DNA of 37,746 nucleotides, from contig JAHJPG010000093.1 of assembly GCA_018819925.1 (NCBI GenBank), positions 1 through 37,746 on the forward strand, written 5' to 3'. The notes beneath the pieces are model-generated. The model was not told the DNA's origin. It did no database searches and saw nothing but the letters and a program-made list of their open reading frames with translations. The number at the start of each line of letters is the position of its first letter. Within the stretch, counting starts at the first letter, position 1. Of the stretch, positions 1-37,746 are shown in pieces. The position numbers and the translations under genes were made by a program. The DNA comes from Pseudomonadota bacterium (lineage in GTDB: Bacteria; Desulfobacterota; Desulfarculia; Desulfarculales; Desulfarculaceae).

Positions 1-65
1 AGCAGATCCTCGGGCTTCTGGTACCCCTCCAGCAACTGGTCCAGCAATTCGTCCTTGATAGCCAT
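1..65 (-). CDS. IS256-family transposase, N-terminal fragment (runs off the window)
   Basis: Reading leftward from the ATG at 65-63, the 21 visible codons begin MAIKDELLDQLLEG and continue with YQKPEDL, a typical start of IS256/mutator-type DDE transposases. A strong ribosome binding site (GGAGGAGTT) lies just upstream. The rest of the gene, including the catalytic core, is outside the window, so intactness cannot be judged. Together with the IS3 scrap at 157-294 it shows that the left edge of the window is an insertion-sequence-rich junction. Confidence 0.7.
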   Translation of the reverse strand, partial: MAIKDELLDQLLEGYQKPEDL

Positions 66-156
66 GTCGTGAACTCCTCCAATAAAGGCCAGAGTATCTC
101 ACGAACAGCTACATATACGAAATTCCTGACACACCTAAACCGAATTGGCCAACCAT

Positions 157-294
157 CGGGATTACAAAACCCGTATGCAGGCCAAGGCCGATATTTTTGA
201 GTACATCGAGATCTTCTACAACCGCAGCCGCAGACATTCGGGCCTGGGGTGCATGACCCCGGCCCAGTATGAGATTATCAAGATGGCTGCTTAA
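157..294 (+). pseudogene. IS3-family transposase OrfB, C-terminal remnant
   Basis: The frame ending at the TAA at 292-294 encodes about 45 residues that include [24 protein letters not shown] and MTPAQYE. These are the usual last residues of the rve (DDE integrase) domain of IS3/IS150-type OrfB, including the region after the final catalytic Glu. No start codon, upstream catalytic residues or OrfA are present, so this is only the 3' tail of a lost element. It lies 73 bases from the end of the acyl-CoA synthetase gene. Confidence 0.75.
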
Positions 295-367
295 CCACGG
301 GTCCACAATATCGGGGGAAGATCACAGGCTCGTGGCAACTCCCCAAGCCGACGTCTTCTTGGAGTGA

Positions 368-1924
368 TTATCCCTTGGAATATTCTTCCTTGAGCACTCT
401 CTTGAGTATCTTGCCCGTTGGTCCTTTGGGCAAGTCTTCAACGAAGATGCAAGACTTCGGCGCCTTGTAGGTGGCAAGATGCTCCTTGGTATAAGCGATC
501 AAATCCTTTTCCGATACTTCGGCGCCTTGTTTCAACACCACCAGGGCGACCACTTTTTCACCCCAGTCTTCGTTGGGAAGGCCTATAACACTGACTTCGA
601 CTATATCCGGGTGCTTGTACAGGACCTCTTCGACCTCACGGGGGTAAATATTTATGGCCCCGCTGACGATCATGTCTTTTTCGCGGTCTACGATATAGAC
701 GTAACCATCTTCGTCCATGCTTCCCAAGTCACCGGTGTAAAACCATCCGTCCTTGATAGTCTCCGCAGTCAGCTCGGGCATGTTCCAGTAGCGGTCCATG
801 ATGTTGTCGCCCTTAATGATTATCTCGCCGACCTCTTCCATGTCCCTGTCGATATCCGTGCCGTTTTTGCGAATGATCCTCACCCGGGTGTTCACCACCT
901 CGCGTCCGCACGACCTCAAACGCGGAATCTTCCTGGTTTCATCCCCCACCACATGCTGGTCGGCGCTCAACATCGTGGCAAAGCAGGTGGTTTCGGTTAA
1001 GCCGTAACCTTGGTGAAAAATGTTGCCGAACTTGGCGATAGCCTTGCTTATGACCGACTCGGGCATGGCGGAAGAGCCGTACATGATGGCCCGCAGGCTG
1101 GACACGTCCCACTTGTCTATGTCGGGATATTGCAGCAGGCGGACAATCATGGTGGGGACCACGACCACAATGGAAACCTTTTCTTGTTCAACGGTGCGCA
1201 GAAAGCTCTCTGGCTCAAAGGCGTCCAGAATCACCGAGCTGCCGCCCAAATACACCATGAGTATGATCGAACAATTCACCGGGGCGGAGAAAAAGAGCGG
1301 ATGGACCGAGAGGTTTACGTCGTCGTGTCGCAGTTGGTTCTCGATAATCCCGTTGACCGCGTTGGACACGATGGCCCGGTGGCTCAGCGCGGCGCCCTTG
1401 GGCAGGCTGGTGGTGCCGCTGGTGTAATACAAAAAAATGATGTCGCTCTCATCCACCGCCACCTCGGGTTCGTCGGGCTCATACTGGGAAATCAGCTTTT
1501 CATAGTCCAGGTATTCCTTGGAGCCCTCTTGGTACTCTTGGGACTCCTGGGCCACGAGCACCACCTTTTCAACATACCCATACTCCTGCTTTATCTTATG
1601 GACATGTTCTTGCCCCGCGAACACCACCCTGGGCTCGGCATTGCCTAGTATATGGTCCAACTCGTCCTTGAGCTTGGTGCTCACCGGAGCCAGGATAAGC
1701 CCCGCCTTGGCGCATGCGCCGACTATCTCTATATAACGGTAACAATTGTCCAGAATGACCGACACCCTGTCCTGCCTTTTCAGGCCCAGATCGATTAGGG
1801 CGTTGGCCAGGCGGTTTATGCGCTCGTTTAAAAGCTTATAGCTTAGGCGGGTGTCCTTGTAGACGATGGCATCTTTGTTTGGATATCTCTTGGCGGCTCT
1901 TTCAAACAATTCCCCTACTACCAT
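368..1924 (-). CDS. AMP-forming acyl-CoA synthetase (class I adenylate-forming ligase)
   Basis: A 518-residue protein, the normal length for FadD/aryl-CoA-ligase relatives. It activates a carboxylic acid with ATP to an acyl-AMP and then to a CoA thioester in the cytoplasm. The phosphate-binding loop YYTSGTTSLPKG is at residues 166-177, the A5 motif YGLTETT at 307-313, the YTGD motif at 396-399, the hinge DREKDM at 413-418, and the catalytic C-terminal lysine is Lys505 in GPTGKILKR. The ATG at 1924 follows AAGGAGGG. It is the last gene of the minus-strand operon that begins with the STAS gene, 81 bases after the racemase-like gene. The acid it uses cannot be read from sequence; the neighbouring reductase-type genes suggest an aromatic, alicyclic or branched acid. 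Confidence 0.93.
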   Translation of the reverse strand: MVVGELFERAAKRYPNKDAIVYKDTRLSYKLLNERINRLANALIDLGLKRQDRVSVILDNCYRYIEIVGACAKAGLILAPVSTKLKDELDHILGNAEPRVVFAGQEHVHKIKQEYGYVEKVVLVAQESQEYQEGSKEYLDYEKLISQYEPDEPEVAVDESDIIFLYYTSGTTSLPKGAALSHRAIVSNAVNGIIENQLRHDDVNLSVHPLFFSAPVNCSIILMVYLGGSSVILDAFEPESFLRTVEQEKVSIVVVVPTMIVRLLQYPDIDKWDVSSLRAIMYGSSAMPESVISKAIAKFGNIFHQGYGLTETTCFATMLSADQHVVGDETRKIPRLRSCGREVVNTRVRIIRKNGTDIDRDMEEVGEIIIKGDNIMDRYWNMPELTAETIKDGWFYTGDLGSMDEDGYVYIVDREKDMIVSGAINIYPREVEEVLYKHPDIVEVSVIGLPNEDWGEKVVALVVLKQGAEVSEKDLIAYTKEHLATYKAPKSCIFVEDLPKGPTGKILKRVLKEEYSKG

Positions 1925-2005
1925 TGGTTGTTCCCTCCTTGCGTGCGATGCGCCGCGATTGCGATAACCAGCGGCCGCGTAATCCTCATAGAATGGGCTG
2001 GAAAA

Positions 2006-3187
2006 CTAACTAAACAGTCCGTCCCTCTCCAGTTGCGCGATATTCTCCTCGGAATAACCCAACCCCAGCATGACTTCCAGATTGTGGGCGCCGGCCGGTA
2101 CCCCGGCCTGGCGATACTCCGGCGGCGTGCGGGAAAACTTCAGGGGGTTGGCGGGCTGCCGTATTTTAAGGCCATTTGAATCTTCCACTTCAACCAGCCA
2201 GCCACGCGCCTGGCCGTGGGGGCTGTTCAAGGCCTCCCCCAGACCGACCACCGGCTCAAAGCAAGCGTCCACGTCCTTAAAAATCTCTTGCCATTCCTGA
2301 CTGGTTTTGGAGGCGATGACACTTCTCACCTGCCCCTTGACTTCTTTTAGGTTGGGAGGCGATATGGTGCTGTCAATAAGATCCTCCCGGCCGATGGCCC
2401 GGCAGAAGGCGGCGAAAAACTTGGGCTCCAAGCCGCCGAAGCTGAGGTATTCCCCGTCCGCGGCTTTATAGAAATCGTAGAGTGAACCGCCGTTGACGAA
2501 ATAACCCTCTCTCTGGGGCTCGACGCCTTCCACCAGATAGGTCATCGCCGATACGACATTGAAGGGGACCGCCCCGTCGGTTATGGCCACATCCAGATAT
2601 TGGCCTTCCCCGGTCTGTTGGCGATGGATCACTGCGGCTAGAACGGCGATCAATGCCCCATAGGAGCCGGATGCCAGGTCGGCGATCTGGGTGCCGGTGA
2701 GGGTGGGGCCGTGCTCCTGGGTGCCGGAGTGAGCCATGAGACCAGAGAGAGCCAAGTAGTTTATGTCGTGTCCGGCCTTGTCCCGCAAAGGACCGTCCTG
2801 GCCGTAACCACTGAGGGAGCAGTAGATAAGCGAGGGATTGACCGTGGAGAGAGCTTGGTAACCAAGCCCCAGCTTTTCCATGACTCCGGGTCTGAACTGC
2901 TCGATGACGATATCGTACTCCCCCAGGAGCTTGTGGATTACGTCCACCCCCTTCGGATGCTTCAGGTTCAATGTCATGGAGCGCTTGTTGCGCCCCAGAT
3001 AGGCTAAATTGGCCGCCAGCCCGGAGCCGGGAATAAAGGGAGGGGTTTGCGCGTTCAGATCGGGGCGGCTGGCCGAACCGATGCGCAAGACATCGGCGCC
3101 CAGGTCGGCCAAAGTGAGCGTGGCAAAGGGGCCAGGCAACAATATGGTGAAATCAAGAATCTTGAGTCCGTTCAACGCCCCAGACAT
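2006..3187 (-). CDS. CaiB/BaiF-family protein, alpha-methylacyl-CoA racemase-like
   Basis: A 393-residue class III CoA-transferase-fold protein. The family contains true CoA transferases, which use an Asp, and alpha-methylacyl-CoA racemases, which use a His/Asp pair. This protein has AGHDINYLALSG (His140-Asp141), QIADLASGS (Asp170) and GGLEPKF (Glu254). That matches the His, Asp and Glu set of racemases; many transferases have GYD in place of GHD. Epimerising a 2-methylacyl-CoA or similar is therefore as likely as CoA transfer. The start at 3187 has AAAGGAGC upstream, and this site lies inside the 3' end of the broken fadB-like gene. The acyl-CoA synthetase follows. Function within the family is an inference from the motif only. 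Confidence 0.88.
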   Translation of the reverse strand: MSGALNGLKILDFTILLPGPFATLTLADLGADVLRIGSASRPDLNAQTPPFIPGSGLAANLAYLGRNKRSMTLNLKHPKGVDVIHKLLGEYDIVIEQFRPGVMEKLGLGYQALSTVNPSLIYCSLSGYGQDGPLRDKAGHDINYLALSGLMAHSGTQEHGPTLTGTQIADLASGSYGALIAVLAAVIHRQQTGEGQYLDVAITDGAVPFNVVSAMTYLVEGVEPQREGYFVNGGSLYDFYKAADGEYLSFGGLEPKFFAAFCRAIGREDLIDSTISPPNLKEVKGQVRSVIASKTSQEWQEIFKDVDACFEPVVGLGEALNSPHGQARGWLVEVEDSNGLKIRQPANPLKFSRTPPEYRQAGVPAGAHNLEVMLGLGYSEENIAQLERDGLFS

Positions 3188-3751
3188 AACTTGCTCCTTT
3201 CAAAGGTCTTCTCCACGTGGTAGTTGATGCCAATGCCGGTTAGATCAAACAGGGTCATCGGCCCCATGGGCATGCCGAAGCCGGTGATGGCCTTTTCCAT
3301 CTGGGCCGCCTCCACCCCGTCGGCCATGAGGAAAATAGCCCCGCCCATGAGGGCCACCAGTTGACGCGACACGTAGAAACCGGGTTCGTCGTTGACCACC
3401 ACCGGCACTTATTTGATGCTGCGGCCAAAGGCCACCGCCGTGGCTAAGGTCTGGTCCGAGGTTTGTTTGCCGCAGATGATCTCCAACAGGAGCATACGCT
3501 CGGCCGGGTTGAAGAAGTGCAACCCGATGAGGCGGCCGGGGTCGGCCAGCACCCAGGGTCTCCCGCACGGCTTGGAACAGATCCTTTAAAAAAAGGCCGG
3601 ACACCTGGTTCATCGGCGGGTTGTCCATGCAAACAACCGCCACGCCCTTATCCTGGTCCACTTTCACCGTTTCGTGTTCTGTTTTCATGGTGTCGTCTTT
3701 ACCCAGGTTAAAACCGCCGCCCTCGTAAGCCGGTGAATCAGGCGTCCTCAT
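3172..3751 (-). pseudogene. Broken fadB-like gene: enoyl-CoA hydratase start fused by deletion to 3-hydroxyacyl-CoA dehydrogenase end
   Basis: The frame opens with a crotonase N-terminus (MKTEHETVKVDQ, then GVAVVCMDNPPMNQ, start 3688). It breaks near RETLG, where the reading continues in another frame as ADPGRLIGLHFFNPAERM, the NAD-binding/catalytic region of 3-hydroxyacyl-CoA dehydrogenase. An in-frame TAA follows at 3411-3409 (after GRSIK), and the C-terminal domain motif VVVNDEPGFYVSRQ continues to the stop at 3172. A bifunctional FadB is over 700 residues, so most of both domains is deleted and the tail is cut. An ATGA overlap at 3748-3751 with the STAS gene implies it was once translationally coupled. 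It cannot make a working enzyme. Confidence 0.85.
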
Positions 3752-3999
3752 CCCAGCAGTTGTTCAAGATATTGACTCATGCCGACGAGCTTGATTTTTC
3801 CCCTGATGCTCAACAAAAAGCCGCGCCCCTCCATGCCCACGGAATAAAGCCCGGACAAATCAAGCTGTATCTTTTGGCCATCCTCCAGGTGTTGCAGGCA
3901 TACCCGGCGCAATGCCGGCAAAGAAACACGGTCCAAGTGGCCTTCCACCTGAATATGGATTTTTTTTTTAGTTATTGCTGATTCCTTAATGTAAATCAT
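3748..3999 (-). CDS. Small STAS-domain protein (anti-sigma-antagonist-like)
   Basis: An 83-residue stand-alone STAS domain. After a beta strand (KKIHIQVEGHLD), VSLPALRRVCLQHLEDG forms a likely helix, then KIQLDLSGLYSVGMEG occupies the strand-loop region where SpoIIAA-type proteins carry their phosphorylatable Ser, followed by GFLLSIRGKIKLVG. Here the position that usually reads D-S-S/T-G is LYSVGMEG, so Ser phosphorylation is possible but not clear. It lies divergently from the sigma-54 activator and heads the operon with the broken fadB gene, racemase-like gene and CoA ligase. Its partner is unknown; no anti-sigma kinase or phosphatase is visible nearby. The start follows TTAAGG. Confidence 0.7.
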   Translation of the reverse strand: MIYIKESAITKKKIHIQVEGHLDRVSLPALRRVCLQHLEDGQKIQLDLSGLYSVGMEGRGFLLSIRGKIKLVGMSQYLEQLLG

Positions 4000-4057
4000 G
4001 GTTATGAACCTTAAGCAATTTCAGCGCCAATCAAATCGATTTCAATTTTTAAATTAT

Positions 4058-4086
4058 TTCATATAGATATGCATGTGGAAGGTCAA
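4058..4086 (-). promoter_or_regulatory. Candidate sigma-70-type promoter of the STAS-led operon
   Basis: On the minus strand TTGACC (4086-4081) and TATGAA (4063-4058) are separated by exactly 17 bases, 58 bases upstream of the STAS start codon. The surrounding DNA is conspicuously AT-rich. Box matches are good but not perfect, and no transcript data support it. Confidence 0.4.
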
Positions 4087-4144
4087 AGCCTTTCCTCGAT
4101 AAAACCAATTGGCGTTTTTTAGACGAAAAATCGTTGCATATTTA

Positions 4145-4173
4145 TTGACTGGGCTCTTCCCCTGATCTACCAT
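4145..4173 (+). promoter_or_regulatory. Candidate sigma-70-type promoter of the sigma-54 activator gene
   Basis: TTGACT (4145-4150) and TACCAT (4168-4173) are spaced by 17 bases, about 30-50 bases before the two possible start codons of the regulator. It is back to back with the candidate STAS promoter in the same divergent intergenic region. Confidence 0.35.
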
Positions 4174-4224
4174 GGCTGCGAACCCGTCTATATTGCTAAC
4201 CAGATGAAGATTGCGAAGGCCGGC

Positions 4225-7200
4225 ATGACCGAGCAGGGCAGCCCCCCCGTTAAGATCGAACAACGCATATTTAGGGTGGCCGCCCTGTTCGACGACGGCT
4301 TCTCTATCGACTGGCTACAGGAAGTATCCAAGGAAAAACCATCCCTTATACTCCAGACCCTGCACCAAGGAATTGAAGACAAGTGGTTGATTGAGACCAC
4401 CCCCGGCCGTTTCCGCTTCACTGACCCCCAAAAGCGGCAAGACTTCCTCGAATCTATTCCCCAGGAGGAAAAAGAAAGCCTTTATAAACGAACAATTGAA
4501 AGCCTGCTGCTGGAAATGCCGGGCGAGGCCCAACTGGACCATGCTTTGGCCAAGCTGCTGCTTAACGTAAGCAACGACTTGGACGGCTGCCGGCGTTTGG
4601 TGGCGGAGGGAAACTATCTCAGAAAGAAGTTCCGCCACCGGGAGGCGCTTCAGTACTTTGAAAAGGCAATTAACAGCTTAGAAAATATTTCCGGCGGAGA
4701 ATCCGCGCGGATGCTCATCGAAACCGCTATTCAAATTTCCAAGATTTCCATGGGCACCCGTGAGGCCGAATTGGTCAACTCATTCTTGTGCAAGGCCATT
4801 GAAAGCGCCAAGGCCATGGATGAGGAGGGTTACCAGGGCCTGCTTAAGATGCATTTGGCCAAACAGGAATGGCTGCGGTCCAATTTCAAAGCCGCCTTGG
4901 AACTCTTCGACGAAGGCTGGGCCATGGCCCAAAAGGCCGACGATCCCTATATTCAAAGATCAGCCTTTATTTTCAGCATGTTTTTCCACTACTGGCAGGG
5001 CCGTTATAGGGACGCCGTGGAAAGCTGCGAAAAGGACGCGCCTCAGGTAGAAAACGTACCCAGGGAAGGCTTTCCCTTGATGGCCCGCCTGGCCATTGGG
5101 TTGTGTTACTGCCATTGCGGACAGGTATCCCAGGGCCTGGGCCTGCTGGACTCGATCCACAAGCAATGCCTCAAAATAGGCAACACCGGCATGGCCGGTC
5201 ATGTCTCCTCGACCATAACCTGGGCCTTGTGCGAAATAGGCCTCTACGCCCAAGCCGACACCTATTGTAACCGCGCTTTCGATGAAACGACGAAAGGCAA
5301 CAACAACTTCGGTAAAGTGGGCGCTTTGGCGTGCAGAAGCTACCTGGACCACAAACTGGGCAATAACAACAAGGCCCATGCCTCGTTGCGTGAATTCATC
5401 AAGTTAAGTCAGCATACCCAGATTCACTTCCGCAACATGGCCATCATCATGGAGCTTTGCTGGTGTATGGAGCAGGGTCTATTACCCCGCTTCCAAGGCT
5501 TGTCTCTGGAAAAGGAAATCGCCGAAGCCCTTGATAGCCAAAACGTTTACATGTGCGGATTGGGTTATCGCTACAAGGCGCTACTGCAAAAGCTGCATGG
5601 CGAACCATCAAGTGAGGTCACGAAAAACCTTGAGCAGGCCATTGAGTTGCTCGATATTTCAGGCCACCAGATTGAACTGGCCAAAACCAGATTGGATTTG
5701 GCCGTGGAGTATTTGCGGCAGGGAGATGAAGAACTGGCCAAGGCTTTGGCTGGTCCGTCGGCCCAAAAGCTTTTTTCCTACAACGAATCCCTGATTCCCG
5801 ACGGTCTACGCTCCCTGCTGGGCGACATTCAAAACCGGGAACACTTGCTCGATGAAATATTAAAGCTAGGGCAGGAAATGGTCACCATCCGCGACAACCG
5901 AGAAGTAGCGGTGCGGATAATTTCCTTGGCCAACAGCGTCACCGGAGCGGAGCGGGGAGCCATATTTTTGGCCGATGGCGAAACCGGCCGCCTGAATTTG
6001 CGAGCCGCCAAAAACTTGACCCGAGAAAGCCTGGAAAGCCACGGCTTTGCCGGGTCCATGGATTTAATTGAACAGACTTTTCGCACCGGCAAGGTCCGTT
6101 TTCTGGAATTTGAATCCAACAAACCGGAATCGCTGTCTTCGGAAGAAACCATCCGTTCGTGCATTTGCGTCCCTTTGAGCCTCAGAGAGCAGGTAATCGG
6201 CGTGCTCTACCATGACAACCGCCTGTTCAAGAGCGCTTTCAGACAAGAGGACTTGGATATTCTTGGTTACTTTGCCGCGCAAGCCGCAATCGCCATGGAT
6301 AACGCCATGGCCTATGAAACCCTGCGCGAGATGTACCAAAAACAGGTGGAGGAAAAACAATACCTGGAAGAGCAGCATCTGGAGAGCCTGCATTTCGAGG
6401 AAATTGTAGGTGAGTCCCCGGCCATACGACGAGTCTTCTCCCATATCGACTCCGTGTCCGAGACGGACGCCACCGTGCTCATATTGGGTGAAACCGGAGT
6501 GGGCAAGGAGCTGGTGGCCAGGGCGATTCACCGCAACAGCGGCCGGCGAACAGGGCCTTTCATCCGGGTAAATTGTAGCTCTTTTTCAGAGCACTTGATC
6601 TCCAGTGAACTATTCGGCCACGAAAAGGGCTCCTTCACCGGCGCGGTGCAAAGACGTATCGGCCGGTTCGAACTGGCCGATCAAGGCACCATCTTTCTGG
6701 ACGAGATCGGCGACATGCCCTTGAACTCCCAGGTGCAGCTGCTGCGGGTTTTGCAGAGCAAGGAGTTTGAACGCGTCGGCGGGCACGAAACCATCCGGTC
6801 GGACTTCAGGCTGATGGCCGCCACCAACCGCGACCTGCCTAAACTGATCGAGGCCGGGAGTTTCCGGGAGGATCTTTATTACCGCCTAAGCGTTTTCCCC
6901 ATCCAGGTTCCCCCCCTGCGTGAACGTCCGGAAGACGTTCCCCTTCTGGCCCTGCACTTCCTGCAACTTTATGCCAAGCGGTTGAGCAAAAAGGTGGAAA
7001 AAATTCCAAACACCGAAATGCAAAAGCTCATGGACTACACTTGGCCGGGTAACGTGCGCGAGCTGGAAAACATTATAGAGAGGGGCATGATCCTGAGCAC
7101 CGGACCTCTATACCGGGTTCCCACCACCAGTTTGACCAGGAATACTTTTTCGGGTAATCGTGCGGACGTTAGCCTCGATGAAAACGAGCGCTCCCATATC

Positions 7201-7389
7201 TTGAACGTGCTCGACATAACCGGTGGGAAAATCCGCGGGGATGATGGGGCTGCCGTTATTTTGAACATACATCCCAACACGTTGTATTCGAGAATGAAAA
7301 AGCTGGGCATATCATCAGCCAGAAAACGCCGCCGCCACCTGGGGAGCCCTGATTGGTCCTCCAAAATTGAGGGTCTCCCCAATATTTAA
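4225..7389 (+). CDS. Sigma-54-dependent transcriptional activator with winged-helix/TPR, GAF, AAA+ and Fis-type domains
   Basis: About 1054 residues, twice the size of a usual enhancer-binding protein. Residue numbers here count from the ATG at 4204. The N-terminal 100 residues resemble the winged helix that follows the NTPase in MalT/STAND proteins, but no NTPase is present. TPR-like helical repeats run to about 540, a GAF domain is at about 563-705, and then a short coiled coil. The AAA+ domain has Walker A GETGVGKE (762-769), the sigma-54 contact loop as GSFTGA (809-814), Walker B IFLDEIGD (about 832-839) and the arginine-finger region FREDLYYRL. A Fis-type helix-turn-helix is near 1003-1036. 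The ATG at 4225 is preferred because GAAGG lies 5 bases upstream; an ATG at 4204 lacks such a site. It overlaps the converging ATPase gene at its 3' end. Likely target: the reductase operon at 7386-11484. Confidence 0.92.
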   Translation: MTEQGSPPVKIEQRIFRVAALFDDGFSIDWLQEVSKEKPSLILQTLHQGIEDKWLIETTPGRFRFTDPQKRQDFLESIPQEEKESLYKRTIESLLLEMPGEAQLDHALAKLLLNVSNDLDGCRRLVAEGNYLRKKFRHREALQYFEKAINSLENISGGESARMLIETAIQISKISMGTREAELVNSFLCKAIESAKAMDEEGYQGLLKMHLAKQEWLRSNFKAALELFDEGWAMAQKADDPYIQRSAFIFSMFFHYWQGRYRDAVESCEKDAPQVENVPREGFPLMARLAIGLCYCHCGQVSQGLGLLDSIHKQCLKIGNTGMAGHVSSTITWALCEIGLYAQADTYCNRAFDETTKGNNNFGKVGALACRSYLDHKLGNNNKAHASLREFIKLSQHTQIHFRNMAIIMELCWCMEQGLLPRFQGLSLEKEIAEALDSQNVYMCGLGYRYKALLQKLHGEPSSEVTKNLEQAIELLDISGHQIELAKTRLDLAVEYLRQGDEELAKALAGPSAQKLFSYNESLIPDGLRSLLGDIQNREHLLDEILKLGQEMVTIRDNREVAVRIISLANSVTGAERGAIFLADGETGRLNLRAAKNLTRESLESHGFAGSMDLIEQTFRTGKVRFLEFESNKPESLSSEETIRSCICVPLSLREQVIGVLYHDNRLFKSAFRQEDLDILGYFAAQAAIAMDNAMAYETLREMYQKQVEEKQYLEEQHLESLHFEEIVGESPAIRRVFSHIDSVSETDATVLILGETGVGKELVARAIHRNSGRRTGPFIRVNCSSFSEHLISSELFGHEKGSFTGAVQRRIGRFELADQGTIFLDEIGDMPLNSQVQLLRVLQSKEFERVGGHETIRSDFRLMAATNRDLPKLIEAGSFREDLYYRLSVFPIQVPPLRERPEDVPLLALHFLQLYAKRLSKKVEKIPNTEMQKLMDYTWPGNVRELENIIERGMILSTGPLYRVPTTSLTRNTFSGNRADVSLDENERSHILNVLDITGGKIRGDDGAAVILNIHPNTLYSRMKKLGISSARKRRRHLGSPDWSSKIEGLPNI

Positions 7390-8165
7390 CCAGGCTGCCG
7401 TTTTGGGGCCAACAAGGCCGCGCCCAAGGCTCCCATGATTTGAGGCTCCTTGGCGATGCGGGCCCTCAGTCCCAGCTTTTGCTCCACTCGTCTGACCACG
7501 CCTATGTTTTTGGCCACTCCTCCGCTTATGCAAAGATCCGGTTCGACGCCGACTCGTTCCAGTAATTCCACGATCCGCTCCACAATAGCGTCCGTGGCCC
7601 CGGCCAAAATATCGTTGGTTTTTTTACTCGCCCGCTGCAGCCTGATAATGTCGCCCTCGGCGAACACCACGCAGTTGCTGCCCACGGATAAAACTTCATC
7701 CACCGCCGCCATGGACAAGGGGCCGATACTGTCCAAAGCAAGCCCCAGGGAATCGGCCACCCTTTCCAGGTAGCGGCCGGTTCCGGCGGCACATTTATCG
7801 TTCATGATAAAATTGCTTATCCGCCCGTTTTCGTCGCATCTGATGGCTTTGCAATCCTGCCCGCCCATATCCAAAATAGTCCGGACCTCGGGAAAGGTCC
7901 AATGGCTGCCCGCCGCGTGGCAGGAGATCTCCGATATGGTTTTGTCGGCAAAAGGGACATTGGCCCGGCCGTAGCCCGTGGCTACGGTGTATCCGATGTG
8001 GCCGAGGGCTAGGTTCTCCTCCCCCAGCACCGCGCCCACTGCTCTTTCCGCCGATTCCACGGAATCCGGGCCGGTGGGCACGATGCACCAGGCAAGAATC
8101 TCGTCGTTTTCCATTAGGACGGCTTTGGTGCTCAGGGAGCCGATGTCCACCCCGCAGACAACCAT
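7386..8165 (-). CDS. BcrA/BadF/BzdQ-type ATPase subunit (2-hydroxyacyl-CoA dehydratase activator family)
   Basis: A 259-residue ASKHA-fold ATPase. Members form dimers that hold one [4Fe-4S] cluster between the subunits and use ATP hydrolysis to push low-potential electrons into a partner reductase or dehydratase. The phosphate-1 motif VDIGSLSTKAV is at residues 6-16, the second motif is ILDMGGQD, and the two expected cluster ligands are Cys125 in NDKCAAGTGR and Cys165 in GSNCVVFAE. GGVAKN and MGALGAALLA complete the fold. It is the fourth gene of the operon, 4 bases after its paralogue. Two different ATPase genes side by side point to a heterodimer as in benzoyl-CoA reductase; classical dehydratases have one activator. 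Confidence 0.9.
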   Translation of the reverse strand: MVVCGVDIGSLSTKAVLMENDEILAWCIVPTGPDSVESAERAVGAVLGEENLALGHIGYTVATGYGRANVPFADKTISEISCHAAGSHWTFPEVRTILDMGGQDCKAIRCDENGRISNFIMNDKCAAGTGRYLERVADSLGLALDSIGPLSMAAVDEVLSVGSNCVVFAEGDIIRLQRASKKTNDILAGATDAIVERIVELLERVGVEPDLCISGGVAKNIGVVRRVEQKLGLRARIAKEPQIMGALGAALLAPKRQPG

Positions 8166-8169
8166 CAGT

Positions 8170-8955
8170 TCAGCTCCTCGTTTTCCCCTCCGCGATCAAG
8201 GCCGCCCCCAAGGCCCCCACGATCATCGGCTGGTCCGGCACCAAAACCTGGCAACCGAGTTCATCTTGCAAGGCCCGGATCATGCCTGCATTGTTGGCAA
8301 GCCCTCCCACCATGGCCACATCTTTTTCTAGGCCCACCTTTACGATCAGGGAATGGGCCCTGCGCGCCAAGCCCCGGAACACGGCCTTGGCGATATCCTC
8401 GACGCGGTATTGGTGATGTATCTTTGAGATGATTTCCGACTCGGCAAACACGGCGCAGGTGTTGTTGATGCTGATTTCCTCTCGGGACAAAAGGGACAAC
8501 ACCCCCATGTCCTCAAGGGATTTGCCCAGCATCTTTGCCGCCATTTTCAGGCTTCTGCCGGTACCGGAAGCGCACCGGTCATTGCGGACGATGTTGAGGG
8601 GCATGCCCCGACAGGTCCTGACGGCCATGCAGGTCTCGGCCCCCATGTCCAAGATGGTGTGCGCCGGAGGCATCAACATAGCCGAGCCGCAGGCGCAGCA
8701 TTGGGCCTCCGAGGCCTGGCCATGGGCCACGGTTACCTGGGCCCCGCCATCGCCGGTGGCGATTATGCAATCAACGCAGTCCGCCGGGGTTTCGGCCTTG
8801 GCGATCACCTCCTCCAAGGCCTTGTTTATGACCCTATCCAAATCCTGACGGCCGTTGGGCACGATTGCGTGGGCCAGGAGCATGCCCCCCTTTAAAATAA
8901 CGACTTTGGTGCTTTCGAAGCCAACGTCAATACCTACGGTCGGCACGACCTGCAT
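8170..8955 (-). CDS. BcrD/BzdP-type ATPase subunit (2-hydroxyacyl-CoA dehydratase activator family)
   Basis: A 261-residue paralogue of the neighbouring ATPase. It has VGIDVGFESTKVVI near the start, ILDMGAET in the middle, Cys128 in NDRCASGTGR and Cys167 in NNTCAVFAE as cluster ligands, and GGLANN and VGALGAALIA near the end. It also carries a cluster of cysteines, AQCCACGSA, at about residues 85-91, where relatives usually have one or none. It sits 3 bases after the 381-residue subunit gene and 4 bases before the second ATPase gene, so the four are one transcript. Expected role: heterodimeric ATP-driven electron donor to the two catalytic subunits. Which ATPase is the P and which the Q equivalent is not certain. 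Confidence 0.88.
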   Translation of the reverse strand: MQVVPTVGIDVGFESTKVVILKGGMLLAHAIVPNGRQDLDRVINKALEEVIAKAETPADCVDCIIATGDGGAQVTVAHGQASEAQCCACGSAMLMPPAHTILDMGAETCMAVRTCRGMPLNIVRNDRCASGTGRSLKMAAKMLGKSLEDMGVLSLLSREEISINNTCAVFAESEIISKIHHQYRVEDIAKAVFRGLARRAHSLIVKVGLEKDVAMVGGLANNAGMIRALQDELGCQVLVPDQPMIVGALGAALIAEGKTRS

Positions 8956-8958
8956 CTC

Positions 8959-10104
8959 TCACTGAATCATCTCTACGAAGGCTTCCACTCGGGTGCTCAA
9001 CATCCCCATGTGCGAGGGATGATATTCGCGGTTAATGCTCAGATAGGGGATGCCGACCTCCTCTAGGATCTTGCTTAAATAAAAGGAGCGATAGTCCAGG
9101 GGCAAGGAATAGAGTTGCCGCAATTCCACAACGCCTTGTACGTCATATTCCTTAACCCAAGCGATAATTTGATTGGCCTGGCTATGCCAATCGCCCATGC
9201 GCGAAAGGCCGGGGCGATTCATATAACGATCCGCCAACTGCCCCAGGGGATCATCTTTTGAACTATCAACCATGCCCGTGAAATATTTGCTGCCTGTATC
9301 TAGTTCATCCATGACCACCATGGCGCCAGCGTCTTCCACGATTTGCACATAGTCGGGGTTGTCGAGAAATTCCCCACACAAAAGCAAGCGAGGCTTATTA
9401 TTATTCATCTCGGGTTTGCGGGTTTCCAGATAGGGCAACAAAGACTCCACCTCCAGGTTGAACTCTTCCTTGGGCATGATCCTGGCGGCGGTGGTGAGGC
9501 TCAAAACCTCGGAGCCGGTAAGGGGCGGCGTCTGGTTTTTCCTCATCTGATAGACACGATGCAGCAGATCGCGCATCTGGTTGTAAATCTCGATCTGCTT
9601 GAGGATATCGTCATCCTTAATGGTCACTCCGGCAAATTTTTCCATGGCCTGGATAAACTCGCCAACCGACCTATGCCACATACCTAAAGTGTTTTTGGAT
9701 ATTGTGTGCGGCAAATACATTATGTGCTGAAACGGAGGTTTGTTTATGTATTTCAGCACATCCCAGAGACGCTTGAAGTCATCATCCACCTGGGTGGTGG
9801 CCACCCCGTCAAGGAAATCCAAATCACCGGCCAATACCGACTCAAGCACGTGGGAACAATAACGGCAAGTCATCTCCGGGCGGTAGAACGAGGCCTGGGT
9901 CGTGGATTCTTCCCAGGAACCGGTGATTCGCCAAGGAAGGACCCCGGCTGCGGAGATGACTTCTTCGGGCACGTAGATGCACAACAACCCCATTACTTTT
10001 TTGCCCTGCTGTTTCCAGGCAGCAGCCCATTTAGTTCTATTTTCAACCTTATTTGCTGCAAGCAAATTCCTGAGTCTATCTTCCATATTGTGATTGGTTT
10101 TCAC
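8959..10104 (-). CDS. HgdB/BcrC/BzdN-family subunit of an ATP-dependent aryl-CoA reductase or dehydratase, with atypical cysteines
   Basis: A 381-residue protein, the usual length for BcrC/HgdB-type subunits. Family signatures are VPEEVISAAGVLPWRI (residues 45-60), the first cysteine motif CRYCSHVLE (Cys80, Cys83), and the domain end with LSKILEEVGIPYLSINREY. Two other cysteines normally bind the [4Fe-4S] cluster, in the CD-x-x-KR motif and the KFCDP motif. Here these regions read TTQVDDDFKRLWD (about 103-115) and ELRQLYSLPLDY (about 327-338), with no Cys. Remaining cysteines are 42, 80, 83 and 243. Either this subunit has no standard cluster or it binds one differently. The start is GTG at 10104 with AGGAGG 8 bases upstream. 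It follows the 437-residue subunit by 66 bases. Confidence 0.85.
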   Translation of the reverse strand: MKTNHNMEDRLRNLLAANKVENRTKWAAAWKQQGKKVMGLLCIYVPEEVISAAGVLPWRITGSWEESTTQASFYRPEMTCRYCSHVLESVLAGDLDFLDGVATTQVDDDFKRLWDVLKYINKPPFQHIMYLPHTISKNTLGMWHRSVGEFIQAMEKFAGVTIKDDDILKQIEIYNQMRDLLHRVYQMRKNQTPPLTGSEVLSLTTAARIMPKEEFNLEVESLLPYLETRKPEMNNNKPRLLLCGEFLDNPDYVQIVEDAGAMVVMDELDTGSKYFTGMVDSSKDDPLGQLADRYMNRPGLSRMGDWHSQANQIIAWVKEYDVQGVVELRQLYSLPLDYRSFYLSKILEEVGIPYLSINREYHPSHMGMLSTRVEAFVEMIQ

Positions 10105-10170
10105 CTTATTCCTCCTATGTGCGGCGTGCTGTAACCGAACGGCCTGTGCGATTGTGCAACGGATATGGCT

Positions 10171-11484
10171 TTATAGACGTTTTTCTTTCCAGGCCGTGCA
10201 TACGTCGATAAAGTCACCTAATTTGGCGTAAAAATCCTTCTGGTTATAGCCGCTGCTTTCGAGCATGCGGCCCTCGATCAGCAAGGTGGGAATGCCAAGC
10301 TGCTTTTCCGCTTCCTCGGCCACCACCCGGCCGAGGTTGTTGCTGACCGGGCACCCCCATTGCAAGAAATAAATTATGCCGTCCAAGTGAAGGTCCCGGC
10401 AGGAGTGGAGGTGGGTGTTCACCCAATCGCTTCCCAGGCGTCCCCACACAAAGTCGAACTGCCTGGCCTCTTCCTCCAACGGCGATAGCTGTCGTCCGTT
10501 CCAAGGGTCGCCCCAAATGGGCTCTCTGCCGGAGAACCAACCGTTGTAGACGGTCATCTCCGCAGCCGGAACGGCCACCCCCCTTTGCTCCAGCCAGCTA
10601 AAGGGATCATCATAAAAAGGACCGGCCACGGACCAGAGAAGGCGCAACTTTTCCTCCGGCTGCGCGGCCCCCAGGCCCTTTTCCACACGCTCTCCGACCT
10701 CGTCCACATATAGGCGCATGTATTTAACCGCCTTGGCCGGGTCGGGATACATGTTGGAAAGCCTGATTTCCCGGAAGCTTTCCCTCCCGTTCAGGGGGCA
10801 AGGGATCGCCGCCTTCAGCTTCCACAATTCCTGGAATGTTTGGAGGTACTGCCGGTCATATTCCAGTAGCTCGATCATGCGTTCTTCATTGTATTTACAA
10901 TCAGGAACCGTGGTTTCTATATACTCCACCATCTCTTTGATCTGATCGGTGACGTACTGGAGTTGTTCTTCGTTCCTTTCACCCATGTAATTATTAAAGG
11001 GCCGATCAATGTTAAATTTAGGAATCTGCAGGTATTCGGCCAAAAGGTTGTGGGCCAAAAAGACCGGCAAACATTCAAAGTTGGAGGTGAACAGGAAATT
11101 TGGTTTGGGGAAATCGCCATTCAAGATCATGGGCACCAGTATGGAACAACGATCACAGGTGTGATCGGGCATGCCGAGTTTTCTGACCTGGGCGAAATAT
11201 TCCGTGGCCGCATTGCCGTGAGTTCTATCAGCGGCCATGATGGCATCCCAAGGCGTCATACCCATCGCCCTGGTCAGGGGGCCCAGGCCGGTGATGCCCA
11301 ATGGCTTGCCCTTTTCGCAGGCCTCAATCTGCTCCCGCCGCAAATCCCGTTCCAATTCGTAAAGCAGTATGTTGGATTTTGGTTTAGCTGGATCGGGCTT
11401 TTCGTTTATCTTTTTAATTCTGCGTTCGCATCTAGCCATCTCATTTTTCAAATAGGCTAATCCAGGTTTGTTCAGTGATGACAT
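10171..11484 (-). CDS. HgdA/BcrB/BzdO-family subunit of an ATP-dependent aryl-CoA reductase or dehydratase
   Basis: A 437-residue protein, close to the length of BcrB/BzdO. Unlike its partner it has all three expected cluster cysteines: Cys113 in CDRCSILV, Cys138 in SNFECLPVF and Cys378 in FLQWGCPVSNN, the last followed by LGIPTLLIEGRM. The protein family reduces aromatic rings in CoA esters or removes water from 2-hydroxyacyl-CoAs by a ketyl radical route. It is the first gene of the operon, with a GAGGGAG site before the ATG, and a possible sigma-54 promoter 56-71 bases upstream. Gene order is large subunit, small subunit, ATPase, ATPase, the O-N-Q-P order known for 3-methylbenzoyl-CoA reductase genes. 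Substrate is unknown; no ring hydratase, ring hydrolase or ferredoxin gene is nearby. Confidence 0.87.
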   Translation of the reverse strand: MSSLNKPGLAYLKNEMARCERRIKKINEKPDPAKPKSNILLYELERDLRREQIEACEKGKPLGITGLGPLTRAMGMTPWDAIMAADRTHGNAATEYFAQVRKLGMPDHTCDRCSILVPMILNGDFPKPNFLFTSNFECLPVFLAHNLLAEYLQIPKFNIDRPFNNYMGERNEEQLQYVTDQIKEMVEYIETTVPDCKYNEERMIELLEYDRQYLQTFQELWKLKAAIPCPLNGRESFREIRLSNMYPDPAKAVKYMRLYVDEVGERVEKGLGAAQPEEKLRLLWSVAGPFYDDPFSWLEQRGVAVPAAEMTVYNGWFSGREPIWGDPWNGRQLSPLEEEARQFDFVWGRLGSDWVNTHLHSCRDLHLDGIIYFLQWGCPVSNNLGRVVAEEAEKQLGIPTLLIEGRMLESSGYNQKDFYAKLGDFIDVCTAWKEKRL

Positions 11485-11539
11485 TGCACGCTCCCTCTAT
11501 AGATTGGGTGATAAGTTGCAAACTAACGAATGCAATTTA

Positions 11540-11555
11540 TGCTTAACTTTAGCCA
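11540..11555 (-). promoter_or_regulatory. Candidate sigma-54 (-24/-12) promoter of the reductase operon
   Basis: Read on the minus strand the site is TGGCTAAAGTTAAGCA. It has the invariant GG and GC with the required 10 bases between them, and TGGC matches the -24 box. The inner positions (TA for AC, AA for TT) are off-consensus. It is placed so that transcription would start about 45 bases before the ATG at 11484. The large sigma-54 activator at the far end of the operon makes it more believable. Confidence 0.35.
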
Positions 11556-11562
11556 GCTTTTG

Positions 11563-12867
11563 TTAGATTAGTCCCGTTAGTAAAACGGGCAGTACTAGCA
11601 TTAATAGTAGCCCGATAAGATTGAGCAACACGAACCACCATACCGATGCAAAAATATCGCCGAGGCTTATTTCCGGAGGAGTAACCCCCTTCAGGTAAAA
11701 CAGGCTGTAACCGAACGGCGGGGTGATATAGCTCAATTGGAGGGCGACCACATAGACCACACCGAACCAAATCGGGTCGATATTAAAAGCCTTGATGATC
11801 GGGGTGAAGATAGGGACCGTAATAACGATAATGGTTACCGGGTCCAAGAAGAAACCCATGACGAAAACCGCTACCAACATGGTGATTATGGTGGGATACA
11901 AGCTCATAGAGTTGGATATCTCTATGAACAAACCTTGCATCAAATGCATTCCCCCCGAAGCGATAAGAGCCAGGGAATAACATTTGGCTCCAAAAATGAG
12001 CCATAGAATCATCCCGCTGATGCCCACGGTGCTTATCACCGATTTTTTAAGCAATGCTAAATTCAGACGGCGGTTGACCGCCGTCGAGATCAGGGCCCCT
12101 ATCACCCCCACGGAGGCGGCCTCGGATGGAGTGGCTATACCGGTGAATATCGAGCCCAGCACAAACAGTATCAGTAACCCGGGGAGTACTAAATTCTTTA
12201 AAAGCGCGACTTTTTCTTTTAAGCTCGGACGGTCCTCGGGAGGAACCACTGGACAGAGTTCTTTGTTAATCGTAGCCCGTATAAAGATGTAGATTAAAAA
12301 CAAGGCCCCCAAGAGAAGGCCGGCCGGGACCCCGCCCTTGAAGAGATCCCCGATAGGAACGCCGGCCTCTACCCCATAGGCGATAAACAGTAGGCTGGGC
12401 GGAATCAGCTGGCCGAGGGTTCCGCCGGCCAGGATGGTGCCCATGGCGATGTTCTTATCGTATTTGTACTTGAGCATGTTAGGCAGAGCGATCAGCCCGA
12501 TGATTACAATGGAGGCCCCGGCCACCCCTACCATGGCGGCAAAGATGCAGCAGATCACCACCGTACCCATGGCCAACCCGCCACGCACTCCACCAAGCCA
12601 GGCATGAAGCGCGGCGTACAAATCCTCGGCAATGGCGGAGCCTTCCAGGATGGTTCCCATGAAAATAAATACCGGCACCGCGGCATAAAGTATGTTGGAG
12701 CTGGTGCCCAACATGCTGGTAATCACGGAGACAAAAAAACTCGGCCCGAAAAGAAACAGCAAAACCAGTGAGCCGATGCCTCCGGTCAAAAAAGCCAGAG
12801 GCAGCCCCAAAGCGAGCAATGCCAGGAGGCTCCCGATCATAATAATCAGTATGATTTCCGGGCTCAA
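11563..12867 (-). CDS. dctM: TRAP transporter large permease (DctM)
   Basis: A 434-residue integral membrane protein with about 12 hydrophobic segments, the standard DctM length. Recognisable pieces are LPLAFLTGGIGSLVLLF, AAVPVFIFMGTILEGS, GVAGASIVIIGLIALP and GGTLGQLIPPSLLFIAYG, all typical of the ion-transporter superfamily fold of TRAP large subunits. It couples uptake of an organic acid to a sodium or proton gradient together with DctQ and DctP. Its ATG overlaps the dctQ stop (ATGA). It is the last gene of the TRAP operon and ends 78 bases before the start of the reductase operon, so read-through into that operon is possible. Confidence 0.95.
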   Translation of the reverse strand: MSPEIILIIMIGSLLALLALGLPLAFLTGGIGSLVLLFLFGPSFFVSVITSMLGTSSNILYAAVPVFIFMGTILEGSAIAEDLYAALHAWLGGVRGGLAMGTVVICCIFAAMVGVAGASIVIIGLIALPNMLKYKYDKNIAMGTILAGGTLGQLIPPSLLFIAYGVEAGVPIGDLFKGGVPAGLLLGALFLIYIFIRATINKELCPVVPPEDRPSLKEKVALLKNLVLPGLLILFVLGSIFTGIATPSEAASVGVIGALISTAVNRRLNLALLKKSVISTVGISGMILWLIFGAKCYSLALIASGGMHLMQGLFIEISNSMSLYPTIITMLVAVFVMGFFLDPVTIIVITVPIFTPIIKAFNIDPIWFGVVYVVALQLSYITPPFGYSLFYLKGVTPPEISLGDIFASVWWFVLLNLIGLLLMLVLPVLLTGLI

Positions 12868-13370
12868 CTGGAAACCTCCTTGCCGGTTAAGATGAAAATA
12901 TTTTTAAAAAGATTGTTCAATTCCTGTAGGGCCACCAACAGGGCGCCTAACGGCAAAAACCAGGTGAACGGCCAATAGGGAGGGTTCCATACCGTGCCGC
13001 TGGTCAACAGGGTTTGGGTGGAATCCCAGGCCAGCGCCCCGCCTTGCCAAATGAGCATTATCAAAAAGAGATAGGTGAAGCTTGATGTTGCGATGTCCAG
13101 CAGCGCCTTGCCGTGAGACCCCAGCCGGCCGCGAAATAGATCCAGACGGATATGCTGTTCGTAGCGCAGACAATAGGCGCCACTCATGAAGGTCATTACG
13201 CCGAACAGATATCCGATAAGTTCGCCGCTCCAAATGGTGGGCGAGTTGAAGAAGTACCTTAGAATTACTTCGCCGAAGGTGATTAAGGAAATCGGCAGAA
13301 TGAGCCAGGCAAAAATTTTACCCGACCATTCGCTGAGGGCTTCTATTGCGTGGATAATTCTCGCAGACAT
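12864..13370 (-). CDS. dctQ: TRAP transporter small permease (DctQ)
   Basis: A 168-residue protein with four membrane helices, the normal DctQ architecture. ARIIHAIEALSEWSGKIFAW leads into the first helix, GEVILRYFFNSPTIWSGEL is the conserved loop with the ILRYFFN motif, and RYEQHIRLDLFRGRLG matches the second conserved segment. It pairs with the large permease downstream through a 4-base stop/start overlap. It is separated from dctP by 94 bases that hold a long hairpin. Confidence 0.93.
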   Translation of the reverse strand: MSARIIHAIEALSEWSGKIFAWLILPISLITFGEVILRYFFNSPTIWSGELIGYLFGVMTFMSGAYCLRYEQHIRLDLFRGRLGSHGKALLDIATSSFTYLFLIMLIWQGGALAWDSTQTLLTSGTVWNPPYWPFTWFLPLGALLVALQELNNLFKNIFILTGKEVSS

Positions 13371-13396
13371 TGCCGCAACCTATGACCTTTAAGTGT

Positions 13397-13436
13397 TTGG
13401 CTGCGCCAAGTTCATTCTGACCCCTGGCGCAGCCAA
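13397..13436 (-). terminator. Long perfect hairpin between dctP and dctQ (partial terminator or mRNA-stabilising stem)
   Basis: The arms TTGGCTGCGCCA and TGGCGCAGCCAA are perfect 12-base complements around a 16-base loop. No T tract follows on either strand, so it is not a classical intrinsic terminator. Its place directly after the binding-protein gene suits a stem that protects the dctP message and keeps permease expression lower. Confidence 0.6.
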
Positions 13437-13464
13437 TAACCTTGCCATGCTCTAGAGCGATCGC

Positions 13465-14496
13465 TTACTTGACGATTCCCCGCTCCTTGGCCATTTGCTT
13501 GTATATCTCCATGGCCTTTTTGGTGAACGGAGAGACGGAGCCCATATCATTGATCCAAAAATCAACGGCCAACTCGCGGATTTTGGCGACGTCTTCATCG
13601 GGAAGCCAGATGACCTCCATGTCACCGCCCTTGATCATCTTGTTGACCGCTTCCGCATCATCCCGGAATACTTTTTGGGTTATTTGCAACTCCGCCCAGT
13701 TGCAGCACAGATCGAATATCAGTTGAATATCCTTGGGCAAGGCATCGTAGGCTTTCTTATTGATGAGAAACTCGGAGGGACCGGCCCCCGAATACTGGGG
13801 CATGATCATGTATTTGGTTACCTTGTGCAGACCCAGGGCGTAGTCGATCGAACCACCGGAAAATTCGCAGGCGTCTATGGTTCCGTTGTTAAGAGCGCTG
13901 AACAAGTCGCCTGGGCCCAACATAATCACCGAAGCGCCGAGCTTTTTCGTAAAAAACTTAGCCGGGGCGCCGGTCATACGGATTTTCTTTCCCTTGAAAT
14001 CATCAATGGACCTGATGGGCACCCTGCTCCAAATGGGCTCCGCGTTGCCGATGATGCGTCCGCGAGTCAGCAAGCCGTTTTTCTCATAAAACGGGGCGGC
14101 CATTTCCTTTAGCCCTCGGTACTCCCAATAAGCGTAAAAGTCCATGGCGTTGGTCGAACCGAACGGTGGGGTTAACACGATACCGTCGGGCCATTCACCC
14201 TGGTAGAGGACCGCCGAAGTGTGGGCCATCTGCACCACGCCGGCCTTCACGTTTTGAAATACCTTCATGGTGGGGAAGAGCGCATTAGCCGGGAACAAAG
14301 TAATTTTCATGCGTCCCTTGGTGGCCTTTTGGACCAGGTCGCAAAACTCTTGCAAATACTTGTGCAAGTTAGACGCTGCCGGCATAAAGCTTTGCATTTT
14401 CCATTGCACCTCGGCGCTGGCCCGGGCCGTGGAGGGCATGGCCGTAAAAACAAGGCATAAGACAACTGCGGCTAAAATAAATGCTCGTTTCATCAC
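13465..14496 (-). CDS. dctP: TRAP transporter substrate-binding protein (DctP family)
   Basis: A 343-residue periplasmic receptor. The first 26 residues form a signal peptide (MMKRAFILAAVVLCLVFTAM, then PSTARA) with cleavage likely after ARASA. The mature part has QSFMPAASNLHKYLQEFCDLV, PPFGSTNAMDFYAYWEYRG and KIRMTGAPAKFFTKKLGASVIML; the last contains the conserved region with the Arg that binds a carboxylate in DctP receptors. LGPGDLFSALNNGTIDACEF is the usual hinge motif. It heads the operon with dctQ and dctM. Ligand is unknown; an aromatic or other organic acid fits the neighbouring reductase genes. Confidence 0.94.
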   Translation of the reverse strand: MMKRAFILAAVVLCLVFTAMPSTARASAEVQWKMQSFMPAASNLHKYLQEFCDLVQKATKGRMKITLFPANALFPTMKVFQNVKAGVVQMAHTSAVLYQGEWPDGIVLTPPFGSTNAMDFYAYWEYRGLKEMAAPFYEKNGLLTRGRIIGNAEPIWSRVPIRSIDDFKGKKIRMTGAPAKFFTKKLGASVIMLGPGDLFSALNNGTIDACEFSGGSIDYALGLHKVTKYMIMPQYSGAGPSEFLINKKAYDALPKDIQLIFDLCCNWAELQITQKVFRDDAEAVNKMIKGGDMEVIWLPDEDVAKIRELAVDFWINDMGSVSPFTKKAMEIYKQMAKERGIVK

Positions 14497-14534
14497 GACT
14501 TCTCCCCTTGAAAGGTGTTGGCGACTATCGTTAA

Positions 14535-14555
14535 AACTTTGTTGATCACAAAGTT
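14535..14555. promoter_or_regulatory. Palindrome upstream of dctP, possible operator
   Basis: AACTTTGT and ACAAAGTT are perfect 8-base inverted arms around TGATC, 39-59 bases before the dctP start codon. Size and position suit a dimeric repressor or activator site controlling the TRAP operon. No matching second copy was found, and the binding protein is unknown. Confidence 0.45.
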
Positions 14556-14955
14556 GTTAGCTTTGGTTTTTGTGGCTCAAATTACATTTAAGCCTCCTGC
14601 TTTTTGCTTTTCCTTTCTTTTGTTTTTATGGCGCCATATTTTTTAAAGAAAACGCATCCAACTTAGTATTAGGATCTGAAAAATACCCAGTTGCGAAATT
14701 CGGATTTATGGAATTAGCAAGTTAAATGCCAATCCCCAATGAAAAAAATAACCTATTAAGTCAAATGGATATGGGCTTTGCGCTGTAAAAGACGGGGTTC
14801 CGTCAAACTATATTCCGTTTCTTGACGAAATGTCGTTTGGCTTGTGCCCCCATGGTGTACTTGATGTTCTGGCCAGCGGAGGCTCCGAAGCTTAACCGTC
14901 GCCTGTCGTGGGGCATTTATATCCGGCCAAGCCCTTGTAATCATGGTGGCTTGTC
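14556..14955. other. Non-coding stretch with no recognisable gene
   Basis: About 400 AT-rich bases between the dctP control region and the insertion-sequence remnants. Reading both strands I see no convincing open frame, RNA gene or sigma-54 site. The first part (to about 14760) is rich in T runs and may hold the distal part of the dctP control region. Confidence 0.5.
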
Positions 14956-15011
14956 AATCGGCATGCAAAAGTGACCCAGTTTTGCCAGTAATCGGCGTCG
15001 AAAATTGACCC
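14956..15011. repeat. Two 22-base direct repeats, IS21-type terminal repeat remnant
   Basis: The segments 14956-14977 and 14990-15011 are 22-base direct repeats with four mismatches; each starts AATCGGC and ends TGACCC. Read on the minus strand they give GGGTCA-TTTT-GCCGATT, a form resembling the multiple terminal repeats of IS21-family elements. No IstA or IstB gene is present, so only an end survives. Confidence 0.5.
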
Positions 15012-15081
15012 GCCCTCAGCCGAGGTCGCCCTTTGTCGTTTTACGAAGGGAAGTACCCGAACAGATGCTGACGGTGGAGAC

Positions 15082-16475
<1,394 letters not shown>

Positions 16476-16506
16476 TGCTCCTTGCCGGGTACGCCGGCAA
16501 GGAGCA
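16476..16506. terminator. Strong hairpin insulating the catabolic operon promoter
   Basis: A perfect 13-base stem (TGCTCCTTGCCGG against CCGGCAAGGAGCA) with a 5-base loop lies 17 bases before the -35 box of the next promoter. It has no T tract, so intrinsic termination is doubtful. It may stop read-through from the left or form a cruciform in the control region. Confidence 0.45.
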
Positions 16507-16523
16507 CTTGTTGATTATTCAAC

Positions 16524-16553
16524 TTGACAACTTGTCGACACTTTATGTATAAA
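16524..16553 (+). promoter_or_regulatory. Promoter of the cupin/TAXI/acyl-CoA operon with internal GntR-type operator
   Basis: TTGACA (16524-16529) and TATAAA (16548-16553) are 18 bases apart. Between them TTGTCGACA (16532-16540) contains the perfect palindrome TGTCGACA. The same nine bases lie in the same place of the gntR promoter at 27747-27775. GntR proteins of the FadR/FCD group commonly bind sites of the form TTGT-nn-ACA, so binding here would block RNA polymerase. The leader to the first gene is about 200 bases. Confidence 0.65.
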
Positions 16554-16760
16554 TTTTTCGTGCCATCAACTGCTCCCTTGCACAGACAGCAAAGGCAGCG
16601 CCTCTAGCCACTGCCCGACAACATGACAAAACTTCCGGCTGCAAGCGATCAGGCATAAGCGCCCCATAGCCCGTCCAGGGATTCGGTTGTGCCGCCAATT
16701 CTGTCCGGCCAACGTCTGCCAGGGTTTTGAGGCGGCAACAACGGCAACGGAGGTTACCCC

Positions 16761-17144
16761 ATGGCCACGATCATCAACGTGGAGCGGCTGGAAGGAATCC
16801 AATCCTTCGAGCCTCCCAACCATAGCAAGACCATTGACCACAAGCTGATTCACGCCGAAAACGGCGCCAAAAACCTGGCCATCTGGCATGGCCGGGTGGA
16901 ACTCGGCGGCAAGGCTGATTCCCATTTTCATCCGGACATGGAGCAGGTCTTCTTCGTCCTGCAAGGCGAGGCTCGTTTCATCCTGGATGGACAGGAGCAT
17001 TTTCTAGGCCAGGGAGATTTGATCCTGGTGCCTCGCGGGGTCACCCACCAAATCCAATCGGTTGGCGAGTACACCCTCAAAGTTTTGATCATCATGACAC
17101 CGCCTCCAGCCTCAAACGACCAATGGGAGCCCGCGACACAATGA
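16761..17144 (+). CDS. Small cupin-domain protein
   Basis: A 127-residue single-domain cupin. Motif 1 reads GGKADSHFHPDMEQVFFVLQGEA with the metal-binding His, His and Glu, and motif 2 is GDLILVPRGVTHQIQ with the fourth His. The first strand region is NLAIWHGRVELGG. Such proteins bind a divalent metal and act as isomerases, dioxygenase-like enzymes or small-molecule sensors; the sequence does not say which. The ATG follows GGAGGTTACCCC. It is the first gene of the operon, 189 bases before the TAXI receptor gene. A role in handling the imported substrate is an inference. Confidence 0.85.
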   Translation: MATIINVERLEGIQSFEPPNHSKTIDHKLIHAENGAKNLAIWHGRVELGGKADSHFHPDMEQVFFVLQGEARFILDGQEHFLGQGDLILVPRGVTHQIQSVGEYTLKVLIIMTPPPASNDQWEPATQ

Positions 17145-17200
17145 TCCGTCCGGGTCTCCGGTATTGGCGGCTAATAAAAATTGCGGAAGCCGCGGCTTTG

Positions 17201-17282
17201 GGGCACCCGTCCAAATCGCTTTAGATGGCGCCGTAATTTTAAGGACAATGACCGAGGCCCGGCCGGAAAGCCGGGCAACGGT
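17201..17282 (+). promoter_or_regulatory. Possible structured leader before the TAXI receptor gene
   Basis: GCCCGGC and GCCGGGC (17257-17276) form a 7-base stem with a CGGAAA loop. Right after it ACGGTGC can pair, with one bulge, with GCACCCGT about 70 bases upstream, which would close a multi-stem structure. No known riboswitch consensus fits. It may be only a processing or stability element. Confidence 0.25.
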
Positions 17283-17332
17283 GCAACCACTTTATTCACG
17301 GGGAAAACAAACGATTGTAAAAGGAGGGCGGA

Positions 17333-18412
17333 GTGAAAAAACACAGTTCAATGCAATGGTGGGCTTTGGTTATTTGTGGAGTCATGGCCATAAGCGCCTT
17401 GCTGGCCATGGGGCCGGCGGTGCCTGTCAGCTACGCCAAGACCGATATCATCCGCCTGGGCACCAGCAAGGAAGGCACTATCGGGTACTCTTGCGGAGTC
17501 GCCCTGTCCGCCACCATCAAGCGCAACGTCAAGGGCATTTCAATGGAGGCGGTTCCCACGCCCGGCAGCACGGCCTCGGTGAAAATTTTTGCCCGGGGTG
17601 ATCTGGATATCGCCTATTGCAGCACCTGGACCCTGCGCGACGCCTACAACAACCTGGGGCCCTTTGCCAAAAGCCCCATCAAGCGCCTGCCTCTACAAGG
17701 CTGGTACTACCTCACCGCCGACTGGATTCCCGTGGCCAGCGCCAAGGAAAAGGACATCAACACCTACCAGGACATGGTGGGCAAGAAATTCTATCCCTTC
17801 GTGGCCGGCTCGGGAATCTACGACGTGTACCGCGCCGTGTTCACCGGCCTGGGCATTTGGGACAAGCTGGAAACCAGGCAGGTCGGGGCCATGGAGGCGG
17901 CGGACGCCCTGAAGATGGGCACCGTGGACGTTTTGGGCGGCTATTGCCTGGACAAGGGCCAGACCGCTCCTTCCTGGATGCGCAACCTGGACACCCGCAC
18001 GGAGATCAAGGTCCTGCGCCCCAGCAAGGAGCAAATGCAAAAGATCGGCCAATTGAGCGGCATTACCTTTGGCAAGCTTTCCAACAAATGGATGCAGCCT
18101 AAAAACCGCAAGATCAACTCGGGCGACATCTACGGCTGGTCGATTCACTACGGCTTCCACCCGGGCAACAACATGTCCACCGAAACGATGTACCAGATAT
18201 ACAAGACCTGGATCGAAAAGGCCAAGAAGGATCTGGCCCCGGTCAACGGCACACTGAAATTCGCTTCCGAACACATGATGGATTTGCAGGTCAAGGGCCT
18301 GATGGAGGCCAAGGACATTCCGGTGCATCCAGGCGTAGCCAAGTATCTCAAAGAGAAGGGCCTTTGGAACAACGCCCTCACTATCGGCAAGCTCGCCTCC
18401 GGAGTGCAATAG
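17333..18412 (+). CDS. TAXI-family TRAP transporter solute receptor
   Basis: A 359-residue periplasmic binding protein of the TAXI type, structurally unlike DctP. It starts with GTG at 17333 behind AAGGAGGGCGGA. A signal peptide covers about residues 1-34 (hydrophobic stretch WWALVICGVMAISALLAM, cleavage near SYA). The mature chain opens with IIRLGTSKEGTIGY, then AVPTPGSTASVKIFARGDLDI, the hallmark start of the family. VGKKFYPFVAGSGIYDVYRAVFTGLGI follows, with a later GTVDVLGGYC. It delivers a ligand, likely an organic acid, to the fused permease encoded 92 bases downstream. A strong hairpin separates the two genes. Confidence 0.93.
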   Translation: MKKHSSMQWWALVICGVMAISALLAMGPAVPVSYAKTDIIRLGTSKEGTIGYSCGVALSATIKRNVKGISMEAVPTPGSTASVKIFARGDLDIAYCSTWTLRDAYNNLGPFAKSPIKRLPLQGWYYLTADWIPVASAKEKDINTYQDMVGKKFYPFVAGSGIYDVYRAVFTGLGIWDKLETRQVGAMEAADALKMGTVDVLGGYCLDKGQTAPSWMRNLDTRTEIKVLRPSKEQMQKIGQLSGITFGKLSNKWMQPKNRKINSGDIYGWSIHYGFHPGNNMSTETMYQIYKTWIEKAKKDLAPVNGTLKFASEHMMDLQVKGLMEAKDIPVHPGVAKYLKEKGLWNNALTIGKLASGVQ

Positions 18413-18425
18413 CCTGTTAACAAGC

Positions 18426-18452
18426 GGGCCCGCCCTTTTCCCGGGCGGGCCC
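18426..18452 (+). terminator. GC-rich hairpin between TAXI receptor and permease genes
   Basis: GGGCCCGCCC and GGGCGGGCCC pair perfectly over 10 bases around TTTTCCC, 14 bases after the receptor stop codon. No T run follows. Like the hairpin at 13397-13436 it sits just behind a receptor gene and before its permease gene, as expected for a stem that protects the receptor message or gives partial termination. Confidence 0.6.
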
Positions 18453-18513
18453 ATCTACACCATTAAGTAGCGTTTTTTAAATAAATAGGGCTTTAACGCA
18501 CGGGGTGGATTCC

Positions 18514-20427
18514 ATGGCCGAAAATTCCCGCCGTATTTCCCTTTACGACATTTTCTACGGCATCCTCTGCTCGATTTATGTGTGGATGCTGATCCACTAC
18601 GCGCTCACCATGTGGGAGTCCCGGCAGCGCTACGGCGTACTATTTTTATCTCTCACCATGATGATCGGTTCGCTGATGGTGGTCCGCAAGAGGCGCTTCA
18701 TGCACATGAGCGGCATGGGGCAGCGGGTGGCGGCGGGCGCATGTTTCCTGCTCACCCTGGGGTGCCTGTCCTATCTGTGGATCGAGTACCCGTCCCTGGT
18801 CTGGGAGCGGGCCGGGTTCATCAACACCTGGGACATGCTGGTATCGGTGGTTTTCATCGTGGTGCTGCTGCAAATCACCTGGAGCACTTCCGGGCCCATC
18901 ATCCCCATAGTGACCTTGGTCTTCACCTCTTACGCGCTTTTCGGACATTGGCTTCCCGAGGGCTTTTTGTACCACCCGCCGATCTCGATAACCCGCTTCA
19001 CGGAGTTGGCTTGCGCGGAGATAAACGGCGTCTTCGGCCTGTTGAACCAGGTGGGGGCCACCTGGATAGCCATCTTCGCCTTCTTCGCGGGGTTCGTGCA
19101 TGGCTTCGGCGGCCTGGACTACATTCTGCGTCTGGTGGGCCGCATGGTGGGCCGCAGCAAACTGGGCGTGCCCCAGGTGGCGGTGTTGGCCAGCATGGCC
19201 TTTGGCGGCATGTCCGGCAGCGCCGGGGCCAACGCGGTCAGCACGGGCGCCTTCACCATCCCCACCATGAAGCGCTTCGGCATGCCTCCGGCAATCGCCG
19301 CGGCCATCGAATCGGTGGCCAGCTCGGGCGGCCAGATCATGCCCCCCATATTGGGCGCGGTGGCCTTTGTCATGTGCGACTACCTGGACATGTACTACTA
19401 CGAGATTTTGCTGGCCAGCCTGTGGGCGTCCATCACCTTCTTCGGCTCCACCATGCTGGGGGTTTACTTTCTGGCCAAACGCTACATCGATCCCGATGCC
19501 GAAGTGGACATGCCCCCGGAGCTCAAGGGCAAGATGTCGCTTGAATACGCCTTGCAGGGCATTCCCATCCTGTTCGCCTTCTGCGTGCTGCTCTACGTTT
19601 TCATCGTGTACCAACTCAACATCCTGGCCGGTGGATTCTGCACCATAATTGCGTTTTTGGGCTCGCGGCTTCTCTACGAGATTTACGTGGCCAAGGGAAA
19701 GCCCAAGTTCGCCTGGACTTTCGTGAAGGGCGTGTATCGCGGCACCTTGGCCGGCGCGGCCATGATGGTTTCCATCGGGGCCATGCTGGGCACCCTGGGC
19801 ATAGTGATCCGAATTCTCACCACCACCGGCCTGGGAGAGAAGATCTCCTTTTTCATGGTGTCGGCCTCCGCGGGCAACCTATGGCTGCTGCTTTTGTTCG
19901 CCATGCTTTGCTGCATCGTGTTCGGCATGGCCGTGACCACGGTGGCCGCCTACATCCTCACCGTGACCCTGGTCGCCCCGGCCTTGATTCATCTGGGCAT
20001 TCCTCCCCTGGTCGCTCATTTCACGGTGTTCTACTGGGCCATGCTGTCATCCATTACCCCCCCCGTGGCCGCGGTATGCGTCATCACCGCCGGGATAGCG
20101 GATGCCAACTTCCTGGAAACCTGTTGGCAGTCCATGAAGCTGGGCGCGCCCAAATTCATCCTTCCCTTCATCTTCATCACCTACCCCGACATCCTGACCT
20201 TCACTCCGTCCGGTTTTGAGATGTTCTTGATTTCCGGGGTTGGCTTTGTCGCCCTCTGCGCCGGGCTGCAGTCCGGTTGGGTCTGGTGGCAGCGCGTGGC
20301 CATGTTGGTGCTGGGGGTCCTGATCCTCTGCCCAACCGCGACCTGGCTGCTTTGGGTGTTGTTGGCCACCACGGTGGTCCTGTTCCCGGTGCTGTGGCGT
20401 ATGAACTATCGCGCCCGGCCGGCCTAG
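18514..20427 (+). CDS. TRAP transporter fused permease (4TM + 12TM, TAXI-associated)
   Basis: About 637 residues. A DctQ-like four-helix part is fused to a DctM-like part, the usual form paired with TAXI receptors. The N-terminal part includes ISLYDIFYGILCSIYVWMLI and several helices. The DctM part has ASMAFGGMSGSAGANAVSTG, TIPTMKRFGMPP and SSGGQIMPPILGAVAF, the conserved substrate- and ion-path motifs, and ITPPVAAVCVITAGIADANF near the end. ATG 18514 is preferred because GGGGTGG lies 5 bases before it; GTG 18505 is possible. It transports the acid that the downstream enzymes degrade. Confidence 0.94.
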   Translation: MAENSRRISLYDIFYGILCSIYVWMLIHYALTMWESRQRYGVLFLSLTMMIGSLMVVRKRRFMHMSGMGQRVAAGACFLLTLGCLSYLWIEYPSLVWERAGFINTWDMLVSVVFIVVLLQITWSTSGPIIPIVTLVFTSYALFGHWLPEGFLYHPPISITRFTELACAEINGVFGLLNQVGATWIAIFAFFAGFVHGFGGLDYILRLVGRMVGRSKLGVPQVAVLASMAFGGMSGSAGANAVSTGAFTIPTMKRFGMPPAIAAAIESVASSGGQIMPPILGAVAFVMCDYLDMYYYEILLASLWASITFFGSTMLGVYFLAKRYIDPDAEVDMPPELKGKMSLEYALQGIPILFAFCVLLYVFIVYQLNILAGGFCTIIAFLGSRLLYEIYVAKGKPKFAWTFVKGVYRGTLAGAAMMVSIGAMLGTLGIVIRILTTTGLGEKISFFMVSASAGNLWLLLLFAMLCCIVFGMAVTTVAAYILTVTLVAPALIHLGIPPLVAHFTVFYWAMLSSITPPVAAVCVITAGIADANFLETCWQSMKLGAPKFILPFIFITYPDILTFTPSGFEMFLISGVGFVALCAGLQSGWVWWQRVAMLVLGVLILCPTATWLLWVLLATTVVLFPVLWRMNYRARPA

Positions 20428-20554
20428 GGGTAATGTCCGGCCCTTTCGAGTGCCGGCCAGGCGAGATTAGGCCTGACTTGCCGGCCAGGTAAGCGGTGAC
20501 CGGCCTTGGTGAGAACCGAGCCGGCAAACAAGAGGCGTCGTCGTTAAACAGCTT

Positions 20555-21751
20555 ATGGAGTTGCCGGTGGAGCACGCCCTGCAAGAGTTGAAGATCCTGG
20601 ACCTGAGCATGAACCTGCCGGGCCCCTATATGACCTGGCTTCTGGCCTCGCTGGGGGCCGATGTGGTGAAGGTGGAGAACCCCCAGGGCGGCGACTATGG
20701 CCGCAGCATGGGGGCCGGCCCCGAAGCGGCCCGCCTTTCCTTTGACTCGGTGAACCGCAACAAGAAGAGCGTGGCGCTGAATCTGAAACATCCGGCGGCC
20801 AGGGAAATATTCCTGCAAATGCTGGATGACTACGACGTGGTGGTGGAGGGTTTTAGGCCGGGCGCCATGGACAAACTGGGCCTGGGCTTTGAGGTGCTCA
20901 ACGCCCGCCAGCCCCGCCTGATCCAGGTGTCCATCTCTGGCTATGGTCAGACCGGCCCCTATCGCCTGCGCGCCGGGCACGATGTCAACTACCTGGCTCT
21001 TTGCGGAGTGCTGGCCATGGGCGGCAGCCGGGCCGACGAGTTGGCCGTTGCCGGGGTGCAGATCGCCGACGTTGCCGGGGGTAGCCTCATGGCCCTGGCC
21101 GCCTTGCTGGCCGCGGTGGTGCAGCGCCATGGCACCGGGCGTGGCCAGTTGGTGGACGTGGCCATGTTCGACGGAGCCCTGTCCATGGCCACCAAGTTGC
21201 TGGCCCGGGTGCAGGCCGGGGCCGATGACCCCTCGCCCCGGGGCATGACCCTCAACGGGCGCTATCCCTGCTACAACGTCTACCGCGCCGGTGACGGTGG
21301 GTTCATGTCCCTGGGGGCCCTGGAGCCCAAGTTCTGGCAGGGCTTCTGCCAGGCGGTGGGCCGGCCGGACCTGCTGCCCGGGCAGTTCGGCGGATCGGAT
21401 GTGATCACCCGGGTGCAGGACATATTTTCCTCCCGCTCCCGCGACCAGTGGGCGGAGTTTTTCCGCGATCATGACGTGTGCTGCGAGCCGGTCTGTTCCC
21501 TGGAGGAGGCGGTCCAGGGGCCACTGGTGGCCGCCTGCGGCATGCTGGTCGCCGACCAACAAGGCCGCGAGTTTTTGAGGTCGCCCTTCAACCTCTCCCA
21601 GTCGCCTCTGGCGCCTGAAAGCCCTTCCCCCCATCTGGGCCAACACACCAGGGAAATATTGCTGGACCTGGGGTTGAGCGGGCGGCGCATCGATGAGCTG
21701 GCGGCTGGGGGGGCCCTGGGAGACGGCTCGCCTCCGGCAGAAAACGATTAG
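20555..21751 (+). CDS. CaiB/BaiF-family protein, alpha-methylacyl-CoA racemase-like
   Basis: A 398-residue relative of the protein encoded at 2006-3187 and probably its diverged paralogue. It has LDLSMNLPGPYMTWLLASLG at the start, AGHDVNYLALCG (His142-Asp143), GVQIADVAGGS (Asp172) and LGALEPKFWQ (Glu near 258). The His/Asp/Glu set is that of alpha-methylacyl-CoA racemases, though CoA transfer to the imported acid cannot be excluded. It follows the permease by 127 bases of GC-rich DNA with two copies of TGCCGGCCAGG. No good ribosome binding site is seen before the ATG. In an operon that also has an acyl-CoA synthetase, a racemase is less redundant than a second activation enzyme. Confidence 0.88.
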   Translation: MELPVEHALQELKILDLSMNLPGPYMTWLLASLGADVVKVENPQGGDYGRSMGAGPEAARLSFDSVNRNKKSVALNLKHPAAREIFLQMLDDYDVVVEGFRPGAMDKLGLGFEVLNARQPRLIQVSISGYGQTGPYRLRAGHDVNYLALCGVLAMGGSRADELAVAGVQIADVAGGSLMALAALLAAVVQRHGTGRGQLVDVAMFDGALSMATKLLARVQAGADDPSPRGMTLNGRYPCYNVYRAGDGGFMSLGALEPKFWQGFCQAVGRPDLLPGQFGGSDVITRVQDIFSSRSRDQWAEFFRDHDVCCEPVCSLEEAVQGPLVAACGMLVADQQGREFLRSPFNLSQSPLAPESPSPHLGQHTREILLDLGLSGRRIDELAAGGALGDGSPPAEND

Positions 21752-21807
21752 TTTTGCGCGGTCCCAAGGGCCCGCCATCAACCTTGACAACATGCGGATG
21801 ACAAAAA

Positions 21808-23343
21808 ATGGATGAGAATCCACTGCTAAAAAGAAAACAAAAGCTGATAAACGCCACTACCCCGGAAGTGGCCCAAAAAGTTTTTTACGACAAAGGCATG
21901 TTCACTCCCAGGGAGCGGCTGGACAAATTACTGGATGCGGGTTCCTTCGCTGAACTGGACGTTTTTGCCAGGCACCAATATTCCGACTTCGGCATGGACC
22001 GCAAAGAGATTCCCGCCGACGGGGTGATCACCGGCTTTGGCGAAATCAACGGGCGCAAGGTGTGCGTATACGCCCAAGACTTCGCCGCCCTTGGCGGGAC
22101 CTACGGCGAGATGCACGGCAAGAAGATCTGTGCCCTGATGGACCTGGCCGCCGAGGCCCAGGTGCCCATCATCGGCATCTGCCACTCCGGCGGGCTAAGG
22201 CTGCACGAAACCCTGGGCCCGGAAAAAATGTTCGGGCACCTGTTCAGGCGAAACACCCTCTACTCAGGGGTGGTGCCCCAGATATCCATCATCTTGGGCA
22301 TCGTGGCCGGGGGGCAAGCCTATTCCCCCGGGCTCACCGACTTCATCCTCACCACCGAATCCAGCAGCACCTACATCGCGGGCCCCGCTTTTGTGCAGGC
22401 CCAGACCGGCCAGGCCATAAGCGACCAGGAGTTGGGCGGCGCTCCCATGCACGCCAGGGTAAGCGGACTGGTGGACCTCATGGAGGAAAAGGAAGGGGAC
22501 ATCCTCTCCCAGGCCCGCCGCCTCATGGACTTTTTGCCCCTTAGCTGGCAAAGCCCGGTGCCCAGGGCCGATTGCGCCGACGATCCCAACCGCGCCGAGC
22601 CCACCCTGGACCAGGTGGCTCCCCAGATGTCCTTCATGCCCTTTGACATGCACAAGGTCATCAACGCGGTGGTGGACCAGGGCGACTTTTTGGAGACCAA
22701 GCCCCTGTACGCCGCAAACATGATAACCGGCTTTGCCCGCTTGGGCGGCCGTTCCGTGGGGATCATGGCCAACCAGCCCAAAGTGCTGGGGGGCGTCATC
22801 GACATAAAGGCGGCGGAAAAGGGCGCCCGTTTCGTGCGCTTCTGCGACGCCTTCAACATCCCGGTCATCACCTTCCAGGACTCGCCGGCTTATCTGATCG
22901 GCCGCGATATGGAGCGGGGTGGAATGATCTACCGGGGAGCCAAGCTGCTGCACGCCTACGCCGAGGCCACCGTGCCGCTCATCACCGTGATCGTGCGCAA
23001 GGCCTACGCCGGCTCCTACATCGCCATGGGCAGCCAGTACATAGGGGCCGATCTGGTCTACGCCTGGCCTGGAGCCGAGATTTCCAGCGTGGCCCCCAAG
23101 ACGGCAGCCAGCGTGATCTTCCGCAAACAGATCGCTCAGGCCAAGGATCCCGCCGAGACCCAGGAGTTGCTGGACTACTACTACCAAAACTACGTCAACC
23201 CCATACGCGCCGCGTCCCTGCGGCACATAAACGACATCATCCGCCCAAGGGACACCCGGCCCACCCTGATCAAGGCGCTGGAGTTGCTCATTAACAAGAA
23301 AAAGCTCGTGCCCGCCAAGAAGCACGGCAACATACCGCTGTAG
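21808..23343 (+). CDS. Acyl-CoA carboxylase/decarboxylase carboxyltransferase subunit (PccB/MmdA family)
   Basis: A 511-residue double-crotonase-fold carboxyltransferase, the length of PccB and MmdA. It has FTPRERLDKLLDAGSFAELD at the start, GTYGEMHGKKICALMDLA, an altered first oxyanion motif GICHSGGLRLHE (usually DSGGARIQE), and a C-terminal half with VITFQDSPAYLIGRDMERGG and KAYAGSYIAMGSQYIGADL. It moves a carboxyl group between biotin and an acyl-CoA. No biotin carboxylase, biotin carrier or membrane decarboxylase gene is in the window, so those parts must be elsewhere. In context, decarboxylation of a malonyl- or glutaconyl-type CoA ester is as plausible as carboxylation. The start codon lacks a clear ribosome site. 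Confidence 0.9.
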   Translation: MDENPLLKRKQKLINATTPEVAQKVFYDKGMFTPRERLDKLLDAGSFAELDVFARHQYSDFGMDRKEIPADGVITGFGEINGRKVCVYAQDFAALGGTYGEMHGKKICALMDLAAEAQVPIIGICHSGGLRLHETLGPEKMFGHLFRRNTLYSGVVPQISIILGIVAGGQAYSPGLTDFILTTESSSTYIAGPAFVQAQTGQAISDQELGGAPMHARVSGLVDLMEEKEGDILSQARRLMDFLPLSWQSPVPRADCADDPNRAEPTLDQVAPQMSFMPFDMHKVINAVVDQGDFLETKPLYAANMITGFARLGGRSVGIMANQPKVLGGVIDIKAAEKGARFVRFCDAFNIPVITFQDSPAYLIGRDMERGGMIYRGAKLLHAYAEATVPLITVIVRKAYAGSYIAMGSQYIGADLVYAWPGAEISSVAPKTAASVIFRKQIAQAKDPAETQELLDYYYQNYVNPIRAASLRHINDIIRPRDTRPTLIKALELLINKKKLVPAKKHGNIPL

Positions 23344-23368
23344 GTACCGGCTGCAAGGAGAAGACACA

Positions 23369-24535
23369 ATGGATTTTAATTTCAGCGAGGAAATAGCGGC
23401 GGTCCGCGACGTGGCCCGCAAGTTCGTGGACAAAGAGGTTCGCCCCAGGGTGGCGGAAGATGAGAAGACTCATACCTTTCAGCGCGACCTGGTGGACCAG
23501 ATGGCCGAGTTGGGCTTTTTCGGCTGCCCCATCCCCGAGGAGTACGGCGGCAACGACATGGGATTTTTGGCTCACACCGTGATCTGCGAGGAGATAGCCA
23601 AGGTGAGCGGCTCGCTACGGGCCGCCTTCAACATGCAGACCATGGGCACCGCCCGCGAAATATTGCAGTTCGGCACCCCGGAACAAAAAGAGAAATTCAT
23701 CCCCGGCCTGGTAAGTGCGAAAACCCTGGGCTGCATCGGCATCACCGAGGCCAACGCGGGCTCGGACGTGGGCGCCCTGAAAACCACGGCAGTCAAAAAG
23801 GGCGACCGTTACGTACTAAACGGCTCCAAGAACTGGATCACCTACGCCCAGGTGGCCGACGTGGGGGTCATCTACGCCTACACCGATCCCTCCAAGCCCT
23901 ACAAGGGCATGTCCGGCTTCATCGTGGACATGCATACCCCAGGCATCAGCAGCGGGCCCACCGCCGAAAAGATGGGCTGGAACGCCTGTCCCACGGGAGA
24001 ACTGTTCTTCGACGAGGTGGAGGTGCCCGCTGAAAATCTCCTTGGCGGCCATGAGGGTCAGGGCTTCCCCTGCGTGATGGCCGGCCTGGACAACACCCGC
24101 CTCACCGCCGCTGCCGGGGCCTTGGGGGTGAGTCAGGCGCTCATCGACGAGGCGGTGAAATACGCCCAGGAGCGGGAGCAGTTCGGCCAGGCTATCGGGA
24201 TGTTCCAGATGGTGCAGGAGGAGCTGGCCCGCATGATCGTGGAAACCGATGCCGCCCGGCTGCTGACCTATCGCTGCGCGGTGCAAAAGGACGAGGGGCA
24301 TATCCACAACACCCTGGAGACATGCACGGCCAAGTACTACTCCTGCGACGTGGCCTCCCGGGTGGCCGACGGCGCTCTGCGCACCCTGGGGGCCTACGGC
24401 TACTCCAGCGAATATCCCGTGGAGCGCCTGTTGCGCGACGCCAAGCTCTACCAAATCCTGGAGGGCTCTGCCAACGTGCAAAAAATGATAATCGCCAGTG
24501 ACGCCCTGGGCTACCGCAAGGCCAACAAGTTATGA
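23369..24535 (+). CDS. Acyl-CoA dehydrogenase
   Basis: A 388-residue FAD enzyme of normal length. The N-terminal helical domain has FGCPIPEEYGGNDMG, the middle domain has GCIGITEANAGSDVGALKTTA and NGSKNWITYAQVAD (flavin contacts), and the C-terminal domain has REQFGQAIGMFQMVQEELA and RTLGAYGYSSEYPVERLLRD. LYQILEGSANVQ places the catalytic base at Glu365, the usual position for short-chain and glutaryl-type dehydrogenases. It introduces a 2,3 double bond into an acyl-CoA and passes electrons to ETF, which is not encoded here. The ATG follows AAGGAGA, 25 bases after the carboxyltransferase. A glutaryl-CoA-dehydrogenase-like role next to a decarboxylase subunit is attractive but unproven. Confidence 0.94.
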   Translation: MDFNFSEEIAAVRDVARKFVDKEVRPRVAEDEKTHTFQRDLVDQMAELGFFGCPIPEEYGGNDMGFLAHTVICEEIAKVSGSLRAAFNMQTMGTAREILQFGTPEQKEKFIPGLVSAKTLGCIGITEANAGSDVGALKTTAVKKGDRYVLNGSKNWITYAQVADVGVIYAYTDPSKPYKGMSGFIVDMHTPGISSGPTAEKMGWNACPTGELFFDEVEVPAENLLGGHEGQGFPCVMAGLDNTRLTAAAGALGVSQALIDEAVKYAQEREQFGQAIGMFQMVQEELARMIVETDAARLLTYRCAVQKDEGHIHNTLETCTAKYYSCDVASRVADGALRTLGAYGYSSEYPVERLLRDAKLYQILEGSANVQKMIIASDALGYRKANKL

Positions 24536-24583
24536 TCTCTTGCGGCTTTTTGATGTAAACCACTGGAAGGTGTCAGAGGAATC

Positions 24584-26263
24584 ATGAACCAGGAACAGGA
24601 ATTCCCACAGGCCGGTTTCGACTATCAACTCAGCTTGATCAAGCTGCTGCAACGGGCGGCCCTAATCCATCCCCGTGAAGAGATAATCTACAAGAACGTA
24701 TTCCGCTCCAACTATGCCGAGGAATACGTCCGGTGCCAACGCCTGTCCAATGCCTTGCAGGGACTGGGGGTGAAAAAGGGCTCCAAGGTCATCGCCTTTG
24801 AATGGAACACCCACCGGCACTTTGAAATATATTTCGGGGTCCCCTCCATGGGGGCCATCATGCAGATGGGCAACCCGTTCCTCACCCCCCAGCAGATAAC
24901 CTTCATTGTCAACCGCGCCCAGGTTGACGTGCTGGTTCTCAATGACGAGCTGGTTCCCTTGATCGAATCCATCAGCCACAACCTGGAATCGGTGCGCCAC
25001 TACATCATCACCAGCGACAAGGGCGGACTGCCGCCCACCAAGTTGAGCCCGGTGCATGAGTACGAAGCCCTGTTGGCGCAAAGCTCACCGGAGTTCACCT
25101 ATCCCGAGTTGGACGAGAAGACCATCGCCTCCCTGAGCAACACCACCGGCACCACCGGCGACCCAAAAATATGCTTCTTCTCGCACCGCCAGCATCTTTT
25201 ACACACCATGGTTTGGACCATCATGCTGTTGGGCTTTTCCGGCCGCCGGGGTTTTGACGCCCGCCGGGATCTGATGATACCGCTGGTGCCCATGTTTCAT
25301 GCCCACGGCTGGAGCCTGCCTTACATGGCCACCCTCCTGGGCTGCCGCCAGGTATATCCCGGCCGATTCGAGCCCACCGAATTCCTGAAGCTGCTGGAGC
25401 AGGAGAAGGACCCCGGGCAGGGCGGGTTCATGCAGTGCGTACCCACCCTGCTGGACATGGTTCTTTCCCATCCCGAGATCGAACATTACAAAAAGTTCCT
25501 CAGAGGCATCATCTACGAGGGCGGCGGTTCGCGCGTACCCAAGAAGCTGGCCATCAGGGCCCAGGAAATGGGCATCGACGTGTGCGCCGGTTGGGGCATG
25601 ACCGAGATCTACACCAAGGTGGCCCTGCAATACCTGAAACCCCACATGTTCGACTGGCCCGGCGAGGACCAACTGGACTTCCTCACCCGCACGGGCATGG
25701 CCGTTCCCCTGGTGGAGCAGCGGGTGGTGGATCATGACATGAACGATGTCCCCAGGGACGACAAGTCCATCGGCGAGATCGTGCTGCGGGCCCCTTGGCT
25801 CACCGGCGGCTATTACAAAGACCCGGAAGCTTCAGAAGAACTGTGGCGCGGCGGCTGGCTGCATTCCAGCGACCTGGCCACCATCAACCAGGAAGAAAGC
25901 GTGCTCATCGCCGACCGCAACAAGGACGTGATCAAAAGCGGCGGCGAATGGATCTCCAGCCTGACCCTGGAAAGCCTGTTGAGCACCCATCCCTTGGTTC
26001 GGGAGGTAGCCATCATCGGCGCCAGGTCCAACAAATGGGGGGAGCGTCCCGTGGCGGTTGTGGTCCCCTCGCGCGAAACGGATGAGGCGACCCTTAAAAG
26101 CGAACTGATAAAACACCTGGACCTGTTCGTGGACCAGGGGAAAATCCTCAGGTGGTGGATTCCCGAAAAATACGTCTCGGTCACAGAGTTGCCCAAGACC
26201 AGCGTAGGCAAGCTCAACAAAAAAGAGATGCGAAACCGCTTCCGGGGGGTTCTGGAAGACTAA
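24584..26263 (+). CDS. AMP-forming acyl-CoA synthetase (AlkK-like)
   Basis: A 559-residue ligase. The P-loop is LSNTTGTTGDPK (residues 184-195), the A5 motif CAGWGMTEIY lies near 336-345, WLHSSDLATIN contains the Asp of the adenylate site, and the catalytic lysine is Lys543 in TSVGKLNKKEM. The central segment IPLVPMFHAHGWSLPYMATLLG resembles medium- and branched-chain fatty acid ligases of the AlkK type. Its presence means the operon can activate its own acid after TAXI-TRAP uptake. AGAGGAAT precedes the ATG. It is not a close copy of the ligase at 368-1924, so the two modules probably have different substrates. Confidence 0.93.
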   Translation: MNQEQEFPQAGFDYQLSLIKLLQRAALIHPREEIIYKNVFRSNYAEEYVRCQRLSNALQGLGVKKGSKVIAFEWNTHRHFEIYFGVPSMGAIMQMGNPFLTPQQITFIVNRAQVDVLVLNDELVPLIESISHNLESVRHYIITSDKGGLPPTKLSPVHEYEALLAQSSPEFTYPELDEKTIASLSNTTGTTGDPKICFFSHRQHLLHTMVWTIMLLGFSGRRGFDARRDLMIPLVPMFHAHGWSLPYMATLLGCRQVYPGRFEPTEFLKLLEQEKDPGQGGFMQCVPTLLDMVLSHPEIEHYKKFLRGIIYEGGGSRVPKKLAIRAQEMGIDVCAGWGMTEIYTKVALQYLKPHMFDWPGEDQLDFLTRTGMAVPLVEQRVVDHDMNDVPRDDKSIGEIVLRAPWLTGGYYKDPEASEELWRGGWLHSSDLATINQEESVLIADRNKDVIKSGGEWISSLTLESLLSTHPLVREVAIIGARSNKWGERPVAVVVPSRETDEATLKSELIKHLDLFVDQGKILRWWIPEKYVSVTELPKTSVGKLNKKEMRNRFRGVLED

Positions 26264-26327
26264 GGCGTGCCCGCCCTTTTACAGAGGAACAACGGGCGGC
26301 GCTCGCGTCGCTGAAAGAAGAAGAGGT

Positions 26328-27506
26328 ATGCGAGAGGTAGTAATCACCAGCGCGGTACGCACTGCGGTCGGCGCTTTCCTGGGCGGCTTGTCCAGCCTGA
26401 GCGCCACCGATCTGGGCGCCACCATCATCAATGAAGCCATGGCCCGCTCCGGCCTGCTGGGAGCCCAGGTGGACGAGTGCATCATGGGCTGCGTCTTGCC
26501 CGCCGGCCTGGGCCAGAACCCGGCCCGTCAGGCGGCGCTCAAGGCCGGCCTGTCCTTTGATGTGGGCTGCATCACCGTGAACAAGGTCTGCGGCTCGGGG
26601 CTGAAGGCGGTGATGCTGGCCGCCCAGGCCGTGGCCTGCGGCGACGCCGACATCGTGGTGGCCGGGGGCATGGAGAGCATGTCAAACGCGCCCTATCTGC
26701 TGCCCAAGGTCCGCACCGGACAGCGCATGGGGGACGCCGTGGTGGTGGATTCCATGGTGCACGACGGCCTGTGGGACCACATCAACGACTTCCACATGGG
26801 CATGAGCGCCGAGTTGTGCGCCGAGAAGTATGGCGTCGGCCGGGCCGACCAGGACCAGTTCGCCTTCGACTCTTACGTCAAGAGCCTCAAGGCGGCCGAG
26901 GAAGGCCGCTTTGACAGCCAGATCCTGCCGGTGAGCATCCCCCAACGCAAGGGCGAGCCCAAGGTGGTGGCCCGGGACGAGGGGATCATGAAAGCCGACC
27001 TGGGCAAGCTGGGCTCTCTCAAGACGGTGTTCAAGAAGAACGGCACGGTCACCGCGGGCAACGCCAGCACCCTCAACGACGGGGCGGCGGCGGTGGTGGT
27101 GATGGCCGCGGACAAGGCGCGGGAGTTGGGCATCACCCCGATGGTCAAGGTGGGGGCCCAGGGCGCGGCGGGCATAGACCCCAAATACGTGCTGGTGGCG
27201 CCCATCTATTCCATTCCCAAGGTGGCGGCCAAGCAGGGCCTGGACCCCAAGGACATCGACCTGATGGAGGTCAACGAGGCCTTCGCTTCCTCCTCGGTGG
27301 CGGTGCAGCGCACCCTGGGTCTAGACCCGGCCAAGATCAACATATACGGCGGCGGCCTTTCCATCGGCCACCCCATCGGCGCTTCGGGCGCACGGGTGCT
27401 CACCACCCTGATCTACGCCATGAAGGACGTGGACGCGGCCACGGGCATGGCCAGCCTGTGCCTGGGCGGCGGCGAGGCGGTGAGCCTTATCGTGGAGAAT
27501 CTTTAG
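26328..27506 (+). CDS. Thiolase (acetyl-CoA C-acyltransferase family)
   Basis: A 392-residue thiolase II-type enzyme with all catalytic residues: Cys88 in NKVCGSGLKAV, His348 in GGLSIGHPIGASGAR and Cys378 in SLCLGGGEAV. It cleaves a 3-ketoacyl-CoA with CoA to release acetyl-CoA, or works in reverse. It is the last gene of the operon, 64 bases after the ligase, and a hairpin terminator follows at 27605-27655. No enoyl-CoA hydratase or 3-hydroxyacyl-CoA dehydrogenase is present in this operon; these steps must be supplied elsewhere, since the only fadB-like gene in the window is broken. Confidence 0.95.
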   Translation: MREVVITSAVRTAVGAFLGGLSSLSATDLGATIINEAMARSGLLGAQVDECIMGCVLPAGLGQNPARQAALKAGLSFDVGCITVNKVCGSGLKAVMLAAQAVACGDADIVVAGGMESMSNAPYLLPKVRTGQRMGDAVVVDSMVHDGLWDHINDFHMGMSAELCAEKYGVGRADQDQFAFDSYVKSLKAAEEGRFDSQILPVSIPQRKGEPKVVARDEGIMKADLGKLGSLKTVFKKNGTVTAGNASTLNDGAAAVVVMAADKARELGITPMVKVGAQGAAGIDPKYVLVAPIYSIPKVAAKQGLDPKDIDLMEVNEAFASSSVAVQRTLGLDPAKINIYGGGLSIGHPIGASGARVLTTLIYAMKDVDAATGMASLCLGGGEAVSLIVENL

Positions 27507-27604
27507 GTGCCGTATCTTTCAGGCGGAGTGAATATGCTAATCAAGACCCTCGACGTCATCGATATCCTGCACCTAACGTGACACTGATCCAAGCAATGAA
27601 CCAT

Positions 27605-27655
27605 CGTGCCGGCCAAGGAGGAGTTGAGGCTCAACCTGGCCGGCACGTTTGTTTT
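27605..27655 (+). terminator. Terminator of the catabolic operon
   Basis: CGTGCCGGCCA (27605-27615) pairs perfectly with TGGCCGGCACG (27637-27647), with an inner GTTGAG/CTCAAC stem in the loop, followed by TTTGTTTT. It lies about 100 bases after the thiolase stop codon and before the gntR promoter. Confidence 0.8.
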
Positions 27656-27712
27656 GGTGCCGACAAAGAGATTAACTAAATGGCCTAATTAAATCCTATG
27701 GAAACCAGACTA

Positions 27713-27720
27713 TGTATACA
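27713..27720. promoter_or_regulatory. Second possible GntR-type site, TGTATACA
   Basis: A perfect 8-base palindrome of the same TGT-nn-ACA form as the site in the gntR promoter. Its centre is 43 bases from that site, about four helical turns. It may be an auxiliary operator. A near match (TGTATAAA) overlaps the -10 box of the catabolic promoter at 16546-16553. Confidence 0.35.
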
Positions 27721-27746
27721 GAAAGTGAGGGGTTTCACTTGAGCGC

Positions 27747-27775
27747 TTGACTGCTTGTCGACATAACATTATGAT
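27747..27775 (+). promoter_or_regulatory. gntR promoter with internal operator
   Basis: TTGACT (27747-27752) and TATGAT (27770-27775) are spaced by 17 bases. TTGTCGACA (27755-27763) lies between them, identical to the site in the promoter of the preceding operon. This arrangement is what self-repression by the GntR protein would require. Confidence 0.7.
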
Positions 27776-27818
27776 TAGTAAGGCATAAAGCGGTTAACGA
27801 AAGGATAGATATAACAAC

Positions 27819-28508
27819 ATGGTAAAAGTGTACCAGCCAGGGTCCATCGTAGACCAGCTGTACAGCCTTCTGTGCCAGGAGATAATGGACGGCACTCTTG
27901 AACCGGGATATTTTTTAAAAGAACAGGAATTAAAGGACCGCTTTGGCACAAGCAGGGCTCCTATAAGAGAGGCGATCCGCCTATTAGCCGCCGACAGACT
28001 GGTTGTCGTAAGCGCCTACAAAAAGAAATACGTGCGCAAGATAACTCGTGAGGATTTGCTGGAAGTAATCCCCGTGCTGGCTTGTTTGGAGGGGTGCGCC
28101 GCGAAATTGACTGCGGAAAAGGCCACCCCACAGTGGATAGATGAATTGGTCAAGATTAATGACGAGCTTAAAAAATCTTATCAGGCTGGTGATATTGAGA
28201 ATTGCATTGACCTGAACTTTAAGTTTCACGGCCATTATATAAAAAGCGCTGCCAACGAGGCCTTGAAGCAGGCCATACGGCCCATCATTCAGAGGACCGT
28301 TCGGCTTTGGGTATCATGTTTATACACAAAAAAATCTAATCTATTTGAAAAAACTATTATCGAACATGACAAAATTATCGAAACATTTGTGAACGGAGAC
28401 GCTAAAAAAACGGAGGAAAGCGCACGTGAACATGTTGAGAATTTGCTTTTGCGGGCCATGAAATATTCGATTTTCGACAAACAAGGTAATTTCAACTTGG
28501 TGAAATAA
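27819..28508 (+). CDS. GntR-family transcriptional regulator, FCD (FadR-like) subfamily
   Basis: A 229-residue cytoplasmic repressor or activator. The winged helix (about residues 9-72) has IVDQLYSLLCQEIMDGTLEPG, LKDRFGTSRAPIREAIRLLA and the wing with VRKITREDL. The C-terminal all-helical FCD domain (about 78-215) has metal-binding-type histidines in FKFHGHYI, IEHDKIIE and REHVENLL. Such proteins sense acyl-CoAs or organic acids. AAAGGAT precedes the ATG. The gene is less GC-rich than the operon it follows. The shared palindrome in its own promoter and in that of the 16761-27506 operon makes it the probable regulator of that operon. Confidence 0.92.
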   Translation: MVKVYQPGSIVDQLYSLLCQEIMDGTLEPGYFLKEQELKDRFGTSRAPIREAIRLLAADRLVVVSAYKKKYVRKITREDLLEVIPVLACLEGCAAKLTAEKATPQWIDELVKINDELKKSYQAGDIENCIDLNFKFHGHYIKSAANEALKQAIRPIIQRTVRLWVSCLYTKKSNLFEKTIIEHDKIIETFVNGDAKKTEESAREHVENLLLRAMKYSIFDKQGNFNLVK

Positions 28509-28732
28509 AAACCTGGGCTGCGCTGGGGAGCAAGGAAAAATACCGGCGCAGTCGCGACCCACGCAACCAAGGCTGCCTAGTTTGCTAGTTAGAGGGTTTT
28601 AGCGCCATGGTCATGGCAAAAATGCGAAGCTTGCACGCAAGACGCAGCCCCCTTGTGAATCGGCATCCATCAGACCACACCTGCGAGTGTTGGAGGGAGG
28701 CTCATCTAAAAAGCGGGACATCGCTTAGACCA

Positions 28733-28758
28733 GACGTAAACTAATTTACGTCTTTTTT
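28733..28758 (+). terminator. Rho-independent terminator behind gntR
   Basis: GACGTAAA (28733-28740) and TTTACGTC (28745-28752) form a perfect 8-base stem with a 4-base loop, followed directly by six T residues. It is the first intrinsic terminator after the gntR stop codon at 28508; the 225 bases between hold no gene that I can support. Confidence 0.75.
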
Positions 28759-28804
28759 ACGTCCAACCACCCTCCGAAGGTATTCGACCTAATTCGCACC
28801 ACAC

Positions 28805-28834
28805 AAAAAAAGGGGCCAGGCATCGCGCCTAACC
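28805..28834 (-). terminator. Terminator behind the tRNA-Sec remnant
   Basis: On the minus strand GGTTAGGC pairs with GCCTGGCC (two G-T pairs) around GCGAT, followed by CC and seven T residues. It begins 14 bases after the CCA end of the tRNA-Sec fragment, where a natural tRNA terminator would be. This suggests that the 3' flank of the fragment is the original one. Confidence 0.65.
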
Positions 28835-28848
28835 TCTTGTAATCGTTG

Positions 28849-28913
28849 TGGCGGAAGTGCATGGGAATCGAACCCACCTACCGCCTTACTCAGACGGTAC
28901 ACCGGATTTGAAG
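28849..28913 (-). pseudogene. selC: 3' half of a selenocysteine tRNA gene (selC remnant, likely integration site)
   Basis: Read on the minus strand from 28913 the sequence gives the anticodon loop CTTCAAA (anticodon TCA, 28911-28909) and the 3' side of the anticodon stem (TCCGG). A long variable arm follows (TACCGTC paired with GGCGGTA), then the T arm with GGGTTCGATTCCC, the 3' acceptor strand GCACTTCC and an encoded GCCA. These are features of tRNA-Sec. The 5' half is missing: GTGTA precedes the loop and cannot pair with TCCGG, and no GGAAGTGC acceptor strand stands at the right distance. The break in the anticodon loop is where tyrosine recombinases often cross over. A functional copy must exist elsewhere. 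Confidence 0.8.
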
Positions 28914-30174
<1,261 letters not shown>

Positions 30175-30225
30175 ACTAAATAACAGTCGCTACGCTATTT
30201 CATTAAAAATCATGCAATCGTGTAG

Positions 30226-30256
30226 GTTGGGCAGAGGGCGTAGCCCGAAACCCAAC
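30226..30256. repeat. REP-like palindromic repeat
   Basis: GTTGGG (30226-30231) and CCCAAC (30251-30256) enclose GGGC-GTA-GCCC, and GTAG stands before the first arm. This is the GTAGGTTGGG-type intergenic palindrome common in proteobacteria. It lies 50 bases after the IS110 transposase stop and before the GNAT gene end. IS110-group elements are known to target such repeats. Confidence 0.65.
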
Positions 30257-30262
30257 AATTCC

Positions 30263-30763
30263 CTAGCAGGTCGCCCAAAACCCCTGGTGGAACTCCATCT
30301 TGCCCTGCGGCACCGCATCCCCAAAGGGCAGGGCCATGAACACTTCCGGGGGCACGCCCTCGTGCATCAACTCGGGGTGGTTCTTGAAACCGAAACGGGG
30401 GTAATAGGCGGGGTCGCCCACCAGGGCGCAGCCCTGCGCGCCCGTCTTTTCCAGGCGGGCCAGCCCCTCCCGGATCAGCGCCGAGCCGATGCCCTGCCTA
30501 TGAAGCTCCGGCAACACCGAAACCGGGCCAAGGCCGTACCAGTCCGGGCTGCCGTCGGAGATGCTCACCGGCGAAAAGGCTACGTGCCCCACCACCCGCC
30601 CGCCGATTTCCGCCACCAGCGAGATAGTCAGGGCGTCGGCGGCGCGCAGGGCGGCTATTATGAATTGCTCGGTGTGTTGGCTTATGGCCAGAGTCTGGAA
30701 GGCGGCCTTGGTGACCTCGCCTATGGCCTGGATATCAGCAGTCGTTTCATCTCTGATGATCAT
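30263..30763 (-). CDS. GNAT-family N-acetyltransferase
   Basis: A 166-residue GNAT protein. MIIRDETTADIQAIGEVTKAAF is the typical first strand and helix, GRVVGHVAFSPVSI forms strands 2-3, and LGPVSVLPELHRQGIGSALIREGL holds the acetyl-CoA pyrophosphate loop (RQGIGSAL). The segment ALVGDPAYYPRFGFK matches the YhbS-like subgroup, whose substrates are mostly unknown. It reads toward the IS110 element. Its high GC content marks the start of the ordinary chromosomal part of the window. Confidence 0.92.
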   Translation of the reverse strand: MIIRDETTADIQAIGEVTKAAFQTLAISQHTEQFIIAALRAADALTISLVAEIGGRVVGHVAFSPVSISDGSPDWYGLGPVSVLPELHRQGIGSALIREGLARLEKTGAQGCALVGDPAYYPRFGFKNHPELMHEGVPPEVFMALPFGDAVPQGKMEFHQGFWATC

Positions 30764-30821
30764 CTTGAGCTCCGCCTCTTGGAAGGCTATTTCTAAGGTC
30801 GATTAGGTGGCGGCGCTCTTG

Positions 30822-31295
30822 CTAGAGATTGCCCCCGGGCCGGTCGCAGTCTTGCTCCGCCTTGCCCCCGCCACCCTTGCCCCGCTGGAAGGCGTCGGCC
30901 AAGCATGCCACGGTCAGGGCCAGGATGACGGCCTTGATGGTAAAGTTGGAGATGTAGATGCCCAGCATCTTGGGGCCCAGCAAGTCCAGGTCCAGGCCCG
31001 CGAAGGCCCCTTCCAGGCGGAAGTAGCACAAGGACCAGGTGAGGCTGAGAGCGAAGCCGGCCAGGTTCATGAAAAACAGCCGCCAAACGTGGGGCAGGGC
31101 CCGTCGGCCCTCGGCCCGGGCGGTGCGCACCCGAGAGACGAAGTAGACGGTAACCAGGGCCAGGGTGATGGCCAGATACATGGCGTAGAGGTGCATGGGC
31201 AGGTTGGAGAGCAAGATCAGGTCGCAAGAGAGCATCAGCGCCAGGGCGACGAGGGCCAGCTTGCCCAGCCATATGAACCTCAGGTTGAAACCCAT
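30822..31295 (-). CDS. Four-helix membrane protein of unknown function
   Basis: About 157 residues from the ATG at 31295, chosen because AAGGAGG lies just upstream; a longer frame starts at 31334. Four hydrophobic segments are visible: WLGKLALVALALMLSCDLILL, MHLYAMYLAITLALVTVYFV, VWRLFFMNLAGFALSLTWSL and ISNFTIKAVILALTVACLAD. Between helices 2 and 3 is a basic loop (SRVRTARAEGRR), and the tail is Gly/Lys-rich. I recognise no family. It is divergent from the M16 protease gene. Confidence 0.7.
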   Translation of the reverse strand: MGFNLRFIWLGKLALVALALMLSCDLILLSNLPMHLYAMYLAITLALVTVYFVSRVRTARAEGRRALPHVWRLFFMNLAGFALSLTWSLCYFRLEGAFAGLDLDLLGPKMLGIYISNFTIKAVILALTVACLADAFQRGKGGGGKAEQDCDRPGGNL

Positions 31296-31440
31296 GCCGC
31301 CCTCCTTGCGTGGCCGAGTTGAACGCCGGCCCATTATAGCCCATGAAGCCCCGGGGGTTGAAGGGGCTGCCCGCCGGTCTTAAGCTTATAGCATTAACCA
31401 CCCCAACCCATAGGCCATGGCCGTGGGGGGAGAGATACTC

Positions 31441-34077
31441 ATGCGCCGGCTGTCGCTGTTGTTTGGCTCCCTGCTGATCCTGCTGCTGCTGCCTCTGGCG
31501 GCCTGGGCCGCGCCCCAGCGCCACACCCTGCCCAACGGCCTCAAGGTCATCACCGTTGAGAACCACGAGGCCCCGGTGGTTTCCTTCCAGGTTTGGGTGC
31601 GGGCGGGCTCCATTTACGAGAAAAAGGGCGAGTACGGCATCACCCACCTCATCGAGCACATGATCTTCAAGGGCACTCCCCGCCGCCCCGCCGGCCGGAT
31701 GGCCTCGGAGATCGAGGCCCTGGGCGGGGAGGTGAACGCCTACACCACCTTTGACCATACCAATTATTACGTCACCGCGGCCAGCGCCTCGGCGGGACCG
31801 GCCCTGGACATCCTGGCCGACGCGGTGGTGAGCGCCTCTTTTGACGCGGCGGAACTGGCCAAGGAAAAAGAGGTGGTGATCGAAGAAATCCGCATGAACC
31901 AGAACAACCCCGCCCGGCGCATGGGCTGGGAGGTGTTCGCCCAGGCCTTTGGCGACTCCCCCTACGGGCGGCCCGTCATCGGGTCGGTGGCCTCGGTGCG
32001 GGGCATCAGCCGCCAGGACATCCTGGACTACAAGGCCCGCTGGTACCGCGCCCCCAACATGCTGGTGGTGGCGGTGGGCGACTTCAAGGCCGCCGAGATC
32101 CTGCCGCTCATCGCCAAGGCCTTCGCCCCCTTGTCCGGCCGGCCAGCCCCGGCCTTCACCCTGCCCCCGGACCGCCGCGCCGTGGGGCCGCGCCTCAAGG
32201 TGATGCGCGACAAAGTGAGCCAGGCCAGCATCAGCCTGGCCTGGATCACCCCCGGCCTGCCCAATCCGGTGGTCTATCCCCTGGACATGGCGGCCACGGT
32301 GCTGGGCGACGGCGAGACCAGCCGCCTGTGGAGCCAACTCAAGGAGAAGCAGGGCCTGGTGGACTCGGCCGAGGCCGGGGCCTACACCCCCGAGGGGTTG
32401 GGCCTGTTCCAGGTGGAGGCCTCCCTGGCCCCGGACAAGGTTGCCGCCGCCTGGCCCGCCCTGCTGGGGCAGGCCATGACCCTGGCCACCCAGCCCCCCA
32501 CCAGCGCCGAGCTCAAGCGGGCCCGGGTGAACCTGGCCGCTGGCTTCGTGCGGGCCCGCCAGACCATGCAGGGACAGGCCCGGGAGCTGGGCTACTTCGA
32601 GATGTTCAGGGGCGGCTTCGAGCACATCGCCAGCTACACCCAACGCTTCAACGCGGTGGACGCCTCGGCGGTGGCCGAAACCGCCCGCCGCTGGTTGAGC
32701 CCGGCGGGGCTCTCGGTGGTGATCCAACTCCCCGAGGGGGCCGCCGCCCCGGACCTGGCCGCCCTCAAGAAGGCGGCCATGGAGGCCTATCCCCTGGCCC
32801 CCAATAACCAGGCCCCGGAGAAGCCCCGGCGGGTGGTTTTGGACAACGGCCTGGTCTTGTTGATAAAACCGGCCATGGCCGTGCCCCTGGTGTCTTACCT
32901 CCTGGCCGCGCCGGGGGGGCAGGCCGCCGAGAGCGAGGGCGAGGCCGGGCTTTACAAGCTGTGGTCCCGGGCGGTGGAGCGGGGCACCGATAAGATGACC
33001 TACGAGGCCCTCACCCGGGAGCTGGAGGACATGGCCGGCTCGGTGAGCGGCTTCGCCGGCAAGACCAGCGCCGGGCTCTCGGGCAGCTTCCTGGCCCAGG
33101 ACTGGAAGCGGGGCCTGGAGCTTCTCACCCAGGTGTGGACCGGGGCCAGTTTCCCGCCGGAGCAGGTGGAGCGGGCCAAGGCCGAGCAGCTGGCCGCCCT
33201 TCGGGCCCAGGAGAACTCGCCGGTGGCCCGGGCCTTCAAGCGCTTCCGTCGCCTGGTCTACGGCGGCCATCCCTTTGGCCACGACCCCCTGGGCAGCCCG
33301 GCCACCCTGGCCAAGATGGGCCCGGCTCAGCTCAAGGCTGCCATGGAGCGCATGCGCGGGCCGGGGGGCTGCGTTTTGGCCGTGGTGGGCGACGTGGACC
33401 CCGCCGAGTTCATCGCCGAGGTGGGGCGCCTGCTGGGCGGGCTCAAGGGCCAAGCGGCGGCGGTGAAGATCGCGCCCTTGGTTCCCCCGGCCCAGCCCCG
33501 GATGGATAAGATTGACGATCCCCAGGCCAAGCAGAGCCAGATATTGCTGGGCTTCGTGGCCCCGGGAATCGACTCGCCCCAGCGCTGGCCCCTGGAGTTG
33601 GCCGACGCGGTCCTGGGGGGCATGGGCGGGCGGCTCTTCGGCGACCTAAGGGACAAGCGATCCCTGGCCTACGCGGTGCAGCCCTTTTACAGCCCGGCCA
33701 AGGGCGGGGGCATCTTCGGCATCTACATGGGCGTGGGCCCGGGCAAAGAGCAGGCGGCCCTGGCCGGAATAGGCCAGCATTTGGGGCAGTTGCACGCCAA
33801 GGCCCCCAGCCCGGCGGAGATGGATAGGGCCAAGGCCTACTACCTGGGCGGCTACGCCATAGGCCTGCAAAGCTACGCCTCCCAGGCCGTGGCCCTGGCC
33901 GGGGGCGAGCTGAACGGCCTGGGCTGGCTGCACTACACCAAGGTGCCGGAGCTGGTCCAGGCGGTCAGCGCCGAGGAGGTGCTGGCCGCAGTGAAGAAAT
34001 ACCTGAACCCCCAGCACCGGGCCGAGCTCATCGCCGGGCCGCCGCCGGCGCAAGCGGCCCCGGCCAAGACCAAGTAG
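31441..34077 (+). CDS. M16-family zinc metalloprotease (pitrilysin/insulinase-like), exported
   Basis: About 878 residues from the ATG at 31441, which follows GGGGAGAG. It begins with a signal peptide (MRRLSLLFGSLLILLLLPLA, then AWA) and then the M16 start RHTLPNGLKVITVENHEAP. The inverted zinc motif HLIEH is at residues 69-73, with the third ligand Glu near 148-149 in VVIEEIRMNQ. GGEVNAYTTFDHTNYYV is also conserved. The second half repeats the fold (VVLDNGLVLLIKPAMAVPLV onward) without an HxxEH, as usual for two-domain M16B proteins. It probably degrades peptides in the periplasm. The lipoprotein gene is 89 bases downstream. Confidence 0.94.
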   Translation: MRRLSLLFGSLLILLLLPLAAWAAPQRHTLPNGLKVITVENHEAPVVSFQVWVRAGSIYEKKGEYGITHLIEHMIFKGTPRRPAGRMASEIEALGGEVNAYTTFDHTNYYVTAASASAGPALDILADAVVSASFDAAELAKEKEVVIEEIRMNQNNPARRMGWEVFAQAFGDSPYGRPVIGSVASVRGISRQDILDYKARWYRAPNMLVVAVGDFKAAEILPLIAKAFAPLSGRPAPAFTLPPDRRAVGPRLKVMRDKVSQASISLAWITPGLPNPVVYPLDMAATVLGDGETSRLWSQLKEKQGLVDSAEAGAYTPEGLGLFQVEASLAPDKVAAAWPALLGQAMTLATQPPTSAELKRARVNLAAGFVRARQTMQGQARELGYFEMFRGGFEHIASYTQRFNAVDASAVAETARRWLSPAGLSVVIQLPEGAAAPDLAALKKAAMEAYPLAPNNQAPEKPRRVVLDNGLVLLIKPAMAVPLVSYLLAAPGGQAAESEGEAGLYKLWSRAVERGTDKMTYEALTRELEDMAGSVSGFAGKTSAGLSGSFLAQDWKRGLELLTQVWTGASFPPEQVERAKAEQLAALRAQENSPVARAFKRFRRLVYGGHPFGHDPLGSPATLAKMGPAQLKAAMERMRGPGGCVLAVVGDVDPAEFIAEVGRLLGGLKGQAAAVKIAPLVPPAQPRMDKIDDPQAKQSQILLGFVAPGIDSPQRWPLELADAVLGGMGGRLFGDLRDKRSLAYAVQPFYSPAKGGGIFGIYMGVGPGKEQAALAGIGQHLGQLHAKAPSPAEMDRAKAYYLGGYAIGLQSYASQAVALAGGELNGLGWLHYTKVPELVQAVSAEEVLAAVKKYLNPQHRAELIAGPPPAQAAPAKTK

Positions 34078-34166
34078 GGAGGGCCGGGGCAAGGCCTGGC
34101 CCCGGATTTTGGGGGATGCCAAGCGCACCCCCATAAAAACAGGCACCTACACCCAGGAGGGCCGTT

Positions 34167-34343
34167 GTGAGGAAAAGCCCGTCCGTGCCGCTTCGGCGGC
34201 TGCTGGCCGCCGCCCTGCTGGCCGGTCTGCTCTTGCTGGGCGGCTGCGGCGGCGAGTTCTGGGGCGGGGTGGGCGATTGGGAGCCGGGCGAGCTGGGGGC
34301 CGGCCCCGCGCAACCAACCACGGCATCCTCAGTTGGCGCCTAG
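34167..34343 (+). CDS. Small lipoprotein of unknown function
   Basis: A 58-residue frame starting with GTG at 34167 behind CAGGAGGGCC. The N-terminus has basic residues (MRKSPSVPLRR), a hydrophobic core (LLAAALLAGLLLLGG) and a lipobox LGGC with Cys27 as the lipid-bearing residue. A short Gly/Glu/Trp-containing tail follows (FWGGVGDWEPGELGAG). It stops 3 bases before the possible MFS start codon. A tail of about 30 residues is too short for a known fold. The signal sequence and ribosome site are the whole case for it. Confidence 0.6.
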   Translation: MRKSPSVPLRRLLAAALLAGLLLLGGCGGEFWGGVGDWEPGELGAGPAQPTTASSVGA

Positions 34344-34346
34344 GGG

Positions 34347-35654
34347 ATGCCCAGCGGCCCCGGCGGGGGTAGTATTGCGCCCATGATCAACCCCGGGTCC
34401 ATAGCCCAGGCCGGCGGCCGCGGCCGCGCCTGGGCCGTTTATGCGGTCTGCCTCTGCGGCTTCATGATGAGCATGTTCTACCGCGTCTCGGTGACGGTGA
34501 TCAGCCCCCAGCTGGCCGCCGACCTGGGTCTTAGCGTCAGCCAGCTCAGCGATCTTTCCGCCGCCTTTTTCTACGCCTTCGCCGCCGCCCAGATCCCCCT
34601 GGGCATATTTTTGGACCGCTGGGGGGCGCGTCTGTCCATGACCCTGCTCAACGGCGTGGCCGTGGCGGGGGCCCTGACCTTCGCCCTGGCCCAGGGCGGG
34701 GGCATGGCCACGGTGGGCCGGGTGCTGTTGGGGCTGGGCGTGAGCGGCAACATGATAGGGGCCATGCTGCTCGTCGCGGCCTGGTTTCCCCCCCGGCGCT
34801 TCGCCACCCTCACCGGGGCCATGGTGGGGGCGGGCACGGCGGGCCAGCTTCTGGCCGCCACCCCCCTGGTCTACTTGACCCAGGCCACGGGCTGGCGGGG
34901 GGCCTTCGCCCTGGCGGCCGCCCTCAACGTCCTGCAGGCCGCCGCCTGCTGGTGGGTGATACGCGACACCCCCTTGGGGGTGGAGCCGCCCCGGGCGGCC
35001 CGCGAGAATCCCCTGAAGGGCCTGGGCCAGCTTTTCAGGCATTCCTATTATTGGATCATCAGCCTGGGCGCCTTTTTCCGCTACGGCTGCCTCATGGCCC
35101 TGCAGGGCCTGTGGGCCGGCCCCTACCTGATGAAGGGCCTGGGTCTGGACCAGGTCCAGGCCGGCAACATCCTCTTGTTCGTGCCCCTGGGCTACATGAT
35201 CGGCCTGCCCCTGTGGGGCCGCATCAGCGACGAGGTTTTGGCCTCGCGCAAGCGGGTGATCCTGATGTCCCTGTTCGGGTCGGCCCTGCTCACCCTCTCC
35301 CTGGGCCTGATGCAGGGGGTGCCGGTGTGGGTGCTCTACGCCCTGTTCCTGGGCCTGGGCTTCATGTCCGCCCCGGGGCAGATCATGTACCCCCACATCA
35401 AGGAGCTTTTGCCCCCCCACCTGGCGGCGCGGGCGCTTACCGGCATAAACCTCTACACCATGCTGGGGGCGGCGTCCCTCATGCAGATGGCGGGCCTTTT
35501 GGTGGAGGGCGATCCCTCGTCCCTGAGCGGCATCGAGGGCTACTGGCCGGTGTGGCTGTTCATGGCCGGGGGGCTGGTCCTGTCCGGATTGCTATACATA
35601 TTGATACCCGACAGCAGGCCCGTGGGCGGCCAGAGGCCCGCCAGCGAAGGCTAG
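34347..35654 (+). CDS. Major facilitator superfamily transporter
   Basis: A 435-residue protein with twelve membrane helices. After FMMSMFYRVSVTVISPQLAADLGLS comes the A motif region GIFLDRWGARLS between helices 2 and 3. LGLGVSGNMIGAMLLVAAWF and AGTAGQLLAATPLVYL follow, and GLPLWGRISDEVLASRKRVI is the matching A-like motif of the second half. It resembles anion/glucarate-type MFS porters in length and in the loop motif; the substrate is unknown. The start may be 34347 or the ATG at 34383; neither has an ideal ribosome site. Its stop codon overlaps that of the converging UGA-containing gene by two bases. Confidence 0.92.
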   Translation: MPSGPGGGSIAPMINPGSIAQAGGRGRAWAVYAVCLCGFMMSMFYRVSVTVISPQLAADLGLSVSQLSDLSAAFFYAFAAAQIPLGIFLDRWGARLSMTLLNGVAVAGALTFALAQGGGMATVGRVLLGLGVSGNMIGAMLLVAAWFPPRRFATLTGAMVGAGTAGQLLAATPLVYLTQATGWRGAFALAAALNVLQAAACWWVIRDTPLGVEPPRAARENPLKGLGQLFRHSYYWIISLGAFFRYGCLMALQGLWAGPYLMKGLGLDQVQAGNILLFVPLGYMIGLPLWGRISDEVLASRKRVILMSLFGSALLTLSLGLMQGVPVWVLYALFLGLGFMSAPGQIMYPHIKELLPPHLAARALTGINLYTMLGAASLMQMAGLLVEGDPSSLSGIEGYWPVWLFMAGGLVLSGLLYILIPDSRPVGGQRPASEG

Positions 35655-35959
35655 ATGGAGCAGGCGGCGGCCAGGGCGGCCACGCCGTCCACCTTTAGCC
35701 AGCGAAAACGCCAGAAACCGCCCAGGCTGATGTATAGCCGGGGGCCCGACAGCATCAGGCCACGCTGCAGAAACAATTCCACGCCGTCCACCTCATGCCG
35801 GTTGAAAAGGTGCATCTGATCCTGCTCCGGCGGCTGGGGCGCGAACCGCGCCCCGGTGGCGGGGGCTCAACCGCCGGTGCGGGCGGGAGGCATGATGGTC
35901 AATTGGCCGCCGTGGGCGGCCAGCCATTCGCGGGCCTGGGGTGTGATCTCTACGCGCAT
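35651..35959 (-). CDS. Probable HesB-like (CC/Se-motif) selenoprotein with in-frame UGA
   Basis: From the ATG at 35959 (preceded by GAGGTG) the frame encodes 102 residues if the TGA at 35869-35867 is read as selenocysteine (residue 31), and ends at TAG 35653-35651. The start MRVEITPQAREWLAAHGGQL, the TGG-U-AP segment, HEVDGVELFLQRGL and the end LYISLGGFWRFRWLKVDGV resemble small HesB-like proteins in which a Cys-Cys or Cys-Sec site follows a GG-LTI strand. The reading continues with good coding character after the UGA, and a hairpin with a G-containing loop stands 20 bases behind it. Function is unknown, perhaps metal or cluster binding. Ordinary gene calling would split or miss it. Confidence 0.75.
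35836..35854 (-). promoter_or_regulatory. SECIS-like hairpin behind the UGA codon
   Basis: On the minus strand GGGGCGCG and CGCGCCCC pair perfectly over 8 bases around a GTT loop. Exactly 20 bases lie between the UGA and the loop. Bacterial SECIS elements need a stem-loop at about this distance with a G at the start of the loop. The position and loop fit, but GC-rich DNA makes hairpins common. Confidence 0.55.
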
Positions 35960-36108
35960 GGACACCTCGTGGGGTTTATCGGGATACCGAATGCCATCCT
36001 GCTTGTACTATTGTACCAGGCGGGTTTTCCTCCGCCAGAGCAGGATCAATTGCATTCTCCCAGCCCCCGCCTTCACAATATAACAAGAACCTGTTGGCGA
36101 GGAGTTAC

Positions 36109-36291
36109 ATGAGCAATGCACAACGGGAAGAGTTGTTGGCTCTGCGCCTTAGGCTGATCGAGGAAGTGGAGCAGGCCCGGGCCGCCCTGCCGGCCCACTC
36201 GGTGCGCCCCTGGCAATGGCAGCGGGTGGAGGACGCCGAAGAGGCCTTGGCCGAAGTTGACCGCCAACTGAAAGCCCTGGAGGAGGCCTAG
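36109..36291 (+). CDS. Small helical protein of unknown function
   Basis: A 60-residue protein from the ATG at 36109, which follows GAGGAGTTAC. It is rich in Glu, Leu, Arg and Ala ([20 protein letters not shown], then [24 protein letters not shown]), so it should form two amphipathic helices joined by [12 protein letters not shown], perhaps a helical hairpin that dimerises. No signal peptide or catalytic motif is visible. It is divergent from the UGA-containing gene across 149 bases. I know no function for it; the clear ribosome site and coding pattern support it as real. Confidence 0.7.
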
Positions 36292-36310
36292 CCAAAAGAT
36301 TCCACACCAG

Positions 36311-36365
36311 CGGGAAGGTTTTTCCCGGTCACCCGCCCTTGGCGCATAAGTTTTATGCGCCAAGG
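36311..36365. terminator. Two consecutive hairpins after the small helical protein gene
   Basis: CGGGAA/TTCCCG (36311-36327) is followed by a perfect 13-base stem, CCTTGGCGCATAA against TTATGCGCCAAGG, with a 3-base loop (36337-36365). Neither is followed by a T run. Together they probably end transcription of the 36109-36291 gene or insulate the multicopper oxidase gene. Confidence 0.5.
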
Positions 36366-36518
36366 CCAAGCCCCGGTTCTCCCCCCAAGACGGCCCTCCT
36401 GTATATCACCTCGATAATACTACACATTACTAGCCGGGGCGGGTCAGGGCGGCTCTTGGCACGAGTGCTGCTACTGATAAAGGATGCAACGGCAACCCTT
36501 AACCTTGGATCACCAGAC

Positions 36519-37746
36519 ATGGACTACACCCGCCGCAGTTTCTTGAAGGCCTCGCTGGGCGCCCTGGCCGGGGCCACCGCCGGGGGCCTCTGGGCCGTGC
36601 CGGGGCTGGCGGCGGCGGACCACCGGGTGGAGCTGGTGGCCCAGCCGGCTCGGATCAACCTGGGAAGGGGACCTGAATTCAATGCATTGGCGTACAACGG
36701 CCAGACGCCGGGACCAGTCATCAGGGTGCGGGAGGGCCAGAGCCTGCGGGTGTCTTTAAAAAACCGCCTACCTCGACCCACCACCATCCATTGGCACGGC
36801 CTTCCCGTGCCCAATCCCATGGACGGAGTCCCAGGGCTTACCCAGGCCGCCGTGCCCCCGGGCGAGAGCTTCACCTACCAGTTCACCGCCCGCCCGGCGG
36901 GCACTTATTTTTACCACTCCCATTTCGGATACCAGCTTGACCAGGGCCTCTACGGCGCCCTGATCGTGGAGCCGGTCCGGCCCCTGGGCGGCTGGGACCG
37001 CGAAGAGGTGTTGTTGCTGGCCGACTGGGTGATGGCCGACGGCGGGGGAGCCGCCCCGGTGCCCCGGCGCGCGGCCATGGGCGGCATGATGGGCGGCGCC
37101 AACGCCCCCGGCGCGCCGCTGGCCGAGCCCTATTACCAGGGCTACGCCGTAAACGGGCGTCTCTACCCTTCCGGCCCGCCGCTCAAGGTGAAAAAAGGCG
37201 ACAAGGTGCGCCTGCGCCTCATCAACGCCTCCTCGTCCACCAGCTACGACCTTGGCCTGGCCGGCCACCGGCTCACCGTCTTGGCCCTGGACGGACAGGC
37301 GGTGACCCCGGCGGTATTCGACGTGGTGCGCCTGGCCATGGGCGAGAGGGTGGACGTGGAGTTCACGGCCGATAACCCCGGGGCCTGGCTGCTCCAGGCC
37401 CACGACAGCGGCCAGGGCGAAAGCGGCCTGGCCCTGGCCGTGGTCTACGCCGGCTCCGAGAACCGCGCTCCGGTGGGGCCCCGCTTCCACCCTGGCCTGA
37501 GCCTGGCCACCTACTGGGACCTGGCCGCCGCCCTGCCGGTGGCCCACCCCGCCGGGCAGCCCCAGCGCTGGTATCGCCAAACCCTGAGCGGGGGGATGCA
37601 CTCGCCCTACTGGAGCATTAACGGCAAGAGATACCCGGACAGCGAACGCCTGGCCGTGGCCCCGGGGGAAAAGGTGCGCCTGAGCTACTTCAACCGCAGC
37701 ATGATGCCCCACCCCATGCATCTGCACGGGCATTTTTTCCGGGTGA
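36519..37746 (+). CDS. Tat-exported multicopper oxidase (3' end outside the window)
   Basis: The 409 visible codons start at the ATG at 36519. A twin-arginine signal ([20 protein letters not shown], cleavage near GLAAA) sends the folded protein out of the cytoplasm. Copper-binding motifs appear in order: [16 protein letters not shown] (HWH), [16 protein letters not shown] (HSH) and, at the end, [10 protein letters not shown] (HxxHxH). The final motif with the type 1 copper Cys is beyond the window. A Met-rich stretch [12 protein letters not shown] near residue 190 resembles copper-binding inserts of CueO- or CopA-like oxidases. Likely roles are copper tolerance or metal oxidation, which need oxygen or another acceptor and are notable in an anaerobe. 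Confidence 0.94.

Follow-up and report, generated by a model that had tools for sequence, protein, structure and literature searches.

The closest described relatives of the gene reported here are the proteins of the CC/Se motif family, represented in NCBIfam by the model NF041239 and formerly referred to as the Moorella thermoacetica hypothetical selenoprotein, for which a 2026 review gives no function (PMC13188914). A table of the same review lists CxxU as the motif of this family (PMC13188914), a motif note that lies outside NCBI's cut-off for NF041239. A redox role is assumed for most bacterial selenoproteins (PMC9312934, PMC13188914), and the bacterial SECIS element has been modelled as a hairpin with a stem of 4–16 bp, a loop of 3–9 nt with an early G, and a spacing of 16–37 nt (PMC13188914). 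Two further groups offer points of comparison, namely the IscA/SufA-type Fe-S carriers (Pfam Fe-S_biosyn, PF01521) and the HesB-related selenoproteins described by TIGR01911.

The gene lies on the minus strand at positions 35651–35959 of the 37,746-nucleotide stretch of DNA that was analysed (the window), where it encodes 102 residues, ends on TAG and is preceded by a Shine-Dalgarno-like GAGGTG (35963–35968, minus strand) located 3 nt ahead of the ATG. Minus-strand translation from 35959 to 35651 agrees with the reading of an earlier note on this DNA, in which the frame is interrupted by a single TGA with selenocysteine (Sec, U) at residue 31. This TGA occupies positions 35867–35869 (minus strand), and its reading as Sec is drawn from the comparison of TGA and Cys across family members; a lone cysteine is present at residue 100. 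On its 3′ side the gene converges, as had also been described, with an MFS transporter gene (PF07690; 34347–35654, plus strand), such that the two stop codons even overlap (MFS TAG, 35652–35654, plus strand; selenoprotein TAG, 35653–35651, minus strand). On the other side lie a divergent 60-aa ORF (36109–36291, plus strand) and a multicopper-oxidase-like gene (36519–37745, plus strand), which was named by eye from sequence motifs, has a twin-arginine-like start (TRRSFLK) and runs off the window.

The window protein matches NF041239 with 52.8 bits, above the curated cut-off of 40, over positions 1–91 of the 91-position model, which bears out the label "CC-Se" given to it previously. It is the sole match to this model in the whole genome, and all 24 of the 24 aligned members match the model as well, while searches of Pfam gave no match for the window protein. 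Judged by its sequence, the window gene is thus a new member of an already catalogued selenoprotein family, with which it shares its length, a match along the entire model and the presence of Sec at the motif. It departs from the family in the residues around Sec, since the CxxU motif is absent from the window protein, as it is from the other Sec forms read: the corresponding residues are TGGU, with Thr three residues ahead of Sec. Ala stands in place of the second Cys of the CC motif in the window protein, whose sole other Cys is C-terminal.

Homologues were collected from two overlapping samples, one of 395 genomes drawn from the phylum and one of 63 drawn from the class, a scope confined to the phylum, and family members were found in 13 genomes of the former and 17 of the latter. 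The closest named relatives are Desulfarculaceae metagenome-assembled genomes (L023). Among the 24 distinct proteins, that of the window included, the codon at the Sec position is TGA in 21 and Cys in two (as Cys-Cys), and encodes neither in one (L035). Cys or Sec is therefore found at the same place in 23 of 24 family members, in keeping with the expectation of the earlier note that homologues should carry one or the other. Comparison of the codons downstream of the UGA with those of the three closest homologues reveals differences at first, second and third positions of 7/1/16, 7/2/22 and 5/5/22, respectively. These differences sit mostly at third positions; purifying selection persists downstream of the TGA, and the frame therefore codes for protein past it. 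A more distant homologue, G301 (L036, 1501–1788, minus strand), has two consecutive TGA codons at the motif (GUU), past which the homology continues, and may represent a double-selenocysteine protein; its genome carries selA.

The putative SECIS element, assigned by covariation and the published consensus model, is located at positions 35836–35854 (minus strand), where an 8-bp stem is closed by a 3-nt loop, GUU (GGGGCGCG-GUU-CGCGCCCC). The stem starts 12 nt from the UGA and the loop lies 20 nt from it, so that the distance of 20 bases quoted previously for the hairpin is correct for its loop, but not for its stem. With 8 bp, GUU and 20 nt, the hairpin falls within the published limits on stem, loop and spacing. 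By itself it constitutes weak evidence, because a stem of at least 8 bp is found in a SECIS-like position after 40 of the 1038 TGAs (about 4%) of this GC-rich window. The evidence becomes strong through covariation across 18 aligned sequences, in which 85% of cells pair and two-sided changes are observed in six of the eight base pairs; neither the percentage paired nor the covariation score was matched by any of 500 shuffles or by any slid control. As codon constraint and relatedness may contribute to this signal, the covariation does not amount to independent proof.

The genome also encodes the machinery for Sec incorporation, with SelA (621 bits), SelB (390 bits) and SelD (370 bits) all above their cut-offs, as well as an intact selC at C61:18402-18495 (73 bits, likewise above cut-off). 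All four genes that the earlier note had proposed to look for are present, and neither of the two outcomes that it regarded as fatal to the Sec reading was observed. The selD gene has an in-frame TGA of its own. Because of the NF041239 match, the sel genes, the TGA- and Cys-containing homologues, the purifying selection and a SECIS fit with compensatory changes, we conclude that the window gene is very probably a functional selenoprotein gene in which UGA31 is decoded as Sec. Decoding of codon 31 would be performed by SelB and Sec-tRNA(Sec) owing to the hairpin located just downstream, and would generate a 102-residue protein that bears Sec31 and a single C-terminal Cys100.

An AlphaFold model of the window protein, built on the 24-sequence alignment, has a moderate pLDDT of 73.6, with the last residues falling under 50. 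With this model, the nine best Foldseek matches are mostly of the IscA/SufA type at E-values of about 0.05, and IscA came top in a second structural comparison that used the same model of pLDDT 73.6 (Z 8.6 over 84 residues). Furthermore, a MAFFT multiple alignment places Sec31 onto Cys35 of IscA, whereas hhalign against IscA/SufA yields a probability of 38%, which is suggestive at most. The predicted structure makes it likely that the window protein has an A-type (HesB/IscA) fold. No such relationship is visible in the sequence, as no family member matches PF01521 at E up to 1, a whole-genome search with PF01521 gave no match, TIGR01911 is likewise without a match of E ≤ 1 among the 24 members, and a sequence search of solved structures returned only chance matches to viral capsid proteins, all with an E-value of at least 0.6. 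The description "HesB-like" made at the outset thus holds at most for the fold and fails for the sequence. Compared with IscA/SufA, the window protein is alike in predicted fold, in the alignment of Sec31 with Cys35 and in having a Cys near the C-terminus, but has Sec instead of Cys and lacks the C-terminal CGCG motif; where A-type carriers have three ligand cysteines, two of them in that motif, it has Sec31 and the single Cys100. Like the TIGR01911 proteins, it is a small selenoprotein with a GG-U motif, but it differs from them at the C-terminus and in the lack of a match to their model. The same genome contains two TIGR01911-like genes that score under the cut-off of that model. One of them, at C118:4242-4499 (L069), has one in-frame TGA, which forms part of an SGGU motif, and is a second, HesB-related candidate for a small selenoprotein.

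In the predicted fold, Sec31 would occupy the position of the first ligand cysteine of A-type carriers, and Cys100 would lie near that of their C-terminal ligands. In the most likely mode of action, to which we give roughly even chances, Sec31 and Cys100 would work as a pair, serving as ligands of a metal or Fe-S cluster or, alternatively, forming a reversible selenenylsulfide redox pair. In sister genera, a protein bearing this pair would act in the company of the membrane protein BI-1 (Bax-inhibitor-1) and of a ferredoxin oxidoreductase of the pyruvate type. In a variant of the selenoprotein reading, whose prospects we place slightly below even, the product would be no metal or Fe-S carrier but a thiol/selenol redox protein, with Sec31 attacking the substrate and the C-terminal Cys acting as the resolving residue. 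It is favored by the redox character attributed to most bacterial selenoproteins (PMC9312934, PMC13188914), by the CxxU motif listed for the CC/Se family (PMC13188914) and by the distribution of the C-terminal Cys, which is exactly third from the C-terminus in 19/19 Sec forms of the family Desulfarculaceae and is the only other Cys in 17 of these 19, a pattern that is an additional observation of the present analysis. The predicted fold, in contrast, is that of an A-type carrier and not thioredoxin-like.

The genomic surroundings differ between clades. Within the genus of the window, the order pitrilysin-like peptidase, MFS transporter, selenoprotein, 60-aa ORF and multicopper oxidase is repeated in four further loci (L023, L024, L053 and L065; in L024 and L065 the peptidase is cut by the contig end), while L052 and L055 keep the peptidase and MFS genes and differ on the opposite side. 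Of the 11 Sec loci examined in sister genera, eight (L048, L050, L057, L060, L062, L063, L064 and L066) have a same-strand BI-1 gene about 60–420 bp beyond the Sec gene. In six of these loci porG follows BI-1 on the same strand, and the Sec gene of sister genera often precedes porGDAB as well. A gene for the carbon-starvation transporter CstA lies within 600 bp in 3/3 loci without Sec (L058, L059 and L061), which encode two Cys-Cys proteins and one protein with neither residue. No gene neighbor common to the whole family was found among the loci examined, and neither BI-1 nor CstA is nearby in L049, L054, L056 and L067. Because these associations are clade-specific, the neighborhoods suggest rather than show a function.

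The prevalence of membrane-protein neighbors at most loci (MFS in the genus of the window, BI-1 in eight loci and CstA in all three of those lacking Sec) would fit a second variant of the selenoprotein reading, in which the product would be a small protein that assists or regulates a transporter or other membrane protein and senses redox state or metal. We consider this unlikely, given that the neighbors come from unrelated families and change from clade to clade, and that four loci have neither BI-1 nor CstA in the vicinity. The CC/Se family could also be envisaged as a branch of the A-type carriers in which Sec takes over from the first ligand and the CGCG motif gives way to one C-terminal Cys. 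Its members would then be carriers of metal or Fe-S clusters with a selenolate ligand, and in several genera would serve the ferredoxin oxidoreductase encoded downstream; this is a speculative proposal, and we regard it as improbable. The link to the Fe-S carrier fold, the third-from-end Cys and the BI-1/porGDAB and CstA neighborhoods provide concrete hypotheses for the family.

The remaining alternative, in which the TGA is an ordinary stop and the gene encodes a 30-residue peptide or reflects a pseudogene or an assembly error, is exceedingly improbable: although TGA is a stop in the standard bacterial code and the window offers hairpins of such size by chance after a small share of its TGAs, the conservation of this TGA across separate genomes, recurring as it does in 21 of the 24 members, which come from separate assemblies and represent many genera, led us to reject these explanations, and the purifying selection on the frame past the TGA, the substitution of Cys for it in two members and the Sec machinery of the genome likewise stand against them. 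As a selenoprotein gene, the window gene represents a clear case where ordinary annotation would truncate the product at an internal UGA.

A tRNA-Sec fragment that the earlier note had related to Sec usage does exist in the window, at positions 28853–28938 (minus strand), but is only a partial copy of selC and carries no weight as evidence for decoding. It scores under the family threshold, and ARAGORN identified no tRNA within the window. Its 3′ 62 nt are identical to selC between the anticodon arm and the 3′ end, whereas the true 5′ part of selC is missing; since its own 5′ part has no match to selC, the fragment was rejected as a decoding tRNA-Sec. A partly duplicated tRNA 3′ end of this kind is a typical mark of an integration site, and the fragment is probably the attachment-site scar of an element integrated at selC. 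Visual inspection of the ORFs of 180 aa or more at positions 19000–28900 revealed no integrase. An IS110-like transposase ORF (29140–30174) adjoins the partial selC copy. Elsewhere in the window, positions 15410–15527 (plus strand) strongly match the Rfam model of ALIL, a pseudoknot that serves insertion sequences as a frameshift element, with 91.7 bits.
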